64,000 nucleotides of DNA from Saccharofermentans sp. (GTDB lineage Bacteria; Bacillota; Clostridia; Saccharofermentanales; Saccharofermentanaceae), in assembly GCA_016292215.1 (NCBI GenBank), contig JAEFBB010000005.1:1-64000 (forward strand). The letters run 5' to 3'. Below, piece after piece: positions 1 through 64,000 of this stretch (positions within the stretch are counted from its first letter, which is position 1; each line of letters begins with the position of its first letter). The translations under genes and the position numbers were made by a program. Under the pieces are notes generated by a model. The model was not told the DNA's origin. It saw nothing but the letters and a program-made list of their open reading frames with translations, and searched no databases.

Positions 1-2
1 GG

Positions 3-866
3 ATCAAGGACGCTTCTTTCGTTATTAACGGCGTGAGATATCAGATCCCCAAGAACGAAGGCGAGAACAACCTCCATTCAGGCAATCCCGGTTATCACAA
101 TGTGTTCTGGGACGGCAAGATCCTTTCCGAGGAAGAAGCTGATGCTATGATCCTCGATTCTAAGATCGCTGGCATCCCCGGCTGCGACGGCGGAGCAGTC
201 CTTTTGAGCTACACGAGCCCCGACGGAGCTACAGGCTTCCCCGGAAACCTTGATACAAAGGTGCTTTATTGCTGGCTCGAGGATAAGACATTCCTGATCC
301 TCTATTGCGGTAAGACAGACAAGGACACGATCTTTGCTCCTACAAACCACGCTTACTTCAATCTCCGCGGCGAGGCTGCTGAAGGCACGGTCAATAAGGA
401 TCTTATCATGATCAACTCCGACAAGATCACCATCAAGGACGACATGAACGTTCCTACAGGTGAGCTTCTGGATGTTGAAGGCACTGTTTTCGACTGCAGG
501 GAATACAGATTCATAGGCGAGCTCAATGACAGCGATGACCACCAGATGGTAATCTCCAAGGGTATCGACCAGAACTTCTGCCTCAACACTAAGGCAGGTA
601 CTTTCTCATTCGCAGCTGCAGTTACGGCACCTGAGTCAGGAATCACAATGGAGTGCTTAACAGACCTTCCGGGCATCCAGATTTATGCAGGAAATAACCT
701 GGGAAGCCCGCTCGACATCAAGACAACAAAGGCTTACGGCCAGTACGATGCTATCTGCCTTGAGGCTCAGATGGTACCTAATGCTGTCAACCTTACGGGC
801 TTTGATTCTCCTGTCATCAAGGCAGGCAAGAAGGTATACCACGCCTGCGGATACAGATTTGTGTAA
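3..866 (+). CDS. Aldose 1-epimerase / galactose mutarotase-like protein (5' end outside window)
   Basis: Frame is open to the window edge; TFAPTNHAYFNL-like motif (IFAPTNHAYFNLRG) and GIDQNFCLN typical of the GalM family. Confidence 0.85.
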   Translation: MKDASFVINGVRYQIPKNEGENNLHSGNPGYHNVFWDGKILSEEEADAMILDSKIAGIPGCDGGAVLLSYTSPDGATGFPGNLDTKVLYCWLEDKTFLILYCGKTDKDTIFAPTNHAYFNLRGEAAEGTVNKDLIMINSDKITIKDDMNVPTGELLDVEGTVFDCREYRFIGELNDSDDHQMVISKGIDQNFCLNTKAGTFSFAAAVTAPESGITMECLTDLPGIQIYAGNNLGSPLDIKTTKAYGQYDAICLEAQMVPNAVNLTGFDSPVIKAGKKVYHACGYRFV

Positions 867-946
867 TTCGTTGATGCTTTTCGGGAATACGAGTGGTAAA
901 ATGCTTAACTAATTAAAAACAATCTTTAAGAAAGAAGGAATGTTTT

Positions 947-1981
947 ATGGAAAAGAAGAATCTCGACTGGTCAAACTTGACCTTCTCTTATCAGAAGACA
1001 GATAAGAGATTCGTAGCTAACTACACAAACGGCGCATGGGACGAAGGCGCGCTTATCGATGACGACATGATCGTCATGAGCGAAGACGCAGGCGTTCTCC
1101 AGTATGCTCAGACAGTTTTCGAAGGCCTTAAGGCTTATGAGACAGTTGACGGCAGAATCGTTACTTTCCGTCCTGACCTCAACGCTGAGAGACTTCATGA
1201 CTCTGCAGTCCGCCTTGAGATTCCTCCGATTTCCAAGGAAATGTTCATCAGATCAGTACAGGAGACAGTTGCAGGCAACGCAGCCTGGGTACCTCCGTAT
1301 GGTTCAGGCGCATCTTTGTACCTCAGACCTTACATCTTCGGTATTAACCCCGTTATCGGCGTTAAGCCTGCTGATGACTATCAGTACAGAATCTTCGCTA
1401 CACCTGTAGGCCCTTACTTCAAGGGCGGCGCTAAGCCGATCGCAGTTAAGATCTCTGACTTTGACCGTGCTGCTCCGAGAGGAACCGGCAACATCAAGGC
1501 GGGCCTCAACTATGCTATGTCTCTCCACGCAATCGTTACAGCACACAAGGAAGGATTTGCTGAGAACATCTATCTCGATCCCGCTACACGTACAAAGATC
1601 GAGGAGACAGGCGGAGCTAACATCATCCTCACTGACGGCCAGGGCACACTTGTTGTACCTAAGTCTGATTCCATCCTGCCTTCCATCACAAGAAGATCCT
1701 TGGTTTACGTTGCTGAGCACTACTGCGGCATGAAGATCGAGGAGCGTGAGGTTTACCTCGACGAGATCATGAGCGGTAAGTTCACAGAGGGCGGTCTCTG
1801 CGGTACAGCTGCAGTTATCTCACCTTTGGGCAAGATCAACGACCACGGCAAGGAATTCACATTCGCTTCCGGCATGGAGGAGATGGGTCCTGTCATGACA
1901 AAGCTCAGAGAGACACTTACAGGCATCCAGATGGGTACTGTTGAAGCACCTGAGGGCTGGATCATGGAGATCAAGGTCTGA
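947..1981 (+). CDS. ilvE: Branched-chain amino acid aminotransferase
   Basis: 344 aa class IV PLP aminotransferase; VFEGLKAY, YLRPYIFG, EETGGANI, GTAAVISP motifs. Confidence 0.93.
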   Translation: MEKKNLDWSNLTFSYQKTDKRFVANYTNGAWDEGALIDDDMIVMSEDAGVLQYAQTVFEGLKAYETVDGRIVTFRPDLNAERLHDSAVRLEIPPISKEMFIRSVQETVAGNAAWVPPYGSGASLYLRPYIFGINPVIGVKPADDYQYRIFATPVGPYFKGGAKPIAVKISDFDRAAPRGTGNIKAGLNYAMSLHAIVTAHKEGFAENIYLDPATRTKIEETGGANIILTDGQGTLVVPKSDSILPSITRRSLVYVAEHYCGMKIEEREVYLDEIMSGKFTEGGLCGTAAVISPLGKINDHGKEFTFASGMEEMGPVMTKLRETLTGIQMGTVEAPEGWIMEIKV

Positions 1982-2007
1982 TCCTTTTAATCAATACTAT
2001 TACGAAG

Positions 2008-2036
2008 GCGGTTCCGTTTGGGACCGCTTTTTTATG
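2008..2036 (+). terminator. Intrinsic terminator after ilvE
   Basis: GCGGTTCC-GTTT-GGGACCGC stem followed by T run. Confidence 0.75.
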
Positions 2037-2037
2037 C

Positions 2038-2152
2038 AGTGACAGAAAGTGACACGATTCTGTGCAAAAGCGTGTCACTTTTTGGCAATTCTCGAAAAAG
2101 TGACGGGAAGTGACACGAAAAGAAACTTATCTGTGTCACTTTTCGGCAACCA
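2038..2152. repeat. Tandem inverted repeats of the word AAGTGACAC/GTGTCACTT
   Basis: AAAGTGACACG (2046-2056) with CGTGTCACTTT (2071-2081); AAGTGACAC (2108-2116) with GTGTCACTT (2133-2141); additional half copies. Confidence 0.8.
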
Positions 2153-2211
2153 GGCAAAAAAAGAAGCTGCCTCGTACTGAGACAGCTTCCTGTGAGTTTC
2201 AGATAAATAAA

Positions 2212-3198
2212 TTACAGCATGTGAGCTCTTAAGTCTTCACCGGAAAGAGGTGAGAGGAGGGCAGGAGCGATGTCGAAGACTGTCTTGCAGCCGAAGTCGC
2301 CCTTCTGTGAGAGACGGTAGATAGCTCTTGCATAAGCTGTGAGAACGGATCCTGTGAACTCGGGGTTGGAATCGAGCTTTAAGGAGTACTCGATAACGTG
2401 CTTGTTCTCGCCGTGAGCGCCTGTCTTGCCTGTGCGGAAGACGAAGCCGCCGTGGTTGATGCGGGAGTGGTCTCTTAAGAACTCTTCTTCGGAGATGAAG
2501 TGTACTGTCGTATCGTAATCAGCGAAATAATTGGGCATTTCCTTGATGGTCTTCTCGATGAGAGCCAAGTCAGCGCCTTCTTCTGCAACTACGAAGCACT
2601 CTCTGGTGTGCTTCTGGCGTGTTGTGAGCTCAGGCTCTGAGCCGGATCTTACTGCCTCGAGAGCTGCATCAACAGGGATCGTGTACTGCTTGCCGTTCTT
2701 AACGCCCGGAACTCTTCTGATAGCATCGGAGTGACCCTGGGATACGCCCTTGCCCCAGAAAGTATAGTCAGCGCCGTCGGGAAGGATGCAGCTGCCGTAA
2801 AGACGGTTGATGGAGAACATGCCCGGATCCCAGCCGCCGGAGATAAGCGCTGTGTGTTCGCTTGCCAAAGCAGCCTTATCAACGTTTGCGAAATGCTCAG
2901 GGATCTTGGCGTGTGTATCGAAGCTGTCGATTACGTTGAACATTGAAGCATATTCGGGTGTCTGGGTAGGAAGATCTGTAGCAGAACCGCCGCAGATAAC
3001 GAGAACGTCGATCTTGTCTTTCCAGTCTGCTGCTTCGAAAGAAGGAACGACTGCGATGCCTTCTGTAAGTGTCTTAATCGTTGAAGGGTCTCTTCTTGTG
3101 AAGACTGCGACAAGCTCCATGTCCTTGTTCTGTCTGATAGCAAGCTCAACGCCCTTGGCGAGGTTGCCGTAGCCTAAAATACCTATTCTGATTGCCAT
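2212..3198 (-). CDS. ddh: meso-Diaminopimelate D-dehydrogenase
   Basis: 328 aa; IRIGILGYGNLAKGVE Rossmann N-terminus, SGGWDPGMFSINRLY, GKGVSQGHSDAIRR motifs. Confidence 0.93.
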   Translation of the reverse strand: MAIRIGILGYGNLAKGVELAIRQNKDMELVAVFTRRDPSTIKTLTEGIAVVPSFEAADWKDKIDVLVICGGSATDLPTQTPEYASMFNVIDSFDTHAKIPEHFANVDKAALASEHTALISGGWDPGMFSINRLYGSCILPDGADYTFWGKGVSQGHSDAIRRVPGVKNGKQYTIPVDAALEAVRSGSEPELTTRQKHTRECFVVAEEGADLALIEKTIKEMPNYFADYDTTVHFISEEEFLRDHSRINHGGFVFRTGKTGAHGENKHVIEYSLKLDSNPEFTGSVLTAYARAIYRLSQKGDFGCKTVFDIAPALLSPLSGEDLRAHML

Positions 3199-3348
3199 AT
3201 GTGAATCCTCCTTGAGGTTTTAAGCAGATGAAACTGCTCATAAATTCTATTCAGACGACATTATAACAAAGAAGCAGTCAACTTGTTATATCCTGAGCCT
3301 TTGCGAAGGAATGTAACAAAAAAAGGTTTGTTGTATTATAATTCTGCT

Positions 3349-4344
3349 ATGCCAAACTTAAAGTATCTTATCAGGCGCGTTACGCGCATGGACTATAAGG
3401 CGATGAATGCCAAGATCAAGGATATCCACGAGAAGTCGGGTAAGTCCCGCGTGTGGATATTTTTCGATATGATCCACTGCGGAAGAAAATTCGGAGCAGG
3501 TTACATGGATTACTGGCTCTACGAGATGTACAACCTCAATGATGCTGAGCGCGATACGTACATCACCAGGGGCCGCAACTATGATCTCGTTAAGAGATAT
3601 AATGACCCGGCTTACACGGATCTGATCGATAACAAGATCGAATTCAACAGGCGTTTCGGAGATTTCCTGGGACGCAAGTGGATCGAGATCAGGAAAGACA
3701 ATAAGCAGGAAGTAATAGACTTCATTAATAGCCATGATTTCCTTATGGCTAAGGCTGACTTAGGCTCCTGCGGCAAGACGGTCGAGAAGGTGGACTGCAA
3801 GGCAGAGCCTGCCGAAGCCATCTATGAGCGCCTGGTCAATCAGGAGCGCCCGCACTTCTTCGAGGAGATGATCGTCCAGCACCCTGCTGTAAGCGCAATA
3901 TATCCTTATGCGATCAATACGGTAAGACTTGTTACCATCCAGAGGGACGGTAAGGTCCACGTCGCCAGCGCTTGCTGCAGATTCGGCAACTACGGCCACA
4001 GCGTGGATAACTTCAACAGCGGCGGCATGACCGCGCCCGTTGATGAGAAGACCGGTGAGATCACGGATTTTCCTATTGATAAGACTAAGGTCCTTTACGA
4101 GAAGCATCCTATGACAGGGGCTGTCTTTAAGGGCTTCGTATTCCCTATGTGGGACCAGGTTTTGGAGATGTGCACGAAGGCTGCCATGGTCGTTCCGCAG
4201 GTCGGTTTTATCGGCTGGGACGTCTGCATTACGCCTGACGGACCGGTTATCGTCGAGGGCAATGACTATCCGGGTCACGATCTGTACCAGCTCCCTGAGC
4301 ATACCCACGATAAGAAGGGTATCTGGCCCAAGTACCAGTTCTAA
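3349..4344 (+). CDS. Sugar-transfer-associated ATP-grasp domain protein
   Basis: YAINTVRLVTIQRDGKVHVASACCRFG, IVEGNDYPGHDLYQ typical of the ATPgrasp_ST family; ATG 3349 preferred over the longer ORF. Confidence 0.7.
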   Translation: MPNLKYLIRRVTRMDYKAMNAKIKDIHEKSGKSRVWIFFDMIHCGRKFGAGYMDYWLYEMYNLNDAERDTYITRGRNYDLVKRYNDPAYTDLIDNKIEFNRRFGDFLGRKWIEIRKDNKQEVIDFINSHDFLMAKADLGSCGKTVEKVDCKAEPAEAIYERLVNQERPHFFEEMIVQHPAVSAIYPYAINTVRLVTIQRDGKVHVASACCRFGNYGHSVDNFNSGGMTAPVDEKTGEITDFPIDKTKVLYEKHPMTGAVFKGFVFPMWDQVLEMCTKAAMVVPQVGFIGWDVCITPDGPVIVEGNDYPGHDLYQLPEHTHDKKGIWPKYQF

Positions 4345-4352
4345 ATTCGGTA

Positions 4353-4390
4353 TTGATTAGCAGGGGACAGAAGAGTACAATCTCGATTGT
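4353..4390 (+). promoter_or_regulatory. Promoter with overlapping operator-like palindrome upstream of bioY
   Basis: TTGATT-N17-TACAAT (4353-4381) overlapped by ACAATC-TC-GATTGT (4377-4390). Confidence 0.5.
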
Positions 4391-4416
4391 CAATTAAAAT
4401 GGCTACGAGGTTTACA

Positions 4417-5031
4417 ATGTCCGAAGCAGGCTCGAAAAAGAGCGTTTCCAAGTCAAAAGCATCCAAAAACAGGTCATTTATCTATGATCTTGTACTTATA
4501 TCCATATCAACGGCACTTATAACTGTATCCTCCTGGATAAGCATTCCTTTGGGACCGGTCCCGTTCACTTTGCAGACAATGGGTATCCTTGCCGTAATGC
4601 TTGCCTGCGGGGGCAGAAGAGGGACACTGTCCATACTGGTCTACCTGGCGCTGGGATTTTGCGGAGTGCCTGTTTTCGCGGGCTTCAAGGGTGGATTTGC
4701 AGCACTTGTAGGACCTACCGGCGGTTTTCTTGTCGGATTTTTATTGGCAGCACTGCTCTACTGGCTTTTGGAAGTGCTCCTTTTCAGAAGACTTATGACG
4801 GGCCCTGTTAAGACATGGATCTTCGGAGCACTGAATTCCGTGATCTTCGAAGTGGTCATGTATGTCACAGGCGTCATCTGGTTCATGAGCGTATATGCCG
4901 CTCAGACAGGCCCGGTCGGTCTTGCGACCGTATTGGGATGGTGCGTAATACCGTTTATCATTCCTGATATCGTAAAGCTCATTGCCGCTGTAGTGACAGG
5001 TGAGAGGGCCAGAAAACTCGTCAGGCAGTAA
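4417..5031 (+). CDS. bioY: Biotin ECF transporter S component BioY
   Basis: ISIPLGPVPFTLQTMGILAVMLACGGRRGTLSILVYLALGFCGVPVFAGFKGG; start chosen after ACGAGG ribosome site. Confidence 0.9.
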   Translation: MSEAGSKKSVSKSKASKNRSFIYDLVLISISTALITVSSWISIPLGPVPFTLQTMGILAVMLACGGRRGTLSILVYLALGFCGVPVFAGFKGGFAALVGPTGGFLVGFLLAALLYWLLEVLLFRRLMTGPVKTWIFGALNSVIFEVVMYVTGVIWFMSVYAAQTGPVGLATVLGWCVIPFIIPDIVKLIAAVVTGERARKLVRQ

Positions 5032-5125
5032 GGGTTATTCCTAGTTATTCCCCGTTTTTGATATAATGTGTTGAGTTGGAGCAGAAATGCTCTGATTATA
5101 ATGGGAAAATAAGGAGATAAAAATC

Positions 5126-6031
5126 GTGTCGGAAACTAATGATTATGTAATCAAAGTAAGTAATGTTTCCAAAGACTACGGCAGACACCACATTCTTGAC
5201 TCTATGAACTTTACAGTTCCGAAGGGTTCTATTTTCGGACTCGTAGGAAGGAACGGCGCAGGCAAGACTACGATTATGAGAATCATATCAGGTCTTCAGA
5301 AGCCTACGGCTGGTACTGTAGAGTACGGATTCGACCACAAGAAGCTGGGTAACGTAGGTGCTTTGGTAGAGCTGCCTTCGATCTATTCGAACCAGACAGC
5401 AAGAGATAACCTGATCTTCCAGTATATGAATCTCGGCCTTAAGATCGATGATTCGATCGATAAGAACCTGGAATTCGTAGGTCTTGCCAACACAGGCAAT
5501 AAGAAGGCAGGAAAGTTCTCTTTGGGTATGAGACAGCGTCTGGGAATCGCCATGGCTATGGCAGGTGCCCCGGAAGTGCTTATCCTCGATGAGCCTATCA
5601 ACGGCCTTGACCCTCAGGGAATCATCCTCATAAGAGATCTTCTCATAAGACTCAACCAGGAGAAGGGCGTAACGATAATCATCTCAAGCCATATTCTCTC
5701 CGAGCTGTCTAAGCTTGCTACCGATTTCGCTTTCGTTGAGAGCGGCAAGGTGGTAAAGGAGATCACGGCTGATGACCTTGAAAATGCAGGCGGACTGGAG
5801 TCGGAATTCTATTCAGGTACTCCCCAGCAGCTTTTGCCCGTACTCAATGCAATGGGCCTCAGGACTAAGATCGATGAAGACGGCATAATTTATGCCAAGG
5901 GTTATTACAATCTTACGGATGTCGTTTTGGCTGCCAACGCGGCAGGCGTAAATATCGCGCGTGTCGTTACGAAGGAGACAGACCTTGAGACTTACTTCGT
6001 CAAACTCGTAGGAGGTGAGTCAAATGGGTAA
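5126..6031 (+). CDS. ABC transporter ATP-binding protein
   Basis: Walker A GRNGAGKTT, signature FSLGMRQRLGIA, Walker B VLILDEPINGLDP. Confidence 0.95.
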   Translation: MSETNDYVIKVSNVSKDYGRHHILDSMNFTVPKGSIFGLVGRNGAGKTTIMRIISGLQKPTAGTVEYGFDHKKLGNVGALVELPSIYSNQTARDNLIFQYMNLGLKIDDSIDKNLEFVGLANTGNKKAGKFSLGMRQRLGIAMAMAGAPEVLILDEPINGLDPQGIILIRDLLIRLNQEKGVTIIISSHILSELSKLATDFAFVESGKVVKEITADDLENAGGLESEFYSGTPQQLLPVLNAMGLRTKIDEDGIIYAKGYYNLTDVVLAANAAGVNIARVVTKETDLETYFVKLVGGESNG

Positions 6032-7085
6032 TCTTTTTAAGTGTGAATTCAAGCGCCTTACCAAGAGCGTTTTCTTCTGGATCATTACAGGCTTCTGCGT
6101 GCTTTGGCCGATCCTTACGGCAGTGTTCTATCACGCCATCTTAACTCTCACTTTTACAGGAAGCGGCATAGGCTTCGAAGAGATTGAACTGCCTAAAGAA
6201 GTGATCATGTATCTGACATGGATGATCGCGATATCGTTCATTACAGAGCTCCCGAAGTTTTCCGCGCTTTTTACGTGCCTTCATCTGGGAAGGGAATACA
6301 CGGACGGAATCGTAAGAAACAAGGTCATTGCAGGTCATTCAAGGACCAAGATCTATCTTGTTTATTCTCTTACAATGCTCGCGACAAACGCTTTTTTCTG
6401 CGTTGTTTATATCCTTTCTGCTATCTTCGGACTCTGGATATCCGGACTCGGATTTAACTTAAACGGCGGCGAGATGTTTATCAGACTCGGAGTAGGAATA
6501 GTCGTATTCCTTACCATGGTCACGATTTTCAGCACATTGGCACTCATCTTCAGAAAACGTGCTCTGCCGATCATCTTAAGCATCATCATTGCCATGATTT
6601 CCTCAACAACCGCTCTGGTCATCGGCTATTTCAATATGCCGGCCAAGGCTGTTAATGACTACATTGACATGAGATCCGAGAGATATGAGGAAATGGTCGA
6701 CTATGGAATGCTCAGCCAAAAGACCGCAGATAAATATGAGGAAGATTATGACAAAAATCATTATCTCGGCATAGGCTGGAAGATATTCCATCCTGTATAT
6801 GTCATTACTCCTATCGGTTTTGCGAGCGACTACCAGGCAGCCACTACAGGAATTCTTTTCGGCGCTGACCTCGAATATACCGATGAAATCGATTTCTCCG
6901 ATGATTTTGTCAGCTACTCATATGAAGACATGTCAATATTTGAGCATAAAGACTTTAAACGCGTCAAGTCGATGCACATGTCTTACAGCGAGCTTAACCT
7001 GATCTACCTGGCTAAGAGCTTTTTCTACATAATCCTTATCGGAGGATGGGGTCTGTTTATCTTTAGAAAGAAGAATTTGTTCTGA
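6024..7085 (+). CDS. ABC-2 type transporter permease
   Basis: Hydrophobic multi-TM protein overlapping the upstream ATPase gene; AGGAGGTG ribosome site before ATG 6024. Confidence 0.85.
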   Translation: MGNLFKCEFKRLTKSVFFWIITGFCVLWPILTAVFYHAILTLTFTGSGIGFEEIELPKEVIMYLTWMIAISFITELPKFSALFTCLHLGREYTDGIVRNKVIAGHSRTKIYLVYSLTMLATNAFFCVVYILSAIFGLWISGLGFNLNGGEMFIRLGVGIVVFLTMVTIFSTLALIFRKRALPIILSIIIAMISSTTALVIGYFNMPAKAVNDYIDMRSERYEEMVDYGMLSQKTADKYEEDYDKNHYLGIGWKIFHPVYVITPIGFASDYQAATTGILFGADLEYTDEIDFSDDFVSYSYEDMSIFEHKDFKRVKSMHMSYSELNLIYLAKSFFYIILIGGWGLFIFRKKNLF

Positions 7086-7762
7086 TGTTTTATCTTGATC
7101 ATCGTCTGACTATCATTATCGGTGCATACGGAAGCGGAAAATCCGAGATCGCGGTAAATATGTCTCTTGCCCAGCGAAAAGCTTTGCCGGACAAGAAGCT
7201 TCTCATCGCGGATCTCGATATCGTTAATCCGTTCTACCGTTCGTCTGACTGTGCGTCTGCTCTTGAAGCTGAGGGAATAAGACTTGTTACTCCCATGTAT
7301 GCAGGCTCCAATGTGGACGCTCCGGTCCTGCCGCCTGACATGTACGTTATCTTCGATGACGAATCGTATCAGGGCATCTTTGATATCGGCGGTGAAGATA
7401 TGGGCGCTTTGGTTCTCGGTTCTCTTAAAAAGAGGATCGAGAACACCGATGCCGTCATCTACATGGCGGTAAATACATTAAGACCTTTTACGTCTGATCC
7501 GGAGCAGATAGCGGTAATGACTAATGAGCTGTCTGCTGCGGCAGGCTTTAAGATCGACGGATATCTTAACAACACGAATCTCCTTGAAGAGACTACTTCT
7601 GATATGTTAGTCGAGGGCGAAGCCAAGATCCTTGAAGCTTCAAAGATCACCGGAATCCCTCTTGTAGCTAACTGCGTGATGGAAGATGTAGTAATTCCTG
7701 ACGGTGTGCTTACGGACCGCGAATTATTCAGGATGAATAGAAAGATCCGTTACGCTTATTAA
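7085..7762 (+). CDS. P-loop ATPase, MinD/ParA-like fold
   Basis: GAYGSGKSEIAVNMS P-loop followed by LLIADLDIVNPFYRSSD. Confidence 0.75.
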   Translation: MFYLDHRLTIIIGAYGSGKSEIAVNMSLAQRKALPDKKLLIADLDIVNPFYRSSDCASALEAEGIRLVTPMYAGSNVDAPVLPPDMYVIFDDESYQGIFDIGGEDMGALVLGSLKKRIENTDAVIYMAVNTLRPFTSDPEQIAVMTNELSAAAGFKIDGYLNNTNLLEETTSDMLVEGEAKILEASKITGIPLVANCVMEDVVIPDGVLTDRELFRMNRKIRYAY

Positions 7763-8778
7763 GCGTTCACAGCTTTTGCAGCCCTGGCAAGTCTTCTTTC
7801 TTCGCGCTTTTCTTTTCTTCTGAGGCGCGCGAGTCTTGCTTCGTATCTGTCCCTGATTAGGGTAAAGTAGATGATCGCGGAAAGAAGGGCACAGACAAGA
7901 AACAGGAGGATGGAGAATGCGGAAGCCCTGTCCCATGCCTTTCCCATTTGAAGCAATTGATTAAGATATTGCTGCATTGTAAGAGACGATCTCGATATAT
8001 CATACGGGTTTGAGAGATAATCGTTATAATCAGTAGTAGTGAGATTGTCTACAACTGAGACTACTGCAATAAAGAACATGATTGGGCGCATACAGGGTAA
8101 AGTTACATGGAAAAATGTATGCAGTCTGGACGAACCGTCCATTTCGGCGGCCTCAAAGACTTCGACCGGAATACTGGTCATTCCCGCAACAGCATATATA
8201 AACGTTATTCCGAAATGCATAAAGACACTGACTGCTACGATTAAAAACTTGTCTGACAGGAAGAATTCAAAGTCGTTCTCGGTAACTCCGAATCCGTCTA
8301 TTGCAGCAGCTGTAAGGATGAAAGCGACAGAACTTGCTACATAACCGGTAATAGTGAATAAAATACGGCCTCCTAAACTGGAACCGAGCATTAACTTAGG
8401 AAAGAAAAATGATGTCCTGAAGATCGAACGGCCTCTTACTTTTAATCTCCTGTCTGTCATCGTTGCAGCGAGCCAAAATGCCAATATCCACTCCGGAATG
8501 ATCTGGCAAAACATAAAGAAAAAGGTGTTCTTTATAGAAATCTTAAATGATGATGTCTTGTTGAGGTCCGCGAAATTCTTATACCACGGAAGCCCTTCTG
8601 AGGTAAGCAGCGAAGGAGTCTTTGTTACTACTGATACACGTTTCAGATTGCAAAAAGCATAATAGAAAGTAGTTATCATCGGCCAAAGGTGAAAGAGCAG
8701 AAATGCCAGAACAAAAGGGAGTATGAAGATGTACCCCCATTTGTTGTAGTGTCTCTCAAGTGATTTATGCTTCCCCAT
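7759..8778 (-). CDS. Carbohydrate ABC transporter permease (MalF/LacF-type)
   Basis: EAAEMDGSSRLHTFFHVTLPCMRPIMFF EAA loop; multi-TM. Confidence 0.9.
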   Translation of the reverse strand: MGKHKSLERHYNKWGYIFILPFVLAFLLFHLWPMITTFYYAFCNLKRVSVVTKTPSLLTSEGLPWYKNFADLNKTSSFKISIKNTFFFMFCQIIPEWILAFWLAATMTDRRLKVRGRSIFRTSFFFPKLMLGSSLGGRILFTITGYVASSVAFILTAAAIDGFGVTENDFEFFLSDKFLIVAVSVFMHFGITFIYAVAGMTSIPVEVFEAAEMDGSSRLHTFFHVTLPCMRPIMFFIAVVSVVDNLTTTDYNDYLSNPYDISRSSLTMQQYLNQLLQMGKAWDRASAFSILLFLVCALLSAIIYFTLIRDRYEARLARLRRKEKREERRLARAAKAVNA

Positions 8779-8861
8779 ATAACCCCGTTGGCAGCGTTAG
8801 GCCACCGCTCATTGATACTTTAAAGAGTATATATGAATTTGGCAAAGAATAACAGAAAAAA

Positions 8862-8890
8862 TTGACACGTCAAAACAATACAAATAGAAT
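8862..8890 (+). promoter_or_regulatory. Sigma-A-type promoter
   Basis: TTGACA-N17-TAGAAT. Confidence 0.7.
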
Positions 8891-8900
8891 GAATCTGTTC

Positions 8901-8926
8901 GAACCGCGATGATGCGGTTCCTTTTT
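8901..8926 (+). terminator. Terminator/attenuator-like hairpin in the permease leader
   Basis: GAACCGC-GATGAT-GCGGTTC followed by CTTTTT, just downstream of the promoter and upstream of the start codon. Confidence 0.5.
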
Positions 8927-8937
8927 GGGGGGCGGAA

Positions 8938-9774
8938 TTGGAAAACAAGGTGCTGGACAGAGTGGTAATGCAACGTAAAGAACTGATCCTTAAAGGGATC
9001 GTGTATGTTGTCTCGATAATCCTGTTTTTTATGACTTTATATCCTTTCCTGTCTTTGCTGGCCGATTATTCCGGTTTTACGATCAAAAATCCTGCGAACG
9101 TTTTTAAGGTGCTACCAAAAAGATGGAAGGAATTCGTACGCTTTTTCCAGTCCAGGATTGCCTTGAGTTATGTTAATTCAATGATCGTCACTATCTCGAG
9201 CACTATCCTGAATGTGTATTTTTCTGCTTTGACGGCGCATGCCGTTGTCAATTACAGATGGCGCGGACGTAAGATCTTCAGTAATTTTGTGCTTGCGATG
9301 ATGATGATCCCAACATCGATTGCTTCATCGGGCTTTATCACAATGGTTTACAGGTTCCATCTGCAGAGCACCTTGTCTATGCTGATCTTCCCGGCAATTG
9401 CTACTCCGATTTCCGTTGTCTTCATGAGAATGTATCTTGAGTCAGCATTCTCCATGGAACTCATCTATTCGGCGAGGGTTGACGGCGCAGGGGAAATAAG
9501 GATCTTCCATCAGATAGTCCTTCCTATCATGAAGCCCGCTATTGCGACGCAGGCCATCTTTGCCATGGCTCAGAGCTGGAATGATCTTTTGAGGCCTATG
9601 ATACTTCTGTTAGATGATAAGAAGAAGACAATGCCGGTAGCACTCCTCATGAACAACGCACTGGGGCAGAGTGACTTGCCGGTAATCATTTTGACTATTC
9701 CGCTTATAATTGCTTACCTTTTATTGGCCAGACATATTGTCGAAGGTGTCCAGCTGGGCAGCGTTAAGATGTAA
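8938..9774 (+). CDS. Carbohydrate ABC transporter permease (MalG/UgpE-type)
   Basis: YSARVDGAGEIRIFHQIVLPIMKPAIATQAIF EAA loop; TTG start with GGGGGGCGG upstream. Confidence 0.9.
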   Translation: MENKVLDRVVMQRKELILKGIVYVVSIILFFMTLYPFLSLLADYSGFTIKNPANVFKVLPKRWKEFVRFFQSRIALSYVNSMIVTISSTILNVYFSALTAHAVVNYRWRGRKIFSNFVLAMMMIPTSIASSGFITMVYRFHLQSTLSMLIFPAIATPISVVFMRMYLESAFSMELIYSARVDGAGEIRIFHQIVLPIMKPAIATQAIFAMAQSWNDLLRPMILLLDDKKKTMPVALLMNNALGQSDLPVIILTIPLIIAYLLLARHIVEGVQLGSVKM

Positions 9775-9885
9775 CAGCCATTTTTGCTCCTGTTAATGTC
9801 TAAAATCATTGTCGTTTTATCAAATAAATGATATTATTTTTCTTGGCGAGATATTTTCGACCAAGTAATCAGGAGGAATATAAAA

Positions 9886-11265
9886 ATGGGATTGATTAGC
9901 TTAATCGCAAATGTTGCAGGAACAACATTTAATTCCATCTCAACACAGATTCAGGACCAGTATCTTGAGTTCTTCACACAGGATTCTTTAGGACAGGATA
10001 TCCTTGTTAAGAAGGGTGTTAACAAGATGGAAAAGGGAAGAAACAAGGGTAGCTCTGAAGTTATCTCCAATGGTTCAGTTATTAACGTACCTGAGGGATG
10101 CTTCTGTCTCCTCGTTAACAACGGTGAGATCGTAGACTGCGTATCCGAGGCCGGCGCTTATAAGTGGGATACATCCACAGCACCTTCTATTCTTGCTAAC
10201 AAGAATTTCGGTGAGAACGTAAAGGCTTCCATCGGTGATATGTGGAACCGTATGAAGATGGGCGGAGAGATCCAGCAGCAGCAGAGAGTTTACTTTGTAA
10301 ACAAGCTCGAGATGATGAATCAGAACTTCGGTACACCTTCACCGGTACCTTATGCTGACCCTGAGTATCGTAATATCTACATCCGTCTGAACGGTACATT
10401 CTCCTTCAGAGTAGAGAATCCGATCACATTCTTCAGAAACATCGTAGGTAACGTCAGAGACGAGTACACAGTTGCTGAATTCATGGGTACACCCGCTAAG
10501 CCTCAGCAGCCTCGTCTTGAGTTCCTTGATAACATCACAGAGACACTCAATAAGTGCGGCGGCCCTTACCCGAACGGTATCATGTTCTCCACACTGCCTT
10601 CAAAGCAGGGCGAGTTCAGAAGATACATGCAGGATTGCCTTGATGACGAGTGGCTCCAGAAGAGAGGTATCGTCGTAGAGACAGTTGCCATCGCTTCCGT
10701 TACACCTGACGATAAGTCCCGTGAGAGAATCGAGAAGGTCGACGAGGCAAAGCTCTATGGTTCCGATCAGGCAGCTCTCGGTGCAGCTGTTGCTTTGGGC
10801 CAGACAGAGGCTATGAAGAATGCCGGTGCAAACGCAAACGGTGCAGTAAACGGCTTCATGGGTCTCGGTATGATGGGCGCAGTAGGTGGCAACAACGCTA
10901 CAGCAGCAGGTCTTGGTGCAGTTCAGCAGGCTCAGGGCCAGCCTCAGACAGGCTTCTTCGCAGGCCAGCAGGCAGCACCCGCAGCAGCTCCTGCAGCTCC
11001 CGCTGCAGCAGGATGGACATGCTCTTGCGGCCAGACAGGCAACACAGGCAAGTTCTGCGGCAACTGCGGTCAGCCTCAGCCGGCTCCTGCAGCAGCAGGC
11101 TGGACATGCTCTTGCGGCCAGACAGGCAACACAGGTAAGTTCTGCGGCAACTGCGGTCAGCCTCAGCCGGCAGCAGCTCCTACAGCTTGCCCTAAGTGCG
11201 GCTGGCAGCCTGCAGATGGCAATATGCCTAAGTTCTGCCCTGAGTGCGGCACAAAGATTGAATAA
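9886..11265 (+). CDS. SPFH-domain protein (YdjI-like) with C-terminal zinc ribbons
   Basis: SPFH-type N-terminus; Ala/Gln-rich linker; three Cys4 ribbons, two from an 87-bp tandem duplication. Confidence 0.85.
   Translation: MGLISLIANVAGTTFNSISTQIQDQYLEFFTQDSLGQDILVKKGVNKMEKGRNKGSSEVISNGSVINVPEGCFCLLVNNGEIVDCVSEAGAYKWDTSTAPSILANKNFGENVKASIGDMWNRMKMGGEIQQQQRVYFVNKLEMMNQNFGTPSPVPYADPEYRNIYIRLNGTFSFRVENPITFFRNIVGNVRDEYTVAEFMGTPAKPQQPRLEFLDNITETLNKCGGPYPNGIMFSTLPSKQGEFRRYMQDCLDDEWLQKRGIVVETVAIASVTPDDKSRERIEKVDEAKLYGSDQAALGAAVALGQTEAMKNAGANANGAVNGFMGLGMMGAVGGNNATAAGLGAVQQAQGQPQTGFFAGQQAAPAAAPAAPAAAGWTCSCGQTGNTGKFCGNCGQPQPAPAAAGWTCSCGQTGNTGKFCGNCGQPQPAAAPTACPKCGWQPADGNMPKFCPECGTKIE
11011..11184 (+). 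repeat. 87-bp tandem duplication encoding a zinc ribbon
   Basis: GWTCSCGQTGNTGKFCGNCGQPQPA encoded nearly identically at 11011 and 11098. Confidence 0.9.
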
Positions 11266-11299
11266 GATTCGGAATGATTCTTATATAAATCCTGATTCG

Positions 11300-11330
11300 G
11301 AGGCTGTCTCGATAAGAGACAGCCTCTTTG
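11300..11330 (+). terminator. Intrinsic terminator
   Basis: GAGGCTGTCTC-GATAA-GAGACAGCCTC then T-rich. Confidence 0.85.
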
Positions 11331-11438
11331 TTAATTTTGAAGTTATATATTTAACAGGCATACAATATATTGAGAAGAAATCTATCTATATGCTAAAATC
11401 ATATTGATTGCTTACAGCAATTCGAAAGGGGTAGATTT

Positions 11439-11531
11439 ATGAAGTTGGTTGATCAGAGACGTCCAAATTGCGGCGGCTCGTTTGTTGAAGGCGGTAATGT
11501 CACTAAGATTGGTTATTCTTACGGTGGTTGA
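11439..11531 (+). CDS. Putative 30-aa small ORF MKLVDQRRPNCGGSFVEGGNVTKIGYSYGG
   Basis: ATG after GAAAGGGG ribosome-like site; stop lies 4 nt before the next glycosyltransferase start; may be a decayed zinc-ribbon remnant. Confidence 0.35.
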   Translation: MKLVDQRRPNCGGSFVEGGNVTKIGYSYGG

Positions 11532-11534
11532 TAA

Positions 11535-12332
11535 ATGATGGAAATGAGTTATCAGGATCGTTCTGAACTCATAAGCGTCATCCTTCCGGTCTATAACTGT
11601 GAGCGTACGATAGAAGAAGCGGTATCTTCTGTTCTAAGACAGACATATAAAAATATCGAGCTGATCATTGTCGATGATGCTTCTACTGACAATACGCTTC
11701 AGATATGCCGTTCGCTGGCCGAAAAGGACAGCAGGATAAGGATCCTTACTAATCAGGCGAACTGCGGAGCATTGGAATCCAGATTCCTCGGCATCGGTGA
11801 AACCGGCGGAGACTGGATCGCTTTTATTGATGCTGACGATTTATGGGATCATAAAAAGATCGAAAAACAGCTCGCACTCCGTGATAAGACAAAGTGCGAT
11901 CTGGTCTTTACGGCATCTGCTTTTCTTGACGAGAAGGGCGAAAAATATAACTGGATCCTGCATGTCCCGGGTGAAGTTACATTTAAGAGGCTTCTTAAGC
12001 AGAACATTATCTCCAATTCTTCTGTTCTTGTAAGAAAGGAAAGTTATATCAAATATTCTCCGGATCTGAAAAAAGCAAAAGATTTGGCAGAAGATTTTGC
12101 CTGCTGGCTTAATATGCTCAGAGCAGGACTTACTGCATGCGGTATCGATGAACCGCTAATAACTTACAGAGTTACCAAAGGATCAAGATCGGGAAATAAG
12201 ATGATAGCCGCAAGATTGAACATGAATACCTATAAATGCATAGGGCTTGGCTTTTTCGCCAGGATTTATTATCAGGCCTGCTATGCAGTAAACGGTATTA
12301 AAAAGTACAGTCATATCAGGCTGAGGGGCTGA
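11535..12332 (+). CDS. Glycosyltransferase family 2
   Basis: ISVILPVYNCERTIEEAVSSVLRQTYKNIELIIVDDAS; DADD. Confidence 0.93.
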   Translation: MMEMSYQDRSELISVILPVYNCERTIEEAVSSVLRQTYKNIELIIVDDASTDNTLQICRSLAEKDSRIRILTNQANCGALESRFLGIGETGGDWIAFIDADDLWDHKKIEKQLALRDKTKCDLVFTASAFLDEKGEKYNWILHVPGEVTFKRLLKQNIISNSSVLVRKESYIKYSPDLKKAKDLAEDFACWLNMLRAGLTACGIDEPLITYRVTKGSRSGNKMIAARLNMNTYKCIGLGFFARIYYQACYAVNGIKKYSHIRLRG

Positions 12333-12334
12333 AG

Positions 12335-13144
12335 ATGAAGCGTGATCTGGAAGTGCTTATAAGTGCGCTCGAAAAAGACCCGGCACAACTTGCGTCTCAA
12401 ATGAACCTTGAATGTGATGCGGTCCTGGTAAATCAAGGCGCGGTAGAATCAAGTTACGATATCAGTACAGATAACGGTCATACCGTCAGGGTCTTTGAAA
12501 CAAGAGAACGAGGAGTGGGACGTTCCAGGAATAAGGCGCTCGATCTTGCAGACAGTGAGATCATTATGTTTTCAGATGACGATATCGTTTATTCAACAGG
12601 GTACAAAGACCTTGTTCTTAAGGCTTTCAAATCTGAACCTGATGCTGATATCATCATGTTCAATTTTAATGTCGGCGAGGCAAGAAGGACTTATCATATA
12701 GACAAGGTTATCCGGGTCAGAAAGTGGTCTGTCGGAAGATATCCTGCTTATGCAGCTGCAACAAAGCTTGAGAGCATAAGAAAGAGTAACGTCAGGTTTT
12801 CGCATCTATTCGGCGGCGGCGCCAAATACTCGAGCGGAGAAGATAATCTGTTTTTTATGGATTGCTTAAGGGCCGGACTTAAGATAAAAGCAGTACCTGT
12901 CACTATCGGAACAGAAGTGTTCCGTGAATCTACATGGTTTCATGGTTTTAACGAAAAGTTTTTCAAAGACCGTGGAGTGTTATACAGTTTTTTGTATGGC
13001 AGGATGGCAACTGTCTGGGCTATAAGATTTGTTCTTGCGAAAAAACGCTCATACAAGGAGTTTGTTAAGCCGTCTTTAGCGTATATAATGATGAAGGAAG
13101 GGATTAAAGAAGGGGAAAGGCTAAAGCTTGCCCCTGAAGCATGA
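12335..13144 (+). CDS. Glycosyltransferase family 2-like protein
   Basis: GVGRSRNKALDLADSEIIMFSDDDIVY GT-A signature. Confidence 0.8.
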   Translation: MKRDLEVLISALEKDPAQLASQMNLECDAVLVNQGAVESSYDISTDNGHTVRVFETRERGVGRSRNKALDLADSEIIMFSDDDIVYSTGYKDLVLKAFKSEPDADIIMFNFNVGEARRTYHIDKVIRVRKWSVGRYPAYAAATKLESIRKSNVRFSHLFGGGAKYSSGEDNLFFMDCLRAGLKIKAVPVTIGTEVFRESTWFHGFNEKFFKDRGVLYSFLYGRMATVWAIRFVLAKKRSYKEFVKPSLAYIMMKEGIKEGERLKLAPEA

Positions 13145-13145
13145 T

Positions 13146-14510
13146 ATGAATTTAAGGAACAGTATCAGCAGATTGGTTTCAGAAGAGGTATTCTACAAAG
13201 CTGTATTGATCATGCTTGTCGGACTGCCTGTAGTTGAACTTATCACAGAGATTCTTGTTAATTATACGGATGCTCTTATTCCGTCCTTTTTTCAACCGCA
13301 GATAATATCGCTGTTCGGAATATTGGGAACTTTTCTCACGATCCTTTATTTGCTGACATTGCCGCGTGAGAAAAGAAAGCTGCGCTTAGCGGATATTTTC
13401 TATTTCACGCTTTTATTCTTCATGGTGATATCAGCAGTCTTTTCGCTCAATCCCGGCGTTTATTCCGGGGGCTATCCGTTTTATTGTGAACATCCGCTGC
13501 ATTTTCTCGCATATTACTGGTTATACTTTGCGGGGACACTCATTGATAAGAAGCAGTACAGGAAGAATATCCTCTTTGCTTTTACGGGTGTGGCTTTGCT
13601 CGAAGGCGTGTTTGCGTTCTTTCAGACCTACGATATCGAATTATCCTACAGTCTTTACTATCACGTTGAAAGGACCGCATACGGACTTACCCAGAATAGT
13701 AATTTCTACGGCGGAATGTGCGTGATCTTTGTTTCCGCAGTTTCCGGTATGTATATCTTTGCTGATAACATCGTAGATGCAAAGATAAAAGAATACGGCC
13801 TTTTGGCAGTGGCGTCATTCCTCTTCTATACTCTGCTCGGAAGCAGGGCAAGGCTTGCGTGGATCGGCATAATCGGTCTTATCATCTTCTATTTCATTTC
13901 ACTGTTTGTTATGTACAGAAAAGCAGAAGATAAAGCTGTGATCAAAGCTGCTGTAAGACGCGCCCTGATACTTCTTGGAGCGTTTGCGGCCGTTTTCGGC
14001 ATTGCGTTCTTTTTTACGGATTACATAAGTGAAGTAATGGTAAGGTCATACTGGGAATTCGCTAACGGCGACATCGAAAAGATGGGCACCGACCGTATAT
14101 ATAACTGGAAAATGGGCTTATCCAATGTGCCCGCGAACTGGCTTACGGGCGTAGGCCTTGATAACTACCGTTATGTATTTATCTCCGCGCCTGATTATAT
14201 GGAGGGTATGTACCTTCAGGACAAGGCTCACAACGAGTATATCCATATACTTGTCACTCAGGGTGTTCCTTCCTTGATCAATTATCTTACACTTCTGATC
14301 TTAACGGCATCTCGGACGGTTAAGAACATTATTAAGGAGAATGCTCCTGAGAAGAGGGCTTTGGCCTGGATATTCCTCGGAATATTCATTGCATACTGTG
14401 CCCAGGCATTGTTTAACAGCAGTGTAAACTATGTGGTTATCTACTTCTGGCTGGTCATTGGACTATTAGCGCCAAGAAATGTTATAAAAGTTAACAAGTC
14501 ATCTAATTGA
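13146..14510 (+). CDS. O-antigen ligase/polymerase family membrane protein
   Basis: Multi-TM; LGSRARLAWIGIIGLI, TGVGLDNY, AHNEYIHILVTQGVPSLINYL. Confidence 0.85.
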   Translation: MNLRNSISRLVSEEVFYKAVLIMLVGLPVVELITEILVNYTDALIPSFFQPQIISLFGILGTFLTILYLLTLPREKRKLRLADIFYFTLLFFMVISAVFSLNPGVYSGGYPFYCEHPLHFLAYYWLYFAGTLIDKKQYRKNILFAFTGVALLEGVFAFFQTYDIELSYSLYYHVERTAYGLTQNSNFYGGMCVIFVSAVSGMYIFADNIVDAKIKEYGLLAVASFLFYTLLGSRARLAWIGIIGLIIFYFISLFVMYRKAEDKAVIKAAVRRALILLGAFAAVFGIAFFFTDYISEVMVRSYWEFANGDIEKMGTDRIYNWKMGLSNVPANWLTGVGLDNYRYVFISAPDYMEGMYLQDKAHNEYIHILVTQGVPSLINYLTLLILTASRTVKNIIKENAPEKRALAWIFLGIFIAYCAQALFNSSVNYVVIYFWLVIGLLAPRNVIKVNKSSN

Positions 14511-14568
14511 TTCTCGATTTATGTGATAGAATTTTAAAATCTATAAAATTGAGAGAGGCGATCCGAAA

Positions 14569-15924
14569 ATGGGTAAATATTTTGGTACAGACGGCTTCAG
14601 AGGCGAAGCCAACAAAGCACTCACCGCGCAGAAAGCTTTCCGGGTAGGAAGATATATCGGCTGGTATTACGGCCAGATGCACGATGACAAGAGAGCAAAG
14701 ATCATTATCGGTAAGGACACAAGAAGAAGCTCATACATGCTCGAGGCAGCTCTTACTGCCGGAATCACTTCTTCGGGATCTGATGCTTATCTCCTTCACG
14801 TAACAACAACTCCTTCAGTCTCATACTGCTGCAGAACAGATGGTTTTGACTGCGGAATCATGATCTCAGCATCTCATAATCCTTTCTATGACAACGGCAT
14901 CAAGATCATGCGTGCCAACGGCCAGAAGATCGAGGCAGAGATCGAGGAGAAGATCGAGGCTTATATCGACGGCGAGATCGAGGAGATCCCTCTTGCTGAG
15001 CGTGAGGCTATCGGTAATGTAGTTGACTATGCTTCAGGACGTAACAGATACATCGGCTATCTCATGACGATCCCTACGAGAGCATTCAACGGCATGAAGG
15101 TCGGTCTTGACTGCGCTAACGGCGCTTCATGGAATATCGCAAGATCAGTTTTCGAGGCTTTGGGCGCAAAAGTATATATCATCAACAACACACCTGACGG
15201 TCTCAACATCAATACTAACTGCGGCTCCACACATATCGATACATTGAAGAAGTTCGTTCTCGACAACGGGCTTAACGTAGGATTTGCTTACGACGGCGAC
15301 GCTGACAGATGTCTTGCGGTTGACGAGCTCGGCAACGAGGTAAACGGCGACCAGATCATGTATCTGTGCGGCAAGTATATGAAGGAAACAGGCCGTTTGG
15401 ACGGAAATACGATCGTTACCACCATCATGAGCAATATGGGTCTTTACAAGGCTTGCGAGGCTATCGGCATCCGTACGGAGAAGACAGCCGTAGGCGACAA
15501 GTATGTTGCTGAGAACATGATGGCTAACGGCTTCATGATCGGCGGCGAGCAGTCCGGCCACATCATTTTCGCTAAGTATGCTACGACAGGTGACGGAATC
15601 CTCACATCTCTCATGGTCCTCATGACCATGCTCGAGAAGAAGCTTCCTCTGTCAATGCTCGCAGGCGAGATGAAGATGTTCCCTCAGTGCCTCAAGAACG
15701 TTGTCGTTAAGGATAAGGAAGAGGCTCAGAAGAACCCCGTAGTCCTTAAGGCAGTTGAAGAGGTTACCAAGTCTTTGGGCGGCGACGGCAGGATCCTTCT
15801 TCGTGCTTCCGGTACAGAGCCTAAGATCCGTGTCATGGTCGAGGCCAAGACTGATGAGATCTGTGAAGAGAACGTTGACAAGGTAATCGCAGTCATCAAA
15901 GAACAGGGCCTTATGGCAGATTAA
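14569..15924 (+). CDS. glmM: Phosphoglucosamine mutase
   Basis: MGKYFGTDGFRGEAN, MISASHNPFYDNGIK, YDGDADRCLAVD. Confidence 0.97.
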   Translation: MGKYFGTDGFRGEANKALTAQKAFRVGRYIGWYYGQMHDDKRAKIIIGKDTRRSSYMLEAALTAGITSSGSDAYLLHVTTTPSVSYCCRTDGFDCGIMISASHNPFYDNGIKIMRANGQKIEAEIEEKIEAYIDGEIEEIPLAEREAIGNVVDYASGRNRYIGYLMTIPTRAFNGMKVGLDCANGASWNIARSVFEALGAKVYIINNTPDGLNINTNCGSTHIDTLKKFVLDNGLNVGFAYDGDADRCLAVDELGNEVNGDQIMYLCGKYMKETGRLDGNTIVTTIMSNMGLYKACEAIGIRTEKTAVGDKYVAENMMANGFMIGGEQSGHIIFAKYATTGDGILTSLMVLMTMLEKKLPLSMLAGEMKMFPQCLKNVVVKDKEEAQKNPVVLKAVEEVTKSLGGDGRILLRASGTEPKIRVMVEAKTDEICEENVDKVIAVIKEQGLMAD

Positions 15925-15995
15925 TGAATATTACAGCTTCGTGTGGGATCCCATGCGGAGCTGTTTTAGATACTGAATAAACAGGAGACGGAATT

Positions 15996-16745
15996 ATGAG
16001 AGTCATCAGAAAAAGTAACTACGAAGAAGCTTCAATGGCATGCGCTGAACTCATCGCTTCACAGATCAGACTTAAGCCTGACTGCAAGATCGGCCTTGCT
16101 ACAGGATCAACACCTATCGGTACTTACAAGGACCTTGTAGACATGTATAAGGCAGGAAGCCTTGATTTCTCCAAGGTAACATCAGCTAACCTTGACGAGT
16201 ACAGAGGTCTGGGCGGCGATCATGACCAGTCCTACAGATATTTCATGAACACCAACCTGTTCGACCACGTAAACATCGACAAGAGCAAGACATATGTACC
16301 TGACGGACTTGAGCAGGATGCAGTCAAGGCCTGCACAGATTACGATAAGATCCTTGAGTCTCTGGGCCACTTGGATATCCAGCTCCTCGGCATCGGCGGA
16401 GACGGTCACATCGGCTTCAATGAGCCTGCTGACGCTTTCTGCGTTAACACACAGTGCATCGATCTTGAGAACCAGACGATCCAGGACAACGCAAGACTCT
16501 TCTTCAACGGAGATCTCGAAGCTGTTCCTACACAGGCTTACACAATGGGCATCGGCTACATCATGAAGTCTACGACCGTTATCCTCATGGCTACAGGCGC
16601 AGGCAAGAAGGATATCGTTGAGAAGGCTTTCACAGGCCCCGTTACACCCAGAGTTCCTGCATCAATCCTCCAGCTTCACCCGAACGTTGTAGTTATCGGT
16701 GATGAGGCTGCGATCTCTGACGCAGTTGTGGCAGCAGCTAAGTAA
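15996..16745 (+). CDS. nagB: Glucosamine-6-phosphate deaminase
   Basis: GLATGSTPIGTYKDL, LDEYRGLGGDHDQSY, GIGGDGHIGFNEP. Confidence 0.96.
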   Translation: MRVIRKSNYEEASMACAELIASQIRLKPDCKIGLATGSTPIGTYKDLVDMYKAGSLDFSKVTSANLDEYRGLGGDHDQSYRYFMNTNLFDHVNIDKSKTYVPDGLEQDAVKACTDYDKILESLGHLDIQLLGIGGDGHIGFNEPADAFCVNTQCIDLENQTIQDNARLFFNGDLEAVPTQAYTMGIGYIMKSTTVILMATGAGKKDIVEKAFTGPVTPRVPASILQLHPNVVVIGDEAAISDAVVAAAK

Positions 16746-16768
16746 TTCTTAGTACAAACGAAAACTAT

Positions 16769-16799
16769 AGGCAGTGTCTTTTAAGGCACTGCCTTTTTT
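16769..16799 (+). terminator. Intrinsic terminator after nagB
   Basis: AGGCAGTG ... CACTGCCT TTTTT. Confidence 0.85.
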
Positions 16800-16840
16800 G
16801 TTGTGACACATATTATTATGATTTAACCGAATCATGATCC

Positions 16841-16882
16841 TTGACATTGAAGTGGGAGTATATATAATTAGCGTTATATAAC
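16841..16882 (+). promoter_or_regulatory. Promoter plus palindromic operator candidate of the TetR gene
   Basis: TTGACA-N16-TATAAT then GTTATATAAC palindrome (16873-16882). Confidence 0.5.
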
Positions 16883-16906
16883 AAGTGTTATACAAAGGAG
16901 AACACA

Positions 16907-17455
16907 ATGCCTCCCAAGATTAAGATCACACGGAAAATGATTGAAGATGCTTCTTTCGAGATCATAAGAAAAGACGGGCATGAGAACCTGAATGCCCGGA
17001 TGATCGCTGAACATCTGAATTGTTCGACACAGCCGGTACTATATAGTTTCAAGACTGTAGACGAGATCAGATCATCCGCTTACGAACTGGCTGACAGATA
17101 CCATGTCGGATACATTATGCCGGACGAGACAGATGACAATCCGCTTCTGACACTTGGGCTTAACTATGTGAGATTCGGTCATGAGGAGAAGAATCTTTTC
17201 CGTTTTCTTTATCAGACGGATAAGTTCGGGGGAATGGATATCGATTCGCTTATGAAAAACCCCGGCCTTTCAGACATATTGAATGTGGTTGCCGGGGAAG
17301 TGAATTGTGATATTGAGGAAGCACGAAAAAAGTTTTTAACATTCTTTAGTGTCGCTCATGGTCTTGCAAGCCTGCTCGCAAATAACTCAATGAAATACGA
17401 TGAAGAGCAAATAACAGATATGCTGAAGAAGGTTTTCTACGGAATGCTTTCATAA
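16907..17455 (+). CDS. TetR/AcrR family transcriptional regulator
   Basis: N-terminal HTH (ASFEIIRKDGHENLNARMIAEHLNCSTQPVLYSFKTVDEI). Confidence 0.8.
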   Translation: MPPKIKITRKMIEDASFEIIRKDGHENLNARMIAEHLNCSTQPVLYSFKTVDEIRSSAYELADRYHVGYIMPDETDDNPLLTLGLNYVRFGHEEKNLFRFLYQTDKFGGMDIDSLMKNPGLSDILNVVAGEVNCDIEEARKKFLTFFSVAHGLASLLANNSMKYDEEQITDMLKKVFYGMLS

Positions 17456-17463
17456 GGGAAATA

Positions 17464-18324
17464 ATGGGGATCATTATGTCAAAAGAAAAGAAGTCTCTGC
17501 TAGTTTTTTATGGGATAACGCTGCCGGCAAGCCTGATATTTGAGTTGCTATATATCTTTACTAAATCTGACCTGTTCGTTTCGCTCCTTATGTGGATCCC
17601 GGGAATAACAGGTATAGTATGCTCAAAAGTGTTCTTTAAGAATCAGGGCATACTTGGTTTTAAGTTTAAAATCAAACCGTTATATTTCATCTTGAGTATT
17701 TGTATTCCTGTTATATATCTGGTGCTGACATACGCTTTAGCCTGGGTGGTCTTAAAAGATCCGACAACAGGTACAGATACGCTTCCCAAGGCTGTTCTGG
17801 GCGAATGGGGAGAAGGGATTCACGGCGGTGTATATATTGCGGTATCTTTTATTCCGTTGTTGATCAGCAGTGCGCTGTCTGCAGCCGGAGAGGAGTTAGG
17901 GTGGAGAGGTTTTGCTTACCCTGTTCTTGAAAAAGAATTCGGACCTGTTAAAGCCGTGATCATTAACGGTTTTATATGGGCATTATGGCATTTGCCGTTG
18001 ATCCTTGGCGGGGTATACCAGTCAAATGTAAATATCGTTTACGGCATAATTACTTTCTTTGTTTTGGTGATGCTGGTGACAGTGATCTATTGCTGGTTAC
18101 GAAGTATAAGCGGCAGCGTCATAACAGCGATCCTTCTTCATGCGGTACATAACGAGCTGGATCAATTATATTTACAGCCGCTGTCAAGCAATGAGAAGGT
18201 GCCATACTTAGCAGGGGAGCAAGGAATATTCACAATAACTGTTGTGGCAATAATAGTTATTTTGGTAATTGTAGTTTGGAGAAAGCAAAAACATTTGTCG
18301 AATGCTTCCGTTCTTCCGGACTAA
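17464..18324 (+). CDS. CPBP-family intramembrane metalloprotease
   Basis: AAGEELGWRGFAYP (EExxxR) and WALWHLPLIL motifs in a multi-TM protein. Confidence 0.88.
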   Translation: MGIIMSKEKKSLLVFYGITLPASLIFELLYIFTKSDLFVSLLMWIPGITGIVCSKVFFKNQGILGFKFKIKPLYFILSICIPVIYLVLTYALAWVVLKDPTTGTDTLPKAVLGEWGEGIHGGVYIAVSFIPLLISSALSAAGEELGWRGFAYPVLEKEFGPVKAVIINGFIWALWHLPLILGGVYQSNVNIVYGIITFFVLVMLVTVIYCWLRSISGSVITAILLHAVHNELDQLYLQPLSSNEKVPYLAGEQGIFTITVVAIIVILVIVVWRKQKHLSNASVLPD

Positions 18325-18340
18325 ATAATGATTCGTAAAA

Positions 18341-18372
18341 GAGCCGGTCTCATTAGGAGATAGCTCTTTTTT
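18341..18372 (+). terminator. Terminator
   Basis: GAGC..TCTC-atta-GGAGA..GCTC then TTTTTT. Confidence 0.6.
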
Positions 18373-18408
18373 GTTGATTACGGGTTCCGGTATCTGTTTT
18401 GTCAGGAT

Positions 18409-19389
18409 TCAATTTATTCTTGTGTGCTTTCCGGATAAACAGTATAACCTCATCGCGAGGCGGATGCTGATGAATGCGGCAACGGAAAAAAGCTTGGCAG
18501 GGAAATAACTGATGCCTTTCAGAAAATCTTTCTCATAGCGTTTGTAGTAAGGCTTTAAGATTTTTATTGCCGGGTGATCGAAAAGCTTCTCGTCACACAT
18601 CTTAATAACGCAGTGGTTTACCGCCATCAGGATATCTGATCTGGCATAAACAGAGAGTTCCGGATAGTTGTTTTCTATGAAGGTGCAGCGCTTCTCAAAT
18701 ACTTCGATCATCTTAAAATTGTTGTCGTTGAATGACCTGTGTATCATGCTGTCATCCCTGAGGGTATAAAAGTACTTGGGATCGCCCCCGATCGCGACAG
18801 AATCAGCATTTGCGACAAGTCTGTACATCGTCGCATCATCTTCATAGTAATTGCAGCCTTCGGGGAATCTTACACTGTCGAAGAGTTTTCTTTTAAACAT
18901 CTTCCCCCAAACGGAAGAGGACAGGAGGCGCGTGGTAAGCATCGCGCGCATGGCTTCGTTGTTTCCTCTATAGACGCCAGGCTCGTTTTTCCTGTAACTG
19001 CATGCATTAAGTCTGCCATTCTGATCTGTATTCCAGGCGCAGCAAGACATGTCCGCATCATTTGAAATGCAGAGACTCAGAAGGTATTCAACATAGTCTT
19101 CTGCGAGGTAATCATCGCCGTCTGCAAAAACCAGATATTCTCCGGAAGAAGATTCGATTCCGGCATTTCTGGCATCCGAAACACTGCTGTTGGATTTGTG
19201 AATGACCTTTACGCGCGGATCGTTTGCTGCATATCCGTCACAGATCCTGCCGGAATCATCGGAAGACCCGTCATCGACCAGAATTACCTCCAGATCCTTT
19301 AGTGTCTGGGACAAAACTGTCTCCATCAGACGAGGAAGATAATTACTGACGTTATATACCGGAATGATAAGTGAGATACGCATTTTCAT
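18409..19389 (-). CDS. Glycosyltransferase family 2
   Basis: ISLIIPVYNVSNYLPRLMETVLSQTLKDLEVILVDDGSSDDSGRICD; ADGDDYL. Confidence 0.93.
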   Translation of the reverse strand: MKMRISLIIPVYNVSNYLPRLMETVLSQTLKDLEVILVDDGSSDDSGRICDGYAANDPRVKVIHKSNSSVSDARNAGIESSSGEYLVFADGDDYLAEDYVEYLLSLCISNDADMSCCAWNTDQNGRLNACSYRKNEPGVYRGNNEAMRAMLTTRLLSSSVWGKMFKRKLFDSVRFPEGCNYYEDDATMYRLVANADSVAIGGDPKYFYTLRDDSMIHRSFNDNNFKMIEVFEKRCTFIENNYPELSVYARSDILMAVNHCVIKMCDEKLFDHPAIKILKPYYKRYEKDFLKGISYFPAKLFSVAAFISIRLAMRLYCLSGKHTRIN

Positions 19390-19413
19390 ATTATATCATG
19401 GTAAAATTATCAC

Positions 19414-20316
19414 ATGTCCGGAACGAACAGATTATTTCATTTTGCAGCTGTTACAGCCAGAAAACTTCATCTTTGGCCGATCATTGCCAGGTCGGGAATA
19501 TATAACCGCGCACGCCGGAGAAAATATCCGGACTCGATTGTTCATCTGGACGTTGTCCTCACGGAATGTTGTTCGCTGAGATGCAGGGACTGTTCAAATC
19601 TCATGCAGTATTATCACAATCCCGCAAACCTTGATGTTAACGAAATAATCAGGAGCCTTCAAATACTTCTGGCTGCTGTGCGGGTTAATCAGCTTAAGAT
19701 CCTGGGCGGAGAACCATTTGTCTGCCAAAAACAGCTGATCCGCCTGTTAGAATACCTGAGGGAAGAAGCAGATCAAAGGATTGGTGAGATTGATATTATT
19801 ACGAACGGAACGATAGTCCCGTCTGATGAATGTATAATGGCATTGAAGGAAAACCCAAAGCTGAAGGTTGTTTTCAGCAATTATGGTGAACTGTCAAATA
19901 AGCTTTCAGAGTTTGCGGATATCTGTAAACGCGAACATATAAGGTATGAAGTTATCGAAGACAAATTCTGGTGGGATTTCGGTAAACCTGTGCTCCGTGA
20001 CGAAAAAGAAGGTAAGACCCAACACCGTTATGACGGATGCTATTCCAGAAGGCTTTGTACTACGTTATACAGGGGCAGGCTGTATGTGTGTCCAAGACAG
20101 GCCCATGCGCTGAATCTCGGATTTATACCTGATTGCGATGATGAAACGGTGAATATAATGAATCCTGAATTCGCTGAATCAGAAGCACTGTATGATGCGG
20201 TTTACGGCATTGTTGACAGGAAAAAATATATAACGGCATGCAGATACTGCGGAAGTGATTCCGGAATCAAAGTAGAGAGGGCGATACAGTCAGAAAGGCC
20301 GTCAGATGTCAGCTGA
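19414..20316 (+). CDS. Radical SAM protein in glycan cluster
   Basis: TECCSLRCRDCSN (CxxxCxxC), LKILGGEPF, additional C-terminal Cys residues. Confidence 0.85.
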   Translation: MSGTNRLFHFAAVTARKLHLWPIIARSGIYNRARRRKYPDSIVHLDVVLTECCSLRCRDCSNLMQYYHNPANLDVNEIIRSLQILLAAVRVNQLKILGGEPFVCQKQLIRLLEYLREEADQRIGEIDIITNGTIVPSDECIMALKENPKLKVVFSNYGELSNKLSEFADICKREHIRYEVIEDKFWWDFGKPVLRDEKEGKTQHRYDGCYSRRLCTTLYRGRLYVCPRQAHALNLGFIPDCDDETVNIMNPEFAESEALYDAVYGIVDRKKYITACRYCGSDSGIKVERAIQSERPSDVS

Positions 20317-21274
20317 AAGACCCGAAATATCGATAATCATTCCCGCTTATAATGTGCAGGCCTATCTCAAAGATTGTCTGGACAGTATATTAAGACAATC
20401 TTTTTCCGATTGGGAATTAATAATCTGTGATGACGGATCAACTGACGATACAGCGAAGATCTCAGATGAATATGCAGCCACAGACAAGAGAATCAAAGTG
20501 ATCCATACTGATAACACCGGAGTGTCTGCAGCAAGGAATATCTGTTTGGATACTGCCAGGGGAAATTACATTTCTTTTGTGGATGCAGATGACAGTCTGG
20601 ACTGTAACTTCCTTAGAGAACTGATAAGCCATGCCAGATCCGAAGATGCCGATATAACGCAGTGTTCTTTCAGTTTTGTGACAGAAGATGGTGTAAAAAC
20701 AGCTGATCCGTACGCCTCTGATTCTGTTTTCAGGAACAGAGACCGGATAATGAATGCATATTTCAACGGCCCCGTCGGTGACATAAGAGTCAGTGTATGG
20801 GCCAAGCTCTTTAAGCGAAGTCTTATTTCGGATGTCCGCTTTGATACAGGACTCCGTGTCTTTGAAGACGCTTATTATGTTTATCATTGCTGCATGAAGG
20901 CGGGAGTTGTATGCAGTTTCAGCGAGCCGCTATATAATTACAGGCAGCATAAGGGTTCGACGATGGATTCGCGTCTTCCGGAGATATATTCCGATTATTT
21001 CACGGTTTTCGGGAAGCAGAAGGCGGATTTGCGAAACGAGAAAAAGATCTTGAAAAAGGTATGCAGACGCGAGGCTGAAAATGCCCTCTGGTTAATGGGT
21101 ATCATGATAAGAGACGGTAAGGAACGGGAACTGTGGAATATAAGAAAAGCAGTTCTTGATTCAGCCGGCCGGGTGGTGTTCTCATCCGCACCGATAAAAC
21201 TTAGATTCAAACTTACCTGCATGGTCGTGATTCCCCATATATATTTTTCTGTGTTGACACGAAGGAAGTCTTAG
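20306..21274 (+). CDS. Glycosyltransferase family 2
   Basis: ISIIIPAYNVQAYLKDCLDSILRQSFSDWELIICDDGSTDDT; VDADDSL. Confidence 0.93.
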   Translation: MSAERPEISIIIPAYNVQAYLKDCLDSILRQSFSDWELIICDDGSTDDTAKISDEYAATDKRIKVIHTDNTGVSAARNICLDTARGNYISFVDADDSLDCNFLRELISHARSEDADITQCSFSFVTEDGVKTADPYASDSVFRNRDRIMNAYFNGPVGDIRVSVWAKLFKRSLISDVRFDTGLRVFEDAYYVYHCCMKAGVVCSFSEPLYNYRQHKGSTMDSRLPEIYSDYFTVFGKQKADLRNEKKILKKVCRREAENALWLMGIMIRDGKERELWNIRKAVLDSAGRVVFSSAPIKLRFKLTCMVVIPHIYFSVLTRRKS

Positions 21275-21278
21275 AATA

Positions 21279-22220
21279 ATGAGAAAGCTTGACAAAAATG
21301 CCGTATTTAACATTGCCATAAAGAGCATATTGTTTATAACTGCGTCAGCAGGTTGTTTTTGTCTGCTTAAGTTGCTTTTGGGAATTCCCGTTATCATTTC
21401 CGCTGTCATATCTGTGATTTTTGCTTTATTACTCGTCTTGCTGTTTTCGTTTCTGCTGAGATATACAAGCTTCTATTTTGGATATTATTCTTTTGTTTCC
21501 GCATTTTTGCATAAGGACAGGTATGGCAATGTATTTTGTCCATGCTGTAACAAGTATTTCAGTCATTTCCATGATGAACAATATTATTCGGATGATAAGC
21601 ACTTCAATCCTTCAATGTTCCGTAAGTCAAGACAGGATGTCATATGTGATTTTTGCCGTTCCGCACCACGTCACAGGATCATAGCTGAGTGGGCAGAACA
21701 GAATATTGAAATCCTGAAAAGATCAAGGATACTGTATTTCGCGCCTGAACTGTCAATGATGCTTTGGTTCAGGAGACACAATATCAATGTGAAAACTGCA
21801 GATCTTTTTGACAGACGCGCTGAACTAAAACTGGATCTCACTGCTTTGGATATTCCGGATTCTTCTGTGGATATTGTCTTCTGCAACCACGTTCTCGAAC
21901 ATGTAACCGATTATTTGAAGGCTCTGTCAGAACTTCACCGGGTAATACGGAAAGATGGCATGCTCGTCATAAGTTTCCCGATAGACAGCGGATCAGATCA
22001 TATTAGGCAGGAACCAACAGCTTCTGCTGAAGAAAGGATCAGGCTTTACGGGCAATATGACCATCTGCGCATATTCGGAAAAGACAGCCGTGATATGCTT
22101 GAAAACGCTGGTTTTGAAGTGAGCACGATAGATATAGGCAACATGCCTGAGAACATCGTTCCTGAAGAAGGCCCTTCGGACTTTGATTCGAATATGGTAT
22201 TTGTCTGTGTCAGGAAATAA
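21279..22220 (+). CDS. Membrane-anchored class I SAM methyltransferase with Cys-rich insert
   Basis: N-terminal TM helices, CPCCNKYF...CDFCRSAPRHR, then VDIVFCNHVLEHVTDYLKALSELHRVIRKDGMLVISFP. Confidence 0.75.
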   Translation: MRKLDKNAVFNIAIKSILFITASAGCFCLLKLLLGIPVIISAVISVIFALLLVLLFSFLLRYTSFYFGYYSFVSAFLHKDRYGNVFCPCCNKYFSHFHDEQYYSDDKHFNPSMFRKSRQDVICDFCRSAPRHRIIAEWAEQNIEILKRSRILYFAPELSMMLWFRRHNINVKTADLFDRRAELKLDLTALDIPDSSVDIVFCNHVLEHVTDYLKALSELHRVIRKDGMLVISFPIDSGSDHIRQEPTASAEERIRLYGQYDHLRIFGKDSRDMLENAGFEVSTIDIGNMPENIVPEEGPSDFDSNMVFVCVRK

Positions 22221-22221
22221 T

Positions 22222-23316
22222 ATGGATATGCCTGAGCAGAAAAAGAAGATTATATATCTTGAAGTGCTTCGCGCACTTGCGGTTTTCTTTGTGATCTTTA
22301 ATCACACCCGTCAGAACGGATATATTCATTTCACTTTATATGAGGCCGGAACCTTTCAGTATTGGTATTACATGTTTTTCTCTGTTATTGCAGGTATGAG
22401 TGTTCCGCTGTTTTATATGATATCAGGTACTGTCCTTCTCGGGAAAACGGAATCGATCGGTTACGTATGGAAAAAGCGAATATCAAAATATGCTGTTGTT
22501 CTTATAGTGTTTTCACTTATTCTCTACGTTTTGGGGAATTGTAAATCCGGTCCGCTTTCAGTGACAGATTTTCTGAGGCAAACATATTCAGACGGAGTGA
22601 TAGTTCCTTATTGGTTTTTGTATTCCTATATTGGATTTCTGATTGGACTGCCGGTTTTCAGAAAAGCAGTGATTAACATGACCGATCAGGACTTCAGGTA
22701 TATTTTCGGAATATGGATCGTGTTTAATTCGCTGGTATTCATTCTTCAGTATAGACTTTCATATGGGACATTGCAGATGAATGAACTCCTGATTCCTGCT
22801 TCCCTGACCAATATTCTGTTTTTTTATCCTGCAATAGGGTATTACCTCGGAGTCAAACTCAAAAAAGTTACGGCCGGAATGTGCATTGCATCTGTGATCC
22901 TTGCAGCAGTTTCCGTTGCTGTGACAATGTATATGACTGACTTTAAGATCGCTCTGACCGGAGACCTTAATGAAGCATCCGTAAGCTACTTTTATGATTG
23001 CTGCCGTCCGCTTCAGGTTGTGTGCATTTTTATCTGTGCCCGCAAATTGTTTGAGAATAAACAGCTTCCTGCGTTCCCGGAGAAGGTTATCCTAAATCTC
23101 GGCAGCTGTGTTTTCGGAATATACTTAATCGAGGATATTGGCAGAGATATTCTTTATTCCGTCTATCAAAAAATGAGTGATTCGATTAACAGCTTTGCTG
23201 CTGTCTGGATATATGTACTGGCAGTCTTTCTTTTGTGCTGGTTCTGTACTGCGTCTTTCAGATTCCTTTATTGCTTTTTCCGGAGGCTGATTGTTCATAG
23301 GAAACAGGGTGTTTAG
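22222..23316 (+). CDS. Acyltransferase family 3 (O-acetyltransferase-like)
   Basis: YLEVLRALAVFFVIFNHTRQNG; about 10 TM segments; start shifted to ATG 22222. Confidence 0.85.
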   Translation: MDMPEQKKKIIYLEVLRALAVFFVIFNHTRQNGYIHFTLYEAGTFQYWYYMFFSVIAGMSVPLFYMISGTVLLGKTESIGYVWKKRISKYAVVLIVFSLILYVLGNCKSGPLSVTDFLRQTYSDGVIVPYWFLYSYIGFLIGLPVFRKAVINMTDQDFRYIFGIWIVFNSLVFILQYRLSYGTLQMNELLIPASLTNILFFYPAIGYYLGVKLKKVTAGMCIASVILAAVSVAVTMYMTDFKIALTGDLNEASVSYFYDCCRPLQVVCIFICARKLFENKQLPAFPEKVILNLGSCVFGIYLIEDIGRDILYSVYQKMSDSINSFAAVWIYVLAVFLLCWFCTASFRFLYCFFRRLIVHRKQGV

Positions 23317-23378
23317 CGTGTTATCCCTGTCTGACGTGTTATAATCAAATCTAAGAGAATTAAATAGGAAAAACTGTT

Positions 23379-24266
23379 ATGGGACTAATCGGTAAAACCG
23401 GGAAAAAAGTATTGCTCAGGCTGCCTGATCTGAAACTGATAAGTCTGGCGAGAGAGCGTATGCCGTACATCAGCGTTCAGGCTGACGGGCTGTCTTTTTT
23501 CTTTTCGAACACCGATCAGGCAATCCTTAATTATATTGTTGAAAACAAGAGAATCTGGGCGAAGGACGAAATGGATTTCGTGCTCGGTTATTTAAAAAGC
23601 ATTACTGAAAGCCCGATAAACGTTATAGATATCGGAGCAAATGTCGGTACATCGGTTATTTATTTCAGGAATAAGCTGGGCGGAGAAAGCAGGTTTTACG
23701 CGGTAGAGCCTGTAACGGAGAACTTCAATCTGCTTAATGCCAACTGTGCAGTCAACGGCTTCTGCGATATCGTAACTTTCAGAGCCGGAATATCCGATAA
23801 ACCGGGTGAAGCCTGCATGGACATAAATCCTAACAATATGGGGAATTGCAAGATTGCCGGTACTGACAACGATAAACTCGTCCAGTGCGAGACGGATGAG
23901 ACTTATGTCGGGGAGTCCGTAAAACTGGTAACGCTTGATTCCTTTGTCTCGGAGAACAGAATAAATGAAGGTGCTTTTTCTCTTTTCTGGATCGATGTCG
24001 AAGGACATGAACCCGAAGTCTTCAGAGGGGGCATGAATTCGTTCCGCAATCCGGATACGGCTGTTTTCTGTGAGTTCAATCCCAGGCTCTATAAACATAA
24101 CGGAAAATACGAAGGTTTCCTGAAAGACATCAAAGAATGCTTTGGTAAATTTATTTGTTTTGAACAGCATGAATCCGGTAAATACGTTTTCAGGGATATC
24201 AGTGAGATTGACAGGGTTGCTGATGAGAATGATATGAAGCAGTGTAATCTTCTTCTGATCAAGTAA
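23379..24266 (+). CDS. FkbM-family methyltransferase
   Basis: NVIDIGANVGTSVIYF, VTLDSFV, FWIDVEGHEPEVFRGG. Confidence 0.88.
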   Translation: MGLIGKTGKKVLLRLPDLKLISLARERMPYISVQADGLSFFFSNTDQAILNYIVENKRIWAKDEMDFVLGYLKSITESPINVIDIGANVGTSVIYFRNKLGGESRFYAVEPVTENFNLLNANCAVNGFCDIVTFRAGISDKPGEACMDINPNNMGNCKIAGTDNDKLVQCETDETYVGESVKLVTLDSFVSENRINEGAFSLFWIDVEGHEPEVFRGGMNSFRNPDTAVFCEFNPRLYKHNGKYEGFLKDIKECFGKFICFEQHESGKYVFRDISEIDRVADENDMKQCNLLLIK

Positions 24267-24281
24267 AGGTCCGGCTAACAG

Positions 24282-25598
24282 ATGAACGGCAGTTCGAAAA
24301 AAATCATATCCAATTCAGCTTGGGTGATAATCCAGCATATTTATTCGATGCTGACATCACTTATTATCGTTGCCCTTATTGCAAGACATCTGGGACCTGC
24401 AGATTACGGCCTGATAAACTACTGCTCATCCCTGATCGCCATGTTTACTACACTGTCGGGCCTGGGTATGGATAATCTGATCGTCTCGGAAATAATCAGG
24501 AATCCTGAAAAGGAGGGAGGATACTTAGGCAGCGCCCTTGTAATGAGGCTTGCGGCATCCTTTATTTCTTATCCTGTCATCCTGGCCCTGATCGCCGTCA
24601 TGAATCCCGGAAACCATACTTTGTTTATAGTTGCGGCTCTTCAGGCCCTCGGAATGATATTCCAGACCTACGAAGTATTAGTGTACTGGTTCCGCATAAA
24701 ACTCAAGATGAAGTACATTTCGATAGCGCTGGTGGCCGCCATAACCGTAAATACCATCTTCAGGATCGTGCTCCTCATAAACAAGGCCACTGTCGAATGG
24801 TTTGCTCTCTCGATAAGCGTCCAGGCACTTGTCGGAGGGATCATCATCGCGGCATTCTTTGCTAAGAAATCTGATGTCAGGTTAAAGGCTGGCTTTAGAG
24901 ATGCCAGGGACCTTCTTAAGATCAGTTATAACTGCATAATCTCCAGCATGGCCATCATTATCTACATGGAAGTGGATAAGATCCTCCTTGAGAAGATGAC
25001 GGGTTCTGCCAATGTCGGCATTTATTCGGCTGCCGTTGTTCTGGCGACCTGCTGGCAGTTTATCCCCGTTACGCTTATAGATTCATCGAGACCGGTCATT
25101 CTCGAAAAGAGGAAGACCTCTCACGAGGCATATATAGATCAGTTTAAGCTTCTGATGGCAGGAGTAAACCTGATGGCCTTTGTTTTTGCGCTCCTGATGT
25201 CATGCCTCGGATGGTATTTTATTTATTTCCTCTATGGCAGGGACTATCTTGGTTCATTTATACCCCTGATAATCCTCTCGTGGTCATCTTTTATCGGGAT
25301 CTCGGGTTATACCAGGACAGTCTGGATAACGGGCGAGGGCTTCTATAAGTACGAAAAGAGCTATGCCGTAACGGCAATGATCCTTAATATTCTTCTCGAT
25401 ATAGTGCTCATCTGGCAGTTCGGGGTCATCGGGGCAGCGGTCGCAACGCTCATAACTTATGTCTATGAAGTCCTTATAGTTCCGCTCTTTTTCAGGGAAA
25501 CACGTGATTTTACCAAAATGTATTTCCAGTCTTTTAAGATGATTCCGAGGTTTTCGGGAGAATCTCTGAAGCTTATTGCCAAAAGATTTAGTAAATAA
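24282..25598 (+). CDS. Wzx-type polysaccharide flippase
   Basis: Polytopic protein; ARHLGPADYGLINYCSSLIAMF signature. Confidence 0.88.
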   Translation: MNGSSKKIISNSAWVIIQHIYSMLTSLIIVALIARHLGPADYGLINYCSSLIAMFTTLSGLGMDNLIVSEIIRNPEKEGGYLGSALVMRLAASFISYPVILALIAVMNPGNHTLFIVAALQALGMIFQTYEVLVYWFRIKLKMKYISIALVAAITVNTIFRIVLLINKATVEWFALSISVQALVGGIIIAAFFAKKSDVRLKAGFRDARDLLKISYNCIISSMAIIIYMEVDKILLEKMTGSANVGIYSAAVVLATCWQFIPVTLIDSSRPVILEKRKTSHEAYIDQFKLLMAGVNLMAFVFALLMSCLGWYFIYFLYGRDYLGSFIPLIILSWSSFIGISGYTRTVWITGEGFYKYEKSYAVTAMILNILLDIVLIWQFGVIGAAVATLITYVYEVLIVPLFFRETRDFTKMYFQSFKMIPRFSGESLKLIAKRFSK

Positions 25599-25697
25599 CG
25601 CTAAATCCCGACAGTTGCAACAACTATATATAATGTTTATAATACTCTGATAATTTTAGCGTATTAGAACATGCGCGATGATTTTGGGAGGTTTTTC

Positions 25698-25913
25698 GTG
25701 GCAAAAGGTAAGACAACTTTTAACGAGAATCTGTGCAAGGGCTGCGGACTTTGTGTTGCAGCTTGTCCTAAGAAAATCCTCGAGCTTGACAAGACAAGGC
25801 TTAATGCAAAGGGTTACCACCCCGCCACATGCGTAAATCCCGATGAGTGCATCGGTTGTGCTTTCTGCGCTACGCAGTGCCCGGACGTTGTAATCACTGT
25901 TGAGCGTTTCTGA
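25698..25913 (+). CDS. 2-oxoacid:ferredoxin oxidoreductase delta subunit (2x[4Fe-4S] ferredoxin)
   Basis: CKGCGLCVAACP and CIGCAFCATQCP; GTG start after GGGAGG. Confidence 0.88.
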   Translation: MAKGKTTFNENLCKGCGLCVAACPKKILELDKTRLNAKGYHPATCVNPDECIGCAFCATQCPDVVITVERF

Positions 25914-25929
25914 TCGGGAGGGAGTTTTT

Positions 25930-27021
25930 ATGGCACAGAAAAGAGTACTGATGAAAGGCAATGAGGTCATTGCCGAGGCAGCGATCAGAGCAGGCTGCCG
26001 CAACTATTTCGGTTACCCGATCACACCTCAGACTGAAGTCATGCATTATATGGCTAAGAAGATGGTTCAGGTCGGCGGTAACTTCGTACAGGCAGAGTCT
26101 GAGCTGGCAGCCATTAACATGGTTTACGGCGCTGCAGCAGCAGGCTTTAGAGTAATGACATCTTCTTCCTCTCCGGGAATTTCCCTTAAGCAGGAAGGTA
26201 TCTCCTACATCGCAGGCGCTGAGCTTCCTGCAGTTGTAGTTAATATCGTAAGAGCAGGCCCGGGCCTCGGCGGCATCCAGCCTGCACAGGGCGACTATTT
26301 CCAGGCTACAAAGGGCGGCGGACACGGTGACTACAGAAACATCGTTATCGCACCTGCTTCCGTTCAGGAGCTTTATGAGCTCGTAGTTGAAGCTTTCAAC
26401 CTCGCTGACAAGTACAGAATGACCTGCATGATCGTAGGCGACGGTACTTTAGGCCAGATGATGGAGCCTGTTGCTTTCCGTGACGAGGAGCCTATCGAGA
26501 CTATCGAAAAGCCTTGGGCTGCTTGCGGAAGAAAGGGTGATTCTTTCCACCACACAGTAACTTCCATCTATATCGATCCGGATGTCCTCGAGAAGAAGAA
26601 CCTTGAGCTCCAGGACAAGTACAAGATCGTTGAGGCTAACGAAGTACGTTATGAAGCAATCAACATGGAGGATGCTGAGATCGTTATCACAGCTTTCGCT
26701 ACATGCTCCAGAATCTGCAGAAACGTTATCCGTCAGGCTGCTGAGCTTGGCATCAAGGTCGGCATGATCCGTCCTATCACTCTCTGGCCGTTCCCTTACA
26801 AGGCAATCTCTGAAGCAGCAGATATGCCCAGCGTAAAGGCATTCTTAGACGTTGAGCTCAACGCAGGTCAGATGATCGAAGACGTAAGACTCGGCGCTAA
26901 CGGCAAGAAGCCCGTTTATTTCCACGGCAGACTCGGAGGAAATCTCCCGATGCAGAAGGAAATCCTCGACAAGATCGTTGCGATCCACGAGGGAAAGATC
27001 ACAGAAGGAGGTAATTTCTGA
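25930..27021 (+). CDS. 2-oxoacid:ferredoxin oxidoreductase alpha subunit
   Basis: KGNEVIAEAAIRAGCRNYFGYPITPQTEVMHYMA. Confidence 0.93.
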   Translation: MAQKRVLMKGNEVIAEAAIRAGCRNYFGYPITPQTEVMHYMAKKMVQVGGNFVQAESELAAINMVYGAAAAGFRVMTSSSSPGISLKQEGISYIAGAELPAVVVNIVRAGPGLGGIQPAQGDYFQATKGGGHGDYRNIVIAPASVQELYELVVEAFNLADKYRMTCMIVGDGTLGQMMEPVAFRDEEPIETIEKPWAACGRKGDSFHHTVTSIYIDPDVLEKKNLELQDKYKIVEANEVRYEAINMEDAEIVITAFATCSRICRNVIRQAAELGIKVGMIRPITLWPFPYKAISEAADMPSVKAFLDVELNAGQMIEDVRLGANGKKPVYFHGRLGGNLPMQKEILDKIVAIHEGKITEGGNF

Positions 27022-27845
27022 TGGCTGTAGTTTTCGAACCCACAAAAGGCCTTACAGATAAGCCTTTCCATTATTGCCCCGGCTGCTGCCACGGCATCAT
27101 CCACAGACTCGTAGCAGAGACTCTTGTTGCAAATGACGCTTTAGAGACAGCTGTAGGCGTTGCATCCGTAGGATGTACATACAACTCATATGAATACATT
27201 GCATGCGACATGGTCCAGGCAGCTCACGGTAGAGCACCTGCAGTCGCTACAGGTATCAAGAGAAACTTAAAGGACAGCTTCGTCTTCACATATCAGGGAG
27301 ACGGCGACCTCGCTTCCATCGGTACAGCTGAGATCGTTCACGCTGCAGCAAGAAGCGAGAATATCACGGTTATCTTCGTAAACAACGCAGTTTACGGAAT
27401 GACTTCCGGCCAGATGGCTCCTACGACACTCGTAGGCCAGGTTACAACAACATCTCCCTGGGGCCGTGATCCTTCTTATCAGGGTTATCCTATCAACGTT
27501 TCCGAGTTCTTATCCAATCTCGCAGGCGCTGCTTACATCGAGCGTGTTTGCGTTACTGACTTTAAGAACATCCAGAATGCTAAGAGAGCTATCCAGAAGG
27601 CTTTCAATGTTCAGAAGAACAAGCTCGGTTTCTCTCTCGTAGAAGTTCTTTCCACATGCCCTACTAACTGGGGTAAAGAGCCTCTCGCAGCTATGGACTG
27701 GCTCAAGGAGAACATGGAAAAGCAGTATCCTCTCGGATGCTACAAGGGCGCTGACATCACATTCGATGCTGAAGGCAACTATGTATCAGGCGCTATCCCT
27801 GCAACTGCAAACAACTGTGTTAACGTTGGGGAGGTGAAGAAATGA
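27021..27845 (+). CDS. 2-oxoacid:ferredoxin oxidoreductase beta subunit (TPP-binding)
   Basis: FHYCPGCCHGIIHRL, GDGDLASIGTAEIVHAAAR, NNAVYGMTSGQMAPTT. Confidence 0.93.
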   Translation: MAVVFEPTKGLTDKPFHYCPGCCHGIIHRLVAETLVANDALETAVGVASVGCTYNSYEYIACDMVQAAHGRAPAVATGIKRNLKDSFVFTYQGDGDLASIGTAEIVHAAARSENITVIFVNNAVYGMTSGQMAPTTLVGQVTTTSPWGRDPSYQGYPINVSEFLSNLAGAAYIERVCVTDFKNIQNAKRAIQKAFNVQKNKLGFSLVEVLSTCPTNWGKEPLAAMDWLKENMEKQYPLGCYKGADITFDAEGNYVSGAIPATANNCVNVGEVKK

Positions 27846-28381
27846 TTGATTTCTCTGTAATTTTTGCCGGATTCGGCGGTCAGGGAATCCTCTCCGCAGG
27901 CAAGATGGCAGCAGAAGCTGCTCTTTATGAAGGCAAGGAAGTATCCTGGTTCCCGTCATACGGACCTGAGATGCGTGGCGGTACAGCTAACTGCTCCGTA
28001 GTATTCTCGGACGAGCCTATCGGATCTCCCGTAGTTAACGATGCAGATGTAGTTATCTGCTTAAACCAGCCTTCAATGGAGAAGTTCGAGAAGCAGTTAA
28101 AGCCCGGCGCTTTGATGATCCTCGATTCTTCACTCATCAAGACAAGACCTGAAAGAACAGACATCAAGGTCATCGCTATGGAAGCTTCTGATATCGCTTC
28201 CGAGCTCGGCAAGATGATGTTCGCTCCTATCACAATGCTTGGTTGTATGGCTACAGCTACAGGCTGTTTCTCAAGAGATTCTTTCGAGAAGTCCCTTTAT
28301 GAGATCCTTCCTGAGAGAAAGCACAACCTCATTCCGATCAACATGGAAGCATTTGACAGAGGCGCTGCTTTCGCTAAGTAA
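27842..28381 (+). CDS. 2-oxoacid:ferredoxin oxidoreductase gamma subunit
   Basis: FAGFGGQGILSAGKMAAEAAL, PSYGPEMRGGTANCSVV. Confidence 0.93.
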   Translation: MIDFSVIFAGFGGQGILSAGKMAAEAALYEGKEVSWFPSYGPEMRGGTANCSVVFSDEPIGSPVVNDADVVICLNQPSMEKFEKQLKPGALMILDSSLIKTRPERTDIKVIAMEASDIASELGKMMFAPITMLGCMATATGCFSRDSFEKSLYEILPERKHNLIPINMEAFDRGAAFAK

Positions 28382-28411
28382 TAAGCGGTTTTGCAAAGCA
28401 AGTTTTTAATG

Positions 28412-28446
28412 TTCCTGCCCGGGATCCCCGGGCAGGAATTTTTATT
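28412..28446 (+). terminator. Strong intrinsic terminator
   Basis: Perfect 12-bp stem TTCCTGCCCGGG-ATC-CCCGGGCAGGAA plus T-rich tail. Confidence 0.92.
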
Positions 28447-28507
28447 TATTTTGAATTGCCTGATTAAATCCAAGTAATACCAAACGGCTTTTTGTTGTAT
28501 AATCCTC

Positions 28508-28644
28508 CCGGGTAACACAACACTTTTCATAAAGATGCCTCGTATCGCAGATATCTTGACGAATCTGACGGAGGGTCCGGAAAAGGAGAGTGTAAGCCCG
28601 GTAACTATATCCCGATAGGGAATAATAACGAAGGAGGGTTTTGT
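28508..28644 (+). ncRNA. Candidate structured leader (possible riboswitch) of the ECF S-component gene
   Basis: CCGGG (28508-28512)/CCCGG (28597-28601) and ACACTTTTC (28520-28528)/GGAGAGTGT (28585-28593) pairings enclose a multiloop; TATAAT at 28498-28503. Confidence 0.35.
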
Positions 28645-29259
28645 ATGACAGATCAAAACCGCAAAAAAACTATCAAGACCATAGCAGTCTTGGGCATTCT
28701 CATCGCACTCACCTTAGTAATGGCTTACACGCCTGTCGGTTATCTCAAAGTAGGTGCTGTGTCGATCTCATTCCTCATGATCCCCGTTGCAATCGGAGCA
28801 ATAGCAGTAGGTCCCTGGGCCGGTGCGCTTCTCGGTGCCGTATTCGGTATCACAAGCTTCGTTCAGTGCTTCGGTGCAGATCCTTTCGGAACATTTCTTG
28901 CAAACACTAACATCATATACACGTTCATAATGTGCGTTGTCTGCAGAATACTTGCCGGATTCCTTACAGGCCTTGTTTATAGGGTGCTTAAGAAGACCGG
29001 GATGCCTGTATTCTTTAAGACAGCCGTTACGGGCCTTTGTGCAGCGATCTTCAATACCGTTCTTTTTGTCGGAGCGCTTATCCTGCTCTTCGGTAAAGGA
29101 ACGGTTACTGATGCCACCGGTATCGATCCCACGATCGGAATCGTTATGCTTTTTGCAACCATCGTTGGCATCAATGCTGTTTTCGAAGCTATCGCATCAT
29201 TCATACTTACAGGCGGTATCGGTACTGCACTTATCAAGGCAAAACTGGTAAAGTCATAA
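28645..29259 (+). CDS. ECF transporter S component, putative pantothenate-type
   Basis: Small 5-6 TM protein; VGAVSISFLMIPVAIGAIAVGPWAGALLGAVFG; adjacent to coaX. Confidence 0.78.
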   Translation: MTDQNRKKTIKTIAVLGILIALTLVMAYTPVGYLKVGAVSISFLMIPVAIGAIAVGPWAGALLGAVFGITSFVQCFGADPFGTFLANTNIIYTFIMCVVCRILAGFLTGLVYRVLKKTGMPVFFKTAVTGLCAAIFNTVLFVGALILLFGKGTVTDATGIDPTIGIVMLFATIVGINAVFEAIASFILTGGIGTALIKAKLVKS

Positions 29260-29297
29260 TAATCACACCTGATTGAATTACAGCAGGAGGAAAACAT

Positions 29298-30062
29298 ATG
29301 GTACTTGCTATCGACATAGGAAACACGCATATCCTTTTGGGTGGTTTTGAAGATAGAAATGTTCTTTTCACAGAGCTTCTTACGACAGACAAGACTGCTA
29401 CGGATCTGGAATATGCGTCATTCATCAAGTCTGCTCTCGAGTTCAACGGACAGAAAGTTGAAGCGATTGAAGGCGTGATCATATCATCAGTTGTTCCTCA
29501 GGTTACGGGAACTATAAAAAAGGCAGTAGAACGTTTCAGTTCGGTTGAATCCCTTATCGTAGGTCCGGGCGTCAAGACGGGCCTCAAGATAAAGATCGAC
29601 AACCCTGCGCAGCTCGGAAGCGATCTTGTTGTTTCTGCGGTAGCAGGCATTAAGGAATACGGCGTTCCGCAGATCAATATCTATATGGGAACGGCGACTG
29701 CCTTTTCTCTTATTGACAGCGAAAAGAACTTTGTCGGAACATCAATCGGTGCCGGAATGGGTATCGAAGCAGAAGCTCTCAGCAGCAAGACTTCGCAGCT
29801 TCCGAACGTTGCTTTTGAGATACCGAAGCACGTGATCGGCACCAACACGGTCGACAGCATGAAGAGCGGTCTTATCTTCCAGAACGCTGCGCTTGTCGAC
29901 GGAATGATCGACCGCATAGAAGAAGAGTACGGCAAAGAATGCGTCCTCATAGCAACAGGCAGATATGCTGATATCGTCGCTCCTCTTTGCAGGCACAAGA
30001 TCATATTTGATAAAGACCTTCTGCTCAAAGGACTGATCGAGGTTTACTATAAGAACCTGTAA
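29298..30062 (+). CDS. coaX: Type III pantothenate kinase
   Basis: MVLAIDIGNTHILLGGFE, GVIISSVVPQ, GPGVKTGLKI. Confidence 0.96.
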   Translation: MVLAIDIGNTHILLGGFEDRNVLFTELLTTDKTATDLEYASFIKSALEFNGQKVEAIEGVIISSVVPQVTGTIKKAVERFSSVESLIVGPGVKTGLKIKIDNPAQLGSDLVVSAVAGIKEYGVPQINIYMGTATAFSLIDSEKNFVGTSIGAGMGIEAEALSSKTSQLPNVAFEIPKHVIGTNTVDSMKSGLIFQNAALVDGMIDRIEEEYGKECVLIATGRYADIVAPLCRHKIIFDKDLLLKGLIEVYYKNL

Positions 30063-30085
30063 TGCAGTGATTTATTGCCAAACTA

Positions 30086-30116
30086 AAACGGCTTCGTTAT
30101 GAAGCCGTTTTTTTAT
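30086..30116. terminator. Intrinsic terminator between convergent genes
   Basis: AAACGGCTTC-GTTAT-GAAGCCGTTT TTTTA. Confidence 0.88.
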
Positions 30117-30136
30117 TGCTGTAATTTGCTTGAGAA

Positions 30137-30670
30137 TCAGTCGAACGGGAACAATTGGGCTTTGCCGTTCTCGATGATAATGTATGAAGGCTTCGTATTT
30201 TCCTTGGGTATGGAAGGGGAGCCCGGATTCATATAACGGATCTTACGGCCGTCTTCGTAATCCCAGATAATGTCTCCTGCCACATGCGTGTGACCGGTAA
30301 GCAGGATTGCGTCTTCAGGCATAACCGAAGGCAGGTTCATCGGATTATAAACGTGACCATGGGTTACAAAAAATACAGTTCCTTCGTCCACGAGGTAGAT
30401 ATAATCGGCCATGATAGGGAACTTCAAGACCATCTGGTCGACTTCGGTATCGCAGTTGCCTCTGACGGCAAGGATCTTATCTGCGTGGTTATTAAGGATC
30501 TCAATGACTTTCTTGGGCTCATAATGAGAGGGGAGATCGTTCCTCGGACCGTGGTAGAGGATGTCTCCCAAAAGTACGAGCTTGTCTGCGCCGCTCGATA
30601 AAAACGCGTCGGTTACGCGCTGTGCCCAATATGAATCGCCGTGAATGTCTGATGCTACGAAATATTTCAT
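30137..30670 (-). CDS. yfcE: Phosphodiesterase (metallophosphoesterase, YfcE family)
   Basis: VASDIHGD, LLGDILYHGPRN, VRGNCD, THGHVYNP, GHTH. Confidence 0.93.
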   Translation of the reverse strand: MKYFVASDIHGDSYWAQRVTDAFLSSGADKLVLLGDILYHGPRNDLPSHYEPKKVIEILNNHADKILAVRGNCDTEVDQMVLKFPIMADYIYLVDEGTVFFVTHGHVYNPMNLPSVMPEDAILLTGHTHVAGDIIWDYEDGRKIRYMNPGSPSIPKENTKPSYIIIENGKAQLFPFD

Positions 30671-30854
30671 GGAATGACCTCTTAGTCTTTTATTGCGAAT
30701 AGAATAACACAGCGAGGCTCAACTTTCGGGATGTTTCGGCATTTTGTTTTAGGGTGGATAGCAAGATGTGTTGAATGGCAGAGCGAAAATTGACAAGCTT
30801 CGGTAAAAATGCACAAAACCGAGGGCAAAAACATCATGCTTTTTGTATTTTCGG

Positions 30855-30883
30855 TTGGTAAATTCTCTAATTTAGTTTATAAT
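30855..30883 (+). promoter_or_regulatory. Promoter of the glycogen operon
   Basis: TTGGTA-N17-TATAAT. Confidence 0.65.
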
Positions 30884-30958
30884 ATCTGTTATTAAGGGCA
30901 TTTGCCCTTGGATTTTGACGCGCCTTTTTTCTCAGGGCGTCAATATGTACAGGGAGGT

Positions 30959-33061
30959 ATGGCTACATCTATGGATGCCGCTTATCTATTCAACAAAGGC
31001 GAGAACTATATGAGCTATAAGTTCCTCGGTGCTCATCCTTATGAGGACGAGAACGGGAAGGGCTTTATATTCCGCGTGTGGGCTCCGAATGCAAGAATGG
31101 TCAGCGTTATGGGCGACTTCAACGACTGGGATCCCAACGGCTGCCAGATGTTTATGCTCGGCAAGACCGGTATTTGGGAGCAGAAGGTGCCCGAAGCAAG
31201 ACAGTGGGACCGCTATAAGTACAGAGTTATCGGCGCTGATAACAGGATTTATGAGAAGGGCGATCCTTTCGCAAGACATTTCGAGACGCGTCCCAACAAT
31301 GCGTCTATCATATACGATCCCGATGATTACATCTGGAACGACGATGAGTTCGTAAAGAACAGGACGGATGCTTTGGCACCTAAGCCGATCAATATCTATG
31401 AGCTTCACTTAGGTTCATGGAGAAGACATCCGGACGGTAATTTCTTCACATACAGAGAATTGGCTATTGACCTTGCAGATTACTGCAGGAAGATGCACTA
31501 CACACATGTAGAGCTCATGCCGATCTTAGAGCACCCTCTCGATGATTCATGGGGCTATCAGGTAACGGGATACTATGCTGTTACATCAAGATTCGGCACA
31601 CCTGCAGACTTTAAGTTCATGGTGGATGTCCTTCACCAGAACGGCATCTCCGTTCTCCTTGACTGGGTCCCTGCGCACTTCCCGAAGAACATGGAAGGCC
31701 TTGTCAGATTCGACGGCACTCCTTGCTACGAATATGCAGATCCCAGGATCGGTGAGCACAGAGAGTGGGGCACTTATGTTTTCGATTACTCCAAGAATGA
31801 AGTGCTCTCATTCCTTATCTCCAACGCAGTTTACTGGATCGATGAATATCACCTGGACGGCATCCGCGTAGACGCAGTGTCTTCAATGCTCTACAGAGAT
31901 TACGGCAGGAACCAGTACATCCCGAATAAGTACGGCGGCAACGAGAACCTTGAGGCTATCGAATTCTTCAAGAGGCTTAACTCGATCATCCGCAAGAACT
32001 ATCCTTACGCAATGCTCGTTGCTGAAGAGTCAACGGCATGGCCTAAGGTATCACATCCCGTTGAAGAGGGCGGCCTCGGCTTCACTCACAAGTGGAACAT
32101 GGGATGGATGCACGATACTCTCGATTATTTCTCCACAGACTCTTACGCAAGAGGATGGCATCACGATGAGTTCTGCTTCTCCATGATGTACGCGTTCGCA
32201 GAGAACTACATCCTGAGCCTTTCTCATGACGAAGTAGTTCACGGCAAGCATTCGCTTATCGACAAGATGCCCGGCGATATCTGGAGAAAGTTCGCTTCCC
32301 TCAGAACCATGATGCTCTATCAGATCAGCCATCCGGGCGCAAAGCTCAACTTCATGGGCGCTGAGTTCGGCCAGTTCATCGAGTGGCGTTTCTACGAACA
32401 GCTCGAGTGGTTCTTACTCGATTACGAGTCACACCGTCTGCTCCAGAACTTCAACAGCGAGCTCAACAAGTTCTATATCGAGCATCCCCAGATGTGGGCA
32501 GATGACCATACTTGGGCAGGCTTCGAATGGATCGCCGCAGACGACACAAAGAACAACGTGTTCGTCTACAAGAGATCCTGCCCCGATCCCAAGCTCAACG
32601 ATATCTATGTAGCTCTCAACATGGTACCCCAGCCTCTCGAAGGTTATGAGATGCCTGTTTATGAGCTCGGCACATACAAGATCGTCTTCAATACGGACGA
32701 TATGTGTCACGGCGGTTCAGGCTATCCGACGGCAACCGATATGAACGGATGCTTCGAAGCTATCGATGAGCCGATGGGCGGCAAGCCTTACAAGGTCAGG
32801 GTAAACCTTCCGCCTCTTGCAGGCATCTACTTCATGAAGGTCAAGGACCCTGTTAAGAAGAGGGCTAAGAAGCCTGCCGCTAAGACGGCTTCCGCAAAGC
32901 CCGCTGCCAAGAAAGCAGCTAAGCCTGCCGCAAAGAAGACGACAAAGACTGCAGCTAAGGCTTCCGCAAAGCCCGCTGCTAAAAAGCCTGTTAAGAAGCC
33001 CGCAGCTAAGAAGGCTGCAGCTCCCAAGAAGGCTGACACTAAAGCAAATAAAACGAAATAA
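30959..33061 (+). CDS. glgB: 1,4-alpha-glucan branching enzyme with long Lys/Ala/Pro-rich C-terminal tail
   Basis: FRVWAPNARMVSVMGDFNDW, LDGIRVDAVSSMLY, LVAEEST, LSHDEVVHG; about 73-aa KPAAK-rich tail; start 30959 or 30971. Confidence 0.93.
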   Translation: MATSMDAAYLFNKGENYMSYKFLGAHPYEDENGKGFIFRVWAPNARMVSVMGDFNDWDPNGCQMFMLGKTGIWEQKVPEARQWDRYKYRVIGADNRIYEKGDPFARHFETRPNNASIIYDPDDYIWNDDEFVKNRTDALAPKPINIYELHLGSWRRHPDGNFFTYRELAIDLADYCRKMHYTHVELMPILEHPLDDSWGYQVTGYYAVTSRFGTPADFKFMVDVLHQNGISVLLDWVPAHFPKNMEGLVRFDGTPCYEYADPRIGEHREWGTYVFDYSKNEVLSFLISNAVYWIDEYHLDGIRVDAVSSMLYRDYGRNQYIPNKYGGNENLEAIEFFKRLNSIIRKNYPYAMLVAEESTAWPKVSHPVEEGGLGFTHKWNMGWMHDTLDYFSTDSYARGWHHDEFCFSMMYAFAENYILSLSHDEVVHGKHSLIDKMPGDIWRKFASLRTMMLYQISHPGAKLNFMGAEFGQFIEWRFYEQLEWFLLDYESHRLLQNFNSELNKFYIEHPQMWADDHTWAGFEWIAADDTKNNVFVYKRSCPDPKLNDIYVALNMVPQPLEGYEMPVYELGTYKIVFNTDDMCHGGSGYPTATDMNGCFEAIDEPMGGKPYKVRVNLPPLAGIYFMKVKDPVKKRAKKPAAKTASAKPAAKKAAKPAAKKTTKTAAKASAKPAAKKPVKKPAAKKAAAPKKADTKANKTK

Positions 33062-33085
33062 GCTCATATACGGAGGTAACTCATT

Positions 33086-34345
33086 ATGGCAAGAACTGAA
33101 GTCGTTGCGATGATACTCGCAGGAGGACAGGGAAGCAGACTCGGAGTGCTGACCAAGACGGTCGCAAAGCCGGCGGTACCCTTTGGAAGCCGTTACAGGA
33201 TCATCGATTTCCCGCTCTCTAACTGTGTAAACTCAGGCATAGAGATCGTAGGCGTCCTTACACAGTATCAGCCTCTGGCTCTTAATACTTACGTCGGTAA
33301 CGGTCACCCCTGGGACCTCGACAGAAACAATGCGGGCGCATATATCCTTCCGCCTTTCCAGAGCAATTCAGGCTCTGACTGGTATAAGGGAACAGCTAAC
33401 GCTATCTACCAGAATATGAGCTTTATCGATGACAACGATCCCGAATACGTTGTTATCCTCTCCGGCGACCATATCTACAAGATGGATTACGCTGCAATGC
33501 TCAAGGCTCATATCGAGAAGAACGCCGATGCTACCATCGCTGTATATGAGGTACCGTGGGAAGAAGCTCCGAGATTCGGTATCCTCAATACTAAGGAAGA
33601 GGACGTTATCGAAGAGTTTGAAGAAAAGCCCGCTAATCCTAAGAGCAATCTCGCTTCAATGGGTGTTTACATCTTCACATGGAGCGTCTTAAGACAGGCT
33701 TTGATCGAAGACGAAGCTGATCCGAATTCCAACAACGACTTCGGTAAGAACATCGTTCCGAATCTCTTGGCCCAGGGCAAGAAGCTTTGCGCTTACAGAT
33801 TCTCAGGTTACTGGAAGGATGTAGGAACCATCTCATCTCTTTGGGAGACCAATATGGATATCCTTGATAAGCCTGAAGAGATCAACCTGGTAGACAGATC
33901 ATGGAAGATCTTCTCGAGAAACCCTGTTAAGCCTTCACACTTCATCGGTTCAGGCGCTAAGGTTAAGAATTCCGCTCTTACAGACGGTTGCCGTATCTTC
34001 GGTACTGTAGAGCATTCAGTTCTCTCCGAATCAGTTATCGTAGAGAAGGGCGCTATCGTTAAAGACTGCGTTCTCATGCCGGGTGTTGTCGTCAAGGAAG
34101 GCGCACACATCGAGCGCTGCGTTATCGACCAGGGAACAGTCATCGGCAAGGACGTTCAGGCAGGAAGCTTCGTCGAGGGCGAAGGACCTTACACCAACCA
34201 CAAGATCTGCTCCGAAGGAATCTGCGTTTTCGAGCGCGGTCTGACGATCAAGGAGGGTGCGGTCATCCCTAAGAACAGCATGATCGATTCTGATCTGGAA
34301 GTTCCCGAAGATTGCAAGATCATCGAGTCAAAATTCAGAGCATGA
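33086..34345 (+). CDS. glgC: Glucose-1-phosphate adenylyltransferase
   Basis: [44 protein letters not shown]. Confidence 0.96.
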
Positions 34346-34365
34346 GGTAAAGGAGATTAAGACAT

Positions 34366-35475
34366 ATGTTTAATAATGCGATGGGCCTGATCCTGGCCGA
34401 CAACAAAAAGATATCTCTGGGCGAGCTGTCCAATCCCCGCGCGCTTTCCGCTATGCCTTTCGGCGGAAGATACAGGATCATTGACTTCATGCTCTCTAAC
34501 ATGGTCAACTCAGGCGTAAAGAACGTCGGACTTCTTACTTACAACAAGTACAAGTCATTGATGGACCACACCGGTACAGGCGGCGCATGGTCTTTGGACA
34601 GAAAGAATGACGGTCTTCATATCCTGCCGCCTTACGTAAACTCCGAGGCTACTAACATCAGTTCAGACGAAGAGCTTACAGGCGTTATCGATTTCTTAAG
34701 ACAGTCCCGTACTCCTTATGTAATCGTTGCAGGCGCTAACGTTATCCTCAACACGACATTCGATTCTTTCATCAAGTCTCATGAGGAATCAGGTGCTGAC
34801 ATCTCCGTTATGTATAACCGTGACGGCACGAAGTTCGGCAATCCTTCCTACATCCTCGACATCGATGATGACGGCTTTGTAAGAGACATGCTCTACAATC
34901 CCGCTAAGGCTACATCTCCCAAGTGCTCACTCGGCATCCTCTGCCTGAGAAGAGACTTGCTTATTGATGTCCTTGCGCGTCAGATGGCACACGGACAGAG
35001 CCACTTCGGAATTCACTCCATCGTTAAGATGTTTGATGAATTCAAGGTTCACGGCTTCGAGTATTCCGGCGTTGTTTTGAGAATCAACAGCGTCCAGAGC
35101 TACTTCAACGCTTCGATGTCGCTCCTTACTGATTCTGTCAGGAACGACCTGTTCTGGAGCGGTAAGCCAATCTACACAAAGGTCAAGGATGAAGCTCCTA
35201 CACTTTATTTCGACAACGCCGAGATGAGCGATTCTATCGTATCCGACGGCTGCCGCATCTATGGTAAGGTTGAGAGTTCAGTTATTTTCAGAAGTGTTAC
35301 GATCGCGAAAAATACAACAGTCAAGAATTGCGTAATCATGCAGGACGTTCACATCTCTGAGAACTGCCACCTTGAGAACGTAATCCTCGACAAGAACGCG
35401 TTCGTAAGACCGGGCGTAAGACTTGTCGGACATCCCGACTATCCTATTGTTATAGGAAAAGGAGCAGGTATCTGA
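34366..35475 (+). CDS. glgD: GlgC-like subunit GlgD, with degenerate nucleotide-binding loop
   Basis: MPFGGRYRIIDFMLSNMVNSGVKNVGLLT; lacks the GGxGxRL loop of GlgC. Confidence 0.92.
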   Translation: MFNNAMGLILADNKKISLGELSNPRALSAMPFGGRYRIIDFMLSNMVNSGVKNVGLLTYNKYKSLMDHTGTGGAWSLDRKNDGLHILPPYVNSEATNISSDEELTGVIDFLRQSRTPYVIVAGANVILNTTFDSFIKSHEESGADISVMYNRDGTKFGNPSYILDIDDDGFVRDMLYNPAKATSPKCSLGILCLRRDLLIDVLARQMAHGQSHFGIHSIVKMFDEFKVHGFEYSGVVLRINSVQSYFNASMSLLTDSVRNDLFWSGKPIYTKVKDEAPTLYFDNAEMSDSIVSDGCRIYGKVESSVIFRSVTIAKNTTVKNCVIMQDVHISENCHLENVILDKNAFVRPGVRLVGHPDYPIVIGKGAGI

Positions 35476-35477
35476 TT

Positions 35478-37172
35478 ATGGAAAAGAATATCAAAGTATT
35501 GTTCGCTTCATCGGAATGCAGCCCGTTCGTTAAAGTCGGCGGACTTGCAGACGTTGTCGGAAGCCTCCCTGTAGAGCTTAACAAGCAGGGCGTTGACGCG
35601 CGCGTCATCATCCCGCTCTACAAGAAGATCAAGGTCAAGTACAGCGACAAACTCCACTTCCTCGGATGGAAGATGGTTCACATGGGATGGCGTTCGCTTT
35701 ATGCGGGCCTGTTCGAGCTTGAAGTGAACGGCGTTGTATTCTACTTCATCGATAACGAGTACTATTTTAACTTCGATCAGATCTATGTTGATTATGTTTT
35801 CGATATCGAGCGTTACTGCTTCTATCAGAGAGCTGTTCTGGACTTCATGGGCGACTTTATGAACTTTGAGCCCAACGTCCTCCACTGCAATGACTGGCAG
35901 ACCGGCATGATGCCGATGCTCCTTGACTGTCACTTCAAGAAGAACGGCTATCACACCAATGTCCAGACGGTCTACACGATACACAACCTCAAGTATCAGG
36001 GCGTCCATTCCATCGACGTCGTAAGAGAGATGTTGGATCTCCCGGACGATTACCTGAGAGAGGATTTCTGCATCAAGGATAAGGCCATCAACTTCATGAA
36101 GGCCGGTATCGTTTTCTCGAATTCCGTAACGACCGTATCTCCAACATATGCTTATGAGATCATGACCGATTACTACGGCGAAGGTCTCAACTACACACTG
36201 CAGAAGTATGCGTATAAGGTATCCGGCATCATCAACGGAATGAACGATCTCGAATACGATCCTTCCAAGGACGAGAAGATCCCGATGAAGTATTCCGTAA
36301 AGAATTACAAGGAAGGCAAGGCTGCCTGCAAGAAGTCACTTCAGGAACAGCTCAGCCTCGAAGTTAATCCCCGTGCGCCTCTTTGCGCAATGATCTCAAG
36401 ACTTGTAGACCAGAAGGGCTTGGATCTCCTGCTCTATGTTTTGGAAGAAATGCTCTATGACGGCATGCAGGTCGTTATCCTCGGTACGGGCGATCCTTAT
36501 TACGAGAGAGCTCTCGTTGATATCGCCAACCGCAACCAGGGCAAGATGTGCGCATGCATCGATTTCGACAGCGGACTTGCACATACGATCTATGCTGCAT
36601 CCGACATCTTCCTTATGCCGAGTATCTTTGAGCCATGCGGCCTCTCGCAGCTCTGCTCGATGGCATACGGCTCCGTACCTGTAGTAAGAGAGACGGGCGG
36701 CCTTAAGGACACCGTAACGCCTTACAACGAGTACACGGGCGAGGGCAACGGCTTCTCGTTCGCTAACATCAACGCTCATGAGTTCCTTTTCGTTACCAAG
36801 TACGCTGCTGACATTTACCGTCACAAGCCGGAGGTATGGGACAAGCTCATCGAGACAGGCATGAAGGGTGATTACTCCTGGAAGAAGAGCGCAGGCGAGT
36901 ATGCAGGTCTGTATTCACTTATCACGGGCATCCCGAGGATCGAAGAAAAGCCTGCCGAAGCTCCCGTAAAGGAAGAGAAGAAGGAAGCTCCCGAGAAGAA
37001 GGCTGAGGCAAAGAAGCCCGTCGAAAAGAAGGCGGCTGCCAAGAAAGCTCCTGCTAAAAAGGCTCCCGCAAAGAAGACCGAAGCTAAGAAGCCTGCAGCA
37101 AAAAAGGCTCCTGCCAAGGCCGAAGAAAAGAAGCCTGAAGCAAAGGCTGATGACAAGGAGAAGAAAGCTTGA
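35478..37172 (+). CDS. glgA: Glycogen synthase with long Lys/Glu/Ala/Pro-rich C-terminal tail
   Basis: KVGGLADVVGSLP, HCNDWQTGMMP, PSIFEPCGLSQLCSMAYGSVPVVRETGGLKDTV; about 76-aa AKKAPAKK-rich tail. Confidence 0.95.
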   Translation: MEKNIKVLFASSECSPFVKVGGLADVVGSLPVELNKQGVDARVIIPLYKKIKVKYSDKLHFLGWKMVHMGWRSLYAGLFELEVNGVVFYFIDNEYYFNFDQIYVDYVFDIERYCFYQRAVLDFMGDFMNFEPNVLHCNDWQTGMMPMLLDCHFKKNGYHTNVQTVYTIHNLKYQGVHSIDVVREMLDLPDDYLREDFCIKDKAINFMKAGIVFSNSVTTVSPTYAYEIMTDYYGEGLNYTLQKYAYKVSGIINGMNDLEYDPSKDEKIPMKYSVKNYKEGKAACKKSLQEQLSLEVNPRAPLCAMISRLVDQKGLDLLLYVLEEMLYDGMQVVILGTGDPYYERALVDIANRNQGKMCACIDFDSGLAHTIYAASDIFLMPSIFEPCGLSQLCSMAYGSVPVVRETGGLKDTVTPYNEYTGEGNGFSFANINAHEFLFVTKYAADIYRHKPEVWDKLIETGMKGDYSWKKSAGEYAGLYSLITGIPRIEEKPAEAPVKEEKKEAPEKKAEAKKPVEKKAAAKKAPAKKAPAKKTEAKKPAAKKAPAKAEEKKPEAKADDKEKKA

Positions 37173-39298
37173 TGCCTTCAGAGAAGACTCAGCATGAATT
37201 AAACGGATCAAATAAGGCGCGGTGCATTCATGCATCGCGCCTTCCTGAGTACAGGCAGCCGTTCGGTGCAAGACCGTGCGCTTCTGATGTGGAGATCTTT
37301 TTTGACTGCTACAAGGAAGCGACAAACGTCACGTTCTGCTATACATACGGCCTGTACGATTTCTCATATCACGAAGAACCGATGTATTCGGTATCCGGCC
37401 TGGGAAGATACCGCGTAGGACTGATGCTCCCCAATGAGCCGTCGATACTTTTTTACTGGTTCAGATTTAACTGCCCAGGCGATCTGGAAGATCTGCCAGA
37501 GCATTTCAAGAATAAGGGCGACGGCTCTGCGCCTTTGATCACGCTCTACTACGGGGCGGCTCTTGATCTGGCTGACGGTGAGGGCACTTTGTACGATTGC
37601 CCGCCGAGAGTCGGTGCTGACGAAGACAAGTATCCTTATGCTTTCCAGATCACGGTATATAACAAGGATTTCAGGACGCCTGACTTCCTTAAGGGCGCCA
37701 TGATGTATCAGATCTTTCCCGACAGGTTCTCAAGAGATTCTTCTTTTGACTTCGAGAGAATGACAAGTCTCGATCCGAGGGAAGAGAGGATCTATCACGA
37801 GGACTGGAATGAGGACGTAGATACAAAGGGTAAGCCCGAGACAGGATACCTTGCCTGCGATTTCTACGGCGGAAGCCTTAAGGGCATTGAAGAAAAGCTC
37901 GATTACATCAAAGAGCTCGGTATCAATGTCTTATACCTGAACCCTATTTTCGAGGCCAGATCATCGCACAGATATGACACGGCCGATTATCTTAATGTCG
38001 ATCCCATCCTGGGCGGCACGACTGCTTTCTTAAGCCTTCAGAACGCGTGCAAAGAGCGCGGCATTAAGATCATCTTAGACGGCGTATTCAGCCACACAGG
38101 CGCTGACTCGAGATATTTCAACAAGTTTGACAGATATGACGGCGTAGGCGCTTACAAGGCCTTCAGAGACGGCGAGGAGAGCCGTTACCGCTCCTGGTAT
38201 AACTTCTTCCGCAACGAAGACGGCTCCGTAGGATACAGATCCTGGTGGGGATTCCCGGATCTGCCTGATGTCAACGAGAATGACCTGTCTTACAGGAACT
38301 TCATTTTCGGCAAGGACGGAGTGGTAGATACCTGGACTTCCAGAGGCGCTTCAGGCTTCAGGCTCGACGTCTCAGACGAGCTCCCGGACAGCTTTATCAG
38401 GCAGATGAGAACTACCGTTAAGGAAAAGCTCGGTGATGAAGGCGCCGTTATCGGTGAAGTATGGGAAGATGCTTCCAATAAGTGCAGTTACGGTTCGTAC
38501 CGTGACTTTATGCTCGGCAATACGCACGATTCCGTTATGGGATATACGTTCAGGCATATCCTGCTTGATTTCCTCTGCGGATATATCGATGCCAATATAG
38601 CTGACGCAAGGTTTGAAGGATACCGCGAGCGCTATCCGATGGAAGCATATTATTCCATGATGAACCTTGTGTCTTCACACGATGTTCCGAGGATCATGAC
38701 GGCGCTGTCCAAGCCCTGCGATACTGATGACAGGGATATCCAGCGCGGCTTCAAGGTCTCATCCCGGGACATTGACCGGATATCTGCCCTTGCCAAGATG
38801 GCTTTTGCGTTCCAGACATGCTATATCGGTACTTCGTGCATCTACTACGGCGACGAGATCCTCATGGAAGGATATAAGGATCCCTTCAACAGAAGGACAT
38901 ATCCCTGGCACAAGACCGGCTTAAGGCAGCAGGAATCATTCGTTTTCTTCAAGCGCATTGCGGGCTTAAGGTCAGTGAACCAGTGTCTCAAGACCGGTTT
39001 CTATAAGACACTTATGGCTGAAGGCGGATCTTTTGCCATCGCAAGATACTTAAAGGAAGGCAAAGATGCTTTCGGAAGGGAAGCTTCAGGGTCTAAGGGA
39101 ATCGTGCTTGTCATGAACCGTTCGGCTGAGCCGCTCTTTGTCGATGTCCGCGAAAACTACGGCGCTTACACATGCGTCCGCACAGGTGATGACGAGGCAA
39201 GACCTCCTTTGTCTGAACAGCTTATCGTCGGAGGAGTCACGGGAGGAGTAAAAAAGCTCGGTATCAAGCCGTATTCAACGGTTTTCCTGGTGTACTGA
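37172..39298 (+). CDS. GH13 alpha-glycosidase (neopullulanase/maltogenic amylase-like)
   Basis: MYQIFPDRFSRDSSF, GFRLDVSDELPD, VIGEVWEDAS, VSSHDVPRIMT; start overlaps the glgA stop. Confidence 0.9.
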   Translation: MPSEKTQHELNGSNKARCIHASRLPEYRQPFGARPCASDVEIFFDCYKEATNVTFCYTYGLYDFSYHEEPMYSVSGLGRYRVGLMLPNEPSILFYWFRFNCPGDLEDLPEHFKNKGDGSAPLITLYYGAALDLADGEGTLYDCPPRVGADEDKYPYAFQITVYNKDFRTPDFLKGAMMYQIFPDRFSRDSSFDFERMTSLDPREERIYHEDWNEDVDTKGKPETGYLACDFYGGSLKGIEEKLDYIKELGINVLYLNPIFEARSSHRYDTADYLNVDPILGGTTAFLSLQNACKERGIKIILDGVFSHTGADSRYFNKFDRYDGVGAYKAFRDGEESRYRSWYNFFRNEDGSVGYRSWWGFPDLPDVNENDLSYRNFIFGKDGVVDTWTSRGASGFRLDVSDELPDSFIRQMRTTVKEKLGDEGAVIGEVWEDASNKCSYGSYRDFMLGNTHDSVMGYTFRHILLDFLCGYIDANIADARFEGYRERYPMEAYYSMMNLVSSHDVPRIMTALSKPCDTDDRDIQRGFKVSSRDIDRISALAKMAFAFQTCYIGTSCIYYGDEILMEGYKDPFNRRTYPWHKTGLRQQESFVFFKRIAGLRSVNQCLKTGFYKTLMAEGGSFAIARYLKEGKDAFGREASGSKGIVLVMNRSAEPLFVDVRENYGAYTCVRTGDDEARPPLSEQLIVGGVTGGVKKLGIKPYSTVFLVY

Positions 39299-39432
39299 GA
39301 GGCTTAGGCAAGGCGCCTTGAAATTGCTTCAATAACTCACTTAAATTTTATATTGATTTTTTAAAAGATTGTTATAATTGAAGTGCCGGCAAGTAGTCGG
39401 CATTTCTACTTTTATTGAAAGGTATCGCGCAA

Positions 39433-40572
39433 ATGAAGCATTCCGGCGTTTTTGACAGGTTTAAGCTGCGTGTGGCGGCAGCCGCCGTTCTTGCCCTGTC
39501 TATTGTCATGGCCGGCTGCGCAGGTGATACATCCGGGTCTGTGACGAGCGAGGGCACTGAGATCGAGCAGTCCGCACATACAACGATCGTCCTCGAGACT
39601 GTCGCGACGGAACAGCCTGTTACCAACACGCCTACACCTTCGCCCACACCCATACCTACGCTTACCCCCGAACAGCGCACGGTCACTGTTTCTTTTGCCG
39701 GCGACTGCACACTGACGCAGGATTACAGGGCTTCGGTCAATAAGTTCGATGCTACGGTCGGCGATGACATGGAGTACTGCTTCAAGAACTGCATGGATCT
39801 TTTCCAGAACGATGACATGACGCTCGTAAACCTTGAGAACCCTGTAACAGACAGGACGAGCCATAAGAATAACCAGTATATCTTCAGAATGAAGCCCGAG
39901 AACCTGGAGATGCTTACTGTCGCAGGTATCGAGTCGGTCAATATCGCCAATAACCACACCATGGATTTCCTTCAGGAAGGCCTTGAGGATACGAGAAAGA
40001 ATCTCGATGATCACAACATCATCTGGAGCGACGATAAGAACGGCGCGATCTTTACCACTTCACGCGGCATCAAGATCGGAATGGTCGGCCTCGGCAATGA
40101 CACCAGCGCTTCCCAGGTCTATAAGATCATCGACAAGTTAAGGGAAGACGGAGCTGCCATCGTTATCGCTTCCTGCCATTTCGGCCAGGAAGGCGTCTAC
40201 GAGCCTACTGACAGACAGAAGAAAGTAGCCCATGAGCTCATCGATTACGGCGTTGATATCGTTGTCGGAACACACCCGCACCGTCTCCAGCCGATCGAAA
40301 AGTACAACGGCCATTACATCTTCTATTCGCTCTCGAACTTTTGTTTTGGTGGAAATTACTCATTATCAGACCCCGATTCTGTAATAATTCAATGCGATTT
40401 TATTATGGACGGTTCGGGTACTAAATGCGTAGACTATAGACTGAGGATTTATCCTTATTCTCAGACTTCAACAAGACCCGGAAACGACTTCTGCCCGAAG
40501 CCTTACGCTTGGGAATCGGAAGAGTATTTCAGGGTCATGTCGCGCCTTAACTGGGCGCAGGGCGACGAGTAA
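39433..40572 (+). CDS. CapA-family lipoprotein (poly-gamma-glutamate synthesis type)
   Basis: Lipobox VMAGC; TVSFAGDCTLTQ, LVNLENPVTDR, VNIANNHTMDF, VVGTHPHRLQPIEKYNG. Confidence 0.88.
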   Translation: MKHSGVFDRFKLRVAAAAVLALSIVMAGCAGDTSGSVTSEGTEIEQSAHTTIVLETVATEQPVTNTPTPSPTPIPTLTPEQRTVTVSFAGDCTLTQDYRASVNKFDATVGDDMEYCFKNCMDLFQNDDMTLVNLENPVTDRTSHKNNQYIFRMKPENLEMLTVAGIESVNIANNHTMDFLQEGLEDTRKNLDDHNIIWSDDKNGAIFTTSRGIKIGMVGLGNDTSASQVYKIIDKLREDGAAIVIASCHFGQEGVYEPTDRQKKVAHELIDYGVDIVVGTHPHRLQPIEKYNGHYIFYSLSNFCFGGNYSLSDPDSVIIQCDFIMDGSGTKCVDYRLRIYPYSQTSTRPGNDFCPKPYAWESEEYFRVMSRLNWAQGDE

Positions 40573-40605
40573 CGCCGGTAATATTTTTAAAGGCAGGTGC
40601 AGGTT

Positions 40606-41112
40606 ATGGCTGACAACAAAGTTCTCGTAGTAATGGGTTCCGATTCTGATTTCCCCGTAATGGAAGGCTGCTTTAAGATGCTTAACAAATTCGGTGTCGG
40701 ATTTAAGGCAACAGTAGCTTCTGCTCACAGAACACCTGACAAGGCCATGGCTCTTGCAAGAGGCGCGGAAGCAGAAGGATATAAGGTCATTATCGCAGCT
40801 GCAGGCCTCGCAGCACACTTAGGCGGCGTTCTTGCTGCCAACACCGCACTCCCGGTTATCGGAGTCCCCTGTAAGGGCGGCGCTCTTGCAGGCGTAGATG
40901 CTCTCTATGCGACAGTTCAGATGCCTACGGGCATTCCCGTAGCGACAGTTGCGATCGACGGCGGATCAAATGCCGCTATCCTCGCTTGCCAGATGCTCGC
41001 CATAAGCGATCCTGAACTCATGCAGAAGATCAAGGACTACAAGGCAAGCCTCGCTTCTTCGGTAGAGGAGAGAGATGCAAGACTTCAGCAGAAGATCGCT
41101 GAGATGAATTAA
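40606..41112 (+). CDS. purE: 5-(carboxyamino)imidazole ribonucleotide mutase
   Basis: VLVVMGSDSDFPVMEG, VASAHRTPDK, AAGLAAHLGGVLA. Confidence 0.97.
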   Translation: MADNKVLVVMGSDSDFPVMEGCFKMLNKFGVGFKATVASAHRTPDKAMALARGAEAEGYKVIIAAAGLAAHLGGVLAANTALPVIGVPCKGGALAGVDALYATVQMPTGIPVATVAIDGGSNAAILACQMLAISDPELMQKIKDYKASLASSVEERDARLQQKIAEMN

Positions 41113-41176
41113 GCGTTTTTTGGACTTCGTGTCCATCAACATAGAACAATTTAAGCAAAGGACGGAGAAGAGGTAA

Positions 41177-42583
41177 ATGAGCGGAGTTTTCGGATGTTAT
41201 GACATCAAGGGAAGTAAACAGGATGTAACGAGAGATACTTACTACGGTATTTTCTCCTTGCAGCACAGAGGACAGGAATCATGCGGTATCGCAGTTAACG
41301 ACGATGGTTCTTTCCTGGTACATAAGGCTTCCGGTCTTGTTACCGATGTTTTCGATGAGGTTACTTTATCAGCACTTGCAGGAACATGTGCGATCGGACA
41401 CACAAGAGGCGGCTCCCCCAGAGAGAACGGCACTGATGCCATCCAGCCTATCTCCATCAAGTCCCGCGTAGGCAATATCGCGCTTACTTCTGATTCGGTC
41501 ATCATGAATGCCAACAAGATCAGAGACGGTCTTAAGGACCAGGGCGCTATCTTCCAGACAAATACAGATTCAGAGATCATCCTCTCACTGTTCTCGAGAA
41601 ACAGGATCAGAACAGAGGACTGCGAGCACGCTATCCTTGAGACGATGAAAGAGATCCACGGCGTATATGCCATGGTATTCATGACAGAAGACAAGCTCAT
41701 CGGCGTCAGAGACCCCTACGGAATCAGACCTTTGATCCTCGGCAAGCTCGGCGACAAGTATTACATCTCTTCCGAATCCTGCGCTCTTGACGCTATCGGC
41801 TGCGAGATCGTAAGAGACTTCCTGCCCGGTGAGATCATCACGATCTCCAAGGACGGCATGAGCTCCATCCTTTACGACGAAGCAGTTGAGAAGAAGGACG
41901 CCAAGGTATGCGTTTTCGAGTACGTTTACGTTGCAAGACCTGACTCCGTTATCGATAAGATGTCCATCTTCGATTCAAGATACAGAGTAGGTATGGCCCT
42001 CGCGAAAGAGAGCCCTGCAGACGTTGATCTCGTCATCGGCGCACCTGACTCCGGTAACGCAGCAGCAGAAGGCTTCGCAGCAGGCATGGGCATCCGGTAC
42101 GGCGCAGGACTTCTCAAGAACAGATATGTCGGCAGAACGTTCATCAAGAGCACACAGCAGCAGAGAGAACTCGCTGTAAGAATGAAGTTCGCTGCTCTTA
42201 AGACAGCCATCAAGGACAAGAAGATCGCCATCGTTGACGACTCACTTGTAAGAGGTACTACGACAAAGCACATCATCTCATTCTTAAGAGAGAATGGTGC
42301 ATCTGAAGTACACGTAAGACTCGCTTCTCCGCCGGTTAAGTTCGGATGCTGCTACGGCGTAAACGCTTCATCTGAGACAGAGCTTCCCGCAAGCACAAAG
42401 TCGATCGAAGAGATCCGCGAAATGATCGGCGCTGATTCACTCGCATATATCAGCCTCGAATCCTTGAGAGCTTCTCTCAACACCATTGATTGCGACGTTT
42501 GCTCCGCATGCTTCGACGGCAACTTCATTGCAGGCAAGCCTGAGGACGATGAAGAGAGCATTCATAAAGTGAAATATAATTAA
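41177..42583 (+). CDS. purF: Amidophosphoribosyltransferase
   Basis: GVFGCYD, SLQHRGQESCGIAV, IGHTRGGS, VIGAPDSGNAAAEG, IVDDSLVRGTT. Confidence 0.97.
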   Translation: MSGVFGCYDIKGSKQDVTRDTYYGIFSLQHRGQESCGIAVNDDGSFLVHKASGLVTDVFDEVTLSALAGTCAIGHTRGGSPRENGTDAIQPISIKSRVGNIALTSDSVIMNANKIRDGLKDQGAIFQTNTDSEIILSLFSRNRIRTEDCEHAILETMKEIHGVYAMVFMTEDKLIGVRDPYGIRPLILGKLGDKYYISSESCALDAIGCEIVRDFLPGEIITISKDGMSSILYDEAVEKKDAKVCVFEYVYVARPDSVIDKMSIFDSRYRVGMALAKESPADVDLVIGAPDSGNAAAEGFAAGMGIRYGAGLLKNRYVGRTFIKSTQQQRELAVRMKFAALKTAIKDKKIAIVDDSLVRGTTTKHIISFLRENGASEVHVRLASPPVKFGCCYGVNASSETELPASTKSIEEIREMIGADSLAYISLESLRASLNTIDCDVCSACFDGNFIAGKPEDDEESIHKVKYN

Positions 42584-42659
42584 TGTTTCGCGTGCTTGGG
42601 TCCTCCGCGCGAACGGAGTTCGCTTGTGCGGAAAAGCACGCTCAACATAATTATATTTC
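42571..42659. repeat. 89-nt nested palindromic element across the purF stop codon
   Basis: GAAATATAATTAATGTT-TC-GCGTGCTT pairs with AAGCACGC-TC-AACATAATTATATTTC; inner TCCGC/GCGGA and GCGAAC-GGA-GTTCGC. Confidence 0.88.
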
Positions 42660-42692
42660 CGGCTATCGTAAAGATTACAGGAGACTACTTTA

Positions 42693-43313
42693 ATGAAGAT
42701 TGCAGTATTTGTATCAGGTGGCGGAACAAATCTCCAGGCCATCATCGACAATACCAAGGATGGTATCCTTAAGGATATTGAAATTGTTCTCGTGCTGTCA
42801 TCTTCAAAGGATGCTTATGCTCTTGAGAGAGCAGCTGATAACGGCATTAAGTCCGTTGTTGTTTCCAAGAAAGATTATGATTCCATTGAAGCCTGGGACG
42901 AAGCAGTCGTTTCAGCTGTAGACGAATCCGGCGCAGAGCTTATCGTTCTTGCCGGATATCTGTCTTTGATGGGACCTAAGATCGTATCAAAGTATTCCAA
43001 CCGCATCATCAATATCCATCCGGCGCTTATTCCTTCTTTCTGCGGAGCAGGCATGTATGGCATCAGGCCTCACAAGGCTGCTCTTGCAAAGGGCGTTAAG
43101 GTATCAGGCGCTACGGTACACTTCGTAAACGAGAATTACGATGAAGGCCCGATCCTTTTGCAGAAGGCTGTAGACGTATTGCCTGACGATACTCCGGAGA
43201 CTTTGCAGAGAAGGATAATGGAGCAATGCGAGTGGAAGATCCTGCCGCAGGCCATAAGGCTTATCGCAGACGGCAAAGTAGTAATTGAGAATAACATTTG
43301 CTACGTCAGATAA
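42693..43313 (+). CDS. purN: Phosphoribosylglycinamide formyltransferase
   Basis: KIAVFVSGGGTNLQAII, LAGYLSLMGP, NIHPALIPSF, ATVHFVNENYDEGPILLQ. Confidence 0.96.
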   Translation: MKIAVFVSGGGTNLQAIIDNTKDGILKDIEIVLVLSSSKDAYALERAADNGIKSVVVSKKDYDSIEAWDEAVVSAVDESGAELIVLAGYLSLMGPKIVSKYSNRIINIHPALIPSFCGAGMYGIRPHKAALAKGVKVSGATVHFVNENYDEGPILLQKAVDVLPDDTPETLQRRIMEQCEWKILPQAIRLIADGKVVIENNICYVR

Positions 43314-43340
43314 TTCGTTATTAAAATTTGGAGGTGCCAT

Positions 43341-44054
43341 ATGATCACACAGAACTTAAGCCAGATCCTTAAAGAGAACGCTTATCCCGGAAGAGGAATC
43401 GTTATCGGTAAGTCCGATGACGGCAAGTATGCAGTAACTGCTTACTTCATCATGGGAAGAAGCGTTAACTCAAGAAACAGAGTATTTACTGCTACTGAAG
43501 ACGGAATCAAGACAGAGGCTTTCGATCCTTCGCTTCTTACTGATCCGCACCTCATCATTTATTCACCCGTAAGAGTCCTTGGCAACAAGACTATCGTTAC
43601 AAACGGTGATCAGACAGACACTATCTATGAGCTCATGGACAAGCAGATGACTTTCGAGCAGTCCTTGAGAGGCAGAGAGTTCGAAGACGACGCTCCGAAC
43701 TATACTCCGAGAATCTCCGGCATCATGCACGTTGAGAACGGCACATACAATTACGCTATGTCCATCCTCAAGAGCGATGACGGCGATCCGGCTTCCTGCG
43801 AGCGTCACACATTCACATACACAAATCCCAAGGCGGGAATCGGCAGATTCATCCACACATACATGGGTGACGGCAGCCCGCTTCCTTCATTCGAAGGCGA
43901 GCCTGAGAAGGTTGAGCTCAAGGGTGATATCGACACATTCACAAACGAAGTCTGGACAAGCCTTAACGAAGACAACAAGGTCTCTCTCTTCGTACGCTAC
44001 ATCGACATCGCTACAGGCGCAGTAGAGACAAGAATCGTAAACAAGAACGTTTAA
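43341..44054 (+). CDS. IMP cyclohydrolase (stand-alone, PurO-type fold)
   Basis: NAYPGRGIVIGKSDDGKYAVTAYFIMGRSVNSRNRVF; located next to the AICAR formyltransferase gene. Confidence 0.85.
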   Translation: MITQNLSQILKENAYPGRGIVIGKSDDGKYAVTAYFIMGRSVNSRNRVFTATEDGIKTEAFDPSLLTDPHLIIYSPVRVLGNKTIVTNGDQTDTIYELMDKQMTFEQSLRGREFEDDAPNYTPRISGIMHVENGTYNYAMSILKSDDGDPASCERHTFTYTNPKAGIGRFIHTYMGDGSPLPSFEGEPEKVELKGDIDTFTNEVWTSLNEDNKVSLFVRYIDIATGAVETRIVNKNV

Positions 44055-44078
44055 TTTTCGAAAATAAGGAGAATAACA

Positions 44079-45260
44079 ATGTCTAACGAGATGCAACTCA
44101 AGTACGGATGCAACCCTAACCAGAAGCCTTCCAGAATCTTCATGAAGGACGGCTCTGAACTTCCCATCGAAGTTCTTAACGGAAAGCCCGGTTATATCAA
44201 CCTTTTGGACGCTTTCAACGGCTGGCAGCTTGTTAAGGAATTAAAGGAAGCAACAGGTCTTCCCGCAGCAACTTCTTTCAAGCACGTTTCACCTGCAGGC
44301 GCTGCAGTAGGCAAGCCCCTTTCTGAGACAGAAGCAAAGATCTACTTCGTAGACGATCTTGGTGATCTTTCTCCCATCGCTTGCGCTTACGCAAGAGCAA
44401 GAGGCGCTGACAGAATGTCTTCTTACGGTGACTTCACAGCACTTTCTGATACATGCGACGCCATCACAGCTACAATGCTCGCAAGAGAAGTATCTGACGG
44501 CATCATCGCTCCCGATTACACACCCGAAGCTCTCGAGATCCTTAAGACAAAGAGAAAGGGCACATATAACGTAATCAAGATCGACGCTTCTTATAAGCCC
44601 GCTCCGATCGAGACAAAGGATGTCTTCGGCGTTACTTTCGAGCAGGGAAGAAACGAGTTCGAGATCAACCACGCTCTCCTCGACAATATCGTTACAGATA
44701 ACAAGGACATCCCTGAGGATAAGAAGATCGACCTCCTGATCTCTCTCATCACACTTAAGTACACACAGTCCAACTCCGTCTGCTACGTTAAGGACGGTCA
44801 GGCAATCGGTATCGGCGCAGGCCAGCAGTCCAGAATCCACTGCACAAGACTCGCAGGCAACAAGGCTGACAACTGGTGGCTCAGACAGAGCCCTCAGGTA
44901 TTGGGGCTCCAGTTCGTTGACGACATCCGCCGTCCCGACAGAGACAACGCTATCGACGTTTACATCTCTGACGAGTATGAGGACGTTCTCGCAGAAGGCA
45001 CATGGCAGAACATCTTCAAGGTAAAGCCTGAAGTATTCACAAGAGAAGAGAAGAAGGCTTGGCTTGCTAAGAACGACAACGTTGCACTCGGCTCTGATGC
45101 TTTCTTCCCCTTCGGTGACAACATCGAGCGTGCTCACAAGAGCGGCGTTAAGTACATCGCAGAACCCGGCGGATCCATCCGTGACGATCATGTCATCATG
45201 ACATGCAACAAGTACGGCATCGCAATGGCGTTCACTGGAATGAGACTGTTCCACCATTAA
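44079..45260 (+). CDS. purH: AICAR formyltransferase (PurH formyltransferase domain only)
   Basis: LKYGCNPNQKPSRI, TSFKHVSPAGAAVGKPLS, GIGAGQQSRIHCTRLA; no MGS-type IMP cyclohydrolase domain. Confidence 0.9.
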   Translation: MSNEMQLKYGCNPNQKPSRIFMKDGSELPIEVLNGKPGYINLLDAFNGWQLVKELKEATGLPAATSFKHVSPAGAAVGKPLSETEAKIYFVDDLGDLSPIACAYARARGADRMSSYGDFTALSDTCDAITATMLAREVSDGIIAPDYTPEALEILKTKRKGTYNVIKIDASYKPAPIETKDVFGVTFEQGRNEFEINHALLDNIVTDNKDIPEDKKIDLLISLITLKYTQSNSVCYVKDGQAIGIGAGQQSRIHCTRLAGNKADNWWLRQSPQVLGLQFVDDIRRPDRDNAIDVYISDEYEDVLAEGTWQNIFKVKPEVFTREEKKAWLAKNDNVALGSDAFFPFGDNIERAHKSGVKYIAEPGGSIRDDHVIMTCNKYGIAMAFTGMRLFHH

Positions 45261-45272
45261 TAAAGTTTACTA

Positions 45273-45312
45273 ACACCTCCGACGGCATCAGGCCTTCGGA
45301 GGTGTATTGTTT
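45273..45312 (+). terminator. Terminator after purH
   Basis: ACACCTCCGA ... TCGGAGGTGT then T-rich. Confidence 0.75.
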
Positions 45313-45339
45313 GTATACATATGAAAAGGGAGAAAAGTT

Positions 45340-45978
45340 ATGGAAGAAGAAAACAAGATTACTGAAGCGACCGCAAATACCGAAGCAGCTGCTGAGCTTC
45401 CGGCACCCGAGGCAGTCACCGAACAGGCTCCTGCTACAGAGCCCGAAAAGGTAGTTGAAGCAGAGAAAGCTCCCGCAAAGGAGCCCGAAAAGGTTGTTGA
45501 AGCAGAGAAAGCTCCCGCAAAGGAGCCTGTCAAAAAAGCAGAGGCCAATAAGACCAAAGGCGGAAAGTATGATGATTACACTGACCACGATCTCCTGGTC
45601 GAGCTGATCAAGCAGCAGAAGAAGTCTGCGAAAAGAACAGGACTTGTGGCTATTGCAATGGGCGCTATCGCTCTGGTATTTATCGTCTCAGCTGCGTTGA
45701 TCGTACCTAGGGTCGTTTCCACTTTAGCAACTGCGGAAGATACTCTTGATGAAGCATCTGATCTTATCAATGACTTAAAAGGCTCGCTCGACGGCATGAA
45801 CGGCATGATCAATAACGTCGACACAGTCCTTTCCGACAATACGGATGCTTTGTCCCAGGCAGTCACGAAAATAAGCAGTATCGACGTTAACGGCCTTAAC
45901 CAGTCGATCAATGAGCTTAACGAGGCGGTCTCTAATTTGAACAAAGCTGTCAACAGAGCCACCGCGCCCCAGGCGTAA
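45340..45978 (+). CDS. Single-pass membrane protein with disordered EKAPAKEP-repeat N-terminus and coiled-coil ectodomain
   Basis: Low-complexity repeat, TM segment GLVAIAMGAIALVFIVSAALIV, then heptad-like region. Confidence 0.75.
   Translation: MEEENKITEATANTEAAAELPAPEAVTEQAPATEPEKVVEAEKAPAKEPEKVVEAEKAPAKEPVKKAEANKTKGGKYDDYTDHDLLVELIKQQKKSAKRTGLVAIAMGAIALVFIVSAALIVPRVVSTLATAEDTLDEASDLINDLKGSLDGMNGMINNVDTVLSDNTDALSQAVTKISSIDVNGLNQSINELNEAVSNLNKAVNRATAPQA
45439..45522 (+). repeat. 42-bp tandem direct repeat inside the CDS
   Basis: gagcccgaaaaggt(a/t)gttgaagcagagaaagctcccgcaaag x2, one mismatch. Confidence 0.9.
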
Positions 45979-46052
45979 CCCGCCGGTTATTTCCTCGAGA
46001 CCAAAAATAAAACAAACCTTTGTATGGGTTAAAGCAACTCGACCAAAATTAT

Positions 46053-46113
46053 AACAACCCCCGTATGAGTTAATTGCCGCAGGCAATTACTGTCTGAAAT
46101 ACGGGGGTTGGTT
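46053..46113. terminator. Large nested inverted repeat / terminator downstream of tRNA-Thr
   Basis: AACAACCCCCGTAT / ATACGGGGGTTGGTT arms enclosing AATTGCC-GCA-GGCAATT. Confidence 0.7.
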
Positions 46114-46120
46114 ATTATTT

Positions 46121-46195
46121 TGGAGCCAAAGGCGGGAATCGAACCCGCGACCTATTCATTACGAGTGAATTGCTCTACCCCTGAGCCACTTTGGC
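46121..46195 (-). tRNA. tRNA-Thr (anticodon CGT), CCA encoded
   Basis: Reverse strand GCCAAAGTGGCTCAGGGGTAGAGCAATTCACTCGTAATGAATAGGTCGCGGGTTCGAATCCCGCCTTTGGCTCCA folds into a cloverleaf. Confidence 0.96.
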
Positions 46196-46254
46196 GTGCC
46201 CTAAAAATATACCCATTTGGTACCTAAGTGTCAAGGTGGAGTGGTTTTTGTGTT

Positions 46255-46372
46255 GGCCGTGCGTCAAACGTGCGTAAAATGAGCCCAATCACGCACGGAT
46301 TTGCGCAAATAGTGCCAAACTAGCGTGAAACTGTGCGTAAATACACCATTTTCGCGCACGAATTGCGCACTC
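46255..46372. repeat. Intergenic region with iterated GTGCG/CGCAC words
   Basis: GTGCGTCAAA, GTGCGTAAAA, CACGCAC, TTGCGCAAA, GTGCGTAAA, CGCGCAC, TTGCGCAC within about 120 bp. Confidence 0.65.
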
Positions 46373-46440
46373 TGTTACCGTGGCATTTTTAAATTATTTT
46401 TATTAAGAATGATATAATCATTTTATCGGAGGATTAATAG

Positions 46441-47820
46441 ATGCAGGCCCTCAGCAATTGGAAGAAAATAACCGGCATTTTGTTGTGCGCGTCTTTGACG
46501 GGCGTGCTCTTTTCGGCCTGCAAAAAGGGTGATGACACTTTTCCTTCGATCGATTACGAAGCTGAACCCTCCGGACAGTCCGAGGTGTCTGAAGAGACGC
46601 ACGTATCATCTCCCGGAAACGAGATCCGCGAGCTTACTGTGGCACTTCCTTATTCAGATGAGACCATAAGTTGCCTTGCTTCCATGTTCTATTGCAAGAA
46701 TAACGGCATTTGGGACAGCACCGAGACAGGCCTTACGGTAGATATCGATTATCTTTCATCTGTTGCTACTAATTACGTTATAGTCAACGAGGGCTGCGAG
46801 AGTACCGGTGCTTCTCTGGAGACCGTCAGGTCATGGAAGAATAATGCTCCCGATCTTTTCCTTGCCCAGGACAGCGAGGCTGTGTGGAAGGACGGCAAGG
46901 CGGCAGAGCTTAATGCTTATCTTTCTGATAACGCTTATCTCAACAGCCAGCAGATCTATGCCGGAGCTCTGTCATGTGATTCGGATAACGGAGTTTTTTA
47001 TGCACTTCCGCATTTCTGTTCGGCTGAGATCCTTATGGGCAGCTATGAGTTTATTCCCACGGACGGCGGAAAGCTTCAGACTAAGAACACCACTGAAGAT
47101 CTGAGAGAATATCTTGAGCAGATCAGGGAAGAGTATTCTTCATGTGCAGGTTTTGCATTAGCTTATGAGCTGATCCCTTATCTGGGCGCGGCATTTAATG
47201 ACGATGTGCCTGCGTCTTATATGCTTTACGACGAGTATTCCAAAAACCGCGAAAAGGCTGCGGGTATTATCGATGACGCTACTGATTACGTCAGAGACTT
47301 CTACGATGATTCGCTGGCACATGACCAGATAGGCGGCGCGGATCCTGTTTATTCCAGAACGGCTGCTCTTTGGGCAGATTCTTCTGCAAATGTGAGGGCA
47401 TGGTCAGAGTACTATCCTAACGGCCTTTATCTTTTGCATCTGCCTTGTAACGATGCTTCCAATGCAGGTGTTCCTTACATAAGCACATATTCTTTGTGTG
47501 TATCGAAAAGTTCTGCAGAAAAGGAGTTTGCTTCTGAGTTTGCGGCATTTATCTCATATGATCCTGATGCCCAGCTCCTTTTGTACAGGCTTGAGGATAT
47601 GAGCGGACTTATGCCTCTTGCGAGAAATGAGGCTGTATGGGACCTGATCTCCGAAGATGAGCTTTTCGGGCATATGGCATCAGACTTCAGGCAGACCATG
47701 GATAATGCGGTATATTGCCCGGCTTCTTATGATAATCCGGTGTACATGAACACCAATGAATATTTGGCAGAGTTTGTTAAGGGAAACGATGAGTTTGATC
47801 CGGAGAAATGCTATGGCTGA
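46441..47820 (+). CDS. Extracellular solute-binding lipoprotein
   Basis: Lipobox LFSAC; SBP family 1-like layout. Confidence 0.75.
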   Translation: MQALSNWKKITGILLCASLTGVLFSACKKGDDTFPSIDYEAEPSGQSEVSEETHVSSPGNEIRELTVALPYSDETISCLASMFYCKNNGIWDSTETGLTVDIDYLSSVATNYVIVNEGCESTGASLETVRSWKNNAPDLFLAQDSEAVWKDGKAAELNAYLSDNAYLNSQQIYAGALSCDSDNGVFYALPHFCSAEILMGSYEFIPTDGGKLQTKNTTEDLREYLEQIREEYSSCAGFALAYELIPYLGAAFNDDVPASYMLYDEYSKNREKAAGIIDDATDYVRDFYDDSLAHDQIGGADPVYSRTAALWADSSANVRAWSEYYPNGLYLLHLPCNDASNAGVPYISTYSLCVSKSSAEKEFASEFAAFISYDPDAQLLLYRLEDMSGLMPLARNEAVWDLISEDELFGHMASDFRQTMDNAVYCPASYDNPVYMNTNEYLAEFVKGNDEFDPEKCYG

Positions 47821-48895
47821 CAAGATCGATCTTCGCAAGATTCATATCGGTGACAGCTCCGAGCTTCGCAAGAGGGGCCTGATGGAAGGTACCATCAAGT
47901 ACATTGAAGACGACATCAGATCACTCGGTACGGGAAGCCAGGGAGAGGCAATGCTCGCCATCAAGGGCGGTGTCATCTATGCTTTCATCAAGCTGTTCAG
48001 ACCTGACAGAAAGATGTGCAGAGCTCATATCGAGTTCGTCTTTACGAGCGACGCGAATGCCGATACACAGAGCGGTGTCGTTGATGAGGTCTTAAGATAC
48101 TGTTTCCTCACTGAGTACTATCACAAGGTAACGGTCATCTGCAATCATGGCAACGAAGGCCTCGAGCGCATCCTGACAGGCGCAGGATTCCTTCAGGAAG
48201 CTGTCTTAAGGGATGAGGTCAGGGGAAAGAACGGGTTCGAAGATGCAGGCCTTTATGCGATGCTTTCTTATGAGTACCCGAAATACAACATCTGCTTTGT
48301 GCCGTTTGAGCGCGGAGTCGCTATGGTAAGCGGCGGTAAGGACTTCATTGATTCAGTAAAGCTTTTCCACTATGGTCAGAAGACAGAGGATCCGTTTGCT
48401 GATAATATCGCAGGTGCTTTGGGCCTTTTGGACGGCAACGGCGGACTTAAGCGCAACGATGACGGCATTTATAACCTTGACGAAGACCAGCTTAAATATC
48501 TGCCGGATGAGCTTGCCAAGGCTTACACTGAGCTAAGAGAATATTTCGACAGCATGAGAGCCGGCTTTGATATCAATGTCAGCTTCAGCATCGGAACGCC
48601 ATTCCAGAAGAAGGTATGGAATGCTCTTAATACGATCCCATACGGCGGCACGGCAAGCTACGAGGACATCGCTCTTATTCTTACTGACGGCAATATCAAA
48701 GAAGCCAGGAAGATCACCAGAGCCGTGGGCAGTGCCTGCTCAGATAACCCGGTAGCCGTAGTCGTACCCTGTCACCGCGTAATCGGTAAGGACGGCAGCA
48801 TTGTAGGCTATTCCGCCGGTATCGATATAAAAGACTATCTGCTCTTGCATGAGAGCTTTACGGCGGTAACACCGCTTATATCCAAGGAGGGATAA
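47813..48895 (+). CDS. GNAT-like domain fused to O6-methylguanine-DNA methyltransferase
   Basis: C-terminal GTPFQKKVWNALNTIPYGGTASY and VVPCHRVIGKDGSIVGYSAG (PCHR); N-terminal about 150 aa acetyltransferase-like. Confidence 0.85.
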   Translation: MADKIDLRKIHIGDSSELRKRGLMEGTIKYIEDDIRSLGTGSQGEAMLAIKGGVIYAFIKLFRPDRKMCRAHIEFVFTSDANADTQSGVVDEVLRYCFLTEYYHKVTVICNHGNEGLERILTGAGFLQEAVLRDEVRGKNGFEDAGLYAMLSYEYPKYNICFVPFERGVAMVSGGKDFIDSVKLFHYGQKTEDPFADNIAGALGLLDGNGGLKRNDDGIYNLDEDQLKYLPDELAKAYTELREYFDSMRAGFDINVSFSIGTPFQKKVWNALNTIPYGGTASYEDIALILTDGNIKEARKITRAVGSACSDNPVAVVVPCHRVIGKDGSIVGYSAGIDIKDYLLLHESFTAVTPLISKEG

Positions 48896-48897
48896 TT

Positions 48898-49527
48898 ATG
48901 GCAAAACACGATAAGATCGATGTCGGGGTATCCACGATCCTTAACCCCGTACCTGTTGTTATGGTATCTTCCGCAGGCAAGGAGCCTGAGACTGAGTTCG
49001 GGCGCCCGAATATCATGACGGCCGCTTGGGCAGGCACCATCAATTCCGAGCCGCCCATGCTCTCTGTCAGCATCCGTAAATCAAGACACACCCATAAGCT
49101 CATCACCGAGACGGGCGAGTTTGTCGTAAACCTCGTATCCAAGTCTTTGTGCAAGGCCTGTGATTACTGCGGCGTAAGAGGCGGCGAAAAGGAAGACAAG
49201 TTCAAGTCCTGCTCTCTGACACCCGTTAAGGCTGAAGGCCTGGAATATGCTTATGCCATCAAGGAAGCTCCGGTATCCATATCATGCGTTGTTAAGAGCG
49301 TTCAGGAACTGGGCTCTCACGATATGTTCATCGCCGAGATCAAGGCTGTAACGGCTGATTCTTATCTCCTCGACGACAACGGCAAGCTCTGTCTGGAGAA
49401 TGCAAGGCTTGTAGCTTACAACCACGGAGAGTACTATCTCTTAGGCGAGAAACTTGGCTTTTTCGGTTATTCCGTAGCACCGGAAGATATCATCAGGAAA
49501 AGAATGGGCAAGGATAAGAAGAAATGA
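48898..49527 (+). CDS. Flavin reductase-like domain protein
   Basis: MTAAWAGTINSEPPMLSVSIRKSRHTHKLITETGEFVVNL. Confidence 0.85.
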   Translation: MAKHDKIDVGVSTILNPVPVVMVSSAGKEPETEFGRPNIMTAAWAGTINSEPPMLSVSIRKSRHTHKLITETGEFVVNLVSKSLCKACDYCGVRGGEKEDKFKSCSLTPVKAEGLEYAYAIKEAPVSISCVVKSVQELGSHDMFIAEIKAVTADSYLLDDNGKLCLENARLVAYNHGEYYLLGEKLGFFGYSVAPEDIIRKRMGKDKKK

Positions 49528-50084
49528 AGTTCAAAGGGATAAAGAAAGTTCACGAAGGCCGTTTTATTACTTCATACAATGCTGAATACGAGACGGAGCT
49601 TGGCAACCGCAAGATATATGAGATGATCTCAAGAGATAAGAGTATTACTTCTCTTGAAGACATTCAGCGCGAGAAATGTGATGCCGTTGTTCTGATAATA
49701 ACTTCACCCGACGGTAGCAAACTCCTTCTTAACAAAGAGTTCAGAATGGCTGTCGGAGGTATTGCCGTTAATTTCCCGGCGGGACTTATCGATGAAGGTG
49801 AGACAGCGGAGACGGCAGCAGCCAGAGAGCTTTGGGAAGAGACCGGGTTGAAGCTTGTCTCCATTGAAGAAGTACTTCCGTTGAGCTTATCAGCTGTAGG
49901 AATCACAAATGAGAAGTCATGCTGTGTTATCGGTACTGCTGACGGTGAGTTCGCTCCGAGCACTTCAGATGAAGAGGAGATCGAGGCACGCTGGTATACC
50001 AAAGACGAAGTCAAAGAGCTTCTTAAGTGCAATAATCTTTCCGCAAGAACTCAGGCATATTGTTATTGGTGGGTGAAGAGTTGA
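49524..50084 (+). CDS. NUDIX hydrolase (ADP-ribose pyrophosphatase-like)
   Basis: GLIDEGETAETAAARELWEETGL Nudix box. Confidence 0.93.
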   Translation: MKFKGIKKVHEGRFITSYNAEYETELGNRKIYEMISRDKSITSLEDIQREKCDAVVLIITSPDGSKLLLNKEFRMAVGGIAVNFPAGLIDEGETAETAAARELWEETGLKLVSIEEVLPLSLSAVGITNEKSCCVIGTADGEFAPSTSDEEEIEARWYTKDEVKELLKCNNLSARTQAYCYWWVKS

Positions 50085-50194
50085 ACAAAAGTCTGCATAG
50101 CTTCGAGTTAGCTGGTCGCATGAACATAATCGTTTACATTGGTTGATGAGATTTTGGAAAAAAACGCAACCTGATTTTTGAATATATTTATGCG

Positions 50195-51238
50195 GTGGTC
50201 ATAATCATGGTCATCGATGACCATTGTTCTTCTGTTATTGGTTGTATGACCAGTCTCTTTCCATATGACTCGTTTTTTTTACCGATGTTTGTGTTTTCTT
50301 CCGGGTATTTCTATAAGCAGACAGGATTAATAGACGGAATTTTGCACAAAGTAAAGAAACTGTACATTCCATACTTAATATGGAATGTTGTTGCTGTTAT
50401 ATTTACGCTCTTTCTTGATTGGGCATTTAAACTTAATTGGCTTGACAGTTTCTCATTTGACAGTGTTTTAGCGACGCTGATATGTTATCCTTTTTCTCCG
50501 TTAAATGAGCCTTCATGGTTCATAGTAATGCTCTTTGAAGTAAGCATTACATATCTGTTTTTGCGCAGATTGATCAAATCAACCCCTGTTGCTGATACGG
50601 TGTTAACCGTTGTGTTGACTCTTATAGGGTTTGCGGTTACTTACAGGTGTTCACATAGTATGCCGCAATCAATTACCGAAGTTTGTATATTAAGAATGTT
50701 CTTCTATTTGCAGTTTTATAACCTTGGTTACATGTTTAAGCGGTATTGGGAAACATTGCTCAATAAGATAAACGGGGTTTTAGTCTGTGCGGTATGTATA
50801 GGGATCAACCTGATACTTGTTACTTTAAAATGTCCTATTGTTATTACTGCAGCGGCATATATGACGAGAATTCATTCTACTTTTCTCCCCTTACTCACGG
50901 CAATAACAGGAATTGTCTTTTATTACGAAGTAATGAAGTTTCTATCCGGAAAGATTGGTGAGATCAAGATTATCTCCATAGTCTCAAAGCAGACATTGCT
51001 GATAATGGAAACACATATGTTTTTCCTGAACATTCCGAATTTTATTTTCTATGTGTTGATTAAGATGAATGTAATAACTTACAGTGGTTTTGACGTGGAA
51101 GCCTTTGTTGACAGTCCTTGGTATAGCCTCGCTTCAAACAGCGGGTTAATCAGCTTCTTCTCGGGAGTAGCGTTAAGCATTCTGTCAGCATACCTTGTGA
51201 ACAAATATAAAGAAAAAAGAATGACGGCAAAAATTTAA
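50195..51238 (+). CDS. Acyltransferase family 3-like membrane protein, N-terminus uncertain
   Basis: Polytopic; DDH and PMFVFSSGYFYK motifs; no clean start for the predicted first helix. Confidence 0.6.
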   Translation: MVIIMVIDDHCSSVIGCMTSLFPYDSFFLPMFVFSSGYFYKQTGLIDGILHKVKKLYIPYLIWNVVAVIFTLFLDWAFKLNWLDSFSFDSVLATLICYPFSPLNEPSWFIVMLFEVSITYLFLRRLIKSTPVADTVLTVVLTLIGFAVTYRCSHSMPQSITEVCILRMFFYLQFYNLGYMFKRYWETLLNKINGVLVCAVCIGINLILVTLKCPIVITAAAYMTRIHSTFLPLLTAITGIVFYYEVMKFLSGKIGEIKIISIVSKQTLLIMETHMFFLNIPNFIFYVLIKMNVITYSGFDVEAFVDSPWYSLASNSGLISFFSGVALSILSAYLVNKYKEKRMTAKI

Positions 51239-51265
51239 GTTTCAACAACTGACAAGTAAAAATAC

Positions 51266-51294
51266 TTGACACACCCGTTTACCTTTGTTATTAT
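51266..51294 (+). promoter_or_regulatory. Promoter of the ylxM-ffh operon
   Basis: TTGACA-N17-TATTAT. Confidence 0.7.
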
Positions 51295-51327
51295 GTGCAG
51301 GCTTGATATTAGGAGGCTTGCCTTTAA

Positions 51328-51654
51328 ATGCGTGAAAAGTCAGTAAGAACAGACCTTTTGCTCGATTTCTACGGCAATCTTCTCACGCCCAAGATGAGGC
51401 GCACCTGTGAGAGCTACTATAACGATGACCTTTCTTTGGCAGAGATCGCCGAAGCGGAGGGTATCTCAAGACAGGGCGTTCATGACACGGTCAAGAGGGC
51501 GGAAAAGCAGCTTGAAGAGTACGAAGAGAAGTTAGGACTCTTGGGACTTTTCGAGAAACAACAGGCAAAAGCTAAGAAGGCTCTGGCGCACATTAACAGC
51601 GGTGATACCGGCAAGGCTGCAAAAGAGCTTGAAGAATTGATAGAGGAAATGTAA
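51328..51654 (+). CDS. ylxM: SRP-associated DNA-binding protein YlxM
   Basis: UPF0122-type HTH LAEIAEAEGISRQGVHDTVKRAEKQL; precedes ffh. Confidence 0.9.
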   Translation: MREKSVRTDLLLDFYGNLLTPKMRRTCESYYNDDLSLAEIAEAEGISRQGVHDTVKRAEKQLEEYEEKLGLLGLFEKQQAKAKKALAHINSGDTGKAAKELEELIEEM

Positions 51655-51658
51655 GAAA

Positions 51659-53179
51659 GTGTTTGAGAGCTTATCACAAAAGCTTCAGAATATAACCTCA
51701 AAGATGCGCGGCAAAGCCCGCGTAAGCGAGAGCGACATCAAGGAGATGATGCGTGAGATCCGCATGGCTCTTCTCGAGGCTGACGTTAACTACAGTGTAG
51801 TTAAGGAATTCGTCGCTGACATGTCTGAGAAGTGCAAGGGCGTTGATGTCCAGGGCTCATTTACTCCCGGCCAGCAGATAGTAAAGATCGTCAGAGATTC
51901 ATTAACTGAACTTTTAGGCGGAGAAGATGGCGAAGACAGGCTCAACGCCGATTCATCCGGATTTAATATCATCATCCTTTACGGTCTCCAGGGTGCAGGT
52001 AAGACCACCACGGCTGCAAAGCTCGCCAAGCTCCTCAAGGAGAACGGCAAGAAGCCTATGGTCGTATCCGTCGACGTTCACAGACCCGCTGCTGCACAGC
52101 AGCTCAAGGTATTGAGCGACAGCGTAGGCGTCGACTGCTATATCGATCCCGAGGAGAAGGATGCAGTTAAGATCGCAAAAGACGGTGAAGGCAGAGCAAG
52201 ATACATGCTTTGCAATTACCTCATCATCGATACCGCAGGTCGTACGGTTGCTGATGAAGAGCTCATGGAAGAGCTCCGTGATATCGCAGCAGCGGTCAAT
52301 CCTACGGAGAAGCTCCTCGTAGTCGATGCAATGATCGGTCAGGAAGCCGTTAACGTTGCGCAGCTCTTCGAGCAGAACATCGGCATGGACGGCTTCATCA
52401 TGACAAAGCTCGACGGTGACGCAAGAGGCGGTGCCGCGCTTTCGATCCGTAAACTTACAAGCAAGCCTATCAAGTACATCTGTACAGGCGAGAAGGTAGA
52501 TGCTATCGAGAAGTTCTATCCTCAGCGTATGGCTGACAGGATCCTCGGCATGGGCGATGTCGTAAGCCTTATCGAAAAGGCACAGCAGAGCATCGACGAG
52601 GAAGAAGCCCGCAAGACGATGGAACGCATGATGGGCAGCCATTTTAACCTCGATGACCTTTATGCCCAGTATGCACAGATGAAGAAGATGGGATCTCTCA
52701 AAGATCTCGTCGGCATGATGCCCGGCGCCGCAGGCAAGGTCAACGAGGATGATCTTGATGACAAGATCGTCGACAGACAGATGGCTATCATCACATCCAT
52801 GACCAAGAAGGAGAGAAGGAATCCTTCGATCCTCAATGCCAGCAGAAGAAAGAGGATCGCTGCAGGCGCAGGCGTACAGGTATCTGACGTTAATAAGCTC
52901 ATCACACAGTATGAGCAGACAGCAAAGCTCATGAAGACGTTCTCGAACGGCAAGGGCGGATTCAAGATGCCTAAGGGTTTTGCAAAGCAGGCAGCCAAGA
53001 TGGGCCTTTCAGGCGGAATGGGCGGCATGGGAGGCTTAGGCAATATGGGCGGAATGGGCAGCGGGATCCCCAAGGGATTAGGAAGCCTTTCAGCTCCCAA
53101 GGAAGACATAGGCGATTATTCCGCGGCAGCTCCCACGGGAAGACGCGACCGCAAGAAGAAGCGCAAGGGCAGAAGATAA
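51659..53179 (+). CDS. ffh: Signal recognition particle protein
   Basis: GLQGAGKTTTAAKLA, DTAGR, TKLDGDARGGAALS, C-terminal M domain. Confidence 0.97.
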   Translation: MFESLSQKLQNITSKMRGKARVSESDIKEMMREIRMALLEADVNYSVVKEFVADMSEKCKGVDVQGSFTPGQQIVKIVRDSLTELLGGEDGEDRLNADSSGFNIIILYGLQGAGKTTTAAKLAKLLKENGKKPMVVSVDVHRPAAAQQLKVLSDSVGVDCYIDPEEKDAVKIAKDGEGRARYMLCNYLIIDTAGRTVADEELMEELRDIAAAVNPTEKLLVVDAMIGQEAVNVAQLFEQNIGMDGFIMTKLDGDARGGAALSIRKLTSKPIKYICTGEKVDAIEKFYPQRMADRILGMGDVVSLIEKAQQSIDEEEARKTMERMMGSHFNLDDLYAQYAQMKKMGSLKDLVGMMPGAAGKVNEDDLDDKIVDRQMAIITSMTKKERRNPSILNASRRKRIAAGAGVQVSDVNKLITQYEQTAKLMKTFSNGKGGFKMPKGFAKQAAKMGLSGGMGGMGGLGNMGGMGSGIPKGLGSLSAPKEDIGDYSAAAPTGRRDRKKKRKGRR

Positions 53180-53249
53180 AGTCGATCCCGTCATTTATAT
53201 GGCGATGATTATATAAAAAACAAAAAATATTTTTTTGGAGGAAACAAAA

Positions 53250-53492
53250 ATGGCAGTAAAAATTCGTTTAAGAAGAATGGGCAAGAAGAAGGCACCTTTC
53301 TATCGTGTAGTAGTAGCTGACGCCAGATATCCTAGAGACGGCCGCTTCATCGAGGAGATCGGTTACTATGATCCCATGAAGGAAACAGACAGCGTTAACA
53401 TCGATGCAGACGCAGCTAAGAAGTGGATCTCCAACGGAGCTCAGCCCACAGATACAGTAAAGTCTCTTCTTAAGAAGCAGGGCATCATCTGA
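53250..53492 (+). CDS. rpsP: 30S ribosomal protein S16
   Basis: [42 protein letters not shown]. Confidence 0.98.
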
Positions 53493-53546
53493 TAAACTTT
53501 TATTCAGATGAGAATATTACCCAAATAATAGGAAGGAGAGCTTTAT

Positions 53547-53777
53547 ATGGACGATTTGTTGGTTTATATCGCAAGGGAATTAGTAAGTAATCCCGATGAG
53601 GTAAACGTTAAGAAGACAGAGCGTGGAAACACTGTTGTTTTCGAGCTGTCCGTTGCTCCCGAAGATACAGGAAAGATCATCGGCAAGAACGGAAAGAGAG
53701 CTCAGGCTATCCGTTCGATAATGAAGGCTAAGTACCTCAAGGAAGGTAAGCGCGTTATAGTCGATATAGTAGGCTGA
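53547..53777 (+). CDS. khpA: KH-domain RNA-binding protein KhpA
   Basis: GKIIGKNGKRAQAIRSIMKA KH motif; position after rpsP. Confidence 0.93.
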   Translation: MDDLLVYIARELVSNPDEVNVKKTERGNTVVFELSVAPEDTGKIIGKNGKRAQAIRSIMKAKYLKEGKRVIVDIVG

Positions 53778-53782
53778 TTCTT

Positions 53783-54307
53783 TTGGATAATCTCATCATT
53801 ATAGGAAAGATTACCGGCGCGCACGGCGTCCGCGGGGAACTCAAGATATTCCCCCTTACGGACGACCCGCGCCGTTTCCTTAAACTTAAGGAATGTTTTA
53901 TCTGCGGGCAGAACTTTGAGAAGCCCGAAGCATTAATGTGTTCTTCTGCCAGACTCGACAGGGGAAACGTTCTTGTAAAGTTCGAAGGTGTCCTTGACAG
54001 AGACAAGGCAGAGCTCATGCGCGGCAGATTTATTGCCGTCGAGAGAGCCAATGCCGTAAAGCTCAAGAAGGACAGCTATTTCATCACTGACCTCAAAGGT
54101 CTTAAAGTCATTGACGACGACAGGGGAGATCTGGGTGTTGTTATCGACTGTTTTGCGACAGGTCCCCAATATACGCTTGAGATAAAGCGCGATAAGAAGA
54201 AAAACCTCATGCTCCCGTTCGTCAAAGTATATTGTTACGAAGTCGATATAGAGGCAGGATTTATCAAGTGCCGGTTGCCGGAAGGCCTCTACGAACTGTA
54301 CGACTGA
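53783..54307 (+). CDS. rimM: 16S rRNA processing protein RimM
   Basis: IGKITGAHGVRGELKIFPLTDDPRRF, VYCYEVDIE. Confidence 0.94.
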   Translation: MDNLIIIGKITGAHGVRGELKIFPLTDDPRRFLKLKECFICGQNFEKPEALMCSSARLDRGNVLVKFEGVLDRDKAELMRGRFIAVERANAVKLKKDSYFITDLKGLKVIDDDRGDLGVVIDCFATGPQYTLEIKRDKKKNLMLPFVKVYCYEVDIEAGFIKCRLPEGLYELYD

Positions 54308-54344
54308 TATTCAAGAAAACAACTGATATGGGACGGCAAGCTTT

Positions 54345-55496
54345 ATGAAGATAGTCTACTTTATGACTCCTGCATACGGCCATGTTTTGCCTGTCCTGCC
54401 GATAATAAGAGAGCTCACAAAAAGAGGACATGAAGTCATCTGTTATGCCACGCCGCAGTTTAAGGATTATATCGGATCCTGCGGCTGCCATTACCGTGAG
54501 TATGACGAAGAATTCCATAACCTGAAAATAGATGAGATCACGGGCGATCTTTACAGACTTATGGAGACGCTCATAACGCTTAACGAGAAACAATACGATA
54601 ACTATATTGATGTGGTCAGAAGCGAATCTCCTGATCTTCTGATGTACGATTCGATGCTCTCATTTGCCAAGAATATTGCTTATAAACTGAATATAAAAAG
54701 CGTGTGCACCGCCGCAACGATCGGATTTAATCTGCCTGTGTGCATGTTCTCGAATATAGCCACATCAAGTGTTCCTCTCGTGCTTAAGAACGGCAAAGGA
54801 ATGAGAAGGCTCATCAAACAGGATAAGAAATTCAGAAAAGACAGGGGTCTTGCTAAGTTCAAGCTCATAGATCTTTATATGAATACCGCTGACTGTACTA
54901 TCGTCATGACACCTTATAAGCTTCAGCCGATGGCATGGACGTTCCCTAAGTCGGTTCATTTCGTTGGTACTACCATAAAAGAGCAGATAGAGATCCTTCA
55001 CGGCGGCGAATATGGCGATTACGACTGCTATATCTCTATGGGATCGGTTTTCGGGAAGAACGTAAATGAGATGAGAGATTTCTTGGAGTTTCCGGAGATG
55101 CGCGAAAAGAAGATCATCATATCAACGCCTGAGACACCTGACTGGATGAAGGGAATGCCCAACGTGCGTGCAGAAAAATGGGTACACAATGTAGATCTTA
55201 TTCCGAACGTCAAACTCTTCATAAATGTAGGCGGTGTCAGCTCGGTTTATACCGCAATGTATTACGGTGTAAGACAGATATCGATTCCCGCACAGGAAGA
55301 AGAGCGTTACAATGCAATTATATTAAAGCGGCACAAAGGCGGCTTCTATCTAAAAAGATACGAAAAGGATAAACTGTTAAAAGCAGTTAAGTCGGCAGAT
55401 AAGCTGAAGCCGGAGCTGTGTCAGAAGCTGATCCGCGAAGCAGACGGTACCGGGACCGCTGCTGAGCTGATCGAAGGAATGAGCGTAAACTTATGA
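54345..55496 (+). CDS. GT1/MGT-type glycosyltransferase
   Basis: MKIVYFMTPAYGHVLPVLPIIRELTKRGHEVICYA; C-terminal VGGVSSVYTAMYYGVRQISIPAQEEE. Confidence 0.85.
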   Translation: MKIVYFMTPAYGHVLPVLPIIRELTKRGHEVICYATPQFKDYIGSCGCHYREYDEEFHNLKIDEITGDLYRLMETLITLNEKQYDNYIDVVRSESPDLLMYDSMLSFAKNIAYKLNIKSVCTAATIGFNLPVCMFSNIATSSVPLVLKNGKGMRRLIKQDKKFRKDRGLAKFKLIDLYMNTADCTIVMTPYKLQPMAWTFPKSVHFVGTTIKEQIEILHGGEYGDYDCYISMGSVFGKNVNEMRDFLEFPEMREKKIIISTPETPDWMKGMPNVRAEKWVHNVDLIPNVKLFINVGGVSSVYTAMYYGVRQISIPAQEEERYNAIILKRHKGGFYLKRYEKDKLLKAVKSADKLKPELCQKLIREADGTGTAAELIEGMSVNL

Positions 55497-56497
55497 GTGA
55501 GAAAGTCTTGCTTACAGGAGCCACGGGATTTCTCGGAGGCTACGTAATAAAAGAACTGTCGGAGCGCGAAGGCTATGAAGTCATCGCCGTCGGCAGAAAT
55601 GAGAAGCGCGGCAGGGAGCTTGAAGCATATAAAGGCGTCAGGTTCGTCAAAGCCGATATCACCGATGAAGCAATGCTCGGATCGATCTTCGAAGAAGAGA
55701 GGCCCGATTATGTTATCCACACAGGCGCTTTAAGCTCCGCGTGGGGAAAGTACGATGATTTCTATCAGGCAAATGTTAAGTCTACGGTCATCATCGGCGG
55801 CCTTTGCATCAAGCACAATATCAAGCGCATGGTATATATCTCTTCTCCGAGTATCTATACAGCAAAGCGCGACAGGCTCGATATTAAGGAAGACGACTTC
55901 GATCCTGCCAACAAGCTGAATTTTTACATCAAGACAAAGCTGCTCTCTGAAAAAGAGCTCCACGCGTTGGAAGAAAAAGGTCTTAACCTTACGATCTTAA
56001 GACCCAGGGGCCTTATCGGTCCGGGCGATCCGAGCCTTATGCCACGCCTCATGCGCGCCAACGGCAAGATAGGCATTCCGCTTATCCGCAAGGGCAAGAT
56101 CATCGTAGACATCACATGCGTGCAGAATGTCGCTTATGCATGCTATCTTGCCATGACGACAGCTGATGCAAAGGGCATGACTTTCAACATAACCAACGGT
56201 GAGCCTTCGGAGTTTTCAAAGCTTCTTGAATTGTTCTGTACTGAAGCGGGAGAGACCGCAAAGTTCCTTAATCTTCCGTTCGGACTGATGTATGTGATGG
56301 CTTCGATTATGGAAGGCATCTATACGATCCTTCCGACAAAAAAGGAACCCGTGCTTACGAGATATACTGTCTGCACGTTGTCGTTCTCGCAGTCACTTGA
56401 TATAAGCAAAGCAAAGGAGATATTAGGCTACAGCCCCAAGATCTCACTTGCGGAAGGAATTCGTGAATATGGTAAATGGTGGCAGACAAATAAGTAG
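55493..56497 (+). CDS. NAD(P)-dependent epimerase/3-beta-HSD-like extended SDR (OleD-like)
   Basis: LLTGATGFLGGYVIKEL, YIKTK (YxxxK), LRPRGLIGPGD. Confidence 0.88.
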   Translation: MSEKVLLTGATGFLGGYVIKELSEREGYEVIAVGRNEKRGRELEAYKGVRFVKADITDEAMLGSIFEEERPDYVIHTGALSSAWGKYDDFYQANVKSTVIIGGLCIKHNIKRMVYISSPSIYTAKRDRLDIKEDDFDPANKLNFYIKTKLLSEKELHALEEKGLNLTILRPRGLIGPGDPSLMPRLMRANGKIGIPLIRKGKIIVDITCVQNVAYACYLAMTTADAKGMTFNITNGEPSEFSKLLELFCTEAGETAKFLNLPFGLMYVMASIMEGIYTILPTKKEPVLTRYTVCTLSFSQSLDISKAKEILGYSPKISLAEGIREYGKWWQTNK

Positions 56498-57293
56498 TGT
56501 AACGCTCTATGCCTGCGGAACCTGCAAGAATAATATAGCGTCCGTATTAAAGGGCGAGAAGAAGAAAGAGATAGTCTTTCCTGCGCTCGTCGCGCGTCTT
56601 GAACATGAGAAGTCAGGCACTGTCCTCTTTGATACCGGCTACTCGGAAAGGATCTACGGCAACGGCATAGTCTCTAAGATCTATAATCTCCTGAATCCTT
56701 CTGACGTAAGGGAAGAAGATACGATCAGCCACAAGATGAAGACTGAAGGCCGCAAGGTAAGCTATATCATCTTAAGCCATCCGCATCCCGATCACATAGG
56801 CTGTCTTAAAGACTTCAAAGACTATACTCTGCTTGCTACAGAAGACTGTATCAATGGTCTTAGGAAATCGAAAAATACAGAGCTCGTTTTCCGCAACCAG
56901 GTGCCTGATATGACAGGCGGAATTAAGATAAGAAGCCTTGAGCCTCTGACACAAAATGACGGTGAAGCCGGAATGCTCTTAAAGCACTTTACGGAAGTAT
57001 ACGATGTCTTAGGAGACGGAAGCGTATACGGAGTAAGGCTTGACGGTCATACAAAAGGGCAGATGGGCATTTATATCCCTGAGTATAAGCTTTTGCTGGC
57101 TGCAGACGCTTCCTGGGGGCATTATTTTGCGGACCGTGTAGATAAGATGAGATTCATGCCAAAGAGGATCCAGAAGGATTACAAGGTCTATAAAGACACC
57201 GTAGAGCGCGTTAAGGCTTTCGAGAAGGAGCATCCTGATGTCAGGGTAATCTATTCCCACGAAGAATTCCCGGAGGGCGTCTATGAGCAATAA
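56469..57293 (+). CDS. MBL-fold hydrolase (lactonase-like)
   Basis: SHPHPDHIG (HxHxDH), LFDTGYS, GHTKGQMG, LLAADASWG. Confidence 0.85.
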   Translation: MVNGGRQISSVTLYACGTCKNNIASVLKGEKKKEIVFPALVARLEHEKSGTVLFDTGYSERIYGNGIVSKIYNLLNPSDVREEDTISHKMKTEGRKVSYIILSHPHPDHIGCLKDFKDYTLLATEDCINGLRKSKNTELVFRNQVPDMTGGIKIRSLEPLTQNDGEAGMLLKHFTEVYDVLGDGSVYGVRLDGHTKGQMGIYIPEYKLLLAADASWGHYFADRVDKMRFMPKRIQKDYKVYKDTVERVKAFEKEHPDVRVIYSHEEFPEGVYEQ

Positions 57294-58551
57294 GATCGAT
57301 ATCCTCAGGACATATCTCAAATACAAGAACATGCGCTTTAAAGACCGCGCGGCGCTTGAGAAATACCAGGAAAAGAAGATAAGCAAACAGCTTGATTTTG
57401 TTACTTCGCATTCCAGGCTTTATGAGAAGTATAAGGGCAAGCCGCTATCTGATTATCCTCTTATGGATAAGAAGCAGATGATGGAGCATTTCGATGAGCT
57501 CAACACGGTAGGCACGAACCGCGACGAAGCAATGAAGCTTGCGATAGATTCGGAAAGAAGCCGTGATTTCTCCGAAAAGCTCAATCACATTACAGTGGGC
57601 CTGAGCTCAGGAACGAGTGATACGAGAGGCATTTTCCTTGTGTCCGATAAAGAGAAGGACACGTGGGCAGGCTATATCCTGTCTAAGGTCTTATACGGAT
57701 CCATTCTCGGAAAATATGAAGTCGCTTTCTTCATGAGAGCGAATTCGAATCTTTATGAATCAGTAAGTTCATCCAATATTCACTTTGTTTTCTATGACAT
57801 CTACAAGGATGTTGATGATAATATCAGGAAACTTTTGGAGCAGAAGCCGGATATAATCGTGGGCCAGCCGTCCATTCTTCTGGATCTTTGCCGCGTCGCT
57901 AAAAATCTTCATCCGAAGAAGGTCATATCCATAGCCGAAGTTCTTGAAGACCGCGACAGGGAGGAGATCAAGAAAGCATTTAACGTCGATGTGATACATC
58001 AGGTCTATCAGTGTACCGAAGGCTGTCTTGCCACGACATGCGAATACGGCACTATCCATCTCAATGAGGATATCGTGCATGTGGAAAAGGAGTATCTGGA
58101 TGACAGAAGATTCATTCCGGTGATCACCGATTTCACGAGGACTTCGCAGCCGATAATAAGATACCGCTTAAACGATATACTGGTAGAGCGCAAAGAGCCT
58201 TGCCCCTGCGGGAGCTGTTTTACCGCGCTCGAAAGGATCGAAGGAAGAGAAGATGATGTATTTGTCTTTGACTGTGAAGAGAATAAGAGTGTAGAAGTAT
58301 TCCCGGACTTCATAAGAAGGCTTGTCCTTTTCGCAGGCGACGTCAGCGATTACAGGATAGTCCAGACTGAAGACGGAAGCATGGAAGTTTATTGGAATGA
58401 GAATGATGCCATGAAGGATAAGTTCATGACCGAGCTTAAGAAAATGGCGTCAGACAGGGGATTTGATTTACCTGAGGTCAAATTTTACACGTATTCATTT
58501 GACCGCAGTAAAAAGTTGAAACGTGTGGAATCAAGGAGAAAGAGAAAATGA
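57283..58551 (+). CDS. Adenylate-forming enzyme, F390-synthetase/phenylacetate-CoA-ligase-like
   Basis: VGLSSGTSDTRGIFLVS, YQCTEGCLATTC, PIIRYRLNDIL. Confidence 0.85.
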   Translation: MSNKIDILRTYLKYKNMRFKDRAALEKYQEKKISKQLDFVTSHSRLYEKYKGKPLSDYPLMDKKQMMEHFDELNTVGTNRDEAMKLAIDSERSRDFSEKLNHITVGLSSGTSDTRGIFLVSDKEKDTWAGYILSKVLYGSILGKYEVAFFMRANSNLYESVSSSNIHFVFYDIYKDVDDNIRKLLEQKPDIIVGQPSILLDLCRVAKNLHPKKVISIAEVLEDRDREEIKKAFNVDVIHQVYQCTEGCLATTCEYGTIHLNEDIVHVEKEYLDDRRFIPVITDFTRTSQPIIRYRLNDILVERKEPCPCGSCFTALERIEGREDDVFVFDCEENKSVEVFPDFIRRLVLFAGDVSDYRIVQTEDGSMEVYWNENDAMKDKFMTELKKMASDRGFDLPEVKFYTYSFDRSKKLKRVESRRKRK

Positions 58552-59483
58552 GAAAAGTAGAGATTATCGGTTATGGTTATTATGTTCCGGAAAATACAGT
58601 TGAATTTGACGGACAGATAAGACACAGAGTACCTGAAGGCGGAAATGACACCCAGTTATCAATGGCAGTATCAGCAGCTAAGGCAGCGCTCGAAAAAGCT
58701 TCTCTTGATATCACGGATATCGGCTGCATCGTATCTTCCAGTGCCGTCGGCGTACAGCCTATCCCGTGCACGGCAGCTCTGATCCATGAGCAGATCGCGA
58801 AGGGCACTGATATTCCGGCAATTGATATTAACAGCACATGCACCAGCTTTGTGTCTGCATTTGATTATGTAAGTTACCTGATCGATGCAGGACGCTATAA
58901 CAAAGTGCTTCTGGTAGCAAGTGAACTTGCGTCAGTCGGCCTTAACCCTAAGCAGAAGGAAAGCTATGAGCTGTTCGGAGACGGCGCTGCCGCTGTTGTG
59001 CTCAGCAGATGCGAGAACGGCGGATCCGGTGTTATCTACGGTAAGCAGGCTACATGGTCTGAAGGTGCTCATGACACTGAGATCAGAGGCGGTCTCACGG
59101 GTCTTTACCCTGACAAGTATGTGGAAGCTCCTGAAGAATACTGCTTTGATATGAACGGCCTTAAAGTCTTAAAGCTTGCGGGAAGAAAGCTTCCGAAGTT
59201 CTTTGACGCCGTTTTGAAAGAGAGCGGATACACCATGGATAATATCGATATGGTAGTCCCTCATCAGGCCAGCAAAGCTCTCGGAATGATCATGCCTCTC
59301 ATCGGCGTTCCGAAGAACAAATATATCGACATAGTTCCCGAGTACGGAAATATGGTATCCGTTGCGATACCGCACGCGCTGATCTGGGCCATCGAGAACG
59401 GAAAGATCAGGAAAGGCGATACGGTACTTCTCATCGGTACAGCCGCAGGTCTCACTGCGAATGCGCTGCTGTTCAAGTATTGA
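58548..59483 (+). CDS. Beta-ketoacyl-ACP synthase III/OleA-like thiolase
   Basis: DINSTCTSF, VPHQASKAL, EYGNMVSVAIP (Cys-His-Asn triad). Confidence 0.9.
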   Translation: MRKVEIIGYGYYVPENTVEFDGQIRHRVPEGGNDTQLSMAVSAAKAALEKASLDITDIGCIVSSSAVGVQPIPCTAALIHEQIAKGTDIPAIDINSTCTSFVSAFDYVSYLIDAGRYNKVLLVASELASVGLNPKQKESYELFGDGAAAVVLSRCENGGSGVIYGKQATWSEGAHDTEIRGGLTGLYPDKYVEAPEEYCFDMNGLKVLKLAGRKLPKFFDAVLKESGYTMDNIDMVVPHQASKALGMIMPLIGVPKNKYIDIVPEYGNMVSVAIPHALIWAIENGKIRKGDTVLLIGTAAGLTANALLFKY

Positions 59484-59592
59484 TATATCGCACGGACCTT
59501 TTTCGAACTGATCGAAAACTGTCTCAATTTATGTTAATATTTTCTTTGGAATAAGCTCGCGTTTTCGCAGCGTTTTAAGGGAGGATATTAAT

Positions 59593-61023
59593 ATGGGAAG
59601 AGGCGGCGGAGGTGGTAGTTCTCACCACAGCTCACATTCATCAAGCAGTCATTCACATCATTCAAGCAGCTCGTCGTATCGTTCGTCGAGTTCGTCATCT
59701 TCGCATCATTCCGGCGGTTCATATCATTCCGGCAGCAGTTACGGTGGCGGAGGATCAGGCGGCGGATGTCTGTCTACTTTCATAACTCTGTTCATCGTCT
59801 TCGGATTTATTGGCTTAGGCTTTTTCTTAGCTGTCTTTAAAGGCGAAGGCGGCGGAAGAGTAGGAGACTTTATAAGACTCGAGAGATCAACTGTACAAAG
59901 AGAAGCTTTGCCTGAATCTAAGTGTGATCCCATCGATGAATGGTATAGTGACGACTGGGGCGACTGGATCGACCAGTCAGGCGAAGAGACCGCTCTTGTA
60001 GACGGTCTTAAGTACTTCTATGAGAAGACAGGCGTACAGCCTTATCTTTGGATCATGGGCGAAGAAGGCGCAGACTATAAGTCTGAAGGCAGTCTCGAGG
60101 AGCTTGCCGAATCCAAGTACATAGAGATGTTCGGTAAAGACGAAGGACACGTCCTCGTTATTTTCCGCGAGTATCCTAATGAATCAGGCAACTATATCTG
60201 CGTTGTAACTCCGGGTTACGATGCCGAGACCCAGGTCCTTGACGAAGAGGCAAGAGAGATCCTTTTAGACTGGATCGATTACTATTACACCGATGACAGC
60301 CTTAATGAAGGCCGTTTCTTCGAGAAGTCTTTCGAGACTGCAGCAGACAAGATGATGGTCAAGCAGCTGTCCTGGAAGCAGATCGGAGTGATCATTGTGG
60401 TCGCTGCTATCGTTGTAGTCGGTATTATCATCACCGCAGGCATCATCAAGAAGCGTAAGGTCGCAGTTGCCAAGCAGAAAGCTAAGCAGGCCCAGGCTGA
60501 GAAGGATAAGAAGCAGATCGAATTCAACCAGCAGAAGTACAACGATGCTCTCGAAAAGGAGTATGTATCCGTCGAGTGTCCCAACTGCGGCTCTGCAGGC
60601 AACAAGATCCGTAAGGGCACGGTAGCTTACTGCCAGTTCTGCGGTTCTGCCATCAGCGTAGACATGATCGGCCAGGCCTTTATCGGCGATATCTTCTCGC
60701 AGCAGCAGGCACAGCCTCAGCAGCAGGCATACCAGCAGGCTCCTGCTTATCAACAGGCACCGGCATACCAGCAGGCACCGGCATACCAGCAGGCTCCTGC
60801 ATACCAGCAGGCACCGGCATACCAGCAGGCTCCTGCATACCAGCAGCCCGCATATCAGCAGCCTGCGTATCAACAGCCTGCTTATCAGCAGCCGCAGACC
60901 TATCAGCAGCCTGTCCAGGCATATCCGCAGGCTCCTCAGGCTTATCCTCAGGCACCGCAGTACCAGCCTGCACCGCAAGGCTACCAGCAGCCTCCTCAGA
61001 ATTATCAGCAGCCGCCGCAATGA
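59593..61023 (+). CDS. TPM-domain (YdjH-like) membrane protein with Ser/His-rich N-terminus, zinc ribbon and PAYQQ repeats
   Basis: Low-complexity SSHHSS start, TM helix, TPM-like region, second TM, VECPNCGSAGNKIRKGTVAYCQFCGSAI, PAYQQA repeats. Confidence 0.85.
   Translation: MGRGGGGGSSHHSSHSSSSHSHHSSSSSYRSSSSSSSHHSGGSYHSGSSYGGGGSGGGCLSTFITLFIVFGFIGLGFFLAVFKGEGGGRVGDFIRLERSTVQREALPESKCDPIDEWYSDDWGDWIDQSGEETALVDGLKYFYEKTGVQPYLWIMGEEGADYKSEGSLEELAESKYIEMFGKDEGHVLVIFREYPNESGNYICVVTPGYDAETQVLDEEAREILLDWIDYYYTDDSLNEGRFFEKSFETAADKMMVKQLSWKQIGVIIVVAAIVVVGIIITAGIIKKRKVAVAKQKAKQAQAEKDKKQIEFNQQKYNDALEKEYVSVECPNCGSAGNKIRKGTVAYCQFCGSAISVDMIGQAFIGDIFSQQQAQPQQQAYQQAPAYQQAPAYQQAPAYQQAPAYQQAPAYQQAPAYQQPAYQQPAYQQPAYQQPQTYQQPVQAYPQAPQAYPQAPQYQPAPQGYQQPPQNYQQPPQ
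60730..60897 (+). repeat. In-frame tandem repeats, six 18-bp then four 15-bp units
   Basis: TACCAGCAGGC(ACCG/TCCT)GCA units; 60766-60801 is identical to 60802-60837. Confidence 0.92.
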
Positions 61024-61763
61024 TGAATTTCTACGTAGCGACATTATTTCCTGAGCAGGTTACTTCGTATCTTAATACGAGCATTACAGGACGCGGAATC
61101 GCGAAAGGCGCGATCGCTTTGGAATGCATCCAGATGAGGGATTATGCGCCGAATACTTATGGCCGCGTTGATGACACCATCTATGGCGGCGGTACCGGCA
61201 TGATGATCCGTCCCGAGCCTGTCTACGGCGCTTATGAAAAGGCTGTAGAATTATGCGGAGGAAAGAAGCCTTATACGGTCTATATGTCTCCTAAGGGCAA
61301 GGTTTTCAATCAGGCCAAGGCGCACGAACTCGCGGGGCGTGAGAACCTTCTCATTATCTGCGGTCATTACGAGGGAATCGATGCCAGGGTTATCAATGAT
61401 ATCTGCGACGAAGAGATATCTATCGGAGATTATGTCTTAACAGGCGGTGAGACGGCGGCAATCGTCGTTATCGATGCCGTGGCAAGGCTTGTCCCGGGCG
61501 TTCTTCCCAATGAAGAGGCTTATACCAACGAGTCTCATACTGACGGAATGCTCGAAGCGCCCCAATATACCAAGCCTCCGGTATGGCACGGACAAGAGGT
61601 CCCGGAAGTCTTAAAAAACGGCAACGACGCAGCAATTGCGGACTATAACCGCATTGCAGCACTGGTCGATACATGGCACAACAGGCCCGATATGCTGGAC
61701 AAATTGGACATTTCGGAGAGCGATTGGGCTAAAATGCTTGCCTTTGAAAGAGGCATGTGCTAA
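61020..61763 (+). CDS. trmD: tRNA (guanine-N1)-methyltransferase
   Basis: [55 protein letters not shown]. Confidence 0.97.
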
Positions 61764-61840
61764 AATTCTCCAGTTATCAGGGTGGTCCTCTGCCATTATC
61801 CAGGCAAGAACATCTGCAGGAAAGAGAGGAAACGAACAAT

Positions 61841-62182
61841 ATGGATTTAGTAAAAGTCATCGAGAGCGAGAATATTCGCAACCAGTATCCTGAAGTTGAA
61901 GTCGGAGACTTCGTAAAGGCTCACCTTCTTATCAAGGAAGGCGCTAAGGAGCGTATTCAGGTATTCGAAGGCTATGTCATCGCAAGAAAAGGCCAGGGCC
62001 TTTCAGAGACAATAACAATTCGCCGTGTATCTTACGGTATCGGCGTAGAGAGAATTCTCCCTGTTAACTCACCCAAGATCGATCACATCGACGTTCTTCG
62101 TAAGGGTAAGATCAGAAGAGCAAAGCTTTATTATCTCCGCGATCGTCAGGGCAAGGCTGCAAAGATCACACAGAAGATCTAA
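61841..62182 (+). CDS. rplS: 50S ribosomal protein L19
   Basis: [53 protein letters not shown]. Confidence 0.97.
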
Positions 62183-62203
62183 TAGCAATCTTAATCGGAT
62201 TCA

Positions 62204-62236
62204 TACAGGCTGTCTCATGAGGCAGCCTGTTTTATT
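62204..62236 (+). terminator. Terminator after rplS
   Basis: ACAGGCTG...CAGCCTGT TTTATT. Confidence 0.85.
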
Positions 62237-62253
62237 ATTTTCGTTGTGTCAGA

Positions 62254-62350
62254 TTTGTTGGCCTGAAACAGGCTGAAAACATCAACAAAAAGACGCTTTT
62301 TGTGAAAATGTGATTTTTTGTTGGTCTGAAACAATGAAAAGAGGCCAACA
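62254..62350. repeat. Intergenic repeated word TTGTTGG(C/T)CTGAAACA
   Basis: Direct copies at 62254-62269 and 62317-62332; inverted GGCCAACAA at 62342-62350. Confidence 0.8.
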
Positions 62351-62431
62351 ATTTTGCTACACTAAACCACGTCGATGTAAAAGACGATGGGTATGATAAA
62401 ATCATCAAGAAGGAAAGATTCCGGAGTATAT

Positions 62432-63331
62432 ATGGCAGAGAAAAAGAACGACATCAATTGGTTTCCGGGGCATATGAGAAAGGCCTTAAACGAGACCGGC
62501 GAGAGAATGAAGCTCGTCGATCTTGTCTATGAGACATGCGATGCCAGGATCCCTTTCTCGAGCCGCAATCCCGAGCTCGATAAGATAATCGGGGAGAAGC
62601 CGAGGATCGTTATCCTTAACAAGGCCGATCTTGCTGACCCTTCGAAAACACCCGTCTGGGTCAACAGTCTTGAGTCAGGCAATACCCGCGCCTGCGCGCT
62701 CGAGAGCACGCACAAGAAGGGCTTTGAGAGGCTTAACGCCATCACTATGGAACTCATGAAGGATAAGCTCGAGAAAGCCGCTGAGAAGGGCAGGATCGGA
62801 CGTCCCGTCAGAGTTATGGTCGTCGGCGCGCCTAATACGGGAAAATCCACGCTTATCAATGCGCTTGCAGGCAGGAAGGCTGCCGTTACGGGCGATAAGC
62901 CGGGCGTCACAAAAGATTTCAAGTGGATAATGACAGGCGGAAGGCTTGAACTGATGGACATGGCAGGCGTGCTGTGGCCGAGGATCGCTAATGCCAAGAG
63001 CGGCATATGCCTTACAGCGCTTGGCTCCGTAAAAGAAGAAGTCGTTGACGTGGTCAAGGTCGCCTATGAGACTTTGAAGATAATGGCTGAGATCTATCCC
63101 AATCTTCTGACAGAGCGCTACGGCGTTGAGCTTAATCTTGAGACCAATGAAGACGACGGATATTTCCAGGATCCTTTCTACGATATCTTCCTTGCCATGG
63201 CTAAGAAGAGAGGCTGCATCATGAGCGGCGGAAGGATCGATGAAGAGCGCTTCGCAAGGCTGTTCTTAAACGATCTGAAAGAGGGCAGGACCGGCAGGAT
63301 CACGCTCGAGATGCCCGGAGATTATAAGTAA
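62432..63331 (+). CDS. rbgA: Ribosome biogenesis GTPase YlqF/RbgA
   Basis: INWFPGHMRKAL, VLNKADL-type G4 before GAPNTGKSTLINAL (circular permutation), GDKPGVTK. Confidence 0.95.
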   Translation: MAEKKNDINWFPGHMRKALNETGERMKLVDLVYETCDARIPFSSRNPELDKIIGEKPRIVILNKADLADPSKTPVWVNSLESGNTRACALESTHKKGFERLNAITMELMKDKLEKAAEKGRIGRPVRVMVVGAPNTGKSTLINALAGRKAAVTGDKPGVTKDFKWIMTGGRLELMDMAGVLWPRIANAKSGICLTALGSVKEEVVDVVKVAYETLKIMAEIYPNLLTERYGVELNLETNEDDGYFQDPFYDIFLAMAKKRGCIMSGGRIDEERFARLFLNDLKEGRTGRITLEMPGDYK

Positions 63332-63343
63332 GGAGAACTGATC

Positions 63344-63988
63344 ATGCCTAAGCTTACTACTGAGCAACTTATCGCAAAATACGATGCGATGTATGAATAC
63401 GAGAATGATTGTTTCTCCAAAGGATATAAGATGATCGGCGGTATCGACGAGGCAGGAAGAGGACCTCTCGCAGGCCCTGTTGTTGCCGCATGCTGCATAC
63501 TTGATCCCGATGTAAAGATCCTTGGCTTAGACGATTCGAAAAAGCTGTCCGAGAAGAAGAGGGAAGAGCTTTTCCTCGAGATAAAAGAGAAGGCAAAAGC
63601 TTATGCGATCTGCAGTGCAAGTCCCGAAGAGATCGATGAGATTAATATCCTTGAAGCAACGAAAAAAGCAATGAGGAACTGCGTTAAGGAGCTCGCTTCA
63701 AAGGGCATGTCACCTGACATCCTTCTTATCGATGCAGTCAATCTTTCAGGCACGGGATTAGACGTTATACCGATCATTAAAGGTGACGCAAAATCTGACT
63801 CTATCGCAGCGGCATCGATCCTCGCAAAAGTAACCAGGGACCACATCATGATGGAATACGATGAAGAATATCCCGGCTACGGTTTTGCTAAGCATAAGGG
63901 CTACGGCACCAAAGACCACTATGCCGCAATCCGCGAAAAAGGAATGACTCCCATCCACCGCAGGTCCTTTCTTAAGGTTATACATTAA
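63344..63988 (+). CDS. rnhB: Ribonuclease HII
   Basis: IGGIDEAGRGPLAGPVVAACCIL, LDDSKKLSEKKRE, ASILAKVTRD. Confidence 0.97.
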   Translation: MPKLTTEQLIAKYDAMYEYENDCFSKGYKMIGGIDEAGRGPLAGPVVAACCILDPDVKILGLDDSKKLSEKKREELFLEIKEKAKAYAICSASPEEIDEINILEATKKAMRNCVKELASKGMSPDILLIDAVNLSGTGLDVIPIIKGDAKSDSIAAASILAKVTRDHIMMEYDEEYPGYGFAKHKGYGTKDHYAAIREKGMTPIHRRSFLKVIH

Positions 63989-64000
63989 GACGTTGATAAA

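Follow-up and report, generated by a model that had tools for sequence, protein, structure and literature searches.

Organization of the locus

Five overlapping genes stand between rimM and trmD in a Saccharofermentans genome of the rumen-type Clostridia, and the question they raise is what their products make. The window (the whole stretch of DNA analysed, 64,000 nucleotides) belongs to contig JAEFBB010000005.1 of Saccharofermentans sp. (GCA_016292215.1), and the cassette occupies positions 54345–59483 of its forward strand (Table 1). The coordinates and strand given for the five ORFs in an earlier note on this DNA are all confirmed, together with their end-to-start overlaps; successive ORFs overlap by 4, 29, 11 and 4 nt. 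The MBL ORF has an alternative in-frame TTG upstream, at 56448.

Table 1. The cassette ORFs and the neighbouring genes of the rimM–trmD slot
Feature	Position	Strand	Assignment or remark
rimM	53783..54307	+	TIGR02273, 139 bits; left flank, outside the pathway
GT1 (macrolide/UGT-type) glycosyltransferase	54345..55496	+	Candidate head-group (sugar) transferase
Extended SDR, OleD/NSDHL-like	55493..56497	+	Proposed beta-keto reductase
MBL-fold hydrolase, AHL-lactonase-like	56469..57293	+	Proposed lactone or thioester hydrolase
PaaK-superfamily adenylate-forming enzyme TIGR02304 (F390 synthetase-related)	57283..58551	+	Profile match
KASIII, MxnB/CorB side of the KASIII tree	58548..59483	+	Proposed two-chain condensing enzyme
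Gly/Ser-rich zinc-ribbon membrane-type protein	59593..61023	+	Between cassette and trmD; outside the pathway
trmD	61020..61763	+	TIGR00088, 249 bits; right flank of the slot

The distance from the end of rimM to the start of trmD is 6.7 kb, which had been read as one interruption of the usual gene order. The gap is real, but the Gly/Ser-rich zinc-ribbon protein within it is separate from the cassette, because in the cassette-free congeners L052, L056–L058 and L173 it is the sole occupant of the slot. In other congeners the slot is empty, carries the cassette, or holds either a MutS-like protein or an EAL/GGDEF protein together with a small membrane protein. A single insertion of 6.7 kb is therefore partly rejected. 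Two congeners have extra genes next to the cassette (363 and ~1,010 aa), for which no family was found. A promoter scan gave a result no better than chance. A phage or defence origin is also rejected, the phage collection having given only two weak partial matches to the adenylate-forming protein.

Conservation and distribution of the core

All seven congeners that carry TIGR02304 share the five-gene set, its order and the rimM–trmD site. In GTDB species genomes a core of SDR, MBL, TIGR02304 and KASIII genes is complete in 76 of 80 independent loci, the other four being interrupted by contig ends or a broken frame. The co-occurrence of the families anticipated by the earlier note is thus found both within the genus and beyond it. 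Since order and site are identical in the seven congeners and the core is so regularly complete, the arrangement is not due to chance; the shared site, together with the presence of the genes in isolate genomes, also rules out an assembly artefact. A coupled biosynthetic cassette, as had been suggested, is supported.

The 80 loci come from Clostridia, Streptococcus, Enterococcus, Acholeplasma, Bacillales and others, and among GTDB species genomes the TIGR02304 marker occurs in no fewer than 573 stretches. Carriers of the core also include oral streptococci, Fusobacterium, Enterococcus, Paenibacillus and rumen Clostridia, and it is present in 672 of 5,426 complete Escherichia coli genomes (about 12%), among them the probiotic Nissle 1917. 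When pairwise identities are compared between the four core proteins over 62 loci, the correlations are r = 0.90–0.97 (largest permuted value 0.27). Nine loci encode an SDR–MBL fusion, and one a fusion of GT, SDR and MBL. The cassette is horizontally patchy, yet conserved internally. One uncharacterised four-enzyme core is common to hundreds of unrelated bacteria, tractable strains included. The open-licence papers searched do not describe the cassette and mention F390 synthetase only in passing; if a lipid or polyketide is made, common human-associated bacteria would produce a metabolite absent from the open-licence papers searched.

The condensing enzyme

The earlier note had left room for the KASIII to be the sole housekeeping fabH of its host. 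This is rejected: a second KASIII, with FabH features, belongs to a FASII operon of a different contig (G000:C33). The cassette protein scores 297 and 159 bits against the PRK07204 and FabH profiles respectively, and its C98-H239-N268 triad is invariant. Against individual proteins it scores 251 bits with MxnB, 239 with CorB, 222 with the best FabH, 161 with E. coli FabH, 130 with PqsD and 94 with OleA structures. The host's own FabH gives the reverse pattern (E. coli FabH 249, CorB 122, MxnB 119 and OleA 83 bits). A fold search with the cassette KASIII places CorB and MxnB on top, and in a tree of 22 rows, built without OleA or PpyS, the cassette KASIII and MxnB/CorB lie on the same side and split from FabH with 100/100 support. 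A published tree places MxnB/CorB inside the FabH clade (PMC4578411).

By sequence, tree and fold, then, MxnB and CorB (of myxopyronin and corallopyronin biosynthesis) are the nearest characterised and closest solved relatives of the cassette enzyme, at about 30% identity. They have in common the C-H-N triad, the Q of the [E/Q/V]-Q-x-[VIL]-P motif and an aliphatic residue at the position of the OleA/PpyS glutamate. In the window KASIII this is Ile72, which aligns with the catalytic Glu117 of OleA and is I or L across the cassette family; in the MxnB/CorB enzymes, which condense two chains, V94 replaces the glutamate (PMC4578411, PMC5724707). The window KASIII also lacks the ~18-residue segment that holds W32 and R36 in FabH. 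The head-to-head acyl condensation proposed earlier is supported in so far as the closest relatives are joiners of two chains, but it would not proceed via the Ole pathway. The likeness to MxnB/CorB does not prove two-chain chemistry, and Ile or Leu at the position of the OleA glutamate is equally compatible with a malonyl-type decarboxylative condensation. The two systems differ in their surroundings. The MxnB/CorB ketosynthases are fed by the carrier proteins of a large type I PKS and lead to an alpha-pyrone, whereas the cassette contains no carrier protein or PKS module and its KASIII is accompanied by the SDR, MBL and ligase.

The reductase, hydrolase and adenylate-forming enzyme

The SDR is OleD-like, in line with the Ole comparison of the earlier note: its best NCBIfam match is OleD (NF042422), although at 186.4 bits the score lies far below the cut-off of 580. 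Its nearest solved structure is sterol-4-carboxylate 3-dehydrogenase (6jkg), and S117, Y145 and K149 are conserved together with a TGxTGxLG-type nucleotide loop. On these comparisons the nearest relatives of the SDR are OleD and NSDHL, a family acting on beta-keto or beta-hydroxy acids. The MBL protein contains the dinuclear-metal motif HxHxDH (H104, H106, D108 and H109) with the distal His and Asp (H194 and D213), all invariant in 12 diverse members. It matches AhlS at 43 bits, its best solved relatives are AHL lactonases, and its match to PqsE is weak. The adenylate-forming enzyme matches TIGR02304 at 503 bits (curated cut-off 251.9) and gives no match to Pfam AMP-binding. The SSGTS, YQxTEG, YRLND and GRxDD motifs and the C-terminal Lys411 are conserved, and the nearest fold to its AF2 model (pLDDT 89.4) is the PaaK-type BT_0428.

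The earlier note had proposed an Ole-like route to an olefin or beta-lactone, with the adenylate-forming enzyme in the role of OleC, the MBL replacing OleB and the product glycosylated. The cassette does resemble OleABCD, in which a single condensing enzyme is likewise encoded beside a reductase (here OleD-like) and an adenylate-forming enzyme, and the MBL is lactonase-like. However, the KASIII is not of OleA type, lacking the glutamate; the adenylate-forming enzyme is of the PaaK/F390 type and not an OleC with an AMP-binding domain; and no OleB alpha/beta hydrolase is present among the cassette ORFs of the window or the congeners. A literal Ole pathway is rejected on these three defining features. 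Moreover the SDR is well under the OleD cut-off, an olefin would have no hydroxyl group for the glycosyltransferase, and the MBL and glycosyltransferase are extra to OleABCD. The MBL is less likely to fill the OleB role than to perform a lactonase or thioesterase step. Membership of the Ole pathway, or a close relation to it, is not borne out, and the proposed Ole-like route is improbable.

The glycosyltransferase and other accessory genes

The cassette GT matches TIGR01426 at 137.6 bits, below the cut-off of 260 (MGT-like), and Pfam UDPGT above the Pfam cut-off. The catalytic-type His13 (P-x-x-G-H) is invariant in all aligned cassette GT1s, and in this genus the donor loop HGG...D/E-Q has become VGG...ER. 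Across loci the GT is swapped for other families (GT21 in L079 and L116, GT4 in L117) or is missing, while the four-gene core is constant. PAP2, a fatty-acid hydroxylase and a desaturase accompany the core in E. coli and Burkholderia, and a sulfotransferase in Rhodobacterales. Acetyl-CoA carboxylase genes adjoin it in two loci (L117 and L119), one of which has a phosphopantetheinyl transferase gene upstream. The GT, PAP2, hydroxylase, desaturase and sulfotransferase genes, of classes that act on lipid alcohols, suggest that the core product is lipid-like and can receive one head group or another. The accessory genes vary so widely that the four-gene set may contribute to different products from one taxon to the next.

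The similarity of the GT to macrolide glycosyltransferases, and of the MBL to quorum-quenching lactonases, might be expected if the cassette modified or detoxified a foreign metabolite instead of making one. We consider this very improbable: strictly conserved condensing and acid-activating enzymes would be senseless there, and it is the GT that is exchangeable or absent while the core remains.

A possible pathway

The product is probably a decorated lipid or polyketide. Our preferred reading, to which we give a little less than even weight, is that the cassette makes a branched, two-chain lipid or polyketide with a beta-hydroxyl group and adds a head group to it. The route we infer, with its substrates, order of steps, product and biological role, would begin with activation of a carboxylic acid by the TIGR02304 enzyme, giving an acyl-adenylate and then a thioester. 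The MxnB/CorB-like KASIII would perform a Claisen condensation of two acyl chains. Because the OleA/PpyS base is absent, the attacking chain would need an acidic alpha-carbon, and might be of the beta-ketoacyl or malonyl type. An intermediate, either a lactone or a thioester, would be opened or released by the MBL hydrolase. Reduction of the beta-keto group would fall to the OleD-like SDR, which is often fused to that hydrolase, and the GT1 would place a sugar on the resulting hydroxyl.

Pseudomonas PQS synthesis employs the same classes of enzyme, namely the PqsA ligase, the PqsD KASIII and the PqsE MBL thioesterase acting on a beta-keto thioester. By a similar logic the TIGR02304 enzyme would provide acyl-CoA or acyl-ACP, the KASIII would extend it with malonyl and loss of CO2, and the MBL would release a beta-keto acid as a thioesterase. 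The SDR would then form a beta-hydroxy acid (or an alcohol from the decarboxylated ketone) for glycosylation, giving a single-chain glycolipid or aryl glycoside. The absence of the OleA glutamate, as in FabH, agrees with such a scheme, as do the acetyl-CoA carboxylase and phosphopantetheinyl transferase genes described above, and aryl-adenylates are normal products of PaaK-type enzymes. We nevertheless regard it as rather unlikely, though a serious alternative. The KASIII is closer to MxnB/CorB than to FabH or PqsD, the FabH CoA-adenine segment is lost in the window subgroup, and the MBL is closer to AHL lactonases than to PqsE. The cassette also has no PqsBC, and adds the SDR and GT.

If the two-chain reading is taken further, the core might define an unrecognised, ceramide-like class of two-chain lipids across phyla, capped by interchangeable head-group enzymes. 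In Clostridia, Streptococcus and Fusobacterium the cap would be a sugar; E. coli and Burkholderia would attach a phospho group in a PAP2-dependent way and also hydroxylate and desaturate the lipid; and Rhodobacterales would use sulfate. This extension is speculative, and we hold it with low confidence. The TIGR02304 loci of E. coli, Burkholderia, Paenibacillus and Rhodobacterales have the same four-gene core, but there the KASIII gene is first whereas in the window cassette it is last, and GT1 is replaced by PAP2, hydroxylase and desaturase, by ATP-grasp and GNAT proteins, or by a sulfotransferase.

Organization of the cassette

The five open reading frames that the earlier note had placed between rimM and trmD are present in the window with the same coordinates, all on one strand and overlapping end to start, by 4, 29, 11 and 4 nt in succession. 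In family profile searches the first is a macrolide/UGT-type GT1 glycosyltransferase and the fifth a KASIII. The SDR is of extended type, with OleD as its top NCBIfam match (186 bits against a cut-off of 580), and the family closest to the MBL hydrolase is the AHL lactonases. The adenylate-forming enzyme is a clear member of TIGR02304 'F390 synthetase-related' (503 bits; cut-off 252). rimM and trmD lie 6.7 kb apart, and the final 1.4 kb of this interval comprises an unrelated Gly/Ser-rich, zinc-ribbon protein; a Pfam search with this protein gave no family above threshold.

Alignment shows intact catalytic residues in the KASIII (C98-H239-N268), SDR (S117-Y145-K149), MBL (HxHxDH with H194 and D213) and GT1 (His13), and intact adenylation motifs in the TIGR02304 enzyme, including the C-terminal Lys411. 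The altered donor loop of the GT1 suggests an unusual sugar donor.

Coordinates of features in the window and in compared loci (L-numbers) of other genomes
Feature	Location	Remarks
Five-gene cassette	window 54345-59483
GT1 donor loop	window 54345-55496, residues 294-325	NVGG...EEER in this genus; usually HGG...DQ
rimM-trmD junction	window 54307-61020; L044-L073, L168-L173
Gly/Ser/His-rich N-terminus protein	window 59593-61023	membrane segment, zinc-ribbon motif, long PAYQQ-type repeat tail
Duplicate of this protein	L039:1167-3359	genome G054
Two inserted genes	L035:10065-14233; L036:5483-9651	363 and ~1,010 aa; 3′ of KASIII in two congeners
KASIII-SDR-MBL-TIGR02304-PAP2-hydroxylase-desaturase cluster	L082:5191-12072	E. 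coli plasmid record NZ_CP141085.1; seven genes, adjoins narGHJI
Loci with biotin carboxylase genes	L119:5716-13786; L117:10429-11757
Lone TIGR02304 gene	L081:7965-9263	Pseudomonas megaplasmid

The rimM-trmD slot

The host genome (2.3 Mb, 73 contigs) has rumen Saccharofermentans and Ruminococcaceae as near relatives (L088-L091). TIGR02304 is above cut-off in seven of the 115 genomes searched in the family, all of this genus and including the host, and the order rimM-GT1-SDR-MBL-TIGR02304-KASIII-...-trmD is identical in all seven. The slot additionally holds an acyltransferase gene in one of them and a pair of other genes in two. In cassette-free congeners rimM abuts trmD, or the two are separated by the Gly/Ser-rich protein alone, by an EAL/GGDEF protein with a small membrane protein, or by a MutS-like protein. 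Because these contents differ, the junction acts in this genus as a slot for variable cargo. The distribution of TIGR02304 is patchy, since it is found in 1 of 391 genomes of the class sample (the host) and in 4 of 149 of the phylum sample.

The inserted genes of L035 and L036 gave no family match in the search; the larger product has repeats as well as a signal-like N-terminus and resembles a surface protein.

Distribution of the core

A survey of one genome per GTDB species gave at least 573 confirmed relatives, from which 80 loci were kept. The SDR-MBL-TIGR02304 block plus KASIII is complete in 76; in the remaining four, a contig end truncates the locus or the frame is disrupted. KASIII is last in 66, as in the window, and first in 10 (Bacillales). 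The hosts include Lachnospiraceae, Clostridium, Enterococcus, Acholeplasma, Erysipelotrichaceae, Bacillus, Paenibacillus and Streptococcus (sanguinis, oralis, infantis and parasanguinis). This widespread core, rather than a local oddity, makes the cassette weightier than the earlier note stated. For the four core proteins, pairwise identities between loci rise and fall together (r = 0.90-0.97, n = 62 loci; permuted maximum 0.27), indicating that the genes move as a set. SDR and MBL form a single protein in nine loci, including those of the isolates Clostridium transplantifaecale and Acetatifactor muris, and GT1, SDR and MBL do so in one; these fusions argue for consecutive steps. The Pseudomonas TIGR02304 gene is surrounded by hypothetical genes, and SDR, MBL and KASIII are missing there.

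Of the 64 KASIII-last loci with sufficient upstream sequence, 52 have a GT1 no more than 6.5 kb from the SDR. A GT21 (ceramide-glucosyltransferase type) occurs in Fusobacterium and Enterococcus loci, and a GT4 in a Saccharibacteria-labelled bin. In E. coli the core begins with KASIII and lies between narGHJI and purU; genes for PAP2, a fatty-acid hydroxylase and a desaturase come next. A search of 5,426 complete E. coli genomes found it in 672, among them Nissle 1917 and numerous clinical strains; no account of the seven-gene cluster was found in the open-licence papers searched. By sequence, Burkholderia has the same arrangement. With KASIII likewise first, the core has a sulfotransferase gene and a divergent TetR regulator beside it in Ketogulonicigenium and Paracoccus, and an ATP-grasp gene, in some cases with a GNAT gene, in Paenibacillus, Pontibacillus and Bacillus. 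These accessory enzymes are of types that modify lipid chains or attach head groups.

The condensing enzyme and a possible pathway

The cassette KASIII is not the housekeeping FabH: the host has a second KASIII on another contig (C33), inside a FASII operon with two FabF-type synthases, FabG, FabK-like and FabD genes. Used as a control, this second enzyme has E. coli FabH as its best match among solved structures (249 bits; CorB 122, MxnB 119). The window-type KASIII subgroup lacks ~18 residues that carry W32 and R36 in FabH, residues with a role in CoA-adenine binding.

MxnB and CorB are nearest to the cassette KASIII by profile (MxnB 251, CorB 239, best FabH 222, E. coli FabH 161 and OleA 94 bits), by predicted fold (pLDDT 91.6), where they top the ranking, and by a tree separating them and the cassette enzymes from FabH with split support of 100/100. 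Both of these link one polyketide chain to another (PMC5724707, PMC4578411). At the site of the catalytic glutamate of OleA and PpyS, the cassette KASIII has an aliphatic residue, Ile72, and resembles in this MxnB and CorB, which have V94 there (PMC4578411). With the glutamate replaced, it is unlikely that two plain acyl chains are joined non-decarboxylatively as in OleA, and the attacking chain should be of beta-ketoacyl or malonyl type.

In the proposed pathway the TIGR02304 enzyme would activate an acid and the KASIII would join the chains; the MBL, frequently fused to the SDR, would hydrolyse a lactone or thioester, the SDR (of OleD/NSDHL kind) would reduce the beta-keto group, and a head-group enzyme (GT1 in the window) would cap the hydroxyl. 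A version with two chains is quite possible and is adopted tentatively; the main rival, PQS-like logic with malonyl extension, is rather unlikely. The Ole-related pathway suggested earlier survives in spirit, as a head-to-head condensing enzyme with an OleD-like reductase, but not in family, as the cassette is not Ole. No description of the cassette was found in the open-licence papers searched; taken singly, the enzyme families are known already, as is the idea of a two-chain KASIII, and the combination, with its predicted product, would be new.

Downstream of the cassette, L117 and L119 have genes for biotin carboxyl carrier and biotin carboxylase. L119 additionally has carboxyltransferase-like and FabD-like genes after the cassette and an Sfp-type phosphopantetheinyl transferase before it. 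These neighbours hint at a supply of malonyl and carrier protein.
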